Positions 1 through 64,000 of a stretch of 64,000 nt of DNA are shown piece after piece. The stretch covers positions 1-64,000 of the forward strand of contig NZ_JAVCAP010000002.1 of the NCBI RefSeq assembly GCF_030769565.1. The letters run 5' to 3'. Source of the DNA: Methylophilus aquaticus. GTDB taxonomy: Bacteria > Pseudomonadota > Gammaproteobacteria > Burkholderiales > Methylophilaceae. The notes under the pieces were generated by a model, which saw only the letters and a program-made list of their open reading frames with translations, was not told the DNA's origin and made no database searches. A program made the position numbers and the translations under genes. Position 1 is the first letter of the stretch, and each line of letters starts with the position of its first letter.

Positions 1-117
1 GTATCTATCACTGTGCAACTGATTGCACCAATCGCGATGGAAGATGGTCTGCGTTTCGCGATTCGTGAAGGTGGTCGTACCGTTGGTGCTGGCGTTGTTG
101 CCAAAATCATCGAGTAA
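1..117 (+). CDS. tuf: Elongation factor Tu, C-terminal end (partial)
   Basis: The window opens inside this gene; 38 codons and the TAA stop are visible. The residues read [16 protein letters not shown] and then a tail ending VVAKIIE, which is the conserved end of beta-barrel domain 3 of EF-Tu. EF-Tu is the cytoplasmic GTPase that delivers aminoacyl-tRNA to the ribosome. A tuf gene directly before rpsJ is the usual str-S10 junction in beta- and gammaproteobacteria. The GTPase domain lies outside the window. Confidence 0.95.
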
Positions 118-129
118 TTAAATTTACGT

Positions 130-158
130 GCGGCAGGCGATCCCTGCCGCTTTTGCTC
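130..158 (+). terminator. Hairpin between tuf and rpsJ (terminator or attenuator)
   Basis: GCGGCAGG (130-137) pairs perfectly with CCTGCCGC (143-150) across a 5-nt loop and is followed by TTTTGCTCTTT. The short T run is interrupted, so this is more likely a partial terminator that lowers transcription from str into S10 than a full stop. No promoter is obvious between it and rpsJ. Confidence 0.6.
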
Positions 159-173
159 TTTAAAGGAAAAAAA

Positions 174-482
174 ATGGCAGCTCAAAAAATTCGTATCCGT
201 CTCAAAGCCTTTGACTATCGTTTGATCGACCAGTCTGCTCTGGAAATTGTGGATACTGCAAAACGTACCGGTGCAGTTGTTAAAGGTCCAGTGCCTTTGC
301 CAACACGTATTGAGCGCTTTGATATTTTGCGTTCACCGCACGTGAACAAAACATCCCGTGACCAGTTTGAAATTCGTACGCATCAGCGCCTGATGGACAT
401 TGTGGATCCAACAGATAAAACTGTTGATGCCCTGATGAAGCTGGATCTGCCAGCTGGTGTGGATGTAGAAATTAAACTGTAA
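174..482 (+). CDS. rpsJ: 30S ribosomal protein S10
   Basis: This 102-residue protein starts [10 protein letters not shown], the normal S10 length and start. A longer in-frame start at 153 exists, but it falls just after the tuf hairpin and adds residues the family lacks, while AAAGGA lies just ahead of 174. S10 belongs to the 30S head and is also the antitermination factor NusE. It contains the conserved RSPHVNK segment. Unlike in E. coli, 125 nt including a hairpin and a promoter separate it from rplC, so it may be transcribed partly as a single gene. Confidence 0.96.
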
Positions 483-487
483 TTGCA

Positions 488-515
488 AATACCCTTTTCA
501 ACCGAAGAGGGTATT
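488..515 (+). terminator. Hairpin after rpsJ, abutting the rplC promoter
   Basis: AATACCCTTTTC (488-499) pairs with GAAGAGGGTATT (504-515) over a 4-nt loop, with a single G-T wobble. No T run follows (GTCAAATC), so intrinsic termination would be weak on the plus strand. The last two bases of the stem are the first two of the -35 box at 514. Confidence 0.45.
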
Positions 516-542
516 GTCAAATCAAGAATAGTTCGGTATAAT
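514..542 (+). promoter_or_regulatory. Sigma70-like promoter for the rplC operon
   Basis: TTGTCA (514-519), a 17-nt spacer and a perfect TATAAT (537-542). Transcription would start near 549 and give a leader of about 60 nt. That leader contains a 7-bp hairpin (555-561 with 574-580) and AAGGA 8 nt before the rplC ATG. Expression of rplC through rpsQ can therefore be separate from that of rpsJ. Confidence 0.8.
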
Positions 543-607
543 CCGCGCTTTTCGGTGGACGGTCAATTGTAATCGTCCGCTTTAACTATAATATTAAGGA
601 ACTGATC

Positions 608-1258
608 ATGAGCTTAGGGCTTATTGGTCGCAAGGTGGGCATGACCCGCATTTTTACCGATGAAGGCGCAAGCATTCCGGTAACAGTGCTGGAAGTGGTG
701 CCAAACCGTGTGACACAAGTAAAGACAGTCGCAACTGATGGCTATACAGGCATGCAGGTTGCATACGGTGAGCGTCGCGCTAGCCGTGTCAACAAGGCGC
801 AAACCGGCCATTTTGCTAAAGCGGGTGTAATCGCTGGAGCTGGTCTAAAAGAATTCAACGTGGCTGAAGATGTATTGGCCAATTTTCAGGTGGGTGCAAA
901 TGTCACTGTTGATATTTTTACGCCTGGCCAGTTGGTTGATGTGACAGCAACTTCGATCGGTAAAGGTTTTGCCGGTGCGATCAAGCGTCACAACTTCTCC
1001 TCTAACCGCGCTTCTCACGGTAACTCTCGTTCTCATAACGTACCGGGCTCTATCGGTATGGCGCAAGATCCAGGTCGCGTGTTCCCTGGTAAGCGTATGC
1101 CTGGTCATTTGGGTGATGTTAAAGTCACTACCCAGAATCTGGAAATCGTACGTGTGGATGCTGAGCGTAATCTTCTGTTGATCAAAGGTTCCGTACCCGG
1201 TTCCAAAGGTGGCAATGTTGTTGTTCGTCCAGCCATCAAGGCGAAAGGGGCTAAATAA
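608..1258 (+). CDS. rplC: 50S ribosomal protein L3
   Basis: This 216-residue protein begins [16 protein letters not shown], the signature start of L3, an early assembly protein near the peptidyl transferase centre. The extended loop (about residues 125-165, [18 protein letters not shown]) is present, with a glutamine at the position methylated by PrmB in relatives. The TAA stop shares one base with the ATG of rplD (TAATG), indicating translational coupling. AAGGA precedes the start. Confidence 0.97.
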
Positions 1259-1884
1259 TGGAATTGAAACTCATCGATCAAAACGGCAAAGTTGCTAAAA
1301 AAGGTGTAGATGCCTCAGATGTGACTTTCGGTCGTGAATTCAACGAGTCACTGGTGCATGAAGTGGTTGTTGCTTATATGGCAAATGCCCGTACTGCAAC
1401 TCGCGCTCAGAAAACGCGTGCTACCGTTGCTCACACGACTCACAAGCCATATGCGCAAAAAGGTACTGGTAATGCCCGTGCCGGTATGACATCCAGCCCG
1501 ATCTGGCGCGGAGGCGGTCGTGCATTCCCAAATAGTCCTAATGAAAACTACAGCCACAAGGTTAACCGTAAGGCTTATCGTGCTGGCATGCAGACTATCT
1601 TGTCTGAGTTGGTGCGTCAGGACCGTTTGAAGGTGGTGGACAGCTTTACTATTGACACGCCTAAAACTAAACAATTTGTACAAAAAATCAATGCTCTGGG
1701 TATCGACGGCGGTGTGTTGCTGTTGACCGACGGTTTTGATGAAAACTTGTACTTGTCTTCCCGTAACCTGCCAAACGTATTGGTGGTTGAAGCGCAGTAT
1801 GCTGATCCAGTGAGTCTGGTGCGTTTCCCGAACGTTTTGGTCACAGCCAGTGCTGTGAAGAAACTTGAGGAGATCTTGGCATGA
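1258..1884 (+). CDS. rplD: 50S ribosomal protein L4
   Basis: This 208-residue protein has the L4 landmark [11 protein letters not shown] (about residues 63-73) in the loop that lines the exit tunnel. In E. coli, L4 also represses its own operon by binding the S10 leader. Here the corresponding leader lies between rpsJ and rplC instead, so conservation of that control is unknown. It overlaps rplC by one base and rplW by four (ATGA), consistent with coupled translation. Confidence 0.96.
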
Positions 1885-2195
1885 TTACCGCAGCAACTAA
1901 AACACAAGATCGTTTATTGCAAGTAATTTTGGCACCACAAATTACTGAAAAAGCAACCTATATCGCTGACAAGCATCAGCAAATTGCTTTTAAAGTGCGT
2001 ACTGATGCGACCAAGCCTGAAATTAAAGCGGCTGTTGAACTGGTGTTCAAGGTCGAAGTGGCTTCCGTATCTGTGATTAATGTCGCAGGTAAGGTCAAGC
2101 GCGCTGGTCGTCGTGCAGGTAAGCGTAGTGACTGGAAAAAGGCTTATGTGAGCTTGAAACCAGGTCAAGAAATTAACTTTGCAGCTGGCGAATAA
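1881..2195 (+). CDS. rplW: 50S ribosomal protein L23
   Basis: This 104-residue protein contains [13 protein letters not shown] and the basic loop [21 protein letters not shown]23 sits at the tunnel exit and is the docking site for trigger factor and SRP. Its ATG overlaps the rplD stop as ATGA. The N-terminus carries a few residues more than E. coli L23, but the overlap geometry supports this start. Confidence 0.95.
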
Positions 2196-2206
2196 GGAGA
2201 GAAGAC

Positions 2207-3040
2207 ATGGCATTAGTTAAAGTCAAACCAACTTCCCCCGGTCGTCGCGGTGTATTGAAAGTAGTTACACCAGATTTGCATAAAGGCAAACCTTACGCGC
2301 CGCTGTTGGAAAGTCAAAGTAAAAATGCAGGCCGTAACAACAACGGTCGTATTACAACCCGTCACCAGGGTGGTGGTCATAAGCAGCATTATCGTATTAT
2401 CGATTTCCGTCGCAACAAGGATGGTATCCCTGCGACTGTTGAACGTATTGAATACGATCCAAACCGTACTGCGAACATTGCATTGTTATGCTACGCAGAT
2501 GGTGAGCGCCGTTACATTATTGCGCCACGCGGGATTGCTGCCGGTGCGCAGTTAATTAGCGGTTCTGAGGCGCCAATTCGTGCTGGTAATGCTTTGCCTT
2601 TGCGCAACATACCAGTCGGTAGCACGATTCACTGCATCGAGATTCAGCCGGGTAAAGGTGCACAAATTGCACGTTCAGCAGGTACATCCGTACAATTGCT
2701 GGCGCGTGAAGGCACTTATGCTCAGTTGCGTTTGCGTTCTGGTGAAGTGCGTCGCGTACATGTTGATTGTAAAGCGACACTGGGTGAAGTGGGTAATGAA
2801 GAGCACTCACTGCGTTCTATCGGTAAAGCCGGTGCAATGCGCTGGCGTGGTGTACGTCCAACCGTTCGCGGTGTGGTGATGAACCCAATCGATCACCCGC
2901 ACGGTGGTGGTGAAGGTCGTACAGCAGCTGGTATGAACCCTGTTTCACCATGGGGTCAGAAAACTAAGGGTTATCGTACACGTAAGAATAAGCGTACTGA
3001 TAACATGCGTGTAAGTCGTCGTCCGAGAAATGTAAGGTAA
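2207..3040 (+). CDS. rplB: 50S ribosomal protein L2
   Basis: This 277-residue protein, close to the 273 of E. coli, has [14 protein letters not shown] near the N-terminus and the near-invariant [14 protein letters not shown] around residues 224-237, which includes the histidine linked to peptidyl transferase function. L2 is needed for subunit association. GGAGAG precedes the ATG and rpsS follows after 5 nt. Confidence 0.97.
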
Positions 3041-3045
3041 TCGCT

Positions 3046-3321
3046 ATGGCACGTTCTATTAAAAAAGGTCCATTTGTGGACGCTCACTTGGCTAAAAAAG
3101 TCGAAACTGCGTCAGCGAACCGCGACAGAAAACCAATCAAAACTTGGTCTCGTCGTTCGACTGTCTTGCCAAACTTTATTGGTTTAACCATCGCAGTGCA
3201 CAACGGAAGACAGCATGTGCCTGTGTTGATTTCTGAAAACATGGTTGGTCACAAGCTCGGTGAATTTGCGTTAACGCGCACTTTCAAAGGGCACGCGGCT
3301 GATAAAAAAGCGAAGAGATAA
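3046..3321 (+). CDS. rpsS: 30S ribosomal protein S19
   Basis: This 91-residue protein begins [15 protein letters not shown], the S19 signature, and carries the family pattern [16 protein letters not shown] near the C-terminus. S19 binds the 30S head with S13 and contacts the A-site region. It sits 5 nt after rplB and 10 nt before rplV. Confidence 0.96.
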
Positions 3322-3331
3322 GGGGCTTTAA

Positions 3332-3670
3332 ATGCAAGTGACTGCAATTTTAAGAGGCGTACACCTTTCTCCGCAAAAAGCGCGTTTGGTGGCGGATCTC
3401 GTGCGTGGTAAAAAAGTAGACCAAGCTTTGAATATTTTAGCGTTCACGCCAAAGCGTGGTGCTGAGATTATCAAAAAAGTGGTTGAGTCTGCAATTGCCA
3501 ACGCGGAACATAATAATGGGGCTGATATCGATAGTTTGAAGGTGACTTCAATCTACGTAGATAAAGGTGTCGTCATGAAGCGTATCCGTGCTCGTGCAAA
3601 AGGTCGCGCTGGTCGTATCACGAAACCAACCTGTCATATTCATGTGACAGTCGGAGACTCAAAGGAATAA
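3332..3670 (+). CDS. rplV: 50S ribosomal protein L22
   Basis: This 112-residue protein has [15 protein letters not shown] near the N-terminus and [14 protein letters not shown] around residues 82-95, which forms the hairpin lining the exit tunnel and the macrolide-sensitive constriction. Length matches E. coli (110). It is separated from rpsC by one base, so the two are almost certainly co-translated. Confidence 0.96.
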
Positions 3671-3671
3671 T

Positions 3672-4391
3672 ATGGGACAGAAAATTCATCCAATTGGGTT
3701 CCGTTTGAGCGTTCAGAAAAACTGGGCGTCACGTTGGTACTCAAATAGCCAGAACTTCCCTGCGATGTTGCAAGGTGACATCAAGGTGCGTGAGTTTCTG
3801 AACAAGAAATTGGCAAACGCTGCTGTGAGCAAAATTATCATTGAGCGCCCTGCCAAAAACGCAAAAATCACTATTCACAGTGCCCGTCCAGGCGTTGTGA
3901 TTGGTAAAAAAGGTGAGGATATTGAATCCTTGCGTTCCACCTTGCAAGGTTTGATGGGTGTTCCTGTGCACCTCAATATCGAAGAAGTGCGCAAGCCAGA
4001 GCTGGATGCTACCTTGATTGCACAATCCATTGCTCAGCAACTGGAGAAGCGTGTGATGTTCCGTCGTGCCATGAAGCGTGCGATGCAGAACGCAATGCGT
4101 TTGGGTGCACAAGGCATCAAGATCATGAGTTCCGGACGTTTGAATGGTATCGAAATCGCACGTACCGAATGGTATCGCGAAGGCCGCGTGCCTCTTCATA
4201 CATTACGCGCTGATATCGATTATGGTGTGGCTGAGGCTTCAACCACTTACGGTATTATCGGAATTAAAGTTTGGGTATTCAAGGGCGAGATTTTTGGTGA
4301 CAATGCTACAGGCAATACTGCTGTAGCTGCGGATGCCGAGCCTGAGAAAAAAGTAAGAAAGCCGAGGGCTAAAGATGCTGCAACCATCTAG
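3672..4391 (+). CDS. rpsC: 30S ribosomal protein S3
   Basis: This 239-residue protein starts [12 protein letters not shown] and has the KH-domain core [14 protein letters not shown] (about residues 72-85). S3 forms part of the mRNA entry site and helicase. The C-terminal tail is rich in lysine and alanine, typical of betaproteobacteria. The gene ends in TAG and overlaps the start of rplP by 17 nt, a longer overlap than its neighbours show. Confidence 0.96.
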
Positions 4392-4791
4392 ACAGAAATA
4401 CCGCAAAATGCAAAAAGGTCGCAATAAAGGTATTGCGACCACTGGTAACAAAGTGAGTTTTGGTGAGTTTGGTTTGAAGGCGATTGGCCGTGGTCGTTTG
4501 ACAGCACGTCAGATTGAAGCGGCGCGTCGTGTGATGACTCGTCACATTAAACGTGGTGGCCGTGTTTGGATACGTGTGTTTCCAGATCAGCCAATTTCTA
4601 AAAAGCCTGCAGAAGTTCGTATGGGTAACGGTAAAGGTAGCGTGGATTACTACATCGCCCAGATTCAGCCAGGTAAAATGCTTTATGAGATGGATGGCGT
4701 GAGCGAAGAGCTGGCACGTGAGGCGTTCAGATTGGCAGCTGCTAAGTTGCCAATTGAAACTACATTCATGACACGTCAAATTGGCAGTTAA
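4375..4791 (+). CDS. rplP: 50S ribosomal protein L16
   Basis: This 138-residue protein begins [17 protein letters not shown], the canonical L16 start, which fixes the ATG inside the end of rpsC. It contains the segment FGEFGLKA and [20 protein letters not shown]16 organises the A-site tRNA channel of the 50S. It is followed by rpmC after 11 nt with AAGGAG as the ribosome binding site. Confidence 0.96.
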
Positions 4792-4802
4792 GGAGTAGTT
4801 AA

Positions 4803-4997
4803 ATGAAAGCTTCTGAATTGAGAGCAAAATCTGCGGATGAACTGAATAACGAATTGGTGGAATTGCGCCGTGCGCAATTCTCACTGCGTATGCAGTTGGC
4901 CACGCAGCAATTGAACAAAGTAGATCAGCTGGTCAAAGTTCGCAAGGATATTGCTCGCTTGAAGACCGTTGCAGCTGAGAAAGCGAAACAAGTATGA
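4803..4997 (+). CDS. rpmC: 50S ribosomal protein L29
   Basis: This 64-residue helical protein has the usual pattern [18 protein letters not shown] followed by [10 protein letters not shown] and a lysine-rich end. L29 lies next to L23 at the tunnel exit. Its TGA stop overlaps the start of rpsQ as ATGA. Confidence 0.95.
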
Positions 4998-5251
4998 TGA
5001 CCGAAAAAACAAAAGTGGTGCGTACATTGACTGGTCGCGTCGTAAGTAACAAGATGGATAAAACCGTGACTGTGCTTGTCGAGCGTAAAGTTAAGCACCC
5101 ACTGATTGGTAAAGTGGTATCTAAATCAAACAAGTTTCATGCGCACGATGAAAACAATGCATGTAACGAAGGTGATGTAGTGACAATTACTGAAGCACGT
5201 CCTTACTCCAAGACTAAAACCTGGGTTGTAAGCAAAATCGAAGCTAAATAA
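4994..5251 (+). CDS. rpsQ: 30S ribosomal protein S17
   Basis: S17 binds 16S rRNA early in assembly. The protein (84-85 residues) has [16 protein letters not shown] and [11 protein letters not shown], both typical. Two adjacent ATGs (4994 and 4997) are possible; the first overlaps the rpmC stop, and the second gives MTEKTK, nearer the length of E. coli S17. It is the last gene before a strong terminator, so it ends the S10-type transcript. Confidence 0.95.
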
Positions 5252-5271
5252 GGCTTCAAATATAAAACCGG

Positions 5272-5297
5272 AAAACGCTTGTCATAAGCGTTTTTTT
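5272..5297 (+). terminator. Intrinsic terminator after rpsQ
   Basis: AAAACGCTT (5272-5280) pairs with AAGCGTTTT (5286-5294) over the 5-nt loop GTCAT, and the strand continues as an uninterrupted run of seven T (5291-5297). This is the cleanest terminator of the cluster. It separates the S10-type and spc-type units. Confidence 0.85.
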
Positions 5298-5308
5298 GGT
5301 TGTATAAT
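5279..5308 (+). promoter_or_regulatory. Promoter for rplN operon, inside the terminator
   Basis: TTGTCA (5279-5284), an 18-nt spacer and a perfect TATAAT (5303-5308). The -35 box is formed by the last two stem bases and the first four loop bases of the preceding terminator. The same hexamer serves as -35 before rplC. Start of transcription is expected near 5315. Confidence 0.8.
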
Positions 5309-5314
5309 GTTGGA

Positions 5315-5440
5315 CTTTTCGGTGCCCGCCTTAGATGGCATGTAGCTGGCACCCCAATACTGACCGTGGTCTATTGGCCGTAAATTGTGCAAACAAACGG
5401 CCGGTAGTGGTTATAACGGATTAAGTTGGAGATTATTCTC
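5315..5440 (+). promoter_or_regulatory. Structured leader of the rplN (spc) transcript
   Basis: The untranslated stretch of about 125 nt is long for this cluster. It holds two visible hairpins: GGTGCC (5321-5326) with GGCACC (5348-5353), containing an inner GCC/GGC pair, and GGCCG (5376-5380) with CGGCC (5398-5402). A GGAG lies 9 nt before the rplN ATG. Such leaders often bind a ribosomal protein of the operon, but no known ligand motif is recognised here; the regulatory role is inferred. Confidence 0.4.
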
Positions 5441-5809
5441 ATGATTCAAATGCAATCTCGGCTTGAAGTGGCCGACAACACTGGTGCGCGCTCTGTACAG
5501 TGCATCAAGGTTTTGGGTGGTTCCAAGCGTCGTTACGCCAGCATTGGCGACATCATAAAGGTGAGCATTAAAGATGCTGCGCCGCGTGGTCGCGTCAAAA
5601 AAGGCGAAGTTTATAGTGCTGTTGTTGTGCGTACTGCCAAAGGTGTGCGTCGTCCAGATGGTTCATTGGTGAAGTTTGATGCCAATGCTGCTGTCCTGTT
5701 GAACAACAAGCTTGAGCCAATTGGCACCCGTATTTTTGGCCCTGTGACTCGTGAATTGCGTAGTGAGCGCTTCATGAAGATTGTTTCACTGGCGCCTGAA
5801 GTGTTGTAA
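5441..5809 (+). CDS. rplN: 50S ribosomal protein L14
   Basis: This 122-residue protein starts [17 protein letters not shown], the near-universal L14 start and length. An upstream in-frame ATG at 5426 would consume the ribosome binding site TTGGAG and is rejected. The RNA-binding core [12 protein letters not shown] is present. L14 contacts 16S rRNA at bridge B8. It is the first gene of the spc-type unit. Confidence 0.96.
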
Positions 5810-5829
5810 TCGGCTTGGAGACAATCAAA

Positions 5830-6147
5830 ATGAGCAAAATTCGCAAAGGTGACCAAGTCATTCTGAATACAGGTAAAGATGCAGGCAAAACAGGTGCTGT
5901 TTTGAATGTTTTACCGACCGGCCATGTGGTGGTTGAGGGTTTGAATGTGGTTAAAAAACACACTCGTCCTAACCCTATGCGTGGTGTTACTGGTGGCATC
6001 ATCAGCAAAGAAATGCCTATCGACATTTCTAACGTTGCACTTTTCAATGCTGCAACGCAAAAAGCTGATCGTGTTGGTTTTAAAGTATTGGAAGATGGTC
6101 GCAAGATTCGTGTTTACAGATCTAGCGGCGAATCTATCGACGCATAG
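5830..6147 (+). CDS. rplX: 50S ribosomal protein L24
   Basis: This 105-residue protein has the KOW motif [20 protein letters not shown] at its N-terminus and [11 protein letters not shown] further on. L24 is one of the two proteins that start 50S assembly. The start at 5830 follows GGAG with normal spacing; the earlier ATG at 5815 would put five extra residues ahead of the family start. Confidence 0.96.
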
Positions 6148-6155
6148 GATTAAAA

Positions 6156-6695
6156 ATGGCACGTTTAAAACAATATTATAACGATACAGTCATCGCCAAA
6201 TTGACTGAGCAGTTCGGCTATACCTCGTCAATGCAGGTGCCGCGTATCGAAAAAATCACTCTTAACATGGGTGTTGGTGAAGCTGTTGCTGACAAGAAAG
6301 TCATGGAGCATGCCGTTTCTGATATGGAAAAAATTGCTGGCCAAAAGCCTATTGTGACCAAAGCAAAGAAATCTGTTGCGGCATTTAAAATTCGTGATGA
6401 TTATCCTGTTGGTTGTAAGGTGACATTGCGTCGTGAGCGCATGTATGAATTTCTTGATCGTTTGATCACTGTAGCTATTCCGCGTATTCGTGACTTCCGT
6501 GGTATTTCCGGCAAGTCTTTTGATGGTCGTGGTAACTACAATATGGGTGTTAAAGAGCAAATCATTTTCCCGGAAATTGAGTACGATAAAATTGATGCGC
6601 TGCGCGGCATGAACATCACCATTACCACAACTGCAAAATCAGACGAAGAAGCGAAAGCTCTTTTGGCTGCATTTAGTTTTCCTTTCAGAGGTTAA
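6156..6695 (+). CDS. rplE: 50S ribosomal protein L5
   Basis: This 179-residue protein, identical in length to E. coli L5, contains [18 protein letters not shown] and the motif [19 protein letters not shown]5 binds 5S rRNA and contacts the P-site tRNA. It lies 8 nt after rplX and 3 nt before rpsN. Confidence 0.97.
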
Positions 6696-6698
6696 GTC

Positions 6699-7004
6699 AT
6701 GGCAAAAGTATGTATGACAGAGCGCGAACAAAAGCGTCGCGAAACCGTAAAAAAATACGCAGCCAAACGTGCTGAGTTGGTAGCGATTACCAATGATCAG
6801 TCTGTCAGCGCCGAAGTGCGTATGGCAGCCCGTTTAAAGCTGCAAAGTTTGCCACGTAACTCCAGTCCTGTTCGCACACGTAATCGTTGTGCCTTGACTG
6901 GTCGTCCACGTGGTGTGTTTAGTAAATTTGGTATCGCACGTAACGAGTTGCGTAAATTGATGATGGCTGGTCATGTACCAGGTATCACCAAGGCCAGCTG
7001 GTAA
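6699..7004 (+). CDS. rpsN: 30S ribosomal protein S14 (long, zinc-free form)
   Basis: This 101-residue protein is the long type of S14, without the CxxC pairs of the short zinc form. Landmarks are [16 protein letters not shown] and [12 protein letters not shown]14 is a late assembly protein of the 30S head. Position between rplE and rpsH is standard. Confidence 0.96.
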
Positions 7005-7018
7005 CGGAGGAATAAAAC

Positions 7019-7414
7019 ATGAGTATGAGTGATCCGATTGCCGATATGTTGACCCGTATTCGTAACGCGCAGCGTACGAATAAGCCATCAGTTTCAATGC
7101 CTGCTTCCAAAGTGAAGGGTGCTATTGCAAGCGTGTTGAAAGACGAAGGTTACATTGACGATTTTAATGTTCAGGATAATGAGGGTAAGCCTGTTTTGAA
7201 CATCAGTCTTAAATACTACGCAGGTCGTCCAGTGATTGAGAAGATTGAGCGCGTATCAAAGCCTGGTTTGCGTATTTATAAAGGTAGTCAGCATTTGCCA
7301 AAAGTGATGAATGGATTAGGCGTGACCATCGTCTCCACATCCAGAGGCGTGATGACAGATCGTAAAGCACAAGCTGCCGGTATCGGTGGTGAAGTTCTGT
7401 GCATCGTGGCCTAA
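7019..7414 (+). CDS. rpsH: 30S ribosomal protein S8
   Basis: This 131-residue protein starts [18 protein letters not shown] and ends in the conserved [20 protein letters not shown] segment. S8 binds the central domain of 16S rRNA and in E. coli represses the spc operon by binding the rplX-rplE region. GGAGG precedes the start with good spacing. Confidence 0.96.
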
Positions 7415-7425
7415 AAGGAGTCAAT

Positions 7426-7959
7426 ATGTCACGTGTAGCTAAAAATCCGGTTGCGATTCCTGCTAAGGTAGAAGTCGTAATCTCTCCAACTGAGATCGCT
7501 GTAAGCGGTCCTATGGGTAAATTGAGTCAAGTATTGTCTGCCGACATTTCTGTCTCCCGTGAGGGTGAGCAGTTGCTGGTTAAGGCAAATAAAGAAACGC
7601 AACATGCGCGAGCGATGTCAGGCACTACACGTGCGCTGGTCGCAAATATGGTACAAGGCGTTTCTGCTGGATTCACCCGTAAACTGACATTGATTGGTGT
7701 GGGTTATAAAGCCAATGCGCAGGGTTCAACACTGAATCTTGAGCTGGGTTATTCTCATCCGATTAACCACAAAATGCCTGAAGGTGTGACTGTTCAAACG
7801 CCTACACCAACAGAAGTGATTCTGACTGGTGCTAACAAGCAAGTGGTTGGTCAAGTGGCGGCGCAGATTCGCTCATATCGTGCTCCCGAGCCTTATAAAG
7901 GTAAAGGCGTTCGTTATGCTGATGAAGTGGTTGCTATTAAAGAGACCAAGAAGAAATAA
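7426..7959 (+). CDS. rplF: 50S ribosomal protein L6
   Basis: This 177-residue protein begins [12 protein letters not shown] and holds the L6 repeats, ending with [25 protein letters not shown] lies 5-11 nt before the ATG at 7426, so the longer reading that starts inside rpsH at 7399 is rejected. L6 lies near the GTPase-associated centre. Confidence 0.96.
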
Positions 7960-8034
7960 GTAAGGCACTTGTAGGTTAGAAGCTATTTATTAGACGCTGG
8001 CCTGAACAGTGAATCAACATTAAAGGTAAATTCA

Positions 8035-8388
8035 ATGAAAAACGTAAATAACCGCTTGCGCAGAGCACGTAAAACCCGTGCCAAAATCGCCGAGTTAAAA
8101 GTTACACGTTTGAGTGTACATCGCACCAATACCAATATCTACGCACAGATCATTGCTGAAACTGGCGATCGCGTATTGGCGAGTGCATCCACAGTTGAGG
8201 CTGAAGTGCGTCAACAACTCAAAAATGGTGGCAACATCGAAGCTGCAACATTGATTGGCAAACGCATTGCTGAAAAGGCTGTTAAAGCCGGTATCACAGA
8301 CGTTGCTTTTGATCGTTCGGGCTACAAGTATCACGGTCGTATCAAGGCTTTGGCTGACGCTGCCCGTGAACATGGTCTCAAATTCTAA
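8035..8388 (+). CDS. rplR: 50S ribosomal protein L18
   Basis: This 117-residue protein carries [37 protein letters not shown] and the C-terminal GLKF, all typical. L18 binds 5S rRNA with L5. A 75-nt gap with no evident promoter or terminator separates it from rplF. AAAGGT precedes the start. Confidence 0.96.
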
Positions 8389-8403
8389 TGGGTGAGATAA
8401 AGA

Positions 8404-8913
8404 ATGGCTAAAGATATTGAACAACAGCAGCAAACCGATGGTTTGCGCGAAAAAATGATTACTGTTAACCGTGTCAGTAAAACGGTTAAGGGCGGTCGTA
8501 TCATGAGCTTCGCTGCGTTGACCGTGGTGGGTGACGGTGATGGTGCTGTCGGCATGGGTAAAGGTAAAGCGCGTGAAGTGCCTGTTGCTGTACAAAAAGC
8601 AATGGACGAAGCACGTCGCAGCATGGTTAAAGTAAACCTGAATAATGGTACTTTGTATCATGCAGTAACAGGTGTACACGGTGCAGCCAAAGTCCTGATA
8701 CAACCGGCATCTGAAGGTACTGGTATTATTGCAGGTGGAGCAATGCGTGCGATTTTTGAAGTAATGGGGATCACTAACGTGGTTGCAAAAAGTATTGGCT
8801 CTACCAATCCTTACAACCTGGTACGTGCAACCTTGAACGGTCTCGCTGCGATGAATACACCCGCCGAGATTGCTGCAAAACGTGGCAAAACCGTAGAAGA
8901 AATCAGAGGTTAA
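8404..8913 (+). CDS. rpsE: 30S ribosomal protein S5
   Basis: This 169-residue protein has the N-terminal double-stranded RNA-binding fold with [16 protein letters not shown] and [19 protein letters not shown]5 acts in decoding fidelity and mRNA unwinding together with S3 and S4. A short acidic and glutamine-rich extension (EQQQQTDG) precedes the domain, as is common in this class. Confidence 0.96.
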
Positions 8914-8915
8914 TC

Positions 8916-9113
8916 ATGGCTAAGGCAAAAAAAGAAAACGCTACTTTAAAAGTAACGTTGGTAAGAAGTTTGATTGGTCGTATTGAAGCTCATAAAGCAA
9001 CAGTTCGCGGCTTGGGTTTGCGTCGTATGCACCATACTGTTGAAGTGCAAGACACACCAGAAATTCGCGGCATGATCAATGCTGTGAGCTATCTTGTAAA
9101 GGTTGAAGCATAA
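8916..9113 (+). CDS. rpmD: 50S ribosomal protein L30
   Basis: This 65-residue protein has [12 protein letters not shown] and [20 protein letters not shown], the single ferredoxin-like fold of L30. Its TAA stop shares one base with the ATG of rplO (TAATG), the same coupling as rplC-rplD. Confidence 0.95.
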
Positions 9114-9550
9114 TGCAATTGAACACGATTAAGCCTGCAGAAGGCGCAAAAAAGGAACGTCGTCGTTTGGGTCGTGGTATTGGCTCTGGTTTGGGTAAAA
9201 CCAGTGGTCGTGGTCATAAAGGCCAGAAATCACGTGCTGGCGGTTTCCATAAAGTAGGTTTCGAAGGTGGTCAAATGCCTTTGCAACGCCGCTTGCCAAA
9301 ACGTGGGTTCAATTCTTTGACGCAAAAAGATACAGCGCGCATTCGTACCAGTGAGTTAATATTGGTCGATGCTGAGGTTGTTGATATTTTGGCATTGAAA
9401 GCCGCCAAACTGGTGCCTGCAACTGCTAAAGCAGTGAAGGTTTATCTGTCTGGTGAAGTGACAGCCAAAGTACAAGTACAAGGTCTGTTGTTAACTAAAG
9501 GTGCTAAAGCTGCTATCGAATCTGCTGGCGGCAAAGTGCTCGAAGTTTAA
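9113..9550 (+). CDS. rplO: 50S ribosomal protein L15
   Basis: This 145-residue protein has the glycine- and arginine-rich N-terminus [20 protein letters not shown] and then [19 protein letters not shown]15 is a late 50S assembly protein. It overlaps rpmD by one base and is followed by secY after a 24-nt gap. Confidence 0.96.
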
Positions 9551-9574
9551 TTGTTGTAGTAAGAGAGTATCAGC

Positions 9575-10888
9575 TTGGCACAGGATAATATCTTAAGTTC
9601 CGTCAGCAAACTTGGTGAATTAAAAAGCCGTTTGTGGTTCTTGTTGGGTGCGCTTATCGTATATCGATTAGGTGCACATATTCCGGTGCCGGGCATTGAT
9701 CCCACCGTGTTAAAGCAGTTGTTTGACACGCAGAAGGACGGCATTCTGGGTATGTTCAACATGTTCTCCGGCGGAGCGCTATCGCGCTTCACCGTGTTTG
9801 CCCTGGGCATCATGCCTTACATCTCTGCTTCTATTATTATGCAGTTGCTCACGGTGGTTTCTCCACAGTTAGAGCAACTAAAAAAAGAAGGTGAAGCTGG
9901 TCGTCGCCAGATTACCAAATACACACGCTATGGCACGGTGCTTCTGGCAACGTTTCAAGCCCTTGGTATTGCGATTGCGCTCGAGGGCCAGGCAGGTTTG
10001 GTACTCGATCCCGGCTTCGCTTTCCGAATTACAGCTGTAACGACCTTGGTCGCAGGCACCATGTTTTTGATGTGGCTGGGCGAACAGATTACAGAGCGAG
10101 GGATTGGTAATGGTATTTCTATTATCATTTTTGCTGGTATTGTCGCTGGCTTGCCGCATGCGATTGGCAGTACGCTAGATCTGGCTAAGACAGGGGCTTT
10201 TTCGGTCCCGCTGGTCATGTTCTTGTTTGTGGCAGTTTTGATGGTCACTGCTTTGGTTGTATTTGTTGAGCGTGGTCAGCGCAAAATTACTGTCAACTAT
10301 GCAAAGCGTCAGGTTGGTAATCGTATTTATGGCGGCCAATCCACACACTTGCCATTGAAGTTAAATATGGCTGGTGTAATTCCGCCGATTTTTGCTTCAA
10401 GCATTATTTTATTTCCAGCCACTCTAGCGGGCTGGTTTGGTAGTAGTGAGCATATGTACTGGTTGAAGGATGTGAGTGCAAAACTCTCTCCTGGTCAGCC
10501 GCTGTATATTTTGTTATTCACAATTGCAATTTTGTTTTTTGCTTTCTTCTATACGGCCCTGGTTTTCAACCCGAAAGAAACTGCAGATAATTTGAAGAAA
10601 AGTGGTGCGTTTGTACCTGGTATTCGTCCCGGTGAGCAAACTGCCAAATATATTGACCGTATTATGGGGCGTTTGACTTTGATTGGCGCCTTGTACATTA
10701 CATTGGTGTGTTTGTTACCAGAATTTTTGATTTTGAAATTTAATACTCCGTTCTACTTTGGTGGTACGTCTTTGTTAATTATTGTCGTTGTGACCATGGA
10801 TTTCATGACCCAGGTGCAATCACACTTAATGTCTCAGCAATATGAAGGACTGCTGAAGAAAGCTAACTTCAAAGGCTCGGGGCGGTGA
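9575..10888 (+). CDS. secY: Protein translocase channel subunit SecY
   Basis: SecY is the inner-membrane channel of the Sec translocase, working with SecE, SecG and SecA. The 437-residue protein has ten predicted membrane segments, the cytoplasmic loop [18 protein letters not shown], the following [19 protein letters not shown] and the C-terminal loop with [13 protein letters not shown]. The start codon is TTG (9575): there is no ATG or GTG giving a better N-terminus, and the upstream AGAG is weak, which suggests modest initiation relative to the ribosomal proteins. Confidence 0.96.
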
Positions 10889-10889
10889 C

Positions 10890-11108
10890 ATGGCTAAGGA
10901 AGATCGTATCGAAATGCAAGGCGAGATCCTTGAGAATCTGCCAAATGCGACTTTTAAAGTAAAACTTGAGAATGGTCATACTGTATTAGGCTACATCTCT
11001 GGAAAAATGCGTATGCACTACATTCGTATTTTGCCAGGTGATAGAGTTACTGTGGAAATGACCCCATATGATTTAACCCGTGCGCGAATTACATTCCGCG
11101 CAAAGTAA
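10890..11108 (+). CDS. infA: Translation initiation factor IF-1
   Basis: This 72-residue protein matches IF-1 over its whole length ([38 protein letters not shown]). It is a single S1-like OB fold that occupies the A site during initiation. It starts one base after the secY stop. The substitution GYISG where E. coli has AHISG is common in betaproteobacteria. Confidence 0.96.
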
Positions 11109-11132
11109 TTGAATTTGATAAAGGAAAGCAAG

Positions 11133-11246
11133 ATGAGAGTTCGCGCATCCGTTAAAGCATTATGCCGTAACTGTAAAGTGGTTAGACGTCGCGGTGTTGT
11201 TCGTATTATTTGTACCGACCCACGTCATAAACAACGTCAAGGTTAA
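11133..11246 (+). CDS. rpmJ: 50S ribosomal protein L36, zinc-binding form
   Basis: This short gene of 37 codons encodes [20 protein letters not shown] and a tail ending HKQRQG. Cys11, Cys14, Cys27 and His32 form the CCCH zinc site of the C+ form of L36. It follows infA by 24 nt with AAGGAAAG before the ATG, and it is the last gene before the rpsM promoter, exactly as in other betaproteobacteria. Confidence 0.95.
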
Positions 11247-11260
11247 TAGATAACAGTTGC

Positions 11261-11289
11261 TTGTGATAAGTGAAGAGTGCTGATATAAT
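11261..11289 (+). promoter_or_regulatory. Promoter for rpsM-rpsK-rpsD-rpoA-rplQ
   Basis: TTGTGA (11261-11266), a 17-nt spacer and a perfect TATAAT (11284-11289). The leader of about 60 nt contains a 6-bp hairpin (11321-11326 with 11330-11335) and ends in GGAG before rpsM. No T-rich terminator is visible between rpmJ and this promoter, so read-through from the spc unit is also likely. Confidence 0.75.
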
Positions 11290-11354
11290 ATGCGGCTTTT
11301 CTTTTCTACGCACAAGCTTGATCGTGATACACGATTGATTATTGGAGTTTAAGT

Positions 11355-11717
11355 ATGGCACGTATTGCCGGGGTAAATATCCCAAACCACAAACATACAG
11401 AAATCGCTTTGACCTCTATTTACGGTATTGGTCGTACAACTGCACAAAAAATATGTGCAGCTGCTGGCGTGCTGACAACCGTCAAGGTGAAAGACTTGAG
11501 TGACGCAGACGTGGAAAAGTTGCGTGATGAAGTTGCCAAGTTCACTGTTGAAGGTGATTTGCGTCGTGAAGTGACCATGAACATCAAGCGGTTGATGGAT
11601 CTGGGTTGTTATCGTGGCATCCGCCATCGTCGTGGTTTACCTGTACGTGGTCAGCGTACCAAGACTAATGCACGTACTCGCAAAGGTCCTGTTAAGGCCA
11701 TCAAGCAAGCTAAATAA
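11355..11717 (+). CDS. rpsM: 30S ribosomal protein S13
   Basis: This 120-residue protein starts [20 protein letters not shown] and has the basic tail [16 protein letters not shown]13 forms bridges with L5 and 23S rRNA and contacts tRNA. It is the first gene of the alpha-type operon, behind its own promoter. Confidence 0.97.
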
Positions 11718-11757
11718 TCTTTTATTGAACATTAGTAGATATTAAGGACAGTACAAC

Positions 11758-12147
11758 ATGGCAAAAGCTAATGTACGCGTTAGAAAAAAAGTAAAAAAGA
11801 ATATTGCCGAGGGCATCGCCCACGTGCATGCGTCTTTTAACAATACGATTATTACGATCACCGACCGTCAAGGCAATGCATTGTCATGGGCTACCTCCGG
11901 TGGTCAGGGTTTTAAGGGTTCACGTAAAAGTACCCCATTTGCGGCTCAAGTTGCGGCTGAAGTTGCTGGTAAAAGTGCTCAAGAGTCTGGTGTTAAAAAC
12001 CTTGAAGTTCGCATCAAGGGTCCAGGTCCAGGTCGTGAATCTGCTGTGCGTGCGTTGAATGCTGCCGGTTTTAAAATCACAAGCATTACTGACGTGACTC
12101 CGGTGCCACACAATGGCTGCCGCCCACCGAAAAAACGCAGAATTTAA
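11758..12147 (+). CDS. rpsK: 30S ribosomal protein S11
   Basis: This 129-residue protein has [26 protein letters not shown]-type residues ([20 protein letters not shown]) and the C-terminal [18 protein letters not shown]11 sits at the platform beside the E site. The asparagine-glycine pair in HNGC is the site that forms isoaspartate in relatives. Confidence 0.97.
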
Positions 12148-12191
12148 TTCATTTCGCTTGAATCATAGCGAATCGATACTGGAGAACTATT

Positions 12192-12821
12192 TTGGCTAGA
12201 AATTTAGACCCTAAATGCCGTCAATGCCGTCGTGAAGGTGAAAAGTTGTTTCTGAAAGCAGAGAAATGCTTTACAGATAAATGCGCAATTGAAAAGCGCA
12301 ACTTTGCACCTGGTCAGCATGGTCAGCGCCGTAACTCACGGTTGTCTGACTACGGTGTTCAACTGCGTGAAAAGCAAAAAGTGCGTCGTATTTACGGCGT
12401 TTTAGAAGGTCAGTTCCGTACTTACTACGCTGAAGCTGATCGTCAAAAAGGTATTACTGGTGAAAACCTGTTGCAGTTACTTGAATCACGCTTGGACAAC
12501 GTTACCTACCGTATGGGTTTGGCTGGCTCTCGTTCAGAGGCGCGCCAAGTTGTTCGTCATAACAGTATTTTAGTTAACGGCAAACGTGTCAATATTCCTT
12601 CATATCAAGTGAAGGCTGGTGATGTAGTTTCTGTAGCAGAAAAATCTAAAGCACAATTGCGCATTAAAGCTGCTTCTGTGGCGGCTGAACAACGCGGTTT
12701 CCCTGAGTGGTTGGAAGTCGACGTCAAGGCATTAACTGGTAAATTCAAGGCGAAACCTCAGCGTGATGAGTTGCCTGCTACCATTAATGAGTCATTGATC
12801 GTTGAATTGTATTCTAAGTAA
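12192..12821 (+). CDS. rpsD: 30S ribosomal protein S4, four-cysteine form
   Basis: S4 starts 16S rRNA folding and affects decoding accuracy. The 209-residue protein is standard from [16 protein letters not shown] onward, including the S4 RNA-binding domain (about 98-160). The N-terminus differs from E. coli: Cys9, Cys12, Cys26 and Cys31 form a likely zinc site as in the C+ type of Gram-positive and cyanobacterial S4. The start codon is TTG (12192) with GGAGA 6-10 nt upstream. rpsD start strength could matter because S4 is a regulator of this operon in E. coli. Confidence 0.96.
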
Positions 12822-12877
12822 TCACTTAGTCTAGGCTAAGGTTTATTTGTTTATACCCAATTACTTCAAGGAAATAT

Positions 12878-13864
12878 ATGCAAAATAACCCTACTGAATA
12901 TTTGAAGCCACGTGTTGTGGACGTGGAAGTTATTACTCCACTGCGTGCACGTGTTACTTTGGAGCCGATGGAGCGTGGATTTGGTTACACGCTTGGTAAT
13001 GCACTGAGAAGAGTATTGCTGTCCTCGATCCCGGGTTATGCCATTACCGAAGTTAAAATCGATGGTGTTGTGCATGAGTACTCCACTATCGAAGGCGTAC
13101 AAGAAGATGTTGTTGATATCTTGTTGAACCTTAAAGGTGTTGCATTAAAACTGCACAGCAAAACCGAAACCATTTTGGTATTAAGCAAATCCGGTGAAGG
13201 TGTTGTCACTGCGGCTGATTTTGATGTTGGCCATGATGCTGAAATCGTTAACCCGAATCATGTCATTGCACACATTACCAAAGGCGGCAAGCTGAATCTG
13301 GAAGTCAAAGTTGAAATGGGTCGCGGCTACCAGCCAGTTCCAGCACGCCAAAAAGCAAACGACGAAGACCGTGTGCTTGGTTTTATGATGGTGGATGCTT
13401 CTTTCAGTCCAATCAATAAAGTCAGTTACCATGTCGAAAGCGCGCGTGTTGAACAGCGTACAGACCTTGATAAATTGATTATGGACGTTGAAACTAACGG
13501 CATTATCGAACCTGAGCAAGCCATTCGTGATGCCGCCCGCATCCTCATTGGTCAACTTTCTGTATTTGCAAACTTGGAAGGCGCTTCTGCGGATGTTGAA
13601 GTTAAGGCTGCTCCACAGGTTGATCCAATTCTGTTACGCCCGGTGGATGATCTGGAATTGACAGTACGTTCTGCCAACTGCTTGAAAGCGGAAAACATTT
13701 TCTACATTGGTGATTTGATTCAGCGCACTGAAAACGAGCTGCTGAAAGCACCTAACCTTGGTAGAAAATCATTGAATGAAATTAAAGATGTGTTGGCCTC
13801 AAAAGGGTTGACTCTGGGTATGAAGCTTGAAAACTGGCCACCTGTTGGCTTGGAAAAAGCTTAA
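12878..13864 (+). CDS. rpoA: RNA polymerase alpha subunit
   Basis: This 328-residue protein has the assembly domain (about 1-235, with [20 protein letters not shown]) and the C-terminal domain (about 250-328, with [19 protein letters not shown] and [18 protein letters not shown]) that binds UP elements and activators. The position between rpsD and rplQ is universal. AAGGAAA precedes the ATG. Confidence 0.97.
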
Positions 13865-13897
13865 TTACCGATAAGATAAATACTTAAGGAAATTACT

Positions 13898-14284
13898 ATG
13901 CGTCACGGTAATAGCAATCGTAAATTGAACAGAACCAGCAGCCACCGTGCTGCCATGTTTCGTAACATGGTCACCTCACTGCTGCGTCACGAAGTGATTA
14001 AAACTACTTTGCCAAAAGCAAAAGAGCTGCGTAAATATGCAGAGCCTTTGATCACTTTGGGCAAAACGCCTACTTTGGCCAACCGTCGTCTGGCGTTTAG
14101 TCGTCTGCGTGATCGTGACATCGTAGGTAAACTGTTCGGTGAACTTGGTCCTCGTTACAATGCACGTAATGGTGGTTACCTGCGCATCCTCAAATGTGGT
14201 TTCCGTAATGGTGATAATGCACCGATGGCATTTGTTGAGTTGGTGGATCGTCCAGAAGTTGCTGAAGCACCAAGTGCTGAGTAA
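13898..14284 (+). CDS. rplQ: 50S ribosomal protein L17
   Basis: This 128-residue protein starts [17 protein letters not shown] and has the conserved [20 protein letters not shown]17 lies near the tunnel exit. It ends the ribosomal protein supercluster and is followed directly by a strong terminator. Confidence 0.97.
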
Positions 14285-14302
14285 TTGAAGTATTGCAATA
14301 TC

Positions 14303-14334
14303 AAAAGAGCCAGCTTTGCTGGCTCTTTTGCTTT
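14303..14334. terminator. Bidirectional terminator, rplQ / glutaredoxin-like gene
   Basis: AAAAGAGCCAGC (14303-14314) pairs fully with GCTGGCTCTTTT (14318-14329) over the loop TTT. T runs are present on both strands, so it can end rplQ on the plus strand and the convergent gene at 14346 on the minus strand. Confidence 0.85.
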
Positions 14335-14345
14335 TAAAAGTGTTG

Positions 14346-14579
14346 TCATCTTTGCAATAACCAGTCCGTAATTTCTAATGTGGTAAACGGCCAGTATAGA
14401 GGTTCTCTCTTTGCGGCATCACACAATACAGGAATGCTGGTGGCAAATTGCTCAAAGAGGCTGTCGTCATCAATAATATCTGCATATTGGTATGCCAGTT
14501 CCAAGCTAATTAAAAGACGCTCTGCATCGTCACATAAATGACAACCGACTGTGCCATATAAAATCAGTTCGCTCCGCAT
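14346..14579 (-). CDS. Glutaredoxin-like protein (DUF836 type)
   Basis: This 77-residue single-domain protein begins with a beta strand and then VGCHLCDDAERLL, a CxxC redox pair at Cys13 and Cys16 in the thioredoxin/glutaredoxin position. A cis-proline follows in TSIPVL (about residue 50), as in the fold. It lacks the glutathione-binding details of true Grx, matching the short thioredoxin-like family PF05768. It is transcribed divergently from mgtE and convergently to rplQ. The partner is unknown. Confidence 0.8.
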   Translation of the reverse strand: MRSELILYGTVGCHLCDDAERLLISLELAYQYADIIDDDSLFEQFATSIPVLCDAAKREPLYWPFTTLEITDWLLQR

Positions 14580-14655
14580 AATTCGCTAGGTAGTGTCATC
14601 AACGCTTTGTACAATAACATCTATATTAAATCACCCGATTAAAATTGGATATGGC

Positions 14656-16113
14656 ATGGCAGAAACTCGTGAACATAACGAAGATGTGATTGAAAACAAG
14701 GAAACTTTGGGCGAAACACTGCAGCAAGTCATTCACTTGTTGGATAAGCACAAGCTGGTAGAGCATGTTGTTCACAAACAAGAGATGCCCAATCATGAAC
14801 TGGTAGAGCATCTTGTCCATAAGCAGAATCTGAACAGCTTGCAACATAAGCTGGAACAGCTGCACCCTGCTGACGTAGCCTATATTCTTGAGGCCTTGCC
14901 ATTAGATGATCGTTTGCGCGTCTGGGAGCTGGTAAAAGCTGACCGTGACGGGGAAATCCTGCTGGAAGTATCGGACGCTGTTCGACAAACACTGATTGCA
15001 GACATGGATAGCGACGAGTTGCTCGCTGCGGCCGAACAGTTAGATACCGACGAGCTGGCTGACCTTGCGCCTGACCTTCCCAAAGATGTGTTGCAAGATC
15101 TGATGTATAGCCTCGATGCACAGCATCGTGAGCGCTTGCAATCGGCACTGTCCTATCCTGAGGATACCGTCGGCGCCATTATGGATTTTGATATTGTCAC
15201 CATCCGCGATGATATTACGCTCGAAGTGGTATTGCGCTATTTGCGGCGCTTGCCCAAGTTTCCTGACCATACCGATAAATTGTTTGTGATCAGCCGTGAT
15301 GATACTTTGCAAGGTGTGTTGCCACTCAAGCGTATTATCCTGAATGATCCTGAAACCCGAGTCAGTGACATCATGGCGACCGATGCTGTGATGTTCCATC
15401 CAGAGGACATGGCTGATCAGGCTGCGATGGCTTTTGAACGATATGACCTGGTGACGGCACCGGTGGTCGATAATAACCGCAAGCTCATCGGCAGAATTAC
15501 GGTCGATACGGTCATGGACATCATTAGGGAGGAAGCAGAGGCCGATATGTTGTCCATGGCTGGCTTGCGCGAAGAGGAGGACTTTTTTGCTTCAGTATGG
15601 AAGTCTGTTCAAAACCGCTGGGCATGGCTGGCAATCAATCTGGTGACTGCATTGGTGGCTTCGCGGGTAATTGGGCTGTTTGAAGGCAGCATTGAAAAGA
15701 TTGTGGCGTTGGCCGCACTGATGCCGATTGTGGCTGGTATAGGCGGAAATTCGGGCAATCAAACAACCACGATGATTGTACGTGGCCTGGCACTAGGGCA
15801 GATATCCGGCTATCACATGAAGTCCTTGTTGCAAAAGGAAATGGGGGTTGCGTTACTGAATGGCTTGTTGTGGGGTGGCGTGCTAGGGCTGATTGCATAC
15901 TGGCTTTATGGCAGTGCCCCTTTAGGGTTGGTGATGACGGCGGCTATGGCCCTTAATTTGCTATTGGCCGCTATTATTGGCGTCATTATCCCCCTGGTGA
16001 TGAATAAATTGGACCGCGATCCGGCTGTTGGTTCCAGTGTCTTGATTACTGCTTTGACGGATAGTGGTGGTTTTCTTATTTTCCTTGGCTTGGCGACAAT
16101 TTTCTTATTGTAA
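14656..16113 (+). CDS. mgtE: Magnesium transporter MgtE
   Basis: MgtE is a magnesium channel of the inner membrane gated by cytoplasmic magnesium. The 485-residue protein has an N-terminal helical MgtE_N domain (about 65-190, ALPLDDRLRVWELV), two CBS motifs (about 195-315, TAPVVDNNRKLIGRITVD) and five membrane segments with the pore signature GIGGNSGNQTTTMIVRG. The start MAETREHNED at 14656 is preferred; an ATG at 14593 would add 21 atypical residues. Ahead of the domain there is a duplicated LVEHxVHKQ (residues 34-42 and 49-57). The MscS-like gene follows by 8 nt, suggesting an operon. Confidence 0.92.
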   Translation: MAETREHNEDVIENKETLGETLQQVIHLLDKHKLVEHVVHKQEMPNHELVEHLVHKQNLNSLQHKLEQLHPADVAYILEALPLDDRLRVWELVKADRDGEILLEVSDAVRQTLIADMDSDELLAAAEQLDTDELADLAPDLPKDVLQDLMYSLDAQHRERLQSALSYPEDTVGAIMDFDIVTIRDDITLEVVLRYLRRLPKFPDHTDKLFVISRDDTLQGVLPLKRIILNDPETRVSDIMATDAVMFHPEDMADQAAMAFERYDLVTAPVVDNNRKLIGRITVDTVMDIIREEAEADMLSMAGLREEEDFFASVWKSVQNRWAWLAINLVTALVASRVIGLFEGSIEKIVALAALMPIVAGIGGNSGNQTTTMIVRGLALGQISGYHMKSLLQKEMGVALLNGLLWGGVLGLIAYWLYGSAPLGLVMTAAMALNLLLAAIIGVIIPLVMNKLDRDPAVGSSVLITALTDSGGFLIFLGLATIFLL

Positions 16114-16121
16114 TAATAGAC

Positions 16122-17417
16122 ATGAATAACGAGATTAATTTTATTTGGCGGGAAATCGTACAGGATTTTAGTACCATTTCTGTACTTTGGCAGTTGGCCG
16201 TGATTGCAGTTGTTTTTGCTATCAGTGCCTTACTGAATCTTCACCTGCAGCGACAAATCGCCGAAGGCAGAGTCAATACAGTCTACAAAATGTTACTGGG
16301 AGGCGTTGAGCGATTATTCTTTCCTTTCACCGCATTTCTGCTGCTTGTGATTGCGCGTTATGCACTTGATGGCTGGATGCATGTTGGCGTTCTGCGCCTC
16401 GTTTCGCGCATGCTGATGGCGATGGTGATTATCCGCTCTATTGTTTACATTTTACGCTATGTTTTTTCCCCCAGTGCTTGGTTGCATAGTTTTGAACGAG
16501 CAATCACCTGGAGCATCTGGGTTGTAGTGGCATTGCATTTGAGCGGCTTTCTTGATCAAGTGTTACAGGTGTTCGAAGATGTACAGTTTAGTGTAGGCAA
16601 GCAAAAACTCAATTTGCTGTTGCTGATGCAAGGCATGTTAACCATCGTGGTGACGATGCTGGTCGCATTATGGTTAAGCCGCATGATCGAGCTGCGTTTA
16701 ATGGCTTCGGCCAATATGAACAGCAACTGGCGCGTCATTATGGTCAAGCTGGTACGTATGGTTGCCATTGTGATTGCATTGCTGGTTTCCCTGGCTGCGG
16801 TTGGTATTGATGTCACCATGTTGTCAGTATTTGGTGGCGCACTGGGCGTCGGGTTGGGTTTTGGCTTGCAGAAAATTGCCAGTAATTATGTCAGCGGTTT
16901 CATTATCCTGATGGATAAGTCATTGCATATGGGAGATGTTGTCACCATTAGCAGCCATTATGGCATTGTGAAAGAGTTACGTTCGCGCTATATGATTCTG
17001 CGCAAGCTGGATGGGACTGAAGTCATTATCCCGAACGAAACAATGATTACAGACGTAGTGATTAACCATACCTCGGCTGCCCACAAAGCCAAGGTGCCTA
17101 TTCCAATCCAGATATCCTACGAAAGCGATCTGGATCAGGCGATGCAAATTTTAAAGGAGGTAGGGGTTGCTCATCAGCGTACGATTAAGGATGAGACTGC
17201 AGTGGATGTCATTATTAAAGCGTTTGGCGAAAGCGGCATCGATTTGCAGTTATCAGTCTGGGTGGCAGATCCTGAAGAAGGCTCGGCCAAGCTGCAAAGC
17301 GAGATTTACTATGCGATATGGCAGCGCTTCAAGCAGAGCAATATCCAAATTCCATACCCTCAGCGAGATGTGCGTATTATTTCCACGCCAAACGTAATGC
17401 CTGCAATGGATATGTAA
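16122..17417 (+). CDS. MscS-family mechanosensitive ion channel
   Basis: This 431-residue inner-membrane protein has several N-terminal membrane helices and the MscS pore region GGALGVGLGFGLQKIASNYV (about residues 238-257), followed by the beta domain with MGDVVTI and IPNETMITDVVINHT. MscS channels release solutes on hypo-osmotic shock. It is longer than E. coli MscS (286) with additional N-terminal helices, like the YbdG/YbiO branches. Its position 8 nt after mgtE suggests co-transcription. Confidence 0.88.
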   Translation: MNNEINFIWREIVQDFSTISVLWQLAVIAVVFAISALLNLHLQRQIAEGRVNTVYKMLLGGVERLFFPFTAFLLLVIARYALDGWMHVGVLRLVSRMLMAMVIIRSIVYILRYVFSPSAWLHSFERAITWSIWVVVALHLSGFLDQVLQVFEDVQFSVGKQKLNLLLLMQGMLTIVVTMLVALWLSRMIELRLMASANMNSNWRVIMVKLVRMVAIVIALLVSLAAVGIDVTMLSVFGGALGVGLGFGLQKIASNYVSGFIILMDKSLHMGDVVTISSHYGIVKELRSRYMILRKLDGTEVIIPNETMITDVVINHTSAAHKAKVPIPIQISYESDLDQAMQILKEVGVAHQRTIKDETAVDVIIKAFGESGIDLQLSVWVADPEEGSAKLQSEIYYAIWQRFKQSNIQIPYPQRDVRIISTPNVMPAMDM

Positions 17418-17441
17418 ATTAATTAACGCATTACACATAAT

Positions 17442-17470
17442 AAAAAAGCCTGCATATGCAGGCTTTTTTA
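17442..17470. terminator. Bidirectional terminator, mscS-like / rpmG
   Basis: A perfect palindrome pairs AAAAAAGCCTGCA (17442-17454) with TGCAGGCTTTTTT (17457-17469). It ends the mscS-like gene on the plus strand and rpmG on the minus strand. Confidence 0.85.
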
Positions 17471-17487
17471 TTAATTTCAAAACTTAA

Positions 17488-17643
17488 TTATTTCAATTTA
17501 GTTTCTTTGTACATCACATGCTTGCGAACAACTGGATCAAATTTTTTGATTTCCATTTTCTCAGGCATAGTACGTTTGTTTTTAGTGGTGGTGTAGAAAT
17601 GACCTGTACCAGCACTGGATTCCAATTTAATTTTTTCGCGCAT
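17488..17643 (-). CDS. rpmG: 50S ribosomal protein L33 (cysteine-free form)
   Basis: Translation of the minus strand gives 51 residues starting [20 protein letters not shown], with [18 protein letters not shown] following. There are no cysteines, so this is the zinc-free C- form. AGGAAC lies just before the ATG. It follows rpmB by 29 nt, the usual rpmB-rpmG pair. Confidence 0.95.
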
Positions 17644-17672
17644 GATAGTTCCTTTGCAGACTCAGTTGCTGG

Positions 17673-17909
17673 TTAGATTTTTTCGCCAGCAGCACGCAGA
17701 TCAGCCAACACAGCATCGATACCATTTTTGTCAATGGTACGTAAAGCAGCGTTAGTAATGCGCAGGCTTACCCAGCGGTTTTCGCTCTCAACCCAAAACT
17801 TACGGTTTTGCAAGTTAGGCAAGAAACGACGTCTTGTTTTGTTTTGTGCGTGAGAAACATTGTTACCCACCATCGGCTTTTTACCGGTTACCTGACATAC
17901 ACGTGCCAT
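17673..17909 (-). CDS. rpmB: 50S ribosomal protein L28
   Basis: This 78-residue protein starts [20 protein letters not shown], the canonical L28 start. The upstream in-frame start at 17921 would run through the GGAG ribosome binding site and is rejected. L28 is a 50S protein near the E site. It is transcribed with rpmG from the promoter at 17950-17979. Confidence 0.96.
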
Positions 17910-17949
17910 GGTTGTCTCCAAATACTTTATCTTTTTCAGAAAGAGCGAG

Positions 17950-17979
17950 ATTATAGATTGAAATGAATCATTAAATCAA
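17950..17979 (-). promoter_or_regulatory. Promoter for rpmB-rpmG
   Basis: On the minus strand TTGATT (17979-17974), an 18-nt spacer and a perfect TATAAT (17955-17950), with a leader of about 35 nt ending in GGAG. Confidence 0.7.
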
Positions 17980-18004
17980 GCAAATAATGCAGTTTTTCAA
18001 GCAA

Positions 18005-18457
18005 TTAGTGTTTGCCGGTACTGCCAAAGCCGCCTTCACCACGTTCGCTGGTCGTAAACTCATCAACGATATGAAAATCAGCCTGTACCACTGGCACAAT
18101 CACCATCTGTGCAATGCGCTCCATCGGATTCAAAAGAAACGCTTCTTTGCTACGGTTCCAGCATGAAACCAGTAATTGACCCTGATAGTCCGAGTCAATC
18201 AGGCCCACCAGATTGCCTAATACAATCCCATGTTTGTGACCCAGTCCGGAGCGCGGGAGAATCATGGCGGCATAATAAGTATTGTCTATATGAATCGCCA
18301 TCCCGGTTGGGATCATGATGGTTTCGCCCGGCTGTATGGTTTGCGTATGCTCAATACAGGCACGTAAATCCAACCCGGCCGAACCTGGTGTGGCGTAGTT
18401 TGGCATCATATGATGCAAACGAGGGTCAAGGATCTTGAGGTCTACGGTAATGGACAT
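18005..18457 (-). CDS. dut: dUTP diphosphatase
   Basis: This enzyme hydrolyses dUTP to dUMP, keeping uracil out of DNA and feeding dTMP synthesis. The 150-residue protein shows all five trimeric dUTPase motifs in order: [34 protein letters not shown] and the C-terminal [12 protein letters not shown]. Length matches E. coli Dut (151). GGAG precedes the ATG. In many proteobacteria dut lies next to coaBC; here a TonB receptor gene separates the two. Confidence 0.96.
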
Positions 18458-18529
18458 GCGGAGGCTCCAGTAAATATTGCGCTATTAAAACATGAAACAT
18501 ACCTAAAAATCATTACACGCGATAAAGGT

Positions 18530-18563
18530 GATAAAAAAGCCAGCAGTTGCTGGCTTTTTTATC
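18530..18563. terminator. Terminator downstream of the TonB receptor gene
   Basis: GATAAAAAAGCCAGCA (18530-18545) pairs over 16 bp with TGCTGGCTTTTTTATC (18548-18563). It lies 10 nt beyond the stop of the minus-strand receptor gene and isolates it from dut. The stem has T runs on both strands. Confidence 0.85.
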
Positions 18564-18573
18564 ATTCGGGCAA

Positions 18574-20733
18574 TTAGAATTTGTATTGCGCACTGAGGCC
18601 CAGCAAATAATTGCGATCCGCACCAGTTTCGTAAAACAAACTGTTACCATCATTAATTCTGACAGAACCGATATATTCTTTATCGAACATATTTTCTACA
18701 CGAATATATTCTTTAAAGCGCCAGTTTGTTAGGTTTTGCTCAAAACCTGCACGTACGTTGAAAATGGTGTAAGAGGGCGCAGAATCACTGTTGACGTCAT
18801 CTACATAGACTTTGCTGTTATATCTTCCTTCGAGCGCCGTATAGAATCCCATGGGGGCATATCTCCATGCAATCTCGCCGTAGATTTGACTTGAATATGT
18901 GCCCGGGATTTTATTGCCTGCCAACACGGTTTTGGTTGTAACGACAGCACCCGCTTGCGACGAGCTTGTGAAGGCGTCTTTAAACTCGGCATCTAGCAGC
19001 GTATATGCAATATAAGTACTCAGATTATTTTCAAACTTGGAGTCCAGCGATAACTCTAAACCTTTGCGCTCAGTTTTACCTGCGTTAGTAAATGAGGAAC
19101 GTCCCGCGTTGGTAAACGAAGTCACAATTTCATCATCAGTCATTATTTTAAATAAAGTCATGTTGAGTCGAGTGTTGTCGTTCAGAAAAGCTTTTGCGCC
19201 GACTTCAAAATTATTACTTTCCGAAGGCTTTAATGAAAGATTGGGTTTGCTGGCGACGCCAGAGGCTACGCTGTCGAATGCAGCCTCGATAAAAGTAGGG
19301 GTTTCAAAACCCTTACCAAAGTTGGCATAAAGGTTTAAAGTTTCTGTCACTTTCCAAACTGCCCCAATGACAGGAGTGGTTTTTTGGTATTCAACATTGC
19401 CGCTGTTGTCGCCGTTTACAGTGAGTAAGTTGTCTTTTACCTGGAGTCTAACTTTTGTATGGCGTGCTCCAGCGTGCACATCTACAGTGGGTGTCAGGCT
19501 TAATTTCCCCTGAAGGTACTGGTCAAAATTCGTTGATATATTTTGCTCGTTTCTGTTCGCTGTGCTTATAACTGCGCCATTACTTAGAATATTTGTATCT
19601 TTGCGGTCATCATTGGACTTGCCGTATGTTAAGCCTGCTGAAACAGTATAAGGTAAGCCGTATATTGCACCTGCATTATCCCAGCGCAAATCCATGCCAT
19701 AAAACTCACGATCAATTTCACTAAGGCGTGCGTTAGTGCCAGTTCCACCTGGCCCAGTCAAAACTGTTGCTAAAGGCGTGGTTGTTAAAGTTTGCGCATT
19801 ACCACGTGTACCCACATACGGAATAAAGCTTATCTTGTTGCTTTCATTAAAAGCATGTTCAAGATTAAAACCAACCTGTGTATGGTCGCGTTTTACGCTG
19901 GTGTTGGCAAATGTTGCCGCCGCGATAGACTGATTTCTCGTTGCGCTTGAAAAAGCTCTGGCACGATCGAGACCCAAAGGATCTTGCGCGTCCTGGTCGA
20001 ACCAGTTCACCAATGCTGTGAGATGGGTGTCTTCTGACACGTTGAACTTGAATTTGGCAGTGGCCATTTGTTTTTTACCGCTGCCATGGTTTCTAAAGCT
20101 GTCGGTTTCAAAGTTGGAGATGTTGAGTAAATACTCAACCCCCTCGCTTTGCCCGGCTGCTTCTAATATTTGGCGTTTTGTATCATAGCTGCCGAACATG
20201 ACTGTGCCACCAATTTCTGGTGTTTGTGGCGCTGCTTTTGTAAACATCTGGATTACGCCGCCAGAAGAGTTTCCGTAGAGTGATGAGAACGGGCCGCGCA
20301 TGACTTCTATGCTTTTAATGGATGATAAATCCACCACGCCTGGCTGGCCTTGGCCGTCTGGCATTGTCAGGGGGATGCCATCCACATAGACGCGTACTCC
20401 GCGGACACCAAAGGCAGAGCGGGCGCCAAATCCTCTTGATGAAATTTGTGGGTCTTGCGCCTGATTGTTGCGATTTTGCGCAGTGATGCCAGGGACGCGA
20501 ATCAAACTTTCAGATAAGAGCATTTGCTGTTGCCCATTTTGAATATCTTTTTGTTCGACCACATCAATCGCCACTGGTAAATCAAAGCTATTTTGCGCCT
20601 GTCGCGTAGCTGTTATTACAACAGGAGAGAGGGTTAATGTTTTTTCGTCTTCTGTTTCAGCAAAAGCGATGTCGCCACAGATAGCCGAAATAGCCAGGCA
20701 TAAAGGAGTCAATGTCAGTACTGGATAGCGCAT
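18574..20733 (-). CDS. TonB-dependent outer-membrane receptor, YncD/PqqU-like
   Basis: This 719-residue protein has a signal peptide (MRYPVLTLTP, cleavage after AFA near residue 25), a TonB box region (LSPVVITATR), a plug domain with SRGFGARSAFGVRGVRVYVD and MPDGQGQPG, RGPFSSLYGNSSGG, and a beta barrel ending in LLGLSAQYKF with terminal Phe. The plug resembles E. coli YncD (PqqU), reported to take up PQQ. That substrate is an inference from remembered similarity, and other chelates are possible. A TTG start at 20745 is less likely than ATG 20733, which has GGAA at the right distance. Confidence 0.85.
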   Translation of the reverse strand: MRYPVLTLTPLCLAISAICGDIAFAETEDEKTLTLSPVVITATRQAQNSFDLPVAIDVVEQKDIQNGQQQMLLSESLIRVPGITAQNRNNQAQDPQISSRGFGARSAFGVRGVRVYVDGIPLTMPDGQGQPGVVDLSSIKSIEVMRGPFSSLYGNSSGGVIQMFTKAAPQTPEIGGTVMFGSYDTKRQILEAAGQSEGVEYLLNISNFETDSFRNHGSGKKQMATAKFKFNVSEDTHLTALVNWFDQDAQDPLGLDRARAFSSATRNQSIAAATFANTSVKRDHTQVGFNLEHAFNESNKISFIPYVGTRGNAQTLTTTPLATVLTGPGGTGTNARLSEIDREFYGMDLRWDNAGAIYGLPYTVSAGLTYGKSNDDRKDTNILSNGAVISTANRNEQNISTNFDQYLQGKLSLTPTVDVHAGARHTKVRLQVKDNLLTVNGDNSGNVEYQKTTPVIGAVWKVTETLNLYANFGKGFETPTFIEAAFDSVASGVASKPNLSLKPSESNNFEVGAKAFLNDNTRLNMTLFKIMTDDEIVTSFTNAGRSSFTNAGKTERKGLELSLDSKFENNLSTYIAYTLLDAEFKDAFTSSSQAGAVVTTKTVLAGNKIPGTYSSQIYGEIAWRYAPMGFYTALEGRYNSKVYVDDVNSDSAPSYTIFNVRAGFEQNLTNWRFKEYIRVENMFDKEYIGSVRINDGNSLFYETGADRNYLLGLSAQYKF

Positions 20734-20825
20734 GGGTGTTTCCAAAAAAATTAATCGCGCGATTGTAAGCTGAGTGGAGGGTAAAACTTCTCAGTATTTT
20801 CATGAAAATACTGCTTGGGTCTGGA

Positions 20826-22034
20826 TTATGCGGATGTATTTAACTGCTGGCTGAGGTAAGTCAATATTTGATGTGCAATCTCAATTTTATTTGATTGCGG
20901 CAGGGTTGTGTGGCCGCTATCGTCAATAATGGTCACCGTGTTTTCATCATTCCCAATGGCTGAGACAGCATGGTTAGCAATGATCATTGGGATATTCTTG
21001 GCTATTCTTTTTTGTGATGCATATGCAATCACCTGTTCGGTTTCCGCTGCAAATCCTACACAGTAAGGAGGGTTCGGTAGTGAGGCAACTTCGGCAAGAA
21101 TGTCTCTGTTTCTTTTAAGCTCTATCGTAAGTGTAGGCTCACTTTTTTTTATTTTTTGAGAGGAGGTTTGCTTCGGGCTATAGTCGGCAACTGCTGCAAC
21201 GGCAATGAATATTTCTTGATGCGCCACTTGCTGCATGACTGCCAGATACATACTTTCTGCCGAGGGTGCATGCACGGCATGCTGGACTGGAGGCAGCGAG
21301 GTGGTGGTTTGTCCGTACACCAGTGTCACCTCTGCACCCATCCGAGTGGCCATCGCCGCCAGCGAAAACCCCATTTTTCCGCTGCTCTGATTAGTAATGC
21401 CGCGAATAGGGTCCAGCATTTCGATGGTTGCACCAGCCGTTATCAGGATTTTTCTGCCAGCCAGTAGTTTAGGGGTGAGGCAAGCAAGCACGCCTTCTAG
21501 TAGAGTTTCTGGTTCTAGCACCCTACCTGCACCAATTTCGCCACATGCTTGTTCGCCACTTTCTGGTCCAAGCAGGGTAATGTCATCAAGCTCAAGCTGT
21601 GCAATGTTGCGCTGCGTTGCCGGATTCTCCCACATTTGTTTATTCATAGCGGGGGCAACCAGTAGTGGGCACTCACGTGCAAGGCAAAGTGTTGAAAGCA
21701 GATCATTTGCTGTGCCGTGTGCTAACTTGGCAATGAAGTCGGCACTTCCCGGGGCAATTAAAATCAGATCAGCCTGTCTGCTGAGTTCAATGTGGGGCAT
21801 GCCGTTGTGTATACGTTGATCCCAGCTATCGACAAATACCGGCAGGCCTGATAGCGCCTGCATCGTGGTCGGAGTGATAAAGTGCGTGGCTGCTTCAGTC
21901 ATGGCTACTTGCACACTGACACCTTGTTTAATTAGCAGGCGTACCAGTTCTGCAGTTTTGTAGGCTGCGATCCCGCCGGTAATTCCAAGCAAAATATGTG
22001 GCATACGATGGGGAAATTTTTGCATGAAAGACAT
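20826..22034 (-). CDS. coaBC: Bifunctional CoaBC (PPC synthetase / decarboxylase)
   Basis: CoaBC joins cysteine to phosphopantothenate and decarboxylates the product in coenzyme A synthesis. The N-terminal CoaC flavoprotein domain shows GITGGIAAYKTAELVR, the PAMNKQMWENPATQ motif and the cysteine of GEQACGEIGAGR. The C-terminal CoaB domain shows ITAGATIEMLDPIRGITNQSSGKMG and the KKSEPTLTIELKRNRDIL type segment. Several starts are possible (22091, 22034, 22025, 22004) and none has a good ribosome binding site; 22034 or 22004 fit family length best. Confidence 0.93.
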   Translation of the reverse strand: MSFMQKFPHRMPHILLGITGGIAAYKTAELVRLLIKQGVSVQVAMTEAATHFITPTTMQALSGLPVFVDSWDQRIHNGMPHIELSRQADLILIAPGSADFIAKLAHGTANDLLSTLCLARECPLLVAPAMNKQMWENPATQRNIAQLELDDITLLGPESGEQACGEIGAGRVLEPETLLEGVLACLTPKLLAGRKILITAGATIEMLDPIRGITNQSSGKMGFSLAAMATRMGAEVTLVYGQTTTSLPPVQHAVHAPSAESMYLAVMQQVAHQEIFIAVAAVADYSPKQTSSQKIKKSEPTLTIELKRNRDILAEVASLPNPPYCVGFAAETEQVIAYASQKRIAKNIPMIIANHAVSAIGNDENTVTIIDDSGHTTLPQSNKIEIAHQILTYLSQQLNTSA

Positions 22035-22124
22035 TCTAACTGAGGTGGCACGGTTTGTAATCTGGCCACATGTAACGAAATCTTTAAACATGTTAATATT
22101 ACTGAGGCGCGAGATTGGAATGGC

Positions 22125-22892
22125 ATGTTAAAAACAATCAGAATTTCTTTCTGGGTAATTGTGGTGTTGGCAGTGTTATTGCCGTTATGGGAGGAGTACC
22201 AGATTTTACAATGGCGCAAGCCTTTGTATGTGGCTCTGTATCCAGTCAATGCCGATGGTGATACGGAGGTTGAAAGCTATATTAATAGCCTGACACAAAG
22301 CGATTTTGTCATGCTGGAAGAGTATTTTTCGGCAGAGGCACTGCGATATCAGCTCAATATACGCAGGCCTGTGATGGTGAGGCTAGGCCCGGTGGTCAAA
22401 GAAATACCTCCTGCGCCCCCTGCAGTTAATGGGCATCTGCTTGATATCATGCGTTGGAGTCTCAAGTTTCGAGTTTTTGGTTGGCAGCATCACCCCGATG
22501 TTGGCGTGCCCGCAGATATCAAGCTTTATTTGCTGTTTTATAACACAGGCAAGCATACGCATTTGCTACATTCGACTGCGCTTAATAAAGGGCGTATCGG
22601 GCGCGTAAATTTATTTGCTGATGTGCACCATCATGACGTGAATATGGTGGTGGTTGCGCATGAGTTGTTACACACGTTAAAAGCAACGGATAAATATAGC
22701 CTTGCTGATAATGAACCGATATTTCCGCAAGGCTATGTGGAGCCGTATGCTCAACCAATCTATCCACAAAGCATGGCAGAGATTATGGCTGGAAAAATTC
22801 CACAGACTGAGCACAGTTCGCGCATGGCGCGGCATTTGAATGAAACGGTTATCGGTAGAAAAACTGCAAGAGAAATAGGCTGGTTAAAGTAA
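22125..22892 (+). CDS. Membrane-anchored HExxH protein, putative metallopeptidase
   Basis: I do not recognise a named family. The 255-residue protein has one N-terminal membrane segment (about residues 8-21) and a soluble part with [18 protein letters not shown], an HExxH zinc motif at His179-Glu180-His183 followed by Asp189. A third ligand could be that aspartate or a later glutamate. The short spacing recalls the metzincin-like HExxHxxxxxD arrangement. The order is divergent from coaBC, with radC 22 nt downstream on the same strand. Peptidase activity is inferred from the motif only. Confidence 0.65.
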
Positions 22893-22914
22893 TCACAAAT
22901 TAAGGAGGCTTGCT

Positions 22915-23589
22915 GTGGCAATTACTGATTGGCCTGAACAAGAGCGTCCGCGAGAAAAGTTATTGCGTCTCGGTGTGCACGCGTTGTCTGATGCTGAGTT
23001 ACTGGCTATTTTTCTCCGAGTCGGAGTGACCGGAAAGACTGCCGTCGATTTGGCCAGAGACCTGCTGCAGCATTTTCACACTTTAAATGGTATTTTTGCT
23101 GCCAGCATGGTCAGTATGCGTCAAGTGCATGGTATGGGGTTTAGCAAATACTGCCAGTTGCAGGCAGTGATGGAGATGAGTAAGCGCGCACTGGGGGAAC
23201 AGTTGCATGAAACTGACAGCTTCACGGCACCTCAACAGGTCAAACAATATCTGCAGTTAAGTTTGTCACAGCTGGATCGCGAGGTATTTGGGGTGATGTT
23301 TCTGGATACTCAGAATCGCCTGCTGGCCTATGAAACTTTGTTCGAAGGTGGATTGATGCAAACCAGTGTGCATCCGCGCGAAGTGGTGAAGCGGGCGCTG
23401 GCGCACAATGCAGCAGCAGTCATTCTCAGCCATAATCATCCGACAGGTGTGGCACAACCGAGCCGGCCAGATCAGCAATTAACGCAAACGCTTAAGGATG
23501 CCTTGCATTTGATTGACGTGCGTGTGCTTGATCATATTATCGTGGCTGGTCAGCACACGTATTCTTTCAGCGAGCAAGGAATGTTGTAG
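22915..23589 (+). CDS. radC: RadC family protein (JAB/MPN domain)
   Basis: This 224-residue protein has an N-terminal helix-hairpin-helix-like part (about 1-100) and a C-terminal JAMM metal site, [15 protein letters not shown], with the HxH and later Asp ligands. Length matches E. coli RadC (222). Despite the name, a DNA repair role is not established. The start is GTG at 22915 with the strong ribosome binding site AAGGAGG at 22902-22908, which decides the start. Confidence 0.93.
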
Positions 23590-23626
23590 CAAAAAAACGA
23601 TGATATAGCAAGATAAGGCAAGGGAT

Positions 23627-23702
23627 TGGTGGGTGCTAACGGGGTCGAACCGCTGACATTCGCCTTGTAAGGGCGACGCTCTACCAACTGAGCTAAGCAC
23701 CC
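23627..23702 (-). tRNA. tRNA-Val (anticodon UAC)
   Basis: The minus strand folds as a 76-nt cloverleaf. Acceptor GGGTGCT pairs with AGCACCC, the D loop has AGCTCAGTTGGTAGAGC, anticodon stem TCGCC/GGCGA encloses the loop CTTACAA with anticodon TAC, and the T arm has GGTTCGACCCC. The CCA end is encoded (23629-23627). The anticodon reads GUA and probably other valine codons. Confidence 0.95.
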
Positions 23703-23723
23703 GTGCCTTCAAACGAAGCGCGC

Positions 23724-23752
23724 ATGATACATAAAACCATTTTCGACCGCAA
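23724..23752 (-). promoter_or_regulatory. Probable promoter of tRNA-Val
   Basis: On the minus strand TTGCGG (23752-23747), a 17-nt spacer and TATCAT (23729-23724), followed by a GC-rich discriminator GCGCGC, a feature of stringently controlled stable-RNA promoters. The -35 match is weak. Confidence 0.5.
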
Positions 23753-23825
23753 GCGTTCGTCTCAATATTTTTAAGCAAGGGTGTTTATATTTGGCAAGTT
23801 TTAGCCGGGTTAAGGCTGTGTGAGA

Positions 23826-24068
23826 TCAGACAGTCAGTTTTTGGGTAAGTGCCACCAGTTGTTGTGAAATTTCTGCGACGCTGATTTTACGTTTCTCCGC
23901 CATTTCGGAAAGCAGGTGATAAGCGTCATCCGTACTCAAATTGCGTTGCCTCATCAGAATGTCTCTGGCATGATCAACCAGCTTTTGCTCTTCCTCACTC
24001 AGGGATTGCAAATGGCCATATAAGGTTGCGTTTGCTGCAGTGGACATGGGTAACGGTGTGGTTCTCAT
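23826..24068 (-). CDS. ANTAR-domain-only protein
   Basis: This 80-residue protein consists of a short N-terminal part and one ANTAR domain (about residues 25-75): LVDHARDILMRQRNLSTDDA then YHLLSEMAEKRKISVAEIS, matching the three-helix pattern of AmiR, NasR and EutV antiterminators. ANTAR domains bind paired RNA hairpins and stop terminator formation. No receiver or sensor domain is present, so how it would be controlled is not visible. An alternative start is Met8 (MSTAANATLY). It is divergent from cstA with about 250 nt between them. Confidence 0.75.
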   Translation of the reverse strand: MRTTPLPMSTAANATLYGHLQSLSEEEQKLVDHARDILMRQRNLSTDDAYHLLSEMAEKRKISVAEISQQLVALTQKLTV

Positions 24069-24319
24069 TTAAGACATCAATGTATCATTAGACTGACTTT
24101 GGTTTAGCAATCAGCATGCCAGTTTGAAAATGTATTTTAACATGATGATTTTAAATATGTTTTTGGATAAAATGCAGGGGCTGTCAATGTGGCGGCCTTG
24201 CATGCTGCCGCACCATTGCAGTGCTGTTGCACCAGTCGGGCGAAAGCCGTTGGCTATCTGTAAACAGGGACACGCACCAGACTTTAGTCGCAGTTAGAAA
24301 ATAAAACGGGGAGTGATCA

Positions 24320-26371
24320 GTGGTAAAAAGAGTGTGGGGGCGTGCTGGTTGGGGGGGCTTGGCGTTGTTGGGGGCTTGTGCGCTGGCGCAGGTGGCTTGG
24401 GCACGGGGCGAGACTTTGAATGCACTGTGGCTAATTACGGCGGCTGTTTGCATTTATTTGATTGCATACCGCTTTTATGCGGCCTGGATTGCTGCCAGGG
24501 TATTAACAATTGATGCCACCCGCGCAACGCCTGGCGAGCGCTTAAACAATGGGCGCGATTTTATGCCGACCAATCGCTGGGTGGTATTTGGTCACCATTT
24601 TGCGGCAATTGCGGGCCCCGGCCCTTTGGTGGGACCGATGCTGGCTGCCCAGTTTGGCTATTTGCCCGGCACTTTGTGGATACTGATCGGTGCCGTGCTT
24701 GGTGGGGCTGTACAAGACATGGTCACCCTGTTTTTCTCCACACGTCGTAATGGCCGCAGCCTGGGGCAAATGGCGCGTGATGAAATTGGTGCGATTGGCG
24801 GGACGGCGGCACTGATTGGCACCTTCATGATCATGATCATCCTGATCGCCGTATTGGGATTGGTGGTTGTGAATGCCATGAAGCATAGTCCATGGGGGAC
24901 GGCGACAGTGGCCGCTACGATTCCCATCGCCATGCTGGTTGGCGTGTATATGCGCTATCTGCGCCCTGGTCGCGTATTGGAGGCTTCCGTGCTGGGTGTG
25001 CTGCTATTGCTCGCCTCTGTGGGGCTAGGTGGCTGGGTCGACCATCATCCCGTGCTCGCACCCCTGTTTGATCATGAAGGGCTGCCACTGGCTTTTTGCA
25101 TTATTGGCTATGGTTTTGCAGCCGCGGTACTCCCGGTGTGGTTGCTATTGGCCCCGCGAGATTATCTGTCTACATTTATGAAGCTGGGGACTGTATTACT
25201 GCTGGCGATTGCGATTTTACTGTTGCGCCCCCAAATTCACATGCCTGCGGTCACGCCGTTTATTGATGGCACGGGACCGATTTTTGGCGGCAAGCTGTTT
25301 CCGTTTGTGTTTATCACGATAGCCTGCGGCGCAATTTCCGGCTTTCATGCCCTGATCGCCAGTGGCACGACGCCCAAGCTGATCTCCAGCGAGGGGGATA
25401 TTCGCATGATCGGCTACGGCGCCATGTTGCTGGAGAGTTTTGTTGCCATTATGGCCATGATCGCCGCCACGGTGCTTGAGCCTGGTGTTTATTTTGCCAT
25501 TAACAGCCCGGCGGGTGTGGTAGGTAAAGAAGCGCTAGATGCAGTGAATACCATCAGTGGCTGGGGCTATGAGGTGACCGTAGCGCAAATGCAGCATCTG
25601 GCAGATGCCATGGGTGAAAGTACCCTGTTTGCCCGCACCGGTGGCGCCCCCAGTCTGGCAGTCGGGATGGCGAGTATTTTTGGCAGTGTGTTTGGCGAGC
25701 ATTTGCTGGCGTTGTGGTATCACTTTGCCATTATGTTTGAGGCTATTTTTATTTTAACCACACTGGATGCCGGTACAAGGGTGGGGCGTTTTATGCTGCA
25801 GGATATGCTGGGTAATCTGCACCCCAAATTAGGCGCAACCTCTTATACGCCTTCAGTGATTCTCACCAGTGCACTGGTGGTGGCGGGTTGGGGTTATTTT
25901 CTTTATATCGGCGTCATCGACCCGAATGGAGGCGTGAATATATTGTGGCCCTTGTTTGGTATTGCGAACCAGATGCTGGCTGCGATTGCGCTATCGGTGG
26001 CGACGGGCATTCTGGTCAAATCCGGCAGGCTTCAGTTTGCCTGGATTACCGCGCTTCCGCTGACCTGGCTGCTGGCAATTACCAGTGCCGCTGCTTATGA
26101 AAAAACCTTCAGCGATGATATCCGTGTCGGTTTTTTTGCTGCGGCCAATGATCTGGCACACAAGCTGTCTGCTGGGCTGCTGCCCCCGGAAAAAGCGGCT
26201 GTTGCGCCGCAACTGATTTTTAACCAGCAACTGGATGCCTGGCTCACCCTGTTTTTTGTGGCGATGCTATGGATCGTGGTGATGGATATGTTGCTGATGT
26301 GCTGGCGGAGTGTGCGGGGCAAGGCAGTGTTACCCAGCAGCGAGACAGCCTATGTGGCAACCCGGCTGTAA
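24320..26371 (+). CDS. cstA: CstA/BtsT family carbon starvation transporter
   Basis: This 683-residue inner-membrane protein with many membrane segments has the family core MPTNRWVVFGHHFAAIAGPG, PLVGPMLAAQFGYLPGTLW, VQDMVTLFFSTRRNGRSLG and SGFHALIASGTTPKLISSE. Family members import peptides (CstA) or pyruvate (BtsT); which applies here cannot be told. The start is GTG 24320 with GGGGAG 6-11 nt upstream. A YbdD-type partner gene follows, as in E. coli. Confidence 0.92.
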   Translation: MVKRVWGRAGWGGLALLGACALAQVAWARGETLNALWLITAAVCIYLIAYRFYAAWIAARVLTIDATRATPGERLNNGRDFMPTNRWVVFGHHFAAIAGPGPLVGPMLAAQFGYLPGTLWILIGAVLGGAVQDMVTLFFSTRRNGRSLGQMARDEIGAIGGTAALIGTFMIMIILIAVLGLVVVNAMKHSPWGTATVAATIPIAMLVGVYMRYLRPGRVLEASVLGVLLLLASVGLGGWVDHHPVLAPLFDHEGLPLAFCIIGYGFAAAVLPVWLLLAPRDYLSTFMKLGTVLLLAIAILLLRPQIHMPAVTPFIDGTGPIFGGKLFPFVFITIACGAISGFHALIASGTTPKLISSEGDIRMIGYGAMLLESFVAIMAMIAATVLEPGVYFAINSPAGVVGKEALDAVNTISGWGYEVTVAQMQHLADAMGESTLFARTGGAPSLAVGMASIFGSVFGEHLLALWYHFAIMFEAIFILTTLDAGTRVGRFMLQDMLGNLHPKLGATSYTPSVILTSALVVAGWGYFLYIGVIDPNGGVNILWPLFGIANQMLAAIALSVATGILVKSGRLQFAWITALPLTWLLAITSAAAYEKTFSDDIRVGFFAAANDLAHKLSAGLLPPEKAAVAPQLIFNQQLDAWLTLFFVAMLWIVVMDMLLMCWRSVRGKAVLPSSETAYVATRL

Positions 26372-26452
26372 CATGAGATGAATAAACATCACAGGTGAAC
26401 CACTGTGATGTGATTGGCTCAAAGCTAAATAACGCAGATTGAGAGGGCAAGT

Positions 26453-26641
26453 ATGCAATGGTTAAAGCAATGTTGGGAGCGTATCCGCCAGTTATCCGGT
26501 GATGATGCCTATGACCGCTATCTGGCGCACTATGCCGAGCAGCACGCCGACCTGCCCGAAGCCGGTCCTCCCTTGTCTCGCGCCGCCTTTTTCAGGCAAT
26601 GGCAGGATCAAAAGTGGAAAGGGATTAAACGGTGTTGTTAA
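26453..26641 (+). CDS. YbdD/YjiX family protein, partner of CstA
   Basis: This 62-residue protein has the family pattern of a helical N-terminus, YDRYLAHYAEQH, FFRQWQDQKWKG and the terminal RCC. Such genes accompany cstA or btsT and appear needed for transport in enterobacteria. GAGAGGG lies ahead of the ATG. The last 10 nt overlap the start of the next gene. Confidence 0.85.
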   Translation: MQWLKQCWERIRQLSGDDAYDRYLAHYAEQHADLPEAGPPLSRAAFFRQWQDQKWKGIKRCC

Positions 26642-26889
26642 GCGATGCGGATATTTCGCGGGTGATCGAAATGGCCTGGGAAGATCGTACACCGTTTGAG
26701 GCGATTGAACACCAGTTCGGACTTAATCAGGCCGGCGTCCTCAAATTGATGCGTGGCCATTTGAATGCGGCCAGTTTCAAGTCCTGGCGTAAGCGTACCC
26801 GTGGGCAGTTGACCAAGCATGCCATGCTGCGCAATCAGAACATCAGTCGACATTGTTCGCACTATCAGCACAAGCAAAACAGACCTTAA
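26632..26889 (+). CDS. DUF2805 (TIGR03643-type) protein
   Basis: This 85-residue protein contains IEMAWEDRTPFEAIEHQFGL and ASFKSWRKRTRGQLTKH, the hallmark of a short widespread family of unknown function with a predicted helix-turn-helix-like part (about 20-45). The start is GTG 26632, overlapping the YbdD-like gene by 10 nt, so translation is likely coupled. The C-terminal 20 residues (RNQNISRHCSH and after) extend beyond the conserved part. Confidence 0.8.
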   Translation: MLLSDADISRVIEMAWEDRTPFEAIEHQFGLNQAGVLKLMRGHLNAASFKSWRKRTRGQLTKHAMLRNQNISRHCSHYQHKQNRP

Positions 26890-27035
26890 CGCGCTGCATT
26901 GTTTTGAAAGGCTGTCTTGGATCTGCTGCTTGCCCAAGATATTGTGAGTGGAATGTAACAAACAAATCTTGACTGCACATGCGCATGCCTTATTCAGTTA
27001 AAATAAGGTTTTAATGACAATCCTAGTGTTTCTCC

Positions 27036-28895
27036 ATGCCTAAATACCGTTCTCACACGACAACTCAAGGTCGTAATATGGCTGGTGCACGTGCTTTGTG
27101 GCGTGCCACCGGTATGAAAGATGAAGATTTTTCCAAGCCAATTATTGCGATTGCTAACTCGTTTACTCAGTTTGTACCTGGTCATGTCCACTTGAAGGAC
27201 CTCGGTCAACTGGTGGCCCGTGAAATTGAAAAAGCAGGGGGCGTTGCCAAAGAGTTCAATACCATCGCGGTGGATGACGGTATCGCCATGGGTCACAGCG
27301 GTATGTTGTACAGCCTGCCCAGCCGTGACCTGATTGCGGATAGCGTGGAATACATGGTCAATGCGCATTGTGCCGATGCGCTCGTCTGCATTTCTAATTG
27401 TGACAAAATTACGCCCGGTATGTTGATGGCCGCCTTGCGCCTGAATATCCCTGTCATCTTTGTCTCCGGTGGTCCGATGGAAGCCGGTAAGGTGAACTGG
27501 CAAGGCAATGCGCATAAACTCGACTTGGTGGATGCCATGGTCGCGGCGGCAGACGACAAAGTGAGTGATGCCGAAAGTGAAGCGATCGAGCGCGAAGCCT
27601 GTCCAACGTGTGGCTCTTGTTCAGGCATGTTTACGGCAAATTCAATGAACTGTCTGACCGAGGCACTTGGCTTGAGCTTGCCAGGCAATGGTTCAACGCT
27701 GGCCACTCATGCGGCGCGCAAGCAATTGTTTTTGCAGGCGGGGCGCACTATTGTGGATTTGGCCAAGCGTCACTATGAGCAGGACGATTACAGTGTGCTG
27801 CCACGCAATATTGCCAGCTTTAAGGCTTTTGAAAATGCCATGGCGCTGGATGTCGCGATGGGTGGTTCAACCAATACGGTGTTGCATTTGCTGGCGGCGG
27901 CACATGAGGCGGGTGTGGATTTTACGATGAAAGACATCGACCGCATCTCACGCCGTGTGCCATGCGTGTGTAAAGTAGCTCCTGCCACGGCTAAATACCA
28001 CATGGAAGACGTACACCGTGCGGGTGGCGTGATGGGGATTTTAGGTGAGTTACACCGTGCGGGCGTGATTCATGGGGATGTGCCAACGGTGCATAGCCCT
28101 AGCATGCAAGCCGCATTGGAAAAATGGGATATTGCAACCTCGCAAGATGAGGAAGCACACAAGCTGTTTTCAGCCGCTCCCGGCGGTGTGCGAACGACCA
28201 TTGCGTTTAGCCAAAACATGTTGTGGCCTGCACTGGATACTAATCGTGCCGAAGGCTGTATTCGCGACAAAGCGCATGCTTATTCGCAGGATGGCGGCTT
28301 GGCAGTGCTGTATGGCAATATCGCACTCGATGGGTGTATTGTGAAAACCGCAGGCGTAGATGACAGTATTTTGAAGTTTACCGGCCGTGCACGCATTTTT
28401 GAGAGTCAGGATACTGCCGTTGAAGCGATTCTTGCTGATCAGGTAGTGGCAGGGGATGTGGTCGTGATTCGTTATGAAGGTCCACGCGGTGGGCCTGGCA
28501 TGCAGGAAATGCTATACCCGACTTCCTATCTGAAATCCAAAGGTCTGGGCAAGGCTTGTGCGCTATTGACCGATGGTCGCTTTTCAGGCGGGACATCCGG
28601 CCTGAGTATAGGCCATGCCTCGCCAGAGGCGGCAGAAGGCGGCGCGATCGGTTTGGTTGAAGAAGGCGATACCATTGAAATTGATATCCCGAACCGGATC
28701 ATTCATTTGAGTGTGACAGACGAAGTACTGGCGCATCGGCGTATTACAATGGAGGCCAAAGGCAGGGATGCATGGAAGCCACTCAACCGTACGCGTGTAG
28801 TTTCGCCTGCTTTGCGTGCCTACGCCGCCATGAGTACCAGTGCAGCCAGAGGTGCGGTTCGTGATGTTGCCCAGATAGAAAGGGGAAGCAAATGA
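27036..28895 (+). CDS. ilvD: Dihydroxy-acid dehydratase
   Basis: IlvD dehydrates 2,3-dihydroxy-3-methylvalerate and -isovalerate in isoleucine and valine synthesis, using an Fe-S cluster and magnesium. The 619-residue protein has the cysteines of [10 protein letters not shown] and [20 protein letters not shown], and [19 protein letters not shown] near the C-terminus. Length and sequence fit the E. coli type (616). No clear ribosome binding site precedes the ATG. Its stop overlaps the following gene as ATGA. Confidence 0.96.
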
Positions 28896-29827
28896 GTTCG
28901 GAATGTGAAATCCTGGCGAAAAGCATGGAAATGACCAAACGCTTGAAACTGCATGCGCATGTCAATCAATGGCAGGATGAGAATGGCCTGCAATACTTGG
29001 AAATTGATAATCCATTGGCGACAGGAAAGATTGCTTTGCAGGGTGCCCATGTCATGCATTGGCAACCCAAATTTCTGGCAAATCCAGTGTTGTGGCTGTC
29101 AAGCAATGCACGTTATCTAAAGGGACGCTCAATTCGTGGCGGTGTTCCCATTTGCTGGCCATGGTTTGGTGCGCATCCCACAGATAGTACCTTGTGTCCA
29201 CATGGCTTTGCCAGAGTGATTCCATGGCGTGTTTTAGATATTGATGCGACGCAGACAGGCGCAACCAGAATTATTCTTGAAATGCAGCAAACGCCAGAAG
29301 CGCAACGCCAGCTTTCATACCCTTATGAGTTAACACTGACGATTACCATTGGTCGCCGCTTGCGGATTGATCTGGCAACGACCAATCTGGCCGAGCATCC
29401 ATTTGTAATCAGTGAAGCATTCCACACCTATTTCAACGTGAGTGATTTGTCTAATATCCAGATCACAGGCATGCAGGATCTAGTCTATCTGGACAAATTG
29501 TTGAAGTATGAGCGTAATGTAGAGCATGAAGCACTTAGTTTTAGCGGCGACGAGTATGATCGTGTCTATGTACATCATAGTTCTGATTGCGCTATTCACG
29601 ATAGTGGATATAACCGTATTATTCACGTTTCCAAATCTGGCAGTGATACTACCGTAGTATGGAATCCAGGCGCGGATAAAGCTGCCCAGATGGGCGATAT
29701 GGGGGTTGGGGATGAATGGCGCAAAACCATTTGCGTGGAGACCACTAATGCATTGGATAACATGGTGGTGATCAATCCCGGTCGCAAGCATACAGTAAGC
29801 GCCGAATACTCTATCGAGACTCTGTAA
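28892..29827 (+). CDS. D-hexose-6-phosphate mutarotase-like protein (YeaD family)
   Basis: This 311-residue protein has the aldose-1-epimerase-like fold with [38 protein letters not shown], the catalytic-type histidine in [10 protein letters not shown], and VETTNAL near the end. YeaD-type enzymes interconvert anomers of glucose-6-phosphate. It overlaps the ilvD stop by four bases (ATGA) with AAAGGGGAA upstream, so it is translated from the ilvD transcript, though no pathway link is evident. Confidence 0.87.
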
Positions 29828-30032
29828 CTTGATTGTGACGCTGTCAACCAAAGCTGTGCAGATACGTTTTAGTGCTGTTGGCAAAACACCAAATGCCTGT
29901 GAAATTGGTTGATTTTTCTCACAAATATTGTGTGCTGGTATTGTGGATTTCACTTGGTCAGGTAATATGCCACATGCACAAAAGTTGCATTTCGGGGATG
30001 TATTAATTTAGGAAAGTATTCAAGGAGATCGC

Positions 30033-30356
30033 ATGAAAGTCTTATTATCCGCAATCGCTGCTGCTACTTTGTTGATCGCTGGTCAAGCGCACGCAGTTGA
30101 TGCTGCTGCTGCAAAAGCCATGGCACAAAAAAGTGGTTGTTTGGCTTGCCATAGCGTGGACGCTAAAGTGTTAGGCCCAGCTTACAAAGATGTCGCTGCA
30201 AAATACAAAGGTGACAAAACAGCAGAAGCTAAATTGGTTGCTAAAGTAAAAGCAGGTGGTAGTGGCGTTTGGGGCAACATCCCTATGCCAGCTAACAGTC
30301 CTCAAGTGAAAGACGAAGATATCAAAACCATCGTTCAGTGGATTTTGTCACTCTAA
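30033..30356 (+). CDS. Small periplasmic cytochrome c (c-551/c-552 type)
   Basis: This 107-residue precursor has a signal peptide cut after AHA (residue 21) and a mature protein of about 86 residues. The haem motif is CLACH (Cys36-His40), and the distal methionine lies in NIPMPANSP. It fits class I cytochromes of the c-551/c-552 group that carry electrons to terminal oxidases or reductases. AAGGAG precedes the ATG. A weak promoter-like TTGTGG/TAATAT pair lies near 29940-29970. It stands alone, bounded by a strong terminator. Confidence 0.9.
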   Translation: MKVLLSAIAAATLLIAGQAHAVDAAAAKAMAQKSGCLACHSVDAKVLGPAYKDVAAKYKGDKTAEAKLVAKVKAGGSGVWGNIPMPANSPQVKDEDIKTIVQWILSL

Positions 30357-30381
30357 TCCTCATTTAGAGGTTGTAAGTAAT

Positions 30382-30413
30382 AAAAAAGCCAGCGTTATCT
30401 GCTGGCTTTTTTT
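30382..30413. terminator. Bidirectional terminator, cytochrome c / SNF transporter
   Basis: AAAAAAGCCAGC (30382-30393) pairs with GCTGGCTTTTTT (30401-30412) over a 7-nt loop, with a further T. It serves the cytochrome gene on the plus strand and could stop the minus-strand SNF gene that ends at 30458. Confidence 0.85.
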
Positions 30414-30457
30414 GTGAGAAATTTTTCAAGCCTTTTGCGTGTCACCCAAAAAATCTC

Positions 30458-31810
30458 TTATTTCACAAGTCCCAATAAGTAAATAAACACCGCAATGATC
30501 GCGACAGGAGCAATAATGTTGTTAGCAGATCGCCAGCATTTATAAGTGAATGGATGTAAGCCAAATTCGTTTTGCGTGTGGTTTTTTTTCATAAAGTAAC
30601 CAGCAAATACAGCCATTAATAGTCCGCCAAGGGGGAGCATGAGGGTGGATGTGAGTTTATCTAGCGTCTCAAAAATATTTAAACCGAAAAGCACTTTCAC
30701 CTCGGCCCATATATTAAATGACAACACAACACTCAGTCCCGTGAGCCAGATGATGAGCCCCAATAGGGTACTCACCATATTACGTTTGAATGTTGTATTT
30801 TCAACCACCCAGGCAATAGTGGGTTCTACCAGCGAAATAGCGCTGGTCCAGGCGGCGAAAGCAACTAGCAGAAAAAATAATGTGGCAATAATATTGCCTG
30901 CGGGCATGGCGCCAAACGCGATTGGCAATGTTTGAAATAGTAGCCCAGGCCCGGCATTGGGTGCCAGGTGATTGGCAAATACCAGAGAGTAAATAGCCAA
31001 GCCGACTAATAACCCCAGCATGGTGTCTATCAATGCAATCCAAACGGTAGTACGCGCAATTGAAACATCACGACTTAAATAAGAGCCGTAGACCATCACA
31101 GAACCCATGCCCAGGCTTAGGGAGAAAAAGGCGTGGCCTAATGCGGACAAAACGGCCATGGGTGTGATCTTTGAAAAATCCGGGGTGAACATGAAGTTTG
31201 CAGCAGCGCGCATATCCCCAACCGACATGCTGTAACCAAGCAGGATAAATAAAATCACAAACAACGCTGGCATCAGCACATTATTGGCTTTTTCCAGTCC
31301 GGAATTAACGCCACGGGCCACTACGCCCATCACCATGACCATAAACAGGCTGTGCCATATGGTGAGTTGTATTGGGTTGGCCAGTAATGCGTTGAAGCTG
31401 GATTGTGACTGTGCGGCTGAAATATGACTAAATGTATTTTGCATGGCCGCCACGATGTAACTTAACACCCAGCCTGCAATCACACTGTAAAAACTTAATA
31501 TCAACACGCCAGCCAGCATGCCCATTGCACCCAGCCAGCGCCAATGCGTTGATACCCTGGCTTCTATTGCCAGAGAGTGAATGGCATCGAGCGGGTTTTG
31601 TTGCGCACGCCGTCCAAGCATGATTTCAGTCATCATCAGGGGGATGCCAACAAAGAAAATACATGCGATAAATACCAGTACAAAAGCGCTGCCACCGTTG
31701 ACCCCTATCATGTAGGGCAGTTTCCATATGTTGCCCAAGCCGATGGCAGAGCCTGCCGTGGCGAGCATAAAGGTCCAACGGTTTTTCCAAGTGCCACGAT
31801 GCTGTGACAT
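30458..31810 (-). CDS. Neurotransmitter:sodium symporter family transporter
   Basis: This 450-residue inner-membrane protein has about eleven membrane segments. The N-terminus WTFMLATAGSAIGLGNIWKL is the unwound TM1 sodium and substrate site of the LeuT/SNF family, followed by PLMMTEIMLGRRAQ. Family members import amino acids or related amines with sodium; the substrate is unknown. It lies 8 nt after an AGCS symporter gene, so the two sodium-coupled carriers are probably co-transcribed. Confidence 0.9.
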   Translation of the reverse strand: MSQHRGTWKNRWTFMLATAGSAIGLGNIWKLPYMIGVNGGSAFVLVFIACIFFVGIPLMMTEIMLGRRAQQNPLDAIHSLAIEARVSTHWRWLGAMGMLAGVLILSFYSVIAGWVLSYIVAAMQNTFSHISAAQSQSSFNALLANPIQLTIWHSLFMVMVMGVVARGVNSGLEKANNVLMPALFVILFILLGYSMSVGDMRAAANFMFTPDFSKITPMAVLSALGHAFFSLSLGMGSVMVYGSYLSRDVSIARTTVWIALIDTMLGLLVGLAIYSLVFANHLAPNAGPGLLFQTLPIAFGAMPAGNIIATLFFLLVAFAAWTSAISLVEPTIAWVVENTTFKRNMVSTLLGLIIWLTGLSVVLSFNIWAEVKVLFGLNIFETLDKLTSTLMLPLGGLLMAVFAGYFMKKNHTQNEFGLHPFTYKCWRSANNIIAPVAIIAVFIYLLGLVK

Positions 31811-31818
31811 AAGGTTTC

Positions 31819-33153
31819 CTAAGCGTTATTTTTACTGGAAAAGTAGCGAGTGGTTTCTTTTTTAATGATCTGTGATAGCAGTAACAAACCAATCAGATTG
31901 GGAATAGCCATTAAGCCATTGGCCAAGTCTGAGAAGTTCCATACAAACTCCAGGCTAGTGATGGCGCCTATCATCACTGCAATGGTAAACGTGACACGAT
32001 AAGCATTAATCCACCGAGCCCCTAATAAATACTCGATGGCTTTTTCGCCATAATAATGCCAGCCTATGAGTGTGGAGTATGCAAATAACGCTGTTGCAAC
32101 TGCGACGATGATGCGGCCACTGTGCCCCAGTGTTTCTGCCATGCTGCTGCTGGTTAACTGGGCTGGGCTGACCCCCTGCGTCCAACTGTTGGCAGTCAAA
32201 ATCACCAATGCTGTCATTGTACATACCACGAGGGTGTCGATAAATGTTTGCGTCATGCTGACCAATGCCTGTTTTACCGGATCATTGGTGCGCGCTGCGG
32301 CTGCGGCAATGGGTGCGGAGCCTAACCCTGATTCATTTGAAAATACGCCTCGGGCAATCCCGAATCGCATCGCAGCCGCCACTGTAGCGCCGGCAAAGCC
32401 ACCGGTTGCTGCACTAGGGTTAAACGCATGGTAAAAAATAAGGCCAAATGCGTGTGGAATTTGCTGAAAGTGCATGGTCAGTACCCAAAGACTGGCGCCG
32501 ACATAAGCGACGATCATTAATGGCACCAGAAAAGAAGTAAATCTACCAATCGAGCGTATGCCACCCAAAATGACCAAACCCGTTAACAGGCTTAAAATAA
32601 TGCCGCTGGTCATGAGCGGGACATTAAAAGTCGCTTCAAAAATTTTGGCTGCAGCATTTGCTTGCGTCATATTGCCAATGCCAAATGCAGCGCAAGCCGT
32701 GAAGAGTGCGAACAAAGTGCCCAGCCAGGGTAGCCCTGCGCCATTGCTCAAATAATACATTGGCCCGCCTCGCATGCCATGTGGCCCTTTTTCGCGGTAT
32801 TTAACAGCCAAAACTGCTTCACTGTATTTGGTAGCCATGCCTACCAGTCCGGTGATCCACATCCAGAACACGGCGCCAGGTCCACCCAGGCTAATCGCAG
32901 TCGCCACGCCGACAATATTACCTATGCCAACTGTTGCAGCCAGCGCGGTCATCAACGCTGCAAAGTGACTGATATCCCCTTCATGGTCTTGATCTTTAGT
33001 CCAGATAAGTTTGAAGGCGTGAGGTAAGGCGCGAAATTGCAGGCCCTTGAGGAGAATGGTGAGGTATAAGCCAGTGCCCACCAGTAAGGTTAGCATCAGG
33101 GGGCCCCATACCCAGGCGGAGAGTGTGGCGACGAGTTTTTCCAATACTTGCAT
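31819..33153 (-). CDS. Sodium:alanine symporter (AGCS family)
   Basis: This 444-residue membrane protein carries the AGCS signatures GGPGAVFWMWITGLVGMATK and KYREKGPHGMRGGPMYYL, with GNIVGVATAISLGG near residue 80. Relatives take up alanine or glycine with sodium. It is followed by the SNF symporter gene and preceded by the aminopeptidase gene, a plausible peptide and amino acid salvage grouping (inference from order only). Confidence 0.92.
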   Translation of the reverse strand: MQVLEKLVATLSAWVWGPLMLTLLVGTGLYLTILLKGLQFRALPHAFKLIWTKDQDHEGDISHFAALMTALAATVGIGNIVGVATAISLGGPGAVFWMWITGLVGMATKYSEAVLAVKYREKGPHGMRGGPMYYLSNGAGLPWLGTLFALFTACAAFGIGNMTQANAAAKIFEATFNVPLMTSGIILSLLTGLVILGGIRSIGRFTSFLVPLMIVAYVGASLWVLTMHFQQIPHAFGLIFYHAFNPSAATGGFAGATVAAAMRFGIARGVFSNESGLGSAPIAAAAARTNDPVKQALVSMTQTFIDTLVVCTMTALVILTANSWTQGVSPAQLTSSSMAETLGHSGRIIVAVATALFAYSTLIGWHYYGEKAIEYLLGARWINAYRVTFTIAVMIGAITSLEFVWNFSDLANGLMAIPNLIGLLLLSQIIKKETTRYFSSKNNA

Positions 33154-33207
33154 AGTTATCCCTTTGTCATGCAGGGATTATAGCGATGTTATGACGGCAT
33201 GCGCCAG

Positions 33208-34512
33208 TTATGCACGAAAGTGTTGTTTGAGCACAGCGATCATCGCGGCATGATCCAGCACGCCAGCGCTCTCGCGTATGCTGTGCATGGCCCACATGGG
33301 GTTGCCTACATCGACTGTCGGGATGCCCAACTGAGCTGCCATGATGGGGCCTATAGTGCTGCCGCAGCCCAGGTCGGTGCGGTGCGCATACTGCTGATAA
33401 GGCACTCCGGCAGCTTCGCATAACTGTATAAACCGCGTAGCAGTCACTGCATTGGTGCTGTAGCGCTGGTTGGCATTGGTTTTAATCACTGGGCCGTGGT
33501 TGACCAATACGTGGTGACAGGGCTCGTAGCTGCCAGCATGATTCGGGTGAAAGGCATGTGCCATATCTGCACTGATAAAGAAACTGTTGGCAAATGCGCG
33601 CAGTTTTTCTTCTTCGCTGGTGCTGGTAGCGCTGCAAATGCGGTTGATGACATCGAGTAAAAAACTGCCGCCAGCGCCGGTTGTACTCTCCGAGCCAACC
33701 TCTTCATGGTCAAACAGGGCACAGATGGTTGTTGATTGCGGTTTTTCGGAGTGCAGCAGTGCTTCGAGCGCCGCATGGCATGAGGCAAGGTTATCGAGTT
33801 GGCTGTTGGCAATAAATTCTTGTTCAATGCCCCAGAAACTGCCCCGTTGCGTATCATACAAGGCGACATCCCAACCTACTATTTTTTCAGCTGGAAGCGC
33901 AAGTGTTTGCGCCAGTAAGTTGGTCAGCAGACTGTGTGCCGCCTCGGTGTTGGCAGCATTGCCAAAAATCAGTGGTAAGCCGGTTTGCTTGTTGAGCAGC
34001 AGCCCTTTTTCATTCACCTCGCGGTTCATGTGGATGGCCAGGTTAGGCAGGCGGGCCACAGGCTGTTCAAGCTTAACCAGGTGCGTGTTAAAGCCTTGTT
34101 CAGAGTTGACGGTCACCCGTCCTGCGATGCTGAGATCCCGGTCAGTAAACGTGGCTAAAATAGGACCGCCGTAGACCTCGACACCGAGTTGTGCCAAGCC
34201 TTGAGTGGCGTAAGCGGCTTTGGGTTTCAGGCGTAAGCCTGGCGAATCAGTATGCGCACCAACCAGCCTGAAGCCAGTGTCGGCGACGGGCTGTTGCCCC
34301 AAGACAAAGGCAATCACTGAGCCGCCATCGCGTACCACAAAATATTTGCCGCCTTGTTTGAATTGCCATGGCTCGTTTTCGCGCAGATTTTTAAAGCCTT
34401 GCGCCTTGAGGCGACTGGCTACCGACTCTACGGCATGCCAAGGACTGGGGCTGCTATCAATAAAATCCAAAAGTGCTTGCGCCTGTTGTCTGGCTTCTAT
34501 TGAAATGTGCAT
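33208..34512 (-). CDS. apeB: M18 family aminopeptidase
   Basis: This cytoplasmic zinc aminopeptidase has 434 residues. Metal and catalytic motifs appear in order: GAHTDSPGLRLKP, GWDVALYD, CALFDHEEVGS, SADMAHAFHPNH and the C-terminal DLGCGSTIGPI. Family enzymes prefer N-terminal acidic or other residues. The ATG lies one base from the hemF stop (34514), so translation is probably coupled to hemF. Confidence 0.93.
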   Translation of the reverse strand: MHISIEARQQAQALLDFIDSSPSPWHAVESVASRLKAQGFKNLRENEPWQFKQGGKYFVVRDGGSVIAFVLGQQPVADTGFRLVGAHTDSPGLRLKPKAAYATQGLAQLGVEVYGGPILATFTDRDLSIAGRVTVNSEQGFNTHLVKLEQPVARLPNLAIHMNREVNEKGLLLNKQTGLPLIFGNAANTEAAHSLLTNLLAQTLALPAEKIVGWDVALYDTQRGSFWGIEQEFIANSQLDNLASCHAALEALLHSEKPQSTTICALFDHEEVGSESTTGAGGSFLLDVINRICSATSTSEEEKLRAFANSFFISADMAHAFHPNHAGSYEPCHHVLVNHGPVIKTNANQRYSTNAVTATRFIQLCEAAGVPYQQYAHRTDLGCGSTIGPIMAAQLGIPTVDVGNPMWAMHSIRESAGVLDHAAMIAVLKQHFRA

Positions 34513-34513
34513 G

Positions 34514-35416
34514 CTAAACCCAGTCTTTCTCGATCAAAAAGTCGGTGTACAGCTTGGCCTCAGGACTGCCGGTTTCCGGTTTCCAGTCATAGCGCCATTT
34601 CACCATTGGCGGCATCGACAGCAGAATAGACTCGGTGCGGCCATTGGATTGCAGCCCGAAGATCGTCCCGCGGTCAAAAATCAGGTTGAACTCGACATAA
34701 CGGCCGCGTCTATAGGCCTGAAAATCACGCTCACGTTCGCCATAAGGCGTGTCTTTACGGCGTTGTACAATCGGCAAGTAAGCCTGCAAAAAAGCATCGC
34801 CTACCGCACGCTGCAGGGCGAAGCATTGTTCAAATCCCAGTTCGCTGAAGTCATCAAAAAACACACCACCAATGCCGCGCGGCTCTTTGCGATGCTTCAA
34901 GAAAAAGTACTCGTCGCAGTCTTTTTTGAATTGCGGGTAATACTGCGCACCAAAGGGCGCCAGTGCTTCCTTGTTCACACGGTGAAAGTGGATGCAATCG
35001 TCTTCAAAACCATAATAAGGCGTCAAATCCATGCCGCCACCAAACCACCAGATGTCCTGCTCGCCTGCTTGCTGCGCTTTGGCATGAAAAAAGCGTACAT
35101 TCATATGTACCGTCGGTACAAACGGATTGTGTGGGTGAAAGACCAGAGAAACGCCCATGGCCTCCCAAGGGCGGCCAGCCGCCTCAGGGTGGGCGACACT
35201 GGCTGCTGGTGGCAGTTTGTTGCCCAGCACATGCGAAAAGCCGACGCCGGCACGTTCAAACACATTACCGTTTTCCAGCATGCACGAATTGCCACCTCCA
35301 CCTTCCGGACGTTGCCAGCTATCTTGCAGAAAATTTTTGCCATCGACCAGTTCGACAGCCTCTACAATACGTGATTGCAATCCTTGCAGGAAATCGTAAA
35401 CGGCTTGTGTTTGCAT
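34514..35416 (-). CDS. hemF: Oxygen-dependent coproporphyrinogen III oxidase
   Basis: HemF oxidatively decarboxylates coproporphyrinogen III to protoporphyrinogen IX in haem synthesis. The 300-residue protein has [38 protein letters not shown] and the C-terminal signature [17 protein letters not shown]. The start at 35416 ([10 protein letters not shown]) matches E. coli length (299); the upstream in-frame extension lies within purD and is rejected. It follows purD by 13 nt without a clear ribosome binding site. Confidence 0.96.
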
Positions 35417-35429
35417 AAGGAGATGAGCG

Positions 35430-36698
35430 TTAGTTTTTAATGGCGCGGTAGCCAATATCGGTACGGTATTGCGCACCTTCGAATTGGATGGATTCAACCA
35501 TTTTATAAGCCTGCTGCTGGGCAAACTTGACGGTTTCGCCAAGGGCTGTGACGCATAATACGCGACCACCGCTGGTCACGATGTTGCCATCTTTCAGTGT
35601 AGTGCCTGCATGGAATACATGGCCATCCTGTACATCGCCAGGCAGTCCGGTAATGGTATCGCCAAGTCTTGGCGTCTCAGGGTAATTGGCACTGGCCATG
35701 ACGACGCCGAGGGCAAAGCGTCTGTCCCATTCAGCCTGGGCCTCGTTGAGTGTGCCGTTCACGGCATGCTCGGCTAATGCTACCAGATCTGATTTCAGCC
35801 GCATCATAATCGGTTGCGTTTCAGGGTCACCCATGCGGCAATTGAATTCCAGTGTTTTCACATCGCCTGCGGGCGAGATCATCAAGCCGGCATATAAAAA
35901 TCCGGTGTAGGGAATGCCGTCCTTGGCCATGCCTTCCACGGTCGGGATAATAATCTCACGCATGGCCTTGTTATGAATTTCAGGCGTGACCACCGGTGCT
36001 GGAGAATAAGCCCCCATGCCGCCGGTGTTCGGCCCCTGATCACCATCCTGTAGTCGCTTGTGGTCCTGACTGGTTGCCAAAGGTAGAATGTGTTTGCCAT
36101 CCACCATCACCATAAAACTGGCTTCTTCACCGCTTAAAAACTCTTCAATCACCACGCGCGCACCTGCATCACCCAGTTTGTTGTCTGACAACATGGCGTC
36201 CACTGCAGCATGTGCTTCCTCAAGTGTCATGGCGACCACAACGCCTTTACCTGCAGCCAGGCCATCTGCCTTGATCACAATGGGCGCACCTTCTGCATCA
36301 ATATAGGCATGCGCAAGGGTTGCATCGCTGAAGGTTTGATATTTGGCGGTAGGGATGCCATGGCGGAACATAAAGGCTTTGGCAAAGTCTTTAGAACTTT
36401 CCAGCTGCGCGGCTGCCTTGCTCGGACCAAATATTTTTAAATCATGTGCACGAAAGGCATCGACCACCCCCTGCGAGAGCGGAGCTTCCGGGCCGACGAT
36501 GGTCAGCGCGATTTGCTCGTCTTCTGCAAACTTCACCAGCTCGTCAATTTTGGTAATCGGCACGTTGACCATGTCCGGGTTGGTGGCCGTGCCGGCGTTG
36601 CCTGGCGCCACATACACGCGGCTCACCGCTTTGTTTTGCGCCACTTTCCATGCCAGTGCGTGCTCACGACCGCCCGAACCAATCACTAAAATTTTCAT
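35430..36698 (-). CDS. purD: Phosphoribosylamine-glycine ligase
   Basis: PurD joins phosphoribosylamine with glycine using ATP, step two of purine synthesis. The 422-residue ATP-grasp protein starts [18 protein letters not shown] and has [26 protein letters not shown] and [12 protein letters not shown]. It lies downstream of purH with a palindromic repeat between them, and upstream of hemF. Confidence 0.97.
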
Positions 36699-36722
36699 TT
36701 TTTATTACCTAATTGAGTTAGA

Positions 36723-36799
36723 GCCACTGAGGGCACAGAGAATTTCTTAAAGCATCAAACAATTACGTTTTTCTTTGTGGTCTCTGCGCCTTCTGTGAC
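36723..36799. repeat. Imperfect palindromic repeat, copy A (purH-purD)
   Basis: The arm GCCACTGAGGGCACAGAG (36723-36740) is the near reverse complement of CTCTGCGCCTTCTGTGAC (36782-36799), 14 of 18 positions matching, around a 41-nt A+T-rich centre. The same arm sequence occurs at 38450-38523 on the other side of purH. Confidence 0.65.
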
Positions 36800-36807
36800 A
36801 AATAAAA

Positions 36808-38418
36808 TTAATGTCTGAAGTGACGAATGCCCGTCACCACCATCGCCAGACCACGCTCATCAGCGGCGGCAATCACTTCTTCGTCGCGCATGCTGCCACC
36901 CGGATGTATCACACAGCTGGCACCGGCGTCTGCCAATACATCCACGCCGTCACGGAACGGGAAGAACGCATCCGAAGCGACCACTGCACCTTGCAGGCTT
37001 AAGTTCGCATTCTGTGCTTTGATGGCAGCGATCTTGGTGCTGTCGACACGGCTCATCTGGCCTGCGCCTACGCCCAGCGTCATGCCGTTGCCACAAAATA
37101 CGATGGCATTGGATTTGACATATTTGGCCACGTTCCAGGCAAACAGCAGATCTTGCATTTGTTGTGGCGTGGGTTGCCGTTTGGTCACCACTTTGATGTC
37201 GGCCAGTTGTAATGCGTGGTTGTCGGCAGATTGCAGCAAAATGCCGGAACCCACACGTTTGGAGTCCACCGCATTGCGGCCTTGTTGCCACGGGCTGCTA
37301 CCGCCTTGAGGCAGTGCAATTTTCAGCACGCGCACATTGGCTTTTGCGCTAAAAATGGCCAGTGCTTCCGGGGTGTAGTCCGGTGCAATCAGCACTTCAA
37401 CAAACTGTTTGCTGACGGCTTCTGCGCCTGCGGCATCCAATGTGGTGTTGAAGGCGATAATGCCGCCAAAGGCTGAAGTCGGGTCGGTTTTAAAGGCTTT
37501 GCTGTAAGCTTCCAGCGCATTGGCACCCAAGGCTACGCCGCAGGGGTTGGCGTGCTTGACGATGACGCAAGCCGGGCCGGTAAAGGATTTCACTGCTTCC
37601 CAAGCGGCATCCGCATCAGCGATGTTGTTATAACTTAATTCTTTGCCCTGGAGTTGTTGCGCGGTGGCCAGGCTGCCGGGGGCCGGGTACAGGTCTCGAT
37701 AGAAGGCGGCTTGCTGGTGGCTGTTTTCACCGTAACGCAGGTCTTGTACCTTGACAAAGCTGCTGTTCATTTGTGCCGGGAACTGGCTGATGACAGGGTT
37801 GGCAGCAGCTTCTGTGGCTTCAAAATCGATTGCTGAAAGGTAGTTGCTGATCGCTGCATCATATTGTGCAATGCGGTTAAAGGCGGCTACCGACAGTTTA
37901 AAACGGGTGGCTTTGGAAACTGCACCTTGATTGGTTTTTAATTCAGCCATCACTTCTGCATATTGGGCTGCATCGGTCAACACGGCGACATCGTTCCAGT
38001 TTTTGGCGGCGGAGCGCACCATGGCGGGGCCACCAATGTCGATATTTTCAATCGCATCTTCCAGCGTACAGTCAGCTTTGGCGACGGTCGCTTCAAATGG
38101 ATACAGGTTGACCACCAGCAAATCAATATTCTCAATGCCGTATTGCTGCATGGCAGCCACGTGCTCAGGTAAATCACGTCGACCAAGCAAGCCGCCATGG
38201 ACTTTCGGGTGCAGGGTTTTGACGCGGCCATCCAGCATTTCAGGAAAGCCGGTGAAGTCACTGACTTCTTTCACCGGGATATTGTTGTCGCGGAAGAGCT
38301 TGGCTGTGCCGCCGGTAGAGAGAAGTTCTACGCCCAGCTGGTTGAGGGATTGTGCAAGTTCAAGCACACTGGTTTTATCAGAAACACTGATCAGCGCGCG
38401 TTTAATGTGTGAGGTCAT
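36808..38418 (-). CDS. purH: Bifunctional AICAR formyltransferase / IMP cyclohydrolase
   Basis: PurH performs the last two steps of IMP synthesis. The 536-residue protein has the N-terminal cyclohydrolase domain ([39 protein letters not shown]) and the C-terminal transformylase domain with [11 protein letters not shown]-like [14 protein letters not shown] and [15 protein letters not shown]. The start MTSHIKRAL at 38418 is chosen; a longer reading to 38454 would enter the flanking repeat. It is bracketed by two copies of a palindromic repeat. Confidence 0.97.
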
Positions 38419-38449
38419 GGTGATGTCGTTAAAAATCAAAAGAATATTG

Positions 38450-38523
38450 ACCACAGAGACACTGGGGCACAGAGGTGAAACAAGTGGATTCTGACTTGCT
38501 CTGAGCCTCAGCGGCGCTGTGGT
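38450..38523. repeat. Imperfect palindromic repeat, copy B (fis-purH)
   Basis: The 25-nt arm at 38450-38474 (ACCACAGAGACACTGGGGCA then CAGAG) pairs with 38499-38523, 20 of 25 positions matching, around a 24-nt centre. The core CACTG(A/G)GGCACAGAG is shared with copy A. It could act as a weak terminator or be a mobile palindromic unit. Confidence 0.7.
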
Positions 38524-38534
38524 GAAGAAAAAGG

Positions 38535-38771
38535 TTATTCAAGACCGTATTGCGCCATTTTTTTGCGCAGGGTATTCCGATTGATGCCTAGCATATCCGC
38601 CGCTTTGCTCTGGTTTCCACCTACCTTGGTGAGCACATATTCAACCATGGGCTTTTCAATGCAGCCCAATACCATGTCATAAATGGCATGGGGTGGCTGA
38701 CCATCGAGATGGGTGAAATACTCGTCAAGCGATTCACGGATGGCGACACTGAGTTTGCAATCATTTTCCAT
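38535..38771 (-). CDS. fis: Fis family DNA-binding protein
   Basis: This 78-residue protein, shorter than E. coli Fis (98), has a C-terminal helix-turn-helix [20 protein letters not shown] typical of Fis and NtrC. Fis bends DNA and activates stable-RNA genes. Its ATG shares one base with the dusB stop (TAATG on the minus strand), so it is translated from the dusB-fis transcript, as in enterobacteria. Confidence 0.92.
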
Positions 38772-39799
38772 TATGCTGCTAACTCCTCGTCGATTGTGTC
38801 TTCGTGGTCTGCATACACCAGACGATCGTTTTTGGCTTTGAGTTCGGCAAAGAAGTCGTTGATCGCGTGGAGTTGCAGCTCAATCGTTTGCAAGGTATTC
38901 ATGTTGTGACGGAAAGCGGCAGAGCCTGCCAGCCCTTTGGTGTACCAGGAAATATGCTTGCGCGCGACGCGCATGCCGGTCAGGTCGCCATAAAATGCAT
39001 ATAAATCATGCAGGTGTTCCAGCATGACCTGATGAATTTCATCCACGGTAGGCGGCAACATGTGTTCGCCGGTCTTCAGGAAGTGTTCTGTTTCACGGAA
39101 AATCCAGGGGCGGCCTTGCGCGGCACGGCCGATCATGACGGCATCGGCCTTGGTGTAATCGAGTACAAACTTGGCTTTTTCCGGGGTGGTAATATCGCCA
39201 TTCGCTATCAGTGGAATCCGGATGGCTTGCTTGACTGCGGCAATCGTGTCGTATTCGGCATCCCCGTGGTACAGGTCGTTACGGGTACGTCCATGGATGG
39301 TCAGTGCCTGGATGCCAATGTCTTCCGCCATTCTGGCAATCTGGATAGCGTTGCGGTTTTGCCTGTCCCAGCCGGTGCGGATTTTCAAAGTGACGGGGAC
39401 ATCCACGGCATTGACGACGGCTTTGAGGATTTGTGAAACCAGTGGCTCGTCACGCAATAACGCTGAGCCGGCCATCACATTACATATTTTTTTGGCCGGG
39501 CAGCCCATGTTGATGTCGATGATCTGTGCGCCGTTGTCCACATTATGGCGGGCGGCTTCAGCCATCATGGCGGGTTCTGCGCCTGCAATTTGCACCGAAA
39601 TAGGACTGACTTCACCCTCGTGGTTGGCACGGCGTTTGGTTTTCTCGCTACCATATAGCAATGAGTTGGAGGTGACCATTTCAGACACGGCCAAGCCGGC
39701 CCCCATCTTTTTGCATAGCATGCGGAACGGGCGGTCAGTGACGCCTGCCATAGGGGCAACCACCAGATTGTTTTTCAGTTGATGTGGTCCGATGTGCAT
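38771..39799 (-). CDS. dusB: tRNA-dihydrouridine synthase B
   Basis: DusB is a flavoenzyme that reduces uridine to dihydrouridine in the tRNA D loop. The 342-residue protein has PMAGVTDRPFRML, the catalytic cysteine in NMGCPAKKI, KIRTGW, IHGRTRN and GRAAQGRPWIF. It heads the dusB-fis operon. A C-terminal tail (DHEDTIDEELAA) extends past the usual end. Confidence 0.95.
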   Translation of the reverse strand: MHIGPHQLKNNLVVAPMAGVTDRPFRMLCKKMGAGLAVSEMVTSNSLLYGSEKTKRRANHEGEVSPISVQIAGAEPAMMAEAARHNVDNGAQIIDINMGCPAKKICNVMAGSALLRDEPLVSQILKAVVNAVDVPVTLKIRTGWDRQNRNAIQIARMAEDIGIQALTIHGRTRNDLYHGDAEYDTIAAVKQAIRIPLIANGDITTPEKAKFVLDYTKADAVMIGRAAQGRPWIFRETEHFLKTGEHMLPPTVDEIHQVMLEHLHDLYAFYGDLTGMRVARKHISWYTKGLAGSAAFRHNMNTLQTIELQLHAINDFFAELKAKNDRLVYADHEDTIDEELAA

Positions 39800-39890
39800 G
39801 GTGTGAATTGTGGGGGCTATAAGTCGGTGAAAAGACTGACTATTTTACCTGCAAATCGGGACGCTGGGAATGTCTGGCTGTGTTTCTTGC

Positions 39891-40517
39891 TTATTTTTTA
39901 CGCAGACGGATGTGGGTGTCTATCAGTTGCATGGCGCGGTCACGAAACAGTGTGCCTTCCGTATCCTTGACCCACATGTGCAGTAATCCAGAGAAGAACA
40001 GGTGGGTGTCCATCGCCAGTTCCGCTGCGGTGACCTGGGTGCTGACCTGTCCGATTTTCTGGGCTTTGGTGTAGGTGAGTTCCATTTTGTGGACCAGTCC
40101 GCTGCAATTGCTCAGGATGGATTTGAGTACTTCGGCAAATTCATCCACGTACTCACACTTTGCCATCATCACTTCGTAGGTTTCGCGTGTGGTTTGGTCC
40201 TGGTCGAGTATTTGAATGGTGTTTTCAAGGTGTTTGCGGATTCTCCCCAGTGGGTCGGTACTGTTGTCTTCCAGTGATCCAAGTAATGTGTCGTCCATGC
40301 GGTCAATCAAAGGCAGGTAGACCTCCTCACGCATGGCATGAAACAGATCGGCTTTGTTTTGAAAGTGCCAGTACACCGCGCCGCGGGTGACGCCGGCATG
40401 TGATGCGATTTGCTCCAGACTCGTGCGGCTCACGCCTTTAAGCAGGAACATTTCGCGCGCTGCATTAATCAGGCGTTTGCGGGTCACTGCTGCATCTTCT
40501 TTCGTCTTACGTACCAT
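39891..40517 (-). CDS. TetR family repressor, AcrR-like
   Basis: This 208-residue protein starts MVRKTKEDAAVTRKRL, close to the AcrR start MARKTKQEA, and has the helix-turn-helix SLEQIASHAGVTRGAVYWHF (residues about 34-53). The rest is a helical ligand-binding domain. It is divergent from an RND efflux operon whose promoter carries an AcrR-like operator, so it very likely represses that operon and perhaps itself. A TTG start at 40538 is possible but adds residues the family lacks. Confidence 0.9.
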   Translation of the reverse strand: MVRKTKEDAAVTRKRLINAAREMFLLKGVSRTSLEQIASHAGVTRGAVYWHFQNKADLFHAMREEVYLPLIDRMDDTLLGSLEDNSTDPLGRIRKHLENTIQILDQDQTTRETYEVMMAKCEYVDEFAEVLKSILSNCSGLVHKMELTYTKAQKIGQVSTQVTAAELAMDTHLFFSGLLHMWVKDTEGTLFRDRAMQLIDTHIRLRKK

Positions 40518-40607
40518 AGCGTTGGATATTTCTTTCAAAAGTCATTGGTTGATCATTGAATTGATGTATGTTTGATGGAGGTTCATATAAATTTCTTGAA
40601 AAAGTCA

Positions 40608-40656
40608 TTTACATACATACATGTTTGTATATAATATACATCCAAGAGTGTATGTA
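40608..40656 (+). promoter_or_regulatory. RND operon promoter with AcrR-like operator
   Basis: TTTACA (40608-40613), a 16-nt spacer and TATAAT (40630-40635). Lying over it is the 24-bp site 40610-40633: its first nine bases TACATACAT equal those of the E. coli AcrR box as I recall it, and its last nine, TTGTATATA, differ at two positions. A second TACAT-N10-ATGTA pair spans 40637-40656. Binding would block polymerase directly. Confidence 0.75.
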
Positions 40657-40691
40657 ATGCAAGCTTAATTTATCAATGCAAAGAGGATAAC

Positions 40692-41870
40692 ATGTTGATT
40701 TCACGGACTATACAGCGCCGTCAGGCGTTTTTGCTGCTCACTTTGGGTGTGATGTTGAGTGCATGTGGCAAGTCTTCAAATGAGCAGCAAGCAGGGGCGG
40801 CTATGCCAGCCATGCCCGTGACAGTGCAAGCTGTGACTGCAGAAACTGTGCCTGTACAGACCGAAGTTGTCGCACAAACCGAAGGTGCAAAGCAGATTGA
40901 GGTTCGCCCGCGCGTGGGAGGCATTATCCTCAAGCGCTTGTATGAAGAAGGTGAGCCTGTGAAAGCGGGTAAGGATATGTTTTTGATTGATCCTGTGCCT
41001 TTCCAGTTACAGGTGGAGCAGGCGAAAGCATTGATTGCGCAACAAAAAGCGCGGATTGATCAAACAGCGCGTGAAGCTTTGCGTTTGAAAGGTTTGCTCG
41101 AAACGCGTTCCATCAGTCAGCGTGAGTATGATAATGCGACCTCAGACAGCTCTGTTGCCACTGCGACCATGTTGCAGTATCAGGCGCAGTTGCGTGAAGC
41201 CGAACTGAATTTGTCTTACACCCATGTAAAAGCGCCCGAAAACGGTATTGCCGGGCGTTTCGTGCTCTCGGAAGGGGCGTTGGCAAGTGCAAATACCACT
41301 TTGCTGAGTACTATTGTGCAGGTGTCTCCGATTTGGGTACGTTTTAGCCTGTCTGAATCCGACTTGATGACACTCGGCGGGCATTTGCGTCCCGGTCACG
41401 TGCAGGATGTCAGGCTGATTTTGGCTGACGGGGTTGAATATCCGCAGTCAGGCAGAATCAATTTTTCTGCCAGCCAGATTGACCCTGCACTGGGCACACA
41501 GCAACTGCGGGCAGAGTTTAAAAACAGCGACAACACCTTGTTGCCCGGTCAGTTTGTGCGTGTACGTCTAACGACTGGCAAGCGTGATGGAGTCTTTCTG
41601 ATTCCGCAAACAGCAGTATTGACTGGTCAGCAGGGCAAGTTTGTGTTTGTGGCTGAAAAAGACAAAGACGGCAAAACCATTGCATCGGTAAGACCTATTC
41701 AGGCCGGTGGCTGGTTCAATGACCGCTGGATTGTGCTTGATGGTTTGAAGGCGGGTGACCAGGTGATTATAGATAATCTGATCAAGGTGCGCCCGGGTGC
41801 GCCAGTGGCCCCGCATGCAGCTGATGCTGCCCCTGTCGTCGCGCCGGCGCAGCAAAAAACCAAAGCCTGA
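40692..41870 (+). CDS. RND efflux periplasmic adaptor (AcrA-like)
   Basis: This 392-residue membrane-fusion protein has a lipoprotein signal with LSACG (Cys25), a lipoyl-type half site (EVRPRVGGIILKRLYEEGEP), a helical hairpin (about 100-160), SYTHVKAPENGIAGR, and beta-barrel parts with RAEFKNSDNTLLPGQFVRV. It links the inner-membrane pump to the outer-membrane channel. GAGGA precedes the ATG. It is the first gene of the TetR-controlled efflux operon. Confidence 0.93.
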   Translation: MLISRTIQRRQAFLLLTLGVMLSACGKSSNEQQAGAAMPAMPVTVQAVTAETVPVQTEVVAQTEGAKQIEVRPRVGGIILKRLYEEGEPVKAGKDMFLIDPVPFQLQVEQAKALIAQQKARIDQTAREALRLKGLLETRSISQREYDNATSDSSVATATMLQYQAQLREAELNLSYTHVKAPENGIAGRFVLSEGALASANTTLLSTIVQVSPIWVRFSLSESDLMTLGGHLRPGHVQDVRLILADGVEYPQSGRINFSASQIDPALGTQQLRAEFKNSDNTLLPGQFVRVRLTTGKRDGVFLIPQTAVLTGQQGKFVFVAEKDKDGKTIASVRPIQAGGWFNDRWIVLDGLKAGDQVIIDNLIKVRPGAPVAPHAADAAPVVAPAQQKTKA

Positions 41871-41919
41871 TGCTATTGGCAAGCGCTTAAATGAGTTTTC
41901 TATTTAACTATATTATCAG

Positions 41920-41944
41920 GGGCCTGATGTCAGAAATCAGGCCC
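41920..41944 (+). other. Hairpin between the adaptor and pump genes
   Basis: GGGCCTGAT (41920-41928) pairs with ATCAGGCCC (41936-41944) over a 7-nt loop. There is no T run, so it is not a standard terminator. It may protect mRNA or set the relative expression of adaptor and pump. Confidence 0.5.
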
Positions 41945-41961
41945 GTCTCAGGGAAAACGAT

Positions 41962-44900
41962 ATGACCCGATTTTTTATCACACGCCCGATTTTTGCCAGC
42001 GTGCTGTCTATCATCATCGTCTTGGCGGGGTTAGCGGCGGCATTTAAGTTGCCGATTGCGCAATACCCGCAAATTGCACCGCCTACGGTTTTGATTACCG
42101 CCAGCTATCCTGGCGCCAGTGCCGACACGTTGTCTAAAACTGTGGCCGCACCGATTGAAGAGCAGTTAAGCGGCGTCGAAAACCTGCTGTACTTTAACTC
42201 CAGTTCTGACAGTAGCGGCACCTTGACCATCACCGCCACGTTTGACGTGGGCACCGATGTTAACCAGGCAACATTCAACGTCAGCAACCGTGTCAATATT
42301 GCATTGCCGCGCTTGCCGGAAGATGTACGCCGTACCGGCGTGGTGGTGCAAAAGCGCTCAAATGACATTTTGCTGGTGGTCATGCTGACTTCAAAAAACA
42401 AAGACCATAACCGCTTGTTTTTAAGCAACTATGCAACTTTGAACCTGCTCGATGAATTCAAACGCATTAAAGGCGTGGGTGATGTCACTATTTTTGGCGG
42501 CCAGGATTACTCGATGCGCGTCTGGTTGCGTCCAGATCGTATGGCGCAATTGGGCATCTCAACCAGTGATGTTTCTGCTGCCATCAGCGCGCAAAATGCG
42601 CAATATGCGGCGGGTAAAATTGGTGCAGAGCCAGCCCCCGCCAGTCAGCAACTTGCATTTACTGTCACTGCCAAAGGGCGTCTGATTGATCCTGAAGAGT
42701 TCGGTAATATCATTCTGCGTGCACAGGGCCCAAATGGTGTGTTGCGTTTAAAAGATGTGGCCCGTATTGAGTTGGGTGCGCAAAGTTATAACGTGGCTTC
42801 AGCGCTGGATGGTCAGGCGGGTGTGGCGATGCCCATCTTCTTGCAGACCGGCGCCAATGCACTGGATACCGCAGAGGCCATCAAGGCCAGGGTAGAGGAG
42901 TTGAAAGCCAAGTTTCCCGAGGGCATGGAGTACAACATTCCTTACGATACCAGTGATTTTGTGAAAGCGACGATCAAGGAGGTGTTTCATACCTTTGGTG
43001 AAGCGCTGATTCTGGTGGTGCTGGTGGTTTTCCTGTTCCTGCAAAGCTGGCGCGCAACCCTGATTCCTATGATTGCAGTGCCGATCTCGATTATCGGTAC
43101 CTTTGCCGGGCTATACCTGTTTGGTTTTTCAATTAATCTGCTGACCCTGTTTGCCATGATTCTGGCCATCGGGATTGTGGTGGACGATGCGATTGTCGTG
43201 TTGGAAAACACCGAACGGTTGATGAAAGAAGAAGGCCTGAGTCCGCTACATGCTGCCATCAAGTCTATTGCGCAGGTGCAGGCCGCGGTGGTGGCGATTG
43301 TGCTGGTATTGTGCGCGGTATTTGTGCCGGTGGCTTTCCAGGGCGGGATTGCCGGTGAGTTATATCGTCAGTTTGCGGTGACTGTGGCCATTTCTGTCGT
43401 AATTTCAGGGGTAGTAGCACTCACGCTCACTCCAGCATTGTGTTCGATGATTTTGAAAAGCAGTCATCATGAAAATGCTTTTTTCAGAAAATTTAACCAG
43501 GGCTTTAGTCGTTTGACCAACCTGTATACCGGTACGGTCAAGCTCACCCTGCGTCATAAAATCATTGGTGCCGTGGTCTTTGCCAGCATGCTGGTGGTGA
43601 TGATTTTCCTGTTCCGCACTGTGCCTGGGGGCTTTGTACCACCAGAAGACCAGGGGTATGTGATTAGTATTGTCGTGATGCCTGATGGGGCCACACTGAA
43701 ACGGACATCGCAAACCACAGAAAATATTCGTGCTGCTGTGGCGCAAGATCCAGCGACTGCGCACGAATTTGCGGTGAATGGCTTTGAGTTGCTGACAGGG
43801 GCCAATAAAACCAATGCTGCAACCATGTTTGTGCGGATGAAGGACTGGGACGCGCGGACCACCAATGCCGACCAGATGGTGGGCAAGTTGATTGGCATCG
43901 GCATGAGCCAGCCAGACGGCATGGGCTTTGCGGTGAACCCGCCGGCCATCCGCGGCCTTGGTTCTGCCGGTGGTTTTGAGGTGTACGTACAAAGCCACGG
44001 TGATACTGATCCGATCAAGCTTGCACAAGTCATGAATAACTTTATGGATGCCATGCGGGCAGATCCCAAGCTGACTGGCATTAACAGCTTCTTCCGTCCC
44101 ACGGTGCCGCAGTTATTTATCGAGGTGGATGAGGCCAAGGCCTTGACGCAGAACGTGCGTATTGCTGATATTTACGCCACCTTGCAAAGCACCATGGGTT
44201 CCTTGTATGTCAATGACTTTAACCGCAACGGCCGCACCTATCGCGTGCAATTGCAGGCTGAAGCCGCATACCGTATGAATCCGGAGGATCTGGGTAAAGT
44301 TTACGTGCGTAGCCAGCCGACGGAGGATAACCCTAATGGCAACATGATCCCGATGTCAGCGCTGGCCAAGGTGAGCAATATCGTGGGCGCCGAGCAGCTG
44401 GAGCGTTACAACGGTTTGCTCTCCGCCAAGGTGTTTGGCAGTGGCGCGCAGGGCGTAAGCTCGGGTGATGCCATCAAGCTGGTGGAAAAAATTGCCAAAG
44501 AAAACCTGCCGGATGGCTACCAGATTGCCTGGACCGGTCAGGCTTATCAGGAAAAGCGGACAGGCTCTGCTGCGCTGGTGGCATTTGGTTTCGCCACGAT
44601 TATGGTGTTCCTGATCCTGGCCGCGCAGTTTGAAACCTGGGCATTGCCATTGGCAGTGATTATGGCGATTCCATTTGCGATGACCGGTGCCTTGATTGCA
44701 GTGCTGACACGCGGTATGAACAACGATATTTACTTCCAGATTGGCTTGATCACGCTGATTGGCCTGGCGGCTAAAAACGCCATTCTGATTGTGGAATTTG
44801 CCTCGCAGAAAATGGAAGAAGGCATGCCATTGGCCGAAGCTGCACTCGAAGCAGCACGCTTGCGTTTCAGGCCGATCGTGATGACCTCAATGGCATTTGT

Positions 44901-45096
44901 ATTAGGGATTATTCCGCTGGTATTTGCCACTGGGGCCGGTGCGGCAGCACGCCAATCCATGGGTACGGGTGTGTTTGGCGGTATGTTGCTGGCCACTTTT
45001 GTTGCCACTATCTTTATCCCATTATTCTTTACCTGGTTGACCAACGAGAAAAAAGTGCGTCACCACGGACATGTTGAAGAAGAGGAAGCGGTATGA
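41962..45096 (+). CDS. RND efflux pump, inner-membrane subunit (AcrB-like, HAE1)
   Basis: This 1044-residue proton-driven multidrug pump has twelve membrane segments and two large periplasmic loops. It starts MTRFFITRPIFASVLSIIIV. The proton-relay acids are in GIVVDDAIVVLENTERLM (TM4) and the lysine in GLAAKNAILIVEFA (TM10). Length and sequence fit the HAE1 group (AcrB 1049). The TGA stop overlaps the start of the outer-membrane factor gene as ATGA. Substrates are not predictable from sequence. Confidence 0.96.
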   Translation: MTRFFITRPIFASVLSIIIVLAGLAAAFKLPIAQYPQIAPPTVLITASYPGASADTLSKTVAAPIEEQLSGVENLLYFNSSSDSSGTLTITATFDVGTDVNQATFNVSNRVNIALPRLPEDVRRTGVVVQKRSNDILLVVMLTSKNKDHNRLFLSNYATLNLLDEFKRIKGVGDVTIFGGQDYSMRVWLRPDRMAQLGISTSDVSAAISAQNAQYAAGKIGAEPAPASQQLAFTVTAKGRLIDPEEFGNIILRAQGPNGVLRLKDVARIELGAQSYNVASALDGQAGVAMPIFLQTGANALDTAEAIKARVEELKAKFPEGMEYNIPYDTSDFVKATIKEVFHTFGEALILVVLVVFLFLQSWRATLIPMIAVPISIIGTFAGLYLFGFSINLLTLFAMILAIGIVVDDAIVVLENTERLMKEEGLSPLHAAIKSIAQVQAAVVAIVLVLCAVFVPVAFQGGIAGELYRQFAVTVAISVVISGVVALTLTPALCSMILKSSHHENAFFRKFNQGFSRLTNLYTGTVKLTLRHKIIGAVVFASMLVVMIFLFRTVPGGFVPPEDQGYVISIVVMPDGATLKRTSQTTENIRAAVAQDPATAHEFAVNGFELLTGANKTNAATMFVRMKDWDARTTNADQMVGKLIGIGMSQPDGMGFAVNPPAIRGLGSAGGFEVYVQSHGDTDPIKLAQVMNNFMDAMRADPKLTGINSFFRPTVPQLFIEVDEAKALTQNVRIADIYATLQSTMGSLYVNDFNRNGRTYRVQLQAEAAYRMNPEDLGKVYVRSQPTEDNPNGNMIPMSALAKVSNIVGAEQLERYNGLLSAKVFGSGAQGVSSGDAIKLVEKIAKENLPDGYQIAWTGQAYQEKRTGSAALVAFGFATIMVFLILAAQFETWALPLAVIMAIPFAMTGALIAVLTRGMNNDIYFQIGLITLIGLAAKNAILIVEFASQKMEEGMPLAEAALEAARLRFRPIVMTSMAFVLGIIPLVFATGAGAAARQSMGTGVFGGMLLATFVATIFIPLFFTWLTNEKKVRHHGHVEEEEAV

Positions 45097-46547
45097 AACC
45101 GACACTATTAAAACCGATGCGCCAGGCGCTGATGCTGGGTTTGCTAACAACCATGCTGGCTGGTTGTCAGTTACTTGGCCCGATGTATTCACGTCCGGAA
45201 TCTACGTTGCCAGCGCAATTCGATAGCCATCCCGGTGTGGCAACGAGTGCAGAGCAGCAACAGGCACTACAAAAGTGGTGGACATTGTTTAATGACAGTA
45301 CGCTCAATAGCCTGATTGAAACTGCGCTGGAAAAGAATACCAATATACAGCTAGCGGTGGCCAGAATTGAAGAGGCCGATGCACAAGCACAGGAAATTGG
45401 TGCCAATATCCTGCCGTCAGTCACGCTGGATGGTTCTGGTGTCCGCAATCGCGTCACTGAATCTGGTATTTTTCCCGTATTTGGGGAGAATCCACGCAAA
45501 ACTTATAAAATTGGCTTGAACAGTAGCGTAGAGCTCGACTTCTGGGGCAAGTTACGGCGTGCAAATGAAAGTGCTCGCGCCAGCTTGCTGGCGACAAATT
45601 ACGCCAAAGAAGCTGTGTACTGGTCCACTTCCAGTCTGGTGGTTAATCACTATGTGATGATCCGCAGTCTTGATGCGCAGTTGGATGTGAATACAGAAAA
45701 TCTGAGAACAGCACAGGATAGTCTGGACTTGGCAAGACGTCGTGTAGAAGGCGGCGTTGCCACGGTTCTGGATGCGCATCAGGCCGAGTTGGTGGTGACC
45801 ACATTACAATCGCAAAAGCTGGACCTGGAACGTTTACGTGCGTTGAGTGAGCATCAGTTGGGCTTCCTGACCAATGATCTGGGCTTGCAGATCGCCAAGG
45901 TTGACCGTGCGTTTTTGCCAGTTGCACCGACCGTTCCAGCCGGACTGCCTTCCGAACTGATGGAAGCACGACCAGATGTGCGTCAGGCCGAGCAGACGTT
46001 GGTGGCGGCAAATGCCAATATCGGGGTAGCCAAAGCTAATCTGTATCCGAGCATTTCGTTGACGGCAGCCTATGGTGGTGAAAGTATTGCGCTGAATAAC
46101 CTGCTGAAAGCACCTGCGCGTGTCTGGTCGCTGGGCACGGCGCTGACCTTGCCAATTTTTGACGGAGGCCGCTTGAAAGCCAGAGTGGCACAAGCAAATG
46201 CCAAACAGAAACAGGCCGTGGTCAGTTATCAGAGCGCCTTGCAAACTGCGTTTACCGAAGTCAATGATGCGCTGGTGGGTACACGTCAGTATCGCGCGCA
46301 GGAAACAGTGGCGGAATCCAAGCAACAGATCACCGCCAATATTCTGCAGATTTCTCAAAACCGCTATCAGGCTGGATACTCTGGCTATCTGGAAGTGCTG
46401 GATGCGCAGCGCAACCACAACGAGGCGACACAAGCCTTTGTACAGAGCCGCCAAAACACACTCACAGCCACCATCTCTCTCTTTAAAGCATTGGGTGGCG
46501 GCTGGAACCCTGAGGCACTGAAAGAAAAATCGGCTGCGGCAAAATAA
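45093..46547 (+). CDS. Outer-membrane efflux lipoprotein (OprM/NodT type)
   Basis: This 484-residue TolC-superfamily protein has a lipobox MLAGC (Cys25), GPMYSRPES following, and the duplicated helical hairpin typical of the family, with ARPDVRQAEQTLVAANANIG and LTLPIFDGGRLKARV. It forms the trimeric exit channel for the pump encoded just upstream and overlaps it by four bases. A repeat element begins directly at its stop. Confidence 0.94.
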   Translation: MKPTLLKPMRQALMLGLLTTMLAGCQLLGPMYSRPESTLPAQFDSHPGVATSAEQQQALQKWWTLFNDSTLNSLIETALEKNTNIQLAVARIEEADAQAQEIGANILPSVTLDGSGVRNRVTESGIFPVFGENPRKTYKIGLNSSVELDFWGKLRRANESARASLLATNYAKEAVYWSTSSLVVNHYVMIRSLDAQLDVNTENLRTAQDSLDLARRRVEGGVATVLDAHQAELVVTTLQSQKLDLERLRALSEHQLGFLTNDLGLQIAKVDRAFLPVAPTVPAGLPSELMEARPDVRQAEQTLVAANANIGVAKANLYPSISLTAAYGGESIALNNLLKAPARVWSLGTALTLPIFDGGRLKARVAQANAKQKQAVVSYQSALQTAFTEVNDALVGTRQYRAQETVAESKQQITANILQISQNRYQAGYSGYLEVLDAQRNHNEATQAFVQSRQNTLTATISLFKALGGGWNPEALKEKSAAAK

Positions 46548-46649
46548 GTTTAGAAGAGACTTTTGCATGCATCAAAGTAGATCCTGAAAGCGATTAATTC
46601 TTTTGTTAAAATTGTCTCTTGTTTAGTTTGTGCAAAAGTCTCTTTAAAC
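46548..46649. repeat. MITE-like element with terminal inverted repeats
   Basis: AGAGACTTTTGCA (46555-46567) and its exact reverse complement (46631-46643) bound a 63-nt centre. The match extends outward with one gap (GTTTAGA.. and ..TTTAAAC). The ends resemble IS5/IS1031-type termini (GAGAC-TTTGCA, from memory). There is no room for a transposase and no clear target duplication (TAG versus TAA). Confidence 0.6.
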
Positions 46650-46666
46650 TAATCATTGCCAGAGGT

Positions 46667-46700
46667 GGCCGGAAGACGTCATGCGTTTTCCGGCCTTTTT
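46667..46700 (+). terminator. Terminator of the RND efflux operon
   Basis: GGCCGGAA (46667-46674) pairs with TTCCGGCC (46688-46695) over a 13-nt loop and is followed by five T. It lies beyond the inverted-repeat element and before the MHS transporter gene. Confidence 0.75.
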
Positions 46701-46744
46701 ATTTACGTTTTGCAAAAACGCTTGTACGCAGATAACATGCTGCG

Positions 46745-48016
46745 ATGTCAACGCCATCTCTTAGTCGCATCGCTTTTGCCAGCTTTATTGGCACAGCGAT
46801 TGAATTTTACGATTTTTATATTTATGCCATGGCGGCTGCGCTGGTCATTGGCGAAGTGTTCTTCCCGCCTGGTGATCCGGCAGCACAATCGCTCAACGCT
46901 TTACTCACTTTTGGACTGGCATTTATCGCCAGGCCGCTGGGGGCTATTCTGTTTGGCCACTTTGGCGACAAGGTAGGGCGCAAATCAACCCTTGCGACCT
47001 CTTTGCTGGTCATGGGCGTTTCTACCCTGTTGATTGGCATGTTGCCGGGCTATCACACAATGGGTGTGTGGGCCCCTGTATTGCTGTGCGTACTGCGCTT
47101 TGCCCAAGGCCTGGGTCTGGGCGGTGAATGGGGGGGTGCCGCCTTGCTGGCCACAGAATATGCGCCAGCGGGCAAGCGCGGCTGGTATGGCATGTTTCCA
47201 CAACTGGGGCCTTCAGTCGGGTTTTTACTGGCCACGCTGACGTTTCTTGGGTTGACCCTGGGGCTGACGGATGCACAGTTTAGACACTGGGGATGGCGAG
47301 TGCCGTTTATTGCCAGTGCCGGCCTAGTGATGATCGGCTGGTATGTGCGTTTTAAGCTGGCAGAAACGCCCGCATTTTCGGCAGCCGTGCATCAGCAGCA
47401 TATTCATCGCTGGCCGCTACAGGCATTGCTCTCGCAACATGGGCGCAGCATTGTGCTGGGCGCATTGGCAATGGGGGTCTGCTATCACCTGTTTTACACT
47501 GCCACGGTATTTTGCCTCAATTACGGCACGCATGCCTTGCATATCGCCAGGCCGCAGTTTCTTGGCATGTTGTGTGTGGCCGTTATTGGCATGGCCATTG
47601 CAACGCCATGGTCTGCCTGGCTTTCTGATCGCCACGGCCGCACCCCGGTATTGTTGGTCGGTGGCCTGCTGGCGGCAGGCCTCGGCTTTTTCATGGACGA
47701 TATGATGGGGAGCGAAAGTGTGTTTCGTATTACCCTGTTTTTATTTTTATCCTTGTTTCTCATGGGCGTGACTTTTTCCCCTATGGGCGCATTTTTACCA
47801 GAACAGTTTCCAGTGGCTGTCCGCTATAGTGGTGCTGGACTCAGTTATCAACTGGGCGGCATTCTGGGGGCTTCATTTGCACCACCAGTTGCACAGTATT
47901 TAAGTATTCAGGGTGGTTTGTCATGGGTTGGCGGTTATATGTCAGGCATGGCACTACTCAGTGTGGGTGCAGTCTGGCTGATGCGGTCACAACGACCACA
48001 GCCGCAGCAGGTATAA
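46745..48016 (+). CDS. MHS-type major facilitator transporter
   Basis: This 423-residue protein has twelve membrane segments. The N-terminus has [20 protein letters not shown] and the loop [13 protein letters not shown], then [21 protein letters not shown], all marks of the metabolite:proton symporter group that includes KgtP, ShiA and ProP. The substrate is unknown, with an organic acid or betaine most likely by family. No clear ribosome binding site is seen before ATG 46745. Confidence 0.87.
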
Positions 48017-48017
48017 T
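48012..48017 (+). promoter_or_regulatory. Possible -10 box ahead of lgt
   Basis: A perfect TATAAT (48012-48017) includes the stop codon of the MHS transporter and lies about 25 nt before the lgt start. No good -35 hexamer is found at 16-18 nt upstream, so this is tentative. Confidence 0.3.
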
Positions 48018-48041
48018 GCAATTTTTTTGATGGTAGCGCTT

Positions 48042-48836
48042 ATGTTTATGCATCCGGGGTTTGACCCTATCGCCTTGCAAATCGGCAGCTTTGGTATTCA
48101 TTGGTATGGTTTGATGTACCTGATCGGCTTTTTTGGTGGTTTGTGGTTGGGACAATATCAGGTCAAACGATTGAAGCGTCTGGACCCGGCTTCGCCCTGG
48201 CAGGCGCAAGATCCGGACGACATGCTGTTTTATATCGCCTTGGGGGTGGTTTTTGGTGGCCGCCTGGGCTATGTGCTGTTTTATCAACCGCTCTATTTTA
48301 TTCAGCACCCGCTGGAAATTCTGGCCTTATGGCAGGGCGGGATGTCTTTTCATGGTGGCTTTATCGGTGTGATGGTTGGCATGGCGGTGTTTGCCCGCAA
48401 ACGCGGTTATGTCTGGTTACAATTGATGGATTTTGTTGCGCCTCTGGTGCCGATTGGCCTCGGCGCCGGGCGCTTGGGTAATTTTATCAATGGTGAGTTA
48501 TGGGGACGTCCCACACAGGCAGACTGGGGCATGGTGTTTCCAAAAGTGGATATGCTGGCACGCCATCCGTCGCAACTGTATGAGTTCGCGCTGGAAGGCG
48601 TTGCGCTATTTGTTATTTTATGGATATTTGCAGGCAGAAAACGCCCGATAGGTGCAGTGTCAGCCTTGTTTTTACTGGGTTACGGCAGCTTCCGCTTTCT
48701 GGTAGAGTTTACCCGTGAACCAGACAGCTTTCTTGGCTTGTTGTCACTTGGGTTTAGCATGGGGCAATGGTTGTGCCTGCCCATGTTGTTGGCTGGCTTG
48801 CTTATGTTACGCTGGGCTTATCGCAAGCCTGCGTAA
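48042..48836 (+). CDS. lgt: Prolipoprotein diacylglyceryl transferase
   Basis: Lgt transfers diacylglycerol from phosphatidylglycerol to the lipobox cysteine of lipoproteins, in the inner membrane. The protein (about 264 residues) has [11 protein letters not shown], the catalytic histidine in [11 protein letters not shown], the signature [18 protein letters not shown] and [13 protein letters not shown]. Starts at 48030, 48042 and 48048 are possible; MFMHPGFDP (48042) fits relatives best and none has a strong ribosome binding site. Confidence 0.94.
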
Positions 48837-48844
48837 TGCGGCCG

Positions 48845-49114
48845 TCACTGGCTCGGGCTGGTTGCCTGTTCCAGTGCCGTCAGCCATTGGATAGCATGTT
48901 CGCGCGGTTGTGTTGCGTCGCCACACATGTCAACTGCCGGTTGCAGGCCAGCACAAAATAGCGGCCGTTCTGGCAACCCAAACAACTTGCATCTGAACTC
49001 TGCATCCAGTTGCACACAAGGCACCCCGGCCGGTTTGCCGTCAGGCATGCCAGGGATGGGGCTGTGTATGCTAGGCGCGATACAGCAGGCACCACAGAGC
49101 GGTTTACATTGCAT
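48845..49114 (-). CDS. YkgJ family cysteine-cluster protein
   Basis: This 89-residue protein starts [11 protein letters not shown], giving the CxxxCxxCC cluster typical of YkgJ proteins that probably bind a metal or Fe-S centre. Further cysteines occur at CVQL, RCKLFG, FCAG and MCGD. Function is unknown. A GTG start one codon earlier is possible. It follows the CinA-like gene by 3 nt and converges on lgt. Confidence 0.85.
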
Positions 49115-49117
49115 CAC

Positions 49118-49870
49118 TTACTCACTCATCTGGACATCCACCCACGGAAACCCCAAAGCAGAAATGCCTGCTTTCAGATCCAGTATGGCTTGTTTTACCA
49201 GCGCACTTTCGCCTTTCATGCCGACCTCGGTTGTCCGGCGCTGATTGGTGCGCGGCAGGCTGAACAGCTTCAACATCGGGTAACGCGCTAACATGGCATG
49301 CATCAAATCAATCAGATCGCTTTCGCCTGCTTCAGTAACCACAATCGACGCTTCCAGATAATCCGCTGCATGGAACAGGTGGCGATAGTATGTCTCCAGC
49401 ACCCACTCCACCATCGGGTGCGCCATTTCCGGAAATCCAGGCACAAAGTAATGTTCATGCAGACTGAATCCGGCCACCCGGTTGATCGGGTTCGGAATCA
49501 AGTCACATCCTTGTGGAAAGTCGGCCATCCGTACCCGCTTGGGGTAAGCAGCTTCGCCGTATTGCGCTTCGATATTGGCAACCGCACCGGCATGCCGTGC
49601 AATCGGCACTCCAGCCGCGTCTGCGGCGCATTGACGCGTGTGATCGTCCGGCGTGGCACCAATGCCCCCAAAACTGAACACAATATCGCCACGCGCCATG
49701 CTGGCCCGCAGGTGGCTGGTAATTTGCTCTGGAATATCACCCAAAAAATGTGCCCAGCTTAGTTGCAGGCCCCGTGACGAAAGCAGTGAAATGACTTTTC
49801 CCAGATGTGCATCCTGCCGTTTGCCAGACAGGATTTCATCACCAATAATGTAGACACCGAATGATTGCAT
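49118..49870 (-). CDS. CinA-like molybdopterin-binding-domain protein
   Basis: This 250-residue protein has an N-terminal MoCF_biosynth domain (about 1-170) with GDEILSGKRQDAHLG and FSFGGIGATPDDHTRQ. It lacks the C-terminal deamidase domain of full CinA, so it resembles the short forms found in many betaproteobacteria. Members may act as NMN or ADP-ribose processing proteins, but activity here is uncertain. The YkgJ-type gene follows directly. Confidence 0.85.
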   Translation of the reverse strand: MQSFGVYIIGDEILSGKRQDAHLGKVISLLSSRGLQLSWAHFLGDIPEQITSHLRASMARGDIVFSFGGIGATPDDHTRQCAADAAGVPIARHAGAVANIEAQYGEAAYPKRVRMADFPQGCDLIPNPINRVAGFSLHEHYFVPGFPEMAHPMVEWVLETYYRHLFHAADYLEASIVVTEAGESDLIDLMHAMLARYPMLKLFSLPRTNQRRTTEVGMKGESALVKQAILDLKAGISALGFPWVDVQMSE

Positions 49871-49953
49871 GGGTTGAAGGAATACGAAAGTTACGAAATA
49901 TTACCTCAGTAGATCATAGTCCCCAAGCATAGGTTTTAAATAGCGAAAAATAA

Positions 49954-49984
49954 AAAAGGCGATGACACACTGTCATCGCCTTTT
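49954..49984. terminator. Terminator downstream of the GlsB/YeaQ-type gene
   Basis: AAAAGGCGATGACA (49954-49967) pairs over 14 bp with TGTCATCGCCTTTT (49971-49984) around the loop CAC. It lies just beyond the stop of the minus-strand gene at 49998. Confidence 0.85.
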
Positions 49985-49997
49985 GTCTGGGAAGGCA

Positions 49998-50237
49998 TCA
50001 GGCTGATCGTAGCAGGCGCGAAATAAAAATCAGGAACACCGCGCCAATGGTGGCGACAACAATGGCACCTACTGTGCCGCCTGAAGCGCTGAGCCCCAAC
50101 ACGCCAAACAGCCAGCCGCCCACCACCGCGCCTGCAATGCCAAGAATCAAGTCCCACACCAGACCATAGCCATCGCCCTTCATAATCAAGCCTGCCAGCC
50201 AACCAGCAATAATCCCTACAACAATTGTCCAAATCAT
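49998..50237 (-). CDS. GlsB/YeaQ/YmgE family membrane protein
   Basis: This 79-residue protein has three hydrophobic segments rich in glycine (IVVGIIAGWLAGLIMKGDGY, LGIAGAVVGGWLFGVLGL, IGAVFLIFI), the standard form of the transglycosylase-associated family. It is usually stress-induced; the molecular role is unknown. GGGGAG on the minus strand precedes the ATG. Confidence 0.9.
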   Translation of the reverse strand: MIWTIVVGIIAGWLAGLIMKGDGYGLVWDLILGIAGAVVGGWLFGVLGLSASGGTVGAIVVATIGAVFLIFISRLLRSA

Positions 50238-50366
50238 TTTGTGTGCTCCCCAATCATAGTTTTTCGTACAGCAATGATAAGCAAGTCTGTGTTATCAGGC
50301 TGTCAGTGCTTTCAGTCATTGCCTGTCAGATTGCGCTGATAGCGAGAAGGCTGTTCTCGCATGCGC

Positions 50367-50582
50367 TTATTTCTTTAACCCCACTAACACAAGCCCGGCA
50401 CCTGCCATCATCAGAATAATGCTGATGGGTGTTGGGATGGCGACATCATGGGTCACTTCAGCAGTGGCTTCCAGTGAGCCAATTTTTGCAACGGTTTCCT
50501 TACTCTCGTAGCTAAACCCTTTGTAAATCAGGCCTGCTGCGCCCAGTGCCACTAAAATAATGCCTGCAACTAACGATTTCAT
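50367..50582 (-). CDS. Small two-helix membrane protein
   Basis: This 71-residue protein has a hydrophobic N-terminal helix (VAGIILVALGAAGLIYKG), a short polar part beginning FSYESKETVAKIG and a second helix (IILMMAGAGLVLVGLKK). This hairpin form is frequent in proteobacterial proteins of unknown function found near stress genes. AAGGAG precedes the ATG. No function can be assigned. Confidence 0.75.
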   Translation of the reverse strand: MKSLVAGIILVALGAAGLIYKGFSYESKETVAKIGSLEATAEVTHDVAIPTPISIILMMAGAGLVLVGLKK

Positions 50583-50710
50583 CGCTTCTCCTTTTGGTGT
50601 TTTTATGTGATGGTTTGGCTAATATAGACCACTTCACATGCTTTACGCTAGTTGTGATCGCGAGTGCCAGTTCAGCGAATTTTCAGGGTGAAGTTACAAA
50701 AATCACCGGA

Positions 50711-50733
50711 ATTCCCGCGCACGCGGGAGTCCA
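50711..50733. repeat. dRS3-like short palindromic repeat, copy 1
   Basis: ATTCCCGCGCACGCGGGAGT followed by CCA. CCCGCG pairs with CGCGGG. The form matches the widespread ATTCCCGCGNNNGCGGGAAT repeats of Neisseria and many other proteobacteria, with one change near its end. Confidence 0.6.
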
Positions 50734-50858
50734 AGTTAATTGTAGTTTTTAAGGCACTAAGTCTAAATGTAAATCTCGCCAATCGGCATTCATATTCTCA
50801 ATCAACTCAATTTTCCAAACGCGATTCCATTTTTTAGCTGTTTTTCACGCGCAATGGC

Positions 50859-50881
50859 ATTCTCGCGAAAGTGGGGATCCA
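50859..50881. repeat. dRS3-like short palindromic repeat, copy 2 (degenerate)
   Basis: ATTCTCGCGAAAGTGGGGAT followed by CCA. It is the same repeat as at 50711 with base changes in both arms. The two copies are in the same orientation, 148 bp apart, and could have recombined or bounded an insertion. Confidence 0.5.
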
Positions 50882-50904
50882 TGTTGACTTTATGACTTCA
50901 GGCA

Positions 50905-50997
50905 TTAACTGCTTTGAGCCAAACGACCCACGCAGTATCGTTGGACAAGCTCAGCGTTGCTATTGGTGAGTGCTTGGATGGCATGTTGTTTGTTCAT
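50905..50997 (-). pseudogene. Remnant resembling a MNT-type nucleotidyltransferase
   Basis: The minus strand encodes 30 residues from ATG 50997: MNKQHAIQALTNSNAELVQR then YCVGRLAQSS and stop. The beginning resembles minimal nucleotidyltransferases (antitoxins of HEPT/MNT pairs), where a segment like ELxxRYGVxRLALFGS leads into the active site. Here it breaks off exactly where LFGS is expected. Similarity is short and judged by eye only. Confidence 0.35.
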
Positions 50998-51132
50998 GGA
51001 GTTGGTCTAGCAAATAATTTGAGTTGGCGTTCAACAGTGCGTCTTGACATTTGTCAGTAAGACTTACATCGCAGATGATGTAAGTGCGGAATATAGTTGT
51101 CTTATTAATTCGTTCGTTATTTGTGCAATTGT

Positions 51133-52317
51133 TTAATTTCGCATTAGTAAGTTTTCTATTTCTTTTGGCAAATCAGTAAGCTTTGAAACGACTCTAGTTT
51201 TGATTGGTAGCTTTGCTTGCTCTATAATTGAAGCTGTGTTTCCGTCACATCTAAAAATATCAACATGAGGCAAATAAGTGGCATGAAGTATGTCACCAAA
51301 ATCACTGTTTTTTGCTTTGCGCGAAGTCAGTGAGTTTAGCTTCACTAAATTCACTGATAATGTCGTAAGAGTTAGCAGAGAAGGGCACAGTTCCCAGCTG
51401 ATTTCTTGATTAGATGTTGAAGCATGGCTTACATTTAGACTTTTGAGCATGCTAATTGGTAAAGAATTTAATAAACCACTGAAACTTTCATTCATCCTAC
51501 TCTTAATCTGGCTGTCGCTGAGCCCCTCTAGTTTGTAGTCATTTGCTAACACAGTCGATTCGTTCTTAAGTTGCTCTAATGACTTCAATAAGTTTCCTCC
51601 TATTTCTCGAAGAAAAGATGATAGCTGAGTTGCTTCATCCCATGAGAGTTCATACCATTTACTAATGTTTTCAAGCTTTGAAAGTGAGTCTGAAAGCAGT
51701 CTGACAAAATTAGCTGTTGACCCATTATTAAAATATGATTGCGCAGCAAGTTTTGCACTTTCCTCCGTCAAAGGATATTTGCTACAAATCTCTTTGGCAA
51801 ATGAGTCTACAGTGCCTTTTAAATATCCTGCGGCATTTTTAACACTGCCATCTGGGTTAAAAGATTTTCTTTGAGCTTGTCGTCTCTTTTTTCTATCTGG
51901 TATTTTAGAGATATTTTCTCTAATATCATCGGCCAAATAACTGAATTCTTTTATATCAGCAAGGCTTGGAAACCAAATACCATCATCATTAAGATGGTTT
52001 AATTGAGTTGGTATTGGCCGCATGTTACTAAGAGATTCAATTTCATTTTCAATTACAAAAACATACGAAACCAAACATTTGCATCCACAAAATCTCTTAA
52101 TAGTTTCTAGCCGTTGTGATGATGACAATCTATCTTCTGTTTTTATTGGGGCGGCCTCGATTATGTTGATATGACTGAATCTGAACTCAATTTTATTTTC
52201 ATCACGGAGCTGTAGGAGCTTACTCTCTATTCTATTTAACTCAGGAGTTCTCCTAGAGGCATCACTAAAAATGGAATAGTCACTACTGTCGAGGTAAACT
52301 ACTAAAGGTCTACTCAT
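51133..52317 (-). CDS. Putative PIN-like nuclease, A+T-rich, unknown family
   Basis: I do not recognise a named family. The 394-residue protein begins MSRPLVVYLDSSDYSIFSD, with acidic residues Asp10 and Asp13 after a beta strand. Glu54 lies in SHINIIEAAP. The C-terminus has SDFGDILHATYLPHVDIFRC with Asp339, Asp342, Asp353 and Asp358. This spacing at the two ends matches the acidic cluster of PIN-domain nucleases with a large helical insertion (about 90-320). Base composition is visibly more A+T-rich than polA next door, suggesting transfer. The ATG lies 4 nt after the polA stop, so it may depend on polA transcription. Confidence 0.6.
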   Translation of the reverse strand: MSRPLVVYLDSSDYSIFSDASRRTPELNRIESKLLQLRDENKIEFRFSHINIIEAAPIKTEDRLSSSQRLETIKRFCGCKCLVSYVFVIENEIESLSNMRPIPTQLNHLNDDGIWFPSLADIKEFSYLADDIRENISKIPDRKKRRQAQRKSFNPDGSVKNAAGYLKGTVDSFAKEICSKYPLTEESAKLAAQSYFNNGSTANFVRLLSDSLSKLENISKWYELSWDEATQLSSFLREIGGNLLKSLEQLKNESTVLANDYKLEGLSDSQIKSRMNESFSGLLNSLPISMLKSLNVSHASTSNQEISWELCPSLLTLTTLSVNLVKLNSLTSRKAKNSDFGDILHATYLPHVDIFRCDGNTASIIEQAKLPIKTRVVSKLTDLPKEIENLLMRN

Positions 52318-52321
52318 AAGC

Positions 52322-55102
52322 CTAATGTGCCCCTTCCCAATTCCCCCCCACACCTACTTCCGCCAACAACGGCACTGACAATTGCGCTACCCCTTGCATC
52401 AATTTTGGCAGCGTTTGTTTCACCAGTTCCAGCTCAGCATCTACTACCTCCAGCACCAGTTCATCGTGTACCTGCATAATCATTTTTGATTGCAAGCGTT
52501 CACTCACCAGCCAGTTTTGCACGGCGATCATCGCCAGTTTAATCAAGTCAGCGGCAGTGCCCTGCATGGGTGCATTGATGGCGGCGCGTTCGGCGCCGTT
52601 TCTTCTTTGCACGTTGGCACTGTTGATTTCTGGCACCCATAATCTGCGGCCAAAATAGGTTTCGACGTAGCCTTGCTGTTTGGCGAGTGCACGGGTGTTG
52701 TCCATGTAGTCGCGCACGCCTGGGTAGCGGGCGAAATAGCGCTCGATATAGTTGGCGGCGGCACCGCGTTCGATGTTGAGGTTTTGCGCGAGGCCAAAGG
52801 CGCTCATGCCGTAGATGAGGCCGAAGTTGATGACTTTGGCGTAGCGGCGTTGTTCGTTATCCACGTTTGCTTTATCTACGCCAAAAATCTCGGCGGCGGT
52901 GGCGCGGTGAATATCTTCGTTATTGGCAAAGGCATTGAGCATGCCCGCATCCTGCGACAAGTGCGCCATGATGCGCAGTTCAATCTGCGAGTAGTCGGCT
53001 GAGACAATATGGGCACCAGCGGGTGCAATAAATGCTTCACGGATACGGCGACCTTCTGCGGTGCGTACGGGGATGTTTTGCAGGTTGGGGTCGCTGCTCG
53101 CCAGACGACCGGTAATGGCGACGGCCTGGTTGTAGCTGGTGTGTACGCGCCCCGTCTGCGGGTTAATCATTTTGGGCAGTTTGTCTGTATAGGTGGACTT
53201 GAGTTTGGCCAGACCGCGATATTCCAGCAACACTTTGGGCAAGGGGTGATCGAGCGCGAGTTCCTGCAACACATCTTCATCGGTACTCGGCGCGCCAGAA
53301 GGCGTTTTTTTTGTGGGTTTGATGCCCAGTTTGCCGAAGAGGATTTCTTGCAGTTGTTTGGGCGAGCCTAAATTAAATGGTTGGCCAGCGAGTGCGTAGG
53401 CCTGACTTTCCAGCGCCATCAGTTTCATGCCAATTTCGTTGCTTTGGCGGTTGAGCATGTCGCTGTCGATCAGCACGCCGTTGCGTTCCATGGTAAACAA
53501 ACATGCCATCGAAGGCATTTCAATCTGGCTGTAAATAAACTCCAGTTTGCTGTCTTTTTGTACATGCGGGTACAGGGCCTGGTGCAGTTGCAGGGTGATG
53601 TCGGCGTCTTCTGCCGCGTATTCGCTGGCGACTTCTACGGTCACCTGATTAAAGCCTACCTGCTTTGCCCCTTTGCCGGCCACTTGTTCAAACGAGATGG
53701 TTTGCACGCCCAGATGCCGCATGGCGAGGTCATCCATGCCGTGGGTGCGATGGCTTTCGAGTACATAGGATTGCAATAAAGTGTCGTGCGCAATGCCTTG
53801 CAAATGGATGCCATGATTCGCCAGTACGTGCATATCGTATTTCAGGTTTTGCCCCACTTTTTTAATGGCGGGGTTTTCTAAAATAGGTTTGAATTTGGCC
53901 AGCGTTTCGTTGAGTGAAAGCTGTACCGGAGCATCAAAATAGTCATGGGTGAGCGGGATATATCCAGCTTCGCCCGCTTGCGTGGAAAATGACAAGCCCA
54001 CGATGTTGGCTGTCATCGGGTCCAGACTGGTGGTTTCCGTATCAAAACACAGCAATGCGGAGGCCTGCATTTTTGTCAGCCAGGCTTCCAGATCCGCCTC
54101 GCTTAAAATGGTGCTGTAATGACGGTTGTGGTTGGCAGCGGCTGCAAACATATCCGCAGTGCCCTGGTCCGCCAGTTGTCTGGTGGCATTGGACACCGGT
54201 GCAGAGGCAATGCCCGCAGGTGTCTTGCCGCCGTCCGGCATGTTGTTCAGTTCACGTTGCCAACTCCTGAATTCAAAGCGGTCAAACAGTGCTGCCAGTT
54301 TTGTTTTGTCGGGGGCCTGTTGCACCAGCTCATCAAAATGTTCTCTAATGCCCACGTCGCAACGGATGGTAATCAGTTCACGCGCGGTGGGGAGCCAGTC
54401 GAGTGCGGCGCGCAGGTTTTCCCCGACTTTGCCTGAAATGCTCTGGGCATTCGCCACAATGTTGTCTAGCGAGCCATGTTCCTGCAACCATTTAACCGCG
54501 GTTTTGGGGCCCACTTTTTCTACGCCCGGCACGTTGTCCGAAGTGTCGCCCACTAGCACCAGGTAATCAATCATCAGGCTAGGCGGGATGCCAAATTTAG
54601 CGGTGACCCCTGCAATGTCCAGTACGTCATCGGTTTTGCGAAAGGCATCGCGCATGGTGTTGACCACGGTAATGTGCTCGTTGACCAACTGTGAGATGTC
54701 TTTATCGCCGGTGGAAATAATCGTTTTAATACCCTGGCTTTCGGCTTGTTTGGCCAGTGCGCCAATGACATCATCGGCTTCCACGCCTTCTTCAATAATC
54801 AGCGGCCAGCCCATGGCGCGGATGGTTTCAAACAGCGGCTCGATTTGCACGCGCAAATCGTCTGGCATGCTGGCGCGGTTGGCCTTGTATTCGGGGTACA
54901 AATCATCCCTGAAGGTTTTGCCTTTGGCATCGAAGACACACGCGCTGTATTCGGCGGGGTAGTCTTTATGCAATCGGCGCAGCATATTGAGTACGCCTTG
55001 AATCGCGCCTACTGGCTCGTTGGCCGAGTTGCGTAAATCGGGCATGGCGTGAAAGGCGCGATAAAGGTAACTGGAGCCGTCTACCAAAAGCAGGGTTTTC
55101 AT
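52322..55102 (-). CDS. polA: DNA polymerase I
   Basis: PolA fills gaps in repair and replaces Okazaki primers. The 926-residue protein has three parts: 5' nuclease (about 1-290, VDGSSYLYRAFHAMP, DTSDNVPGVEKVGPKTA), 3'-5' exonuclease with intact LCFDTETTSLDP near residue 345 and QNLKYDMHVLANHG, and polymerase (about 540-926) with DYSQIELRIMAHLSQD, RRYAKVINFGLIYGMSAFG and MQVHDELVLEV. All three activities look intact. It is divergent from the LOG gene. Confidence 0.97.
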   Translation of the reverse strand: MKTLLLVDGSSYLYRAFHAMPDLRNSANEPVGAIQGVLNMLRRLHKDYPAEYSACVFDAKGKTFRDDLYPEYKANRASMPDDLRVQIEPLFETIRAMGWPLIIEEGVEADDVIGALAKQAESQGIKTIISTGDKDISQLVNEHITVVNTMRDAFRKTDDVLDIAGVTAKFGIPPSLMIDYLVLVGDTSDNVPGVEKVGPKTAVKWLQEHGSLDNIVANAQSISGKVGENLRAALDWLPTARELITIRCDVGIREHFDELVQQAPDKTKLAALFDRFEFRSWQRELNNMPDGGKTPAGIASAPVSNATRQLADQGTADMFAAAANHNRHYSTILSEADLEAWLTKMQASALLCFDTETTSLDPMTANIVGLSFSTQAGEAGYIPLTHDYFDAPVQLSLNETLAKFKPILENPAIKKVGQNLKYDMHVLANHGIHLQGIAHDTLLQSYVLESHRTHGMDDLAMRHLGVQTISFEQVAGKGAKQVGFNQVTVEVASEYAAEDADITLQLHQALYPHVQKDSKLEFIYSQIEMPSMACLFTMERNGVLIDSDMLNRQSNEIGMKLMALESQAYALAGQPFNLGSPKQLQEILFGKLGIKPTKKTPSGAPSTDEDVLQELALDHPLPKVLLEYRGLAKLKSTYTDKLPKMINPQTGRVHTSYNQAVAITGRLASSDPNLQNIPVRTAEGRRIREAFIAPAGAHIVSADYSQIELRIMAHLSQDAGMLNAFANNEDIHRATAAEIFGVDKANVDNEQRRYAKVINFGLIYGMSAFGLAQNLNIERGAAANYIERYFARYPGVRDYMDNTRALAKQQGYVETYFGRRLWVPEINSANVQRRNGAERAAINAPMQGTAADLIKLAMIAVQNWLVSERLQSKMIMQVHDELVLEVVDAELELVKQTLPKLMQGVAQLSVPLLAEVGVGGNWEGAH

Positions 55103-55125
55103 ACAAAGTTCTCTAGAGTCAATTC

Positions 55126-55179
55126 AATGCGTATTTTACGCATTTCAAACCGACTTCATGTACACTAATTTGGTTTGAA
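55126..55179. promoter_or_regulatory. Inverted repeats between polA and the LOG gene
   Basis: AATGCGTA-TTT-TACGCATT (55126-55144) is a perfect 8-bp inverted repeat. Next to it TTCAAACC (55144-55151) and GGTTTGAA (55172-55179) form another. They occupy the divergent promoter region and could be operator sites; no regulator is identified. Confidence 0.4.
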
Positions 55180-55196
55180 TTTTGAAGGAACCCCTT

Positions 55197-55922
55197 ATGA
55201 CCAGCCGCAAACTACCCACCATGATTGAGCCGGAATTGCTGAATGGCGACTCAGACAGCCACGAATCCTGGCGTGCGTTCGAGATCATGGCCGAATTTGT
55301 GGGTGCGACTGAAAACCTGAAGGCGATCACACCTGCAGTCTCCATTTTTGGCAGTGCGCGCACCAAACCTGACCATCCTTACTATAAACAAACCGAGGAA
55401 ATCGCCAGGTTATTATCCGACTCTGGATTCAGCGTGATTTCCGGTGGAGGCCCCGGCATTATGGAAGCCGCGAATAAAGGCGCATTTCCCGGTAAAGGGG
55501 CCAGCGTGGGGTTGAATATCAAATTGCCGTTTGAACAGCATGGCAATCCTTACCAGGATATCGGCATCAGTTTTAAATATTTTTTCATGCGTAAGGTGAT
55601 GTTTGTTAAATATGCCAGTGCCTGTGTAGTGATGCCAGGTGGATTTGGTACGTTGGATGAGTTGATGGAAGCCATTACCCTGGTGCAAACGGGCAAGACA
55701 CGCAAAATTCCAATCATTCTGGTGGGTAGCCATTATTGGGAAGGCCTTATGGACTGGTTGCGTCACACCCTGGTCGCAGAAGGCATGGCGGGTGAAAAAG
55801 ATCTTGATCTGGTGCAAATCATCGATGAACCGAAACAAATTGTCGCGGCTATTTTCAAACATTATGAAACCACTGGTTTCGAACTCAGCCCGGCTGAACG
55901 CAAAATGCAACTTTATTTGTAG
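55197..55922 (+). CDS. LOG family protein (TIGR00730 type)
   Basis: This 241-residue protein has ISGGGPGIMEAANKGAF and MPGGFGTLDELMEA, the two signatures of the family once called lysine decarboxylases. Related enzymes hydrolyse nucleoside monophosphates to free base and ribose 5-phosphate (cytokinin-activating LOG, PpnN). The physiological substrate here is unknown. ATG 55197 with AAGGAA is preferred over the TTG at 55182. Confidence 0.9.
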   Translation: MTSRKLPTMIEPELLNGDSDSHESWRAFEIMAEFVGATENLKAITPAVSIFGSARTKPDHPYYKQTEEIARLLSDSGFSVISGGGPGIMEAANKGAFPGKGASVGLNIKLPFEQHGNPYQDIGISFKYFFMRKVMFVKYASACVVMPGGFGTLDELMEAITLVQTGKTRKIPIILVGSHYWEGLMDWLRHTLVAEGMAGEKDLDLVQIIDEPKQIVAAIFKHYETTGFELSPAERKMQLYL

Positions 55923-55993
55923 TTTGATGGCTGCGGCCTCGGCGCGCAAGCCGGTCTTTTGCTAGAATAGCGTTGTCTCATAAGGAGTTGTCC

Positions 55994-56344
55994 ATGCATA
56001 AAATTGCCCGTTTATTGATCACCAGTGCGATGTTCGCGATAGGCGGTATTGCTGTGCAAGCATGGGCGGCTACGCCCAGTGATGCCGAGTTGCTGGAAGA
56101 GGTGCCTTCGCCGCCGAAGGTGATTGAGGGGCAGCCTATGGATAAGCCTACCATTACCAAACGCAAGGATGGTGACAACGATGTTGAGGAGTACAGCCTG
56201 AATGGCGAGGTATATATGGTCAAAGTCACCCCGCCTGGTGGCAAGTCCTATTATCTGCATCGTGAAGACCGTAATGGAGACTGGGTGCACGATGGCCCGA
56301 CTCGCCCGCTCTCCGTTCCCAAGTGGATTTTATTCCGTTTCTAA
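55994..56344 (+). CDS. DUF2782 family periplasmic protein
   Basis: This 116-residue protein has a signal peptide (MHKIARLLITSAMF, cleavage after AWA) and a small domain with PTITKRKDGDNDVEEYSLNG, VYMVKVTPPGGKSYYL and a terminal WILFRF. This pattern is a short family found upstream of thrB or polA in betaproteobacteria; function is unknown. TAAGGAG before ATG 55994 decides the start over 55973. Confidence 0.85.
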   Translation: MHKIARLLITSAMFAIGGIAVQAWAATPSDAELLEEVPSPPKVIEGQPMDKPTITKRKDGDNDVEEYSLNGEVYMVKVTPPGGKSYYLHREDRNGDWVHDGPTRPLSVPKWILFRF

Positions 56345-56350
56345 TTTAAG

Positions 56351-56372
56351 TGGCCTGCCTGTGGGCAGGCCA
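56351..56372 (+). other. Hairpin just upstream of thrB
   Basis: TGGCCTGCC (56351-56359) pairs with GGCAGGCCA (56364-56372) over 4 nt. It ends 10 nt before the thrB ATG, and no Shine-Dalgarno sequence is visible between. It could affect translation or mark partial termination after the DUF2782 gene, but no T run follows. Confidence 0.5.
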
Positions 56373-56382
56373 GAAAATCAAC

Positions 56383-57309
56383 ATGTCTGTTTTTACCACT
56401 CTGAGTATAGAAGAAGTGCGCCAGTGGCTGGGGCCATTTAATGTCGGCGAGTTACACACCTTGCGTGGTATCGCGGCTGGCATCACCAATACCAATTATT
56501 TTGTTGAAACCTCGCAGGCCCGTTTTGTCTTGACGGTGTTTGAGAAGAACGACTTTGATGAGCTGCCATACTTTGTACACTTGATGGCGCATTTGTCCAA
56601 ACATGACATTTTATGCCCGACCCCGATTGCAGATGCCCAGGGGGTAGCGCTGCGCCGGATTCATGGCAAGCCGGCCCTCATGGTCAGCTGCCTTAAAGGT
56701 CGCGATGTCAGTGCACCTAATCTGGCACAAATAGAAGCCGTTGCTACGACACTGGCGCATATGCATGTGGCTGGCATGCAATTTCATGAACAGTCTCATA
56801 ATCAGCGCGGACAGGGCTGGCGCGTGATGACTGCACAACAGGTACTTCCAAAGCTTCTGCCAACCCAGCAGCATTTGTTGCAGGAGGAGCTGGAGTTTCA
56901 GCATGGGCTGGACCTTTCTGCTTTGCCACATGGCGTGATTCACGGCGATTTGTTCCGTGACAATGTGTTGTTTGATGGTGATGCGCTGGGTGGCTTTATC
57001 GATTTTTACTACGCCTGCCATGATGTGCTCGCCTATGATGTAGCGATTGCTGTCAACGAGTGGTGTGTGGATACTGCCGGGACGTTTGTGGATGAAAAAC
57101 TGGCAGTGTTCATGAATGCCTATCAGGCTGTGCGCCCGTTTACTGCTGATGAAAAGGCCTATTGGCCTGCCTTGTTGCGCCGGGCTGCCTTGCGCTTCTG
57201 GCTCTCTCGCTTGTATGATTTTCATTATCCGGTGGCGGGTGAACTCACCCATGCCAAAGACCCTGCGCATTTTGAGCGGGTGTTGCTCAATCGCAAAGCA
57301 CTGGTTTAG
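56383..57309 (+). CDS. thrB: Homoserine kinase, APH-fold type
   Basis: ThrB phosphorylates homoserine in threonine synthesis. This 308-residue protein is the aminoglycoside-phosphotransferase-fold type of beta- and alphaproteobacteria, not the GHMP type of E. coli. It has RGIAAGITNTNYFVET, the catalytic PHGVIHGDLFRDNVLFDGD, and GFIDFYYACHDVLAYDVAIA with the metal-binding aspartate. The start MSVFTTLSIEEV at 56383 fits the family; the ATG at 56350 overlaps the hairpin. Confidence 0.93.
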   Translation: MSVFTTLSIEEVRQWLGPFNVGELHTLRGIAAGITNTNYFVETSQARFVLTVFEKNDFDELPYFVHLMAHLSKHDILCPTPIADAQGVALRRIHGKPALMVSCLKGRDVSAPNLAQIEAVATTLAHMHVAGMQFHEQSHNQRGQGWRVMTAQQVLPKLLPTQQHLLQEELEFQHGLDLSALPHGVIHGDLFRDNVLFDGDALGGFIDFYYACHDVLAYDVAIAVNEWCVDTAGTFVDEKLAVFMNAYQAVRPFTADEKAYWPALLRRAALRFWLSRLYDFHYPVAGELTHAKDPAHFERVLLNRKALV

Positions 57310-57358
57310 AAATACCATTTAATAAATACACGATACAAACAAAAGACAAGGGATGCTC

Positions 57359-58159
57359 ATGACTGAAACTGGAACCCAACAAGGATTGCGCTGGGTGCGT
57401 GAGAGTGTGGCTCTATTTAAAATGCAGCCGCATTTATGGATGTTATGGTCACTGGCTTATATTGTGATTTTTATGGTGTTGCCTTCTTTGCCCGGCATGG
57501 GGTTTCTGGGTTTGCTTACGGTGATTATCTGGCCGATCTGTATGGCGTTTGTGGTGTTGCTATATCGGCAAGCCGATTTAAAACAGGTCATGTCACCGCG
57601 GGCAGTGTGGGTGCAATTACAACCACATCTCAGAATGTTGATGTTGTTAGGTCTCAGTTGTCTGGTATATGCCGTGCTGGCGACTTATTTGTTGAGCAGT
57701 GAATTGGCTGCGCTGGTGGCACATGCACCGACCAAAGCTGGCATGTCAGAATCGCAGATGACACAGTTTCTCGAAAATTCCTTGTCGTTTATTGTCAAAG
57801 TGATGTTGCTGTTGTTGCCTCTGTTTATCGCCACTTGGTTTTCACCAATGCTGATTACATTAAACAGTTATCCATTGGTGAAAGCGATTAAATCCAGTAT
57901 TGCCGGAATGTTGCAATATACGCTGGCCATGGGGGTTTCGTGGTTGGTAATGACCTTGGTGATTCTGGTATTAATGCTGGGTTTGGGATTAATCATCGGT
58001 ATATTGGGCGCTTTGATTCCCATGCTGGCGCAATTGCTGATGCCGTTATTGGTGTTTGCTGCCTTACTGGTGATTAATGCCCTGATGTTTGCCTTTCAAT
58101 ATATCAGCTACAAAGATGTATTCAGGGCAGCGCCTTCAGTTCTTGAGCCTCAATCCTAG
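57359..58159 (+). CDS. BPSS1780 family membrane protein
   Basis: This 266-residue inner-membrane protein has about six hydrophobic segments and the family features GLRWVRESVALFKMQPHLW at the N-terminus and FSPMLITLNSYPLVKAIKSS in the middle. The family is almost limited to betaproteobacteria and has no known function. The start at 57359 has AAGGG at correct spacing; 57353 is too close to it. It follows thrB by 49 nt. Confidence 0.85.
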   Translation: MTETGTQQGLRWVRESVALFKMQPHLWMLWSLAYIVIFMVLPSLPGMGFLGLLTVIIWPICMAFVVLLYRQADLKQVMSPRAVWVQLQPHLRMLMLLGLSCLVYAVLATYLLSSELAALVAHAPTKAGMSESQMTQFLENSLSFIVKVMLLLLPLFIATWFSPMLITLNSYPLVKAIKSSIAGMLQYTLAMGVSWLVMTLVILVLMLGLGLIIGILGALIPMLAQLLMPLLVFAALLVINALMFAFQYISYKDVFRAAPSVLEPQS

Positions 58160-58172
58160 CCCTGACAGTCTG

Positions 58173-59990
58173 TCACTTGATGGTGACAGGTGCGTTCATA
58201 TCAAGTGTTTGAGCCATCGCGCTTAACTTTCTTCGCTCAATAAACAGGCTGTTACCTATGGTTTTTTTTGCCTGTTTCTTGGCGTTGCTCATGGCGCCAG
58301 CAACTTCATGATGGCTGGCAAATGCCTCGGGATGTGCCCGTACTGCGCCGATCGATAAACTGCCAAACGGATAAAAGTGTTCATTTCCCAGGCGGTCTTC
58401 AATACGTATGCCGCCTAACTGCACATCTTTCAAGTCATAAAAATCAGGCATCACTTTGGCAACGGTGTCGAGAATGTCATGGCAGACTGCCTCCCATCTC
58501 TCGGTTTGAAAAATCAACACAAAATCGTCACCGCCGATATGCCCCACGAAGTCGAGGTCACTGTTGACCATGCTGCTTAACAAGCGGCCAACAAACTGAA
58601 TAACTTCATCGCCTCGCCGGTAACCATAGGCATCATTGAAAGGTTTGAAGTGGTCCAGGTCACAATAGCAGGCTACGAATGGAATACGCCGTTCAAGTAG
58701 CTTGTCGATATGGGCGTTGATCGGCACATTGCCCGGTAGCAGTGTGAGCGGGTTGGCATAGCGTGCTGCATGAATCTGCATCGTGGTCACTTCTCTCAGT
58801 AAGGCATGTCCACTGCCCATGCCTACATAACGTTCACCATCCACAATGATAAAACCGTTCAACAAGTATTTGGGATCCGCTTCCAGAATCATCTCGCTCA
58901 GTGCGAGGATGGTCATGTCCTTTTGTACAATCAGGCAATTGATATCCATAAATGTGGTGCAGGACTTCTTGCCGTGTAACTCCTTTTGGTAACGTCGTGC
59001 AAATCGGTCTATGGTGTCATAACGACTGATCAATCCGAGAGGCTTGCCCTTGTGGTTGACCACTGGAATTGAGTTGAGCGTATTTTCGCGATTAAACCAG
59101 TGATAGACCTCTTCATTGGTCATTTCAGGAAAAGCGGCAATTTGATAACTGGTCATGCCAATCACGGTGGCTTGTTTTGCGCTGGCGTTGTGCTGGTCAG
59201 CAAACAGGCGGACAAGGTTTTTACTCAACAGCATATTGACCTCTTCGGTCAATATATGCTGGAATTTTGGAAAAGGCCGACCCAGCAGAAAGCCTTGCGC
59301 GAAATCAACTTTTAAGTCTTTGATGACCGCTAATTCTTCTTTGGTTTCCACGCCTTCGGCAATGGTCAGCGTGTTTGATTCCAGCGCTATTTTTTGTATA
59401 CCGCGCACAAACTCCATCTTGATCGGGTCATGGTGGATATTGGCAATAAAGTGCTTGTCTATTTTGACATAGTCTGGCGATAGTTCTGACCACAAACGCA
59501 AACCTGAGGTGCCTTCACCGAGGTCATCCAGTGCGATTTTAAAACCCTGTGCCTTAAAACGAATCACAGCTTCTTTGAGTGCTGCATAGTCCCGTATCGT
59601 CGAACTTTCTGTGATCTCAATGACAATGTTGGACGCTTGCAATCCACTGCGTGCAAGCTGCGCCAGCCCAAAAGACAAATGGCTGTTACTCACTAACAAG
59701 CAGTCGGGACTAAAGTTAACAAAAAGCAGGTGCGATTGGTCAGTGCGGCCATATTCATTGAAAATAGCCTCTCGCGCTGCATATTCCATCTCGAGATTCA
59801 GACCAAACAGGCTGGCTGCATTAAACAATGCGATGGGTGAGTGCAGTTTGGATTCGACCGGGCCGCGGATCAGGGCCTCGTGTGCAACGATGCGGGCATG
59901 CTTGATGTCGACGATGGGCTGAAACAGTGGAAGCAAATTTTTTTGCGCTAGTATTGCTTCAACTTCTAGCTGAGGGGAGTCGTAAGTCAT
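58173..59990 (-). CDS. EAL-CBS-GGDEF c-di-GMP signalling protein
   Basis: This 605-residue protein has no membrane segment. An N-terminal EAL phosphodiesterase domain (about 1-250) has EAL at 38-40, VNFSPDCLL, IEITES, KIALDDLGEGTSGL, YVKIDKHF, AEGVET and QGFLLGRPF, so catalytic residues look complete. Two CBS motifs follow (about 275-415, NSIPVVNHKGKPLGLISRYD). The C-terminal GGDEF domain reads IGGDDFVLIF. The order matches E. coli-unlike proteins seen in many betaproteobacteria in which CBS sense a nucleotide. The net activity cannot be told. Confidence 0.9.
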   Translation of the reverse strand: MTYDSPQLEVEAILAQKNLLPLFQPIVDIKHARIVAHEALIRGPVESKLHSPIALFNAASLFGLNLEMEYAAREAIFNEYGRTDQSHLLFVNFSPDCLLVSNSHLSFGLAQLARSGLQASNIVIEITESSTIRDYAALKEAVIRFKAQGFKIALDDLGEGTSGLRLWSELSPDYVKIDKHFIANIHHDPIKMEFVRGIQKIALESNTLTIAEGVETKEELAVIKDLKVDFAQGFLLGRPFPKFQHILTEEVNMLLSKNLVRLFADQHNASAKQATVIGMTSYQIAAFPEMTNEEVYHWFNRENTLNSIPVVNHKGKPLGLISRYDTIDRFARRYQKELHGKKSCTTFMDINCLIVQKDMTILALSEMILEADPKYLLNGFIIVDGERYVGMGSGHALLREVTTMQIHAARYANPLTLLPGNVPINAHIDKLLERRIPFVACYCDLDHFKPFNDAYGYRRGDEVIQFVGRLLSSMVNSDLDFVGHIGGDDFVLIFQTERWEAVCHDILDTVAKVMPDFYDLKDVQLGGIRIEDRLGNEHFYPFGSLSIGAVRAHPEAFASHHEVAGAMSNAKKQAKKTIGNSLFIERRKLSAMAQTLDMNAPVTIK

Positions 59991-60163
59991 GCAAGCAGTA
60001 TCGACCTTCAGACGAGTTTCTTGATTGCAACAGGCACGAATTTTGATGAATTATTTATGACATCTTTTACGGTCACTGATGACTGAAACAAGGCAGTCAT
60101 GTCAGGCTGCCCTGCTCGTCAAGCAGGCATGGTTTTTTGCGCCATCAGTGCACTCATCAAGCC

Positions 60164-62344
60164 TTATATTTTTTCCAGCTTGGCATATTCCAGCATCAGT
60201 GTTTTCAGGCCCGCACTGCCAAAGTTGATTTTCACCGCCAGATCGCTGGCGTTGCCTTCATAGCTGACCACCACGCCTTCGCCAAACTTGCCGTGGCGCA
60301 CGGACTGCCCGATTTTAAACGGGTAGCTGGAATGTGCAACCGGGGGCACGCCGGGTTTTGCGGTATATTGCCCACCTGCGGCATAGGATTTGGCCACGGG
60401 TTTGCTATTCAGGCGTTTGGTCAGTTCCGCCGGAATTTCATCCAGAAAGCGCGAGGCAATGCCGTAACGCACCTGTCCATGCAGCATACGGCTCTGTGCA
60501 TAGCTTAAATACAAGCGTTGACGGGCGCGGGTGACGGCCACATACATCAAGCGGCGTTCTTCTTCCAGGCCGCCGTTTTCGTAGGCGGCTTGCTCGTGCG
60601 GAAACAGGCCTTCTTCCACTCCGCTGATAAATACGGTATGAAACTCCAGCCCCTTGGCGGCATGCACCGTCATCAGTTGCAGCGCTTCATGGCCAACATC
60701 GGCCTGATGGTCACCGGCTTCCAGGCTGGCATGGTTTAAAAACTGGGTCATCAGGTCTGCATCTTCTTCCATATTATGGTGATTGCCCAGATCCTGCTTG
60801 CTGAAGGCAACCGCCGCCGTGACCAGTTCCTTCAGGTTTTCGATGCGGTCTTCGCCTTCCTTGTCGTTTTGGTAGTGCGCCATCAGGCCACTCACCGTCG
60901 TCACCATTTCAGCTACTTCGCCCAGCGCGATGCCATAGGCCTGGTCCACCATGTGGCGGATGAGGGCAACAAAACCGTCCAGCCCTTTGCTGCCCAGCTT
61001 GCCTTCGCCCACTTTGTTGGTGGCCGCTTGCCACAGGCTGCATTCATTTTGGCGCGCGGCTTCCTGTAGCTGTTCCAGGCTGCGGGCACCGATGCCACGC
61101 GGGGGGAAGTTAATGATGCGCAAGAGTGCGGTATCGTCGTTGGCATTGCCAATCAGGCGCATATACGCCAGCGCATGTTTGACCTCAGCCCGCTCAAAAA
61201 AGCGCAAGCCGCCATACACGCGGTAAGGAATGTTGGATGAGAACAGGGTGTGTTCCAAAATGCGAGATTGCGCATTGCTGCGGTAAAGCAGGGCGATATC
61301 GCCCAGTGCCACCCCTTCGTTTTGCAGCATGTTCACTTCATCGACAATAAACTGTGCTTCGTCCGTGTCGTTGTAGGCGTCATAAATGCGGATGGGCTCG
61401 CCTTTACCTGCCGAGGTCCACAGGTTTTTGCCAAGACGGTTTTGGTTGTTGCTGATAATGGCGTTGGCTGCATCAAGAATATTGCTGTGCGAACGGTAGT
61501 TTTCTTCCAGCTTGACGATGTTTTGTACCTGGAAGTCACGCTGGAAATCGCTCATATTGCCAACGCGTGCCCCACGAAAAGCGTAAATGCTCTGATCATC
61601 GTCGCCCACGGCAAAAATGCTGTTGTGTGCCCCGCCCAGCAGTTTCAGCCACAGATATTGCAGGCGGTTGGTATCCTGAAACTCATCCACCAGAATGTAC
61701 TGAAAACGCTGCTGGTAATGGGCGCGGATGTGCGGCTCGCGCTCCAGCAGTTCATAGCAGCGCAATAACAGTTCAGCAAAATCTGCAACGCCTTCGCGAT
61801 TGCATTGCTGGTCATAGGCGTCATAAATTTCGCGCAGTTTCTGGCTATGGCCGTCATAAGCATCTACCGTATGCGCACGCAGGCCTTCTTCCTTGCAGCT
61901 ATTGATATAACCCATGACCTGCTTGGGTGGGTATTTTTCGTCATCCACATTCATTACTTTCATCACGCGCTTGATCGCGGAAAGCTGGTCAGCCGTATCC
62001 AGGATCTGAAAGGTGTTGGGCAAGCCAGCTTCGCGGTAATGGGCGCGCAACATGCGGTTACACAAGCCATGGAAAGTGCCGGCCCACATGCCACGCGTGT
62101 TGATCGGCAGCATACTGGTCAAGCGGGTGAGCATTTCTTTGGCGGCTTTGTTGGTAAACGTCACCGCCATCAGGCCCATGGGCGAGGTTTGCCCGGTTTG
62201 AATCAGCCAGGCAATGCGGGTGGTCAGCACGCGGGTTTTGCCACTGCCAGCTCCTGCCAGTATCAGTGCAGAGACATGCGGCAGGGTGACCGCTTGCAAC
62301 TGTTTATCATTTAAGCCCTGTAATAAATTATTTTCAGAATACAT
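60164..62344 (-). CDS. uvrD: DNA helicase II (UvrD)
   Basis: UvrD unwinds DNA 3' to 5' in nucleotide excision and mismatch repair. The 726-residue SF1 helicase has AGAGSGKTRVLTTRIAWL (motif I), TFTNKAAKEM, ILVDEFQDTN (II), GDDDQSIYAFRGA (III), LEENYRSHSNIL, LMTVHAAKGLEF (V) and VAVTRARQRLYL (VI), and a C-terminal Tudor-like end with SVRHGKFGEGVVV. The start MYSENNLLQGLN at 62344 is preferred over 62425, which adds 27 residues unlike the family. Confidence 0.96.
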   Translation of the reverse strand: MYSENNLLQGLNDKQLQAVTLPHVSALILAGAGSGKTRVLTTRIAWLIQTGQTSPMGLMAVTFTNKAAKEMLTRLTSMLPINTRGMWAGTFHGLCNRMLRAHYREAGLPNTFQILDTADQLSAIKRVMKVMNVDDEKYPPKQVMGYINSCKEEGLRAHTVDAYDGHSQKLREIYDAYDQQCNREGVADFAELLLRCYELLEREPHIRAHYQQRFQYILVDEFQDTNRLQYLWLKLLGGAHNSIFAVGDDDQSIYAFRGARVGNMSDFQRDFQVQNIVKLEENYRSHSNILDAANAIISNNQNRLGKNLWTSAGKGEPIRIYDAYNDTDEAQFIVDEVNMLQNEGVALGDIALLYRSNAQSRILEHTLFSSNIPYRVYGGLRFFERAEVKHALAYMRLIGNANDDTALLRIINFPPRGIGARSLEQLQEAARQNECSLWQAATNKVGEGKLGSKGLDGFVALIRHMVDQAYGIALGEVAEMVTTVSGLMAHYQNDKEGEDRIENLKELVTAAVAFSKQDLGNHHNMEEDADLMTQFLNHASLEAGDHQADVGHEALQLMTVHAAKGLEFHTVFISGVEEGLFPHEQAAYENGGLEEERRLMYVAVTRARQRLYLSYAQSRMLHGQVRYGIASRFLDEIPAELTKRLNSKPVAKSYAAGGQYTAKPGVPPVAHSSYPFKIGQSVRHGKFGEGVVVSYEGNASDLAVKINFGSAGLKTLMLEYAKLEKI

Positions 62345-62447
62345 GTCGCTATTATCGCATGATGCAGAGGGTGCGGTGCAGGGACGTTGACTATCATGAC
62401 TCGTGCGGAGTTGTTTGAGACTCAATTGATTCGTTTAGATTTCTTCG

Positions 62448-62581
62448 GAACTTTTCAAAACGCGATGCACTCATACTTGCACGATGATGATGAGTCATCT
62501 TTCCGCTTCTTTCCTCCCTGAGCGGAAGCCTTTACGATGAGGCCTGTTGCCCCGATTTACCCCTTAATCGGGGCTTTTTTT
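62448..62581 (+). ncRNA. Putative orphan small RNA with anti-Shine-Dalgarno loop
   Basis: The flanking genes uvrD and trmL are both on the minus strand, yet a textbook plus-strand terminator ends this stretch. Three hairpins can be drawn: GATGA/TCATC (62486-62499); TTCCGCT (62501-62507) with AGCGGAA (62521-62527), whose 13-nt loop TCTTTCCTCCCTG exposes CCTCC; and the terminator. A CU-rich anti-SD loop is a mark of sRNAs that bind ribosome binding sites. The 5' end is unsure: TTGAGA (62415) with TAGATT (62436) has a short 15-nt spacer. Confidence 0.5.
62549..62581 (+). terminator. Intrinsic terminator of the putative sRNA
   Basis: GCCCCGATT (62549-62557) pairs with AATCGGGGC (62566-62574) over 8 nt and is followed by seven T (62575-62581). 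The opposite strand has no T run after the hairpin, so it cannot serve trmL or uvrD. Confidence 0.85.
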
Positions 62582-62597
62582 GTCTATCGATTGTGTA

Positions 62598-63062
62598 TCA
62601 GATACCGCCGGTAAATCCAACTTGCCGCCAGGCTTCGTATAGTAAAATGGCTGCTGAGTTTGACAGGTTTAAACTGCGGCTATGCGGCATCATTGGCAGA
62701 CGTATTCGGTATTCTGGTAAAAACTCGGCGCGAATATCTTCTGGCAGACCCCGCGACTCGGGGCCAAATACAAACACATCTTCATCCTTAAATTGCAAGT
62801 CAGTGTGGCGTGTACTGCCTTTGGTGGTCAGTGCAAACATGCGTTTTCCTGCCAGTGCCTGCTGGCAGGCAGGCCAGTGTTCATAGACTTGCAGGTCGGC
62901 ATACTCATGGTAATCGAGGCCTGCGCGCTTGAGGTGTTTGTCCGTGAGTTCAAAGCCCAGTGGCTTGACCAGGTGCAGTTTTGCCCCTGCATTCGCACAC
63001 AGCCGGATGATATTTCCGGTATTTGGGGGAATTTCTGGTTCGAAAAGCACGATATGAAACAT
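62598..63062 (-). CDS. trmL: tRNA (cytidine/uridine-34-2'-O)-methyltransferase
   Basis: TrmL methylates the wobble ribose of certain leucine tRNAs. The 154-residue SPOUT protein starts MFHIVLFEPEIPPNTGNIIR and has the knot motifs VFGPESRGLP and LPMMPHSRSLNLSNSAAILL. Length equals the E. coli enzyme (157) within a few residues. The longer reading to 63158 would overlap the divergent pilB start and is rejected. Confidence 0.94.
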   Translation of the reverse strand: MFHIVLFEPEIPPNTGNIIRLCANAGAKLHLVKPLGFELTDKHLKRAGLDYHEYADLQVYEHWPACQQALAGKRMFALTTKGSTRHTDLQFKDEDVFVFGPESRGLPEDIRAEFLPEYRIRLPMMPHSRSLNLSNSAAILLYEAWRQVGFTGGI

Positions 63063-63151
63063 TTTTTGCAGCTTGTTTGTGAACGTCAAGTTAGAATGTA
63101 GGTGATATGATAGACCATAAAAGTCTGTTTTAAGAGAACAATTACAACGCC

Positions 63152-64000
63152 ATGGCACGTCCCGAAAAAATCAGATTAGGTGAAATTCTGGTCAGACAGA
63201 ATTTCATGAACCCTGCGCAGCTTGAGCAGGCGCTAGAAGAACAGCGAAAAACGGGGCGGCGACTTGGGCGGGTGATCGCCGAAAAAGGCTATGCCAGCGA
63301 GCGTCAAATTGCAGAAGCCGTTGCGCACCAGTTAAATATTCCATTTCTTGACCTGGGTCAGTACGAGCTCGATGTCAAACAAGTCCATAAGCTGCCAGAG
63401 GTACAGGCTAGACGGTTTCGCGCCATTTTACTTGAAGAAAAAATAAACAGTTTCGTAATCGGCATGGTGGATCCTTCGGATGTCTATGCGTATGACGAGC
63501 TGGTCAGACTGCTTAAGCGTGACATTGAAATTGTCGTTGTGCAGGAAAGCCTGCTGATGCAGACGATAGACCGGTCCTATCGCTTGACTGAGGAAATATC
63601 CTCACTGGCACTGGAGCTACAAGAGGATCTGGCGGCCAGCAATGTCGATCTGGCCAGCCTGATGGGCGTGGATCTCGGGATTGATGATGCGCCAGTGGTT
63701 AAGTTGCTGCAAACAATCTTCGAGGATGCAGTGCAGGTTCGCGCTTCGGATATTCACATTGAGCCTCAAGAAAATAAGCTGCTGATCCGGTTCCGGATTG
63801 ATGGTGTCATGCATTTTCAGACGCAGTCCGACATTAAAATTGTGTCTGCCCTGATTATGCGTCTCAAAATTATGGCGGGCCTGGATATTTCGGAAAAACG
63901 GCTGCCACAGGATGGTCGTTTTGGCTTTACGGTCAAAGGCAAGTCAGTGGATATGCGTATCTCCACCATGCCTACCCAATATGGCGAAACGGTCGTGATG
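63152..64000 (+). CDS. PilB/GspE-type secretion ATPase, 5' part (partial)
   Basis: The gene runs off the window after 283 codons with no stop. The N-terminus has an MshEN-type domain made of two related 24-residue units, RLGEILVRQNFMNPAQLEQA and RLGRVIAEKGYASERQIAEA, the pattern that binds c-di-GMP in MshE. The GspE N2 part follows with VRASDIHIEPQENKLLIRFR (about residues 197-216). The nucleotide-binding site lies beyond the end. Such ATPases drive type IV pilus extension or type II secretion. Confidence 0.9.
   Translation, partial: MARPEKIRLGEILVRQNFMNPAQLEQALEEQRKTGRRLGRVIAEKGYASERQIAEAVAHQLNIPFLDLGQYELDVKQVHKLPEVQARRFRAILLEEKINSFVIGMVDPSDVYAYDELVRLLKRDIEIVVVQESLLMQTIDRSYRLTEEISSLALELQEDLAASNVDLASLMGVDLGIDDAPVVKLLQTIFEDAVQVRASDIHIEPQENKLLIRFRIDGVMHFQTQSDIKIVSALIMRLKIMAGLDISEKRLPQDGRFGFTVKGKSVDMRISTMPTQYGETVVM

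Follow-up and report, generated by a model that had tools for sequence, protein, structure and literature searches.

Rfam family RF02837 carries the title "Burkholderia RNA 7 (anti-hemB)", and on this basis we equate it with the sRNA Bc7. In Burkholderia cenocepacia, anti-hemB is an alternative name of ncS04, a 105-nt RNA with the 3' end set by RACE and dRNA-seq, which is shown in a Northern blot figure, is described as Hfq-binding with reference to other work, and demonstrates no significant change across seven conditions including osmotic stress and low pH (Table 2 of PMC5688073). According to a review, Bc7 was co-purified with Hfq, hemB is its predicted mRNA target, and RybB of S. Paratyphi is listed as its homolog (PMC6321483); Anti-hemB is also listed among Rfam homologues (PMC3521395). 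In the literature found, available to us in part, the family is named without a tested function or known regulator. A text search of the available parts of PMC5688073 and PMC6321483 yields no mention of RpoE, the words ncS04 and hemB are absent from the available part of PMC10987360, and a literature search, mostly without subscription papers, found no link between RF02837 and RpoE, which is weak evidence of novelty.

The micA and rybB sRNA genes have GGAACTTTT and GTCAAA as their sigma-E motifs (PMC1804206), and the RpoE –35 box is given elsewhere as GGAACTT (PMC8103513); a different sigma-E –35 motif has been reported in Neisseria, a betaproteobacterium (PMC2893595). The Bordetella sRNA S17, resembling RF02278, represses via pairing at ribosome-binding sites and uses a sigma-A promoter (PMC11722255).

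The sRNA Locus

The first-pass annotation of the window (the whole stretch of 64,000 nt of Methylophilus aquaticus DNA analyzed here) had proposed an orphan sRNA gene on the plus strand between uvrD and trmL, with an anti-Shine–Dalgarno loop, and the sequence evidence supports this proposal. The locus comprises:

60164–62344, minus strand: uvrD, the divergent neighbor, present in 51 of the 51 Methylophilaceae loci examined
62501–62527, plus strand: hairpin SL1 with a CU-rich loop at 62508–62520, complementary to Shine–Dalgarno sequences and the first seed candidate
62549–62581, plus strand: intrinsic terminator, a 9-bp stem (62549–62557/62566–62574, 6 GC) followed by TTTTTTT at 62575–62581
62558–62565, plus strand: terminator loop TACCCCTT, the second CU-rich unpaired stretch
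62598–63065, minus strand: trmL, the convergent neighbor, matching TIGR00185 above the cut-off

Direct reading bears out the 7-bp hairpin, formed by TTCCGCT (62501–62507) and AGCGGAA (62521–62527) around the loop TCTTTCCTCCCTG, with a T-G pair added by folding. The seven-T terminator is likewise found on the plus strand as annotated, with no plus-strand protein gene directly before it, both uvrD and trmL being encoded on the minus strand; beyond trmL a pilB-like gene starts on the plus strand. The two top profiles for uvrD are both DNA helicase II; their scores, 995 and 959 bits, fall slightly short of the respective curated cut-offs.

The region 62448–62581 folds at –42.5 kcal/mol (z-score –4.55), and none of 200 shuffled sequences folds as low. 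Three terminator-like sites are found in 61000–64000 compared to 3.5 expected by shuffling, so that their number is not unusual; among the three, the site at 62549–62581 stands out by the highest number of pairs and the longest run of T. On the minus strand no T run follows this hairpin, hence it is no obvious terminator for trmL. The annotated range, 62448–62581, is slightly off, as the promoter boxes begin at 62447 and the transcript probably starts near 62481; the annotation also lacked the 5' hairpin, the second CU-rich loop (that of the terminator) and the RpoE-type promoter.

Family Membership and Distribution

Contrary to the first-pass annotation, which did not recognize a described family, the sRNA matches a known one over the full model:

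62500–62581, plus strand: match to RF02837 (anti-hemB), model positions 1–81 of 81, 52.9 bits (gathering cut-off 49.5), E = 1.6e-9

This match rules out the reading of the sRNA as a new family. The SL1 hairpin with the UCCUCCCUGA loop, SL2 and the terminator are all recovered by the model alignment, folds and covariation. A position next to hemB, common in the family and not defining it, is not observed here; it is uvrD that occupies this place in all 51 Methylophilaceae loci. Judged by its sequence, the feature is a real sRNA gene and a new member of RF02837.

The genome contains one RF02837 copy over the cut-off. Among 120 sampled Methylophilaceae genomes, RF02837 is detected at E 0.001 in 85 and above the cut-off in 74; all 14 listed genomes of the same genus, this one included, are above it. 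Across the class, 124 of 274 genomes match and 14 pass the cut-off; 3 of the 14 control genomes also give weak matches below the cut-off, so such matches are poor evidence by themselves.

Other Rfam families do not fit. The score for RF02278 (toxic small RNA) is 19.8 bits against the cut-off of 50, and that for Spot 42, 21.8 bits against 80; suhB, sX13, NsiR1 and others are also far below their cut-offs. Neither MicA nor RybB matches the feature at E up to 10, so the homology to the RybB family listed in the review is not borne out by Rfam. A genome search for RF02278 at E 0.001 gave no match, and none was obtained in the control genomes either, so this result does not demonstrate absence.

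Several additional observations concern RF02837-like sequences elsewhere. A second match in the same genome (L002:1501-1565, G000:C1:150318-150382) scores 28.1 bits, below the cut-off, and has CU-rich CTTCCCTG and CCTTTCCCG upstream of a strong terminator; it is possibly another anti-Shine–Dalgarno sRNA, and similar weak matches occur in some other genomes of the genus. Outside Methylophilaceae, clusters of two to four matches are seen at G290:C33:13148-13886, G382:C3:217579-218301, G381:C1:2994116-2994385, and G269:C7:32511-32782. A typical copy with its promoter is also present on a MAG contig labeled Klebsiella pneumoniae (L085), probably a mis-assigned bin.

RNA Structure and Conservation

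Further elements of the transcript are:

62481 (uncertain by a few bases), plus strand: predicted transcription start, based on the distance from the –10 box, the point where conservation sets in and the length of ncS04
62483–62499, plus strand: 5' hairpin SL0 (62483–62488 paired with 62494–62499), outside the Rfam model, from the fold and a helix in 47 relatives
62528–62543, plus strand: hairpin SL2, from the fold and both-sided changes in 5 of 6 pairs
62484–62581, plus strand: match to model R1 (105 positions, four hairpins), 66.3 bits, E = 1.6e-13

For the start, the 105-nt length of ncS04 was projected on a B. ambifaria relative. The transcript is probably about 101 nt long (approximately 62481–62581), that is, longer than the Rfam model. 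Conservation was analyzed in two alignments: A1, comprising 41 of the 51 Methylophilaceae loci, and A3, a plain MAFFT alignment of 47 sequences hand-chosen for diversity and a complete terminator from 148 copies picked by CCTCCCT. Four rows of A3 (L001, L154, L158, and L085) were retained although their 5' hairpin is visibly out of alignment.

The annotation had named conservation of the stem and loop in relatives as a check, and both are indeed conserved, with compensatory changes in the helices. In A3, 96.2% of cells are paired in the SL1 stem, 96.0% in the terminator helix, with both-sided changes in 6 of 8 pairs, and 94.3% in SL0, with both-sided changes in 4 of 5 pairs. Only 60.6% of SL2 cells are paired in this plain alignment, probably owing to a shifted register of many rows at this hairpin. 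For the four-helix structure as a whole, 86.7% of cells are paired, compared to 78.7% in shuffles and 35–51% with partners slid; cells with both-sided changes number 101, compared to 30.6 in shuffles (none of 500 reaches 101) and 6–43 with partners slid. As the structure was taken from the rows of A3 itself, it is favored over the slid versions.

All 41 rows of A1, a set retrieved with the Rfam model, contain the SL1 loop motif CCTCCCT; its presence in 47 of 47 rows of A3 is by construction, the rows having been picked via the motif. The terminator loop motif CCCCTT is found in 41 of 41 rows of A1 and 41 of 47 rows of A3. SL0, located between the promoter boxes and SL1, is seen in the copies folded, for example as AGACGGT...ACCGTCT or AGGTGA...TCACCT, and reads GATGAT...GTCATC in the window. 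We have found no published description of this 5' hairpin or of the sigma-E-type promoter.

Model R1 was built from A3, and 62484–62581 is its sole match in the window at E up to 10. As the window sequence itself belongs to the 47 rows, the match demonstrates fit rather than discovery. This longer, four-hairpin model could better the annotation.

A Putative RpoE-Type Promoter

Upstream of the predicted transcript we observe a sigma-E (RpoE)-type promoter:

62447–62455, plus strand: –35 box GGAACTTTT, identical to the sigma-E motif of micA and rybB (PMC1804206)
62471–62475, plus strand: –10 box TCATA, 17 nt after GGAACTT

The entire promoter reads GGAACTTTT-N15-TCATA (62447–62475); the –35 box agrees with the cited motif at nine of nine positions, and the –10 box has TCATA compared to the cited TCAAA core. 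In the genus alignment A2 (12 rows), GGAACT is retained in 11 rows (L156 has GTGAACT) and the –10 box is TCATA in nine and TCTTA in three (TC[AT]TA in 12 of 12), with 16–17 bases between the boxes; the upstream flank has diverged. The boxes and their spacing hence persist although the spacer and the flanks diverge.

The fixed pattern [TG]GAAC[TC][TA]-N16/17-TCNN[AGT] occurs upstream of 48 of the 51 Methylophilaceae copies (misses are L032, L167, and L170), with a mean of 0.15 and a maximum of 2 in shuffles. It is also found within 400 bases upstream of Methylophilaceae rpoE in 39 of 44 loci (shuffles 0.46, maximum 2), the count leaving out L232, which is short, and eight rpoE loci of other families, where the pattern is present in four. 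A relaxed pattern is found in 103 of 148 upstream regions and, after thinning at 60% identity, in 54 of 87, compared to 1.21 and 0.71 in dinucleotide shuffles (maximum 4); L002, L054, and L146 were dropped from this count. As the motif was noticed before being counted and many sequences are related, the shuffle figures indicate its strength and do not constitute a blind test. In the window, the fixed pattern occurs twice, at 62447 and at 26396; the latter match (26396–26424, plus strand), between a gene we take to be CstA-like and a frame starting near 26453, is probably due to chance.

The motif is shared with rpoE of the same genome, which has the same box arrangement upstream, with a spacer of 16. 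The strict pattern GGAACT-N17/18-TCWKA has three matches in the whole genome, one 224 bases before the rpoE profile match, one in the sRNA promoter and one within an ORF (window positions 51366–51394, minus strand); a reversed control gives seven, so there is no genome-wide excess. In 17 same-genome pairs of sRNA and rpoE, a looser pattern finds the boxes at the sRNA in 17 and at rpoE in 14. With an earlier, slightly different pattern, GGAACTT boxes were seen approximately 225 bases upstream in 9 of 15 rpoE loci of the genus, some of the others having TGAAC or a shifted or different –10 box. Co-occurrence of the genes is uninformative, as all 35 genomes tested have rpoE, including 14 without an sRNA match and G114 with a weak one. 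Among the listed genomes of two genera with 1.2–1.4 Mb genomes (g14 and g16), no sRNA match is found except the weak one in G114, and those tested have rpoE.

Some members of the family differ in this region. In seven loci named Burkholderia (L042, L060, L131, L132, L135, L139, and L151) the –35 box is missing, with TGGTATATGATAGC in its place, an apparent promoter switch within RF02837 judging from the upstream regions. L111 and L118, also named Burkholderia, retain GAAACTT-N17-TCATA, and in L177 and L180, outside Methylophilaceae, each of the tandem copies has GAAACTT-N17-TCTTA upstream.

The DNA suggests that RpoE may switch the sRNA on. Another reading is that this RF02837 sRNA has an ordinary sigma-70 promoter or one served by another ECF sigma factor, so that the GGAAC box has been misread as that of RpoE. 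The seven Burkholderia-named loci, in which TGGTATATGAT, resembling an extended –10 element, takes the place of the boxes, agree with this, as do the sigma-A promoter reported for the RF02278-like S17 of Bordetella and the different sigma-E –35 motif reported in Neisseria; moreover, the genome has eight RpoE-profile matches, one of them over the cut-off, and probably encodes several ECF factors. Still, a simple scan of 61000–64000 detects no sigma-70-like site on the plus strand, and the boxes with their 16–17-nt spacing persist and match the region before rpoE of the same genomes. On balance we regard this alternative as unlikely.

Genomic Neighborhood

Neighborhoods of the 51 Methylophilaceae loci were characterized by tblastn within 1.5–2 kb of the sRNA. 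In all 51, uvrD is near the sRNA and divergent from it. Of the 14 loci in the genus, 12 also have trmL, and none of the 37 other Methylophilaceae loci does. On a contig of Methylophilus sp. Leaf416 (L121), uvrD, trmL, and pilB, 88–92% identical, flank the same RNA. In nine named loci outside Methylophilaceae the divergent neighbor is hemB-like in eight and the convergent one ysxC/engB-like in five (both assigned by eye, with one of each confirmed by profile); L066 has neither.

This distribution bears on the possibility that the RNA regulates hemB or uvrD locally or as a cis-antisense RNA and does not act in trans. The family name, anti-hemB, and the divergent hemB in eight of nine loci, with uvrD in that place in Methylophilaceae, could be taken that way, but the neighbor varies by lineage while the RNA stays, in the window the RNA and uvrD point away from each other and the RNA overlaps neither this gene nor trmL, and the review (PMC6321483) names hemB as a predicted mRNA target of Bc7. 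We consider local regulation very improbable; an RNA that stays the same next to varying neighbors points to a trans-acting one. That the gene gives rise to a short mRNA encoding a small peptide, or is an orphan terminator, can practically be dismissed: there is an 18-codon frame from ATG at 62484 and an overlapping 44-aa frame from TTG 62387, but many relatives lack an ATG in the 5' hairpin and yet keep the base pairs and the loop.

Candidate Targets

The pattern AGGGAGGA-N3-11-ATG occurs at three places of the genome, and only one of them, L242, opens a frame longer than 50 aa (111 aa). The start region of this gene, CACAGGGAGGATGCAGATG (L242:1470-1514), has nine bases complementary to the sRNA loop and carries CAGGGAGGA, the one plausible site in the genome. 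Orthologues are present in 21 of 21 genomes of the genus; among the 20 with loci, AGGGAGG precedes the start in this genome alone, so that with the site in 0 of 19 relatives L242 is rejected as a conserved target. In six relatives, CAGGGAGGA-N3-11-ATG occurs at seven places in two genomes, one place being the sRNA itself.

Porin start regions, with the first ATG of each ORF taken as the start, pair with the sRNA no better than background. Out of 39 window ORFs, 14 pair at least as well as the porin gene L273 of the same genome, 7 as well as L272, 15 as well as L274, and all 39 as well as L275, the start of which is uncertain.

Proposed Role

We consider it rather probable that the gene encodes an Hfq-type, trans-acting RF02837 sRNA with an RpoE-type promoter, repressing its targets via CU-rich loops. 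On this reading, an RF02837-family sRNA of about 101 nt with four hairpins would be transcribed from the RpoE (sigma-E)-type promoter and, given that promoter, should be made when RpoE is released by envelope stress. Hfq may bind at its usual site, the 3'-terminal U run, and the CU-rich stretches UCUUUCCUCCCUG and UACCCCUU would pair with purine-rich Shine–Dalgarno regions of target mRNAs, blocking translation. The sRNA could then provide repression within the RpoE response, the part played by MicA and RybB in enteric bacteria.

More broadly, we give about an even chance to RF02837 being the repressing sRNA arm of the RpoE response in much of Betaproteobacteria and some Gammaproteobacteria, a counterpart of MicA and RybB unrelated to them in Rfam, with a part of Burkholderia having switched to a housekeeping-type promoter. 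Such a switch would fit the flat expression of ncS04. We count against RpoE control the pattern being found at just four of eight rpoE loci outside Methylophilaceae, the reported Neisseria motif, the Burkholderia loci without the box and the flat ncS04 expression. If the promoter reading holds, RpoE becomes a testable trigger for a family of many Betaproteobacteria, and RpoE would be coupled to a repressing sRNA outside the enteric lineage too.

Comparison With Known Systems

CU-rich anti-Shine–Dalgarno stretches are a feature of alpha-proteobacterial CuckooRNAs. They are also present in NmsR of Neisseria (PMC5688073), and the likeness to neisserial sibling sRNAs drawn in the first-pass annotation is apt as a matter of design only; at E up to 10 there are 13 Rfam matches, with neither NmsR nor CuckooRNAs recognizable among them, and Rfam may not include both.

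With the double-hairpin RNAs of RF02278 (ncS03/05/27/62) and S17 of Bordetella the window RNA shares a short length, CU-rich unpaired stretches against ribosome-binding sites and a U-run terminator (PMC5688073, PMC11722255), but its RF02278 score is far below the cut-off (19.8 bits). Like micA and rybB, the gene stands behind a GGAACTTTT-type sigma-E promoter (PMC1804206); unlike MicA and RybB, the window RNA has no Rfam match to these families and no supported pairing with porin genes.

The closest system is RF02837 itself, represented by ncS04, with a full-length match above the cut-off, the CU-rich SL1 loop, SL2, and the terminator in common, and with 105 nt of ncS04 near the 101 nt predicted here. 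Compared to the Rfam model, the SL1 loop of the window RNA is two bases longer and the 5' hairpin lies outside. Its neighbors are uvrD and trmL, those elsewhere being hemB and often ysxC. The terminator loop CCCCTT of the window RNA is not seen in the Burkholderia copies inspected, and the window gene has the RpoE-type –35 box that is absent from the seven Burkholderia-named loci.
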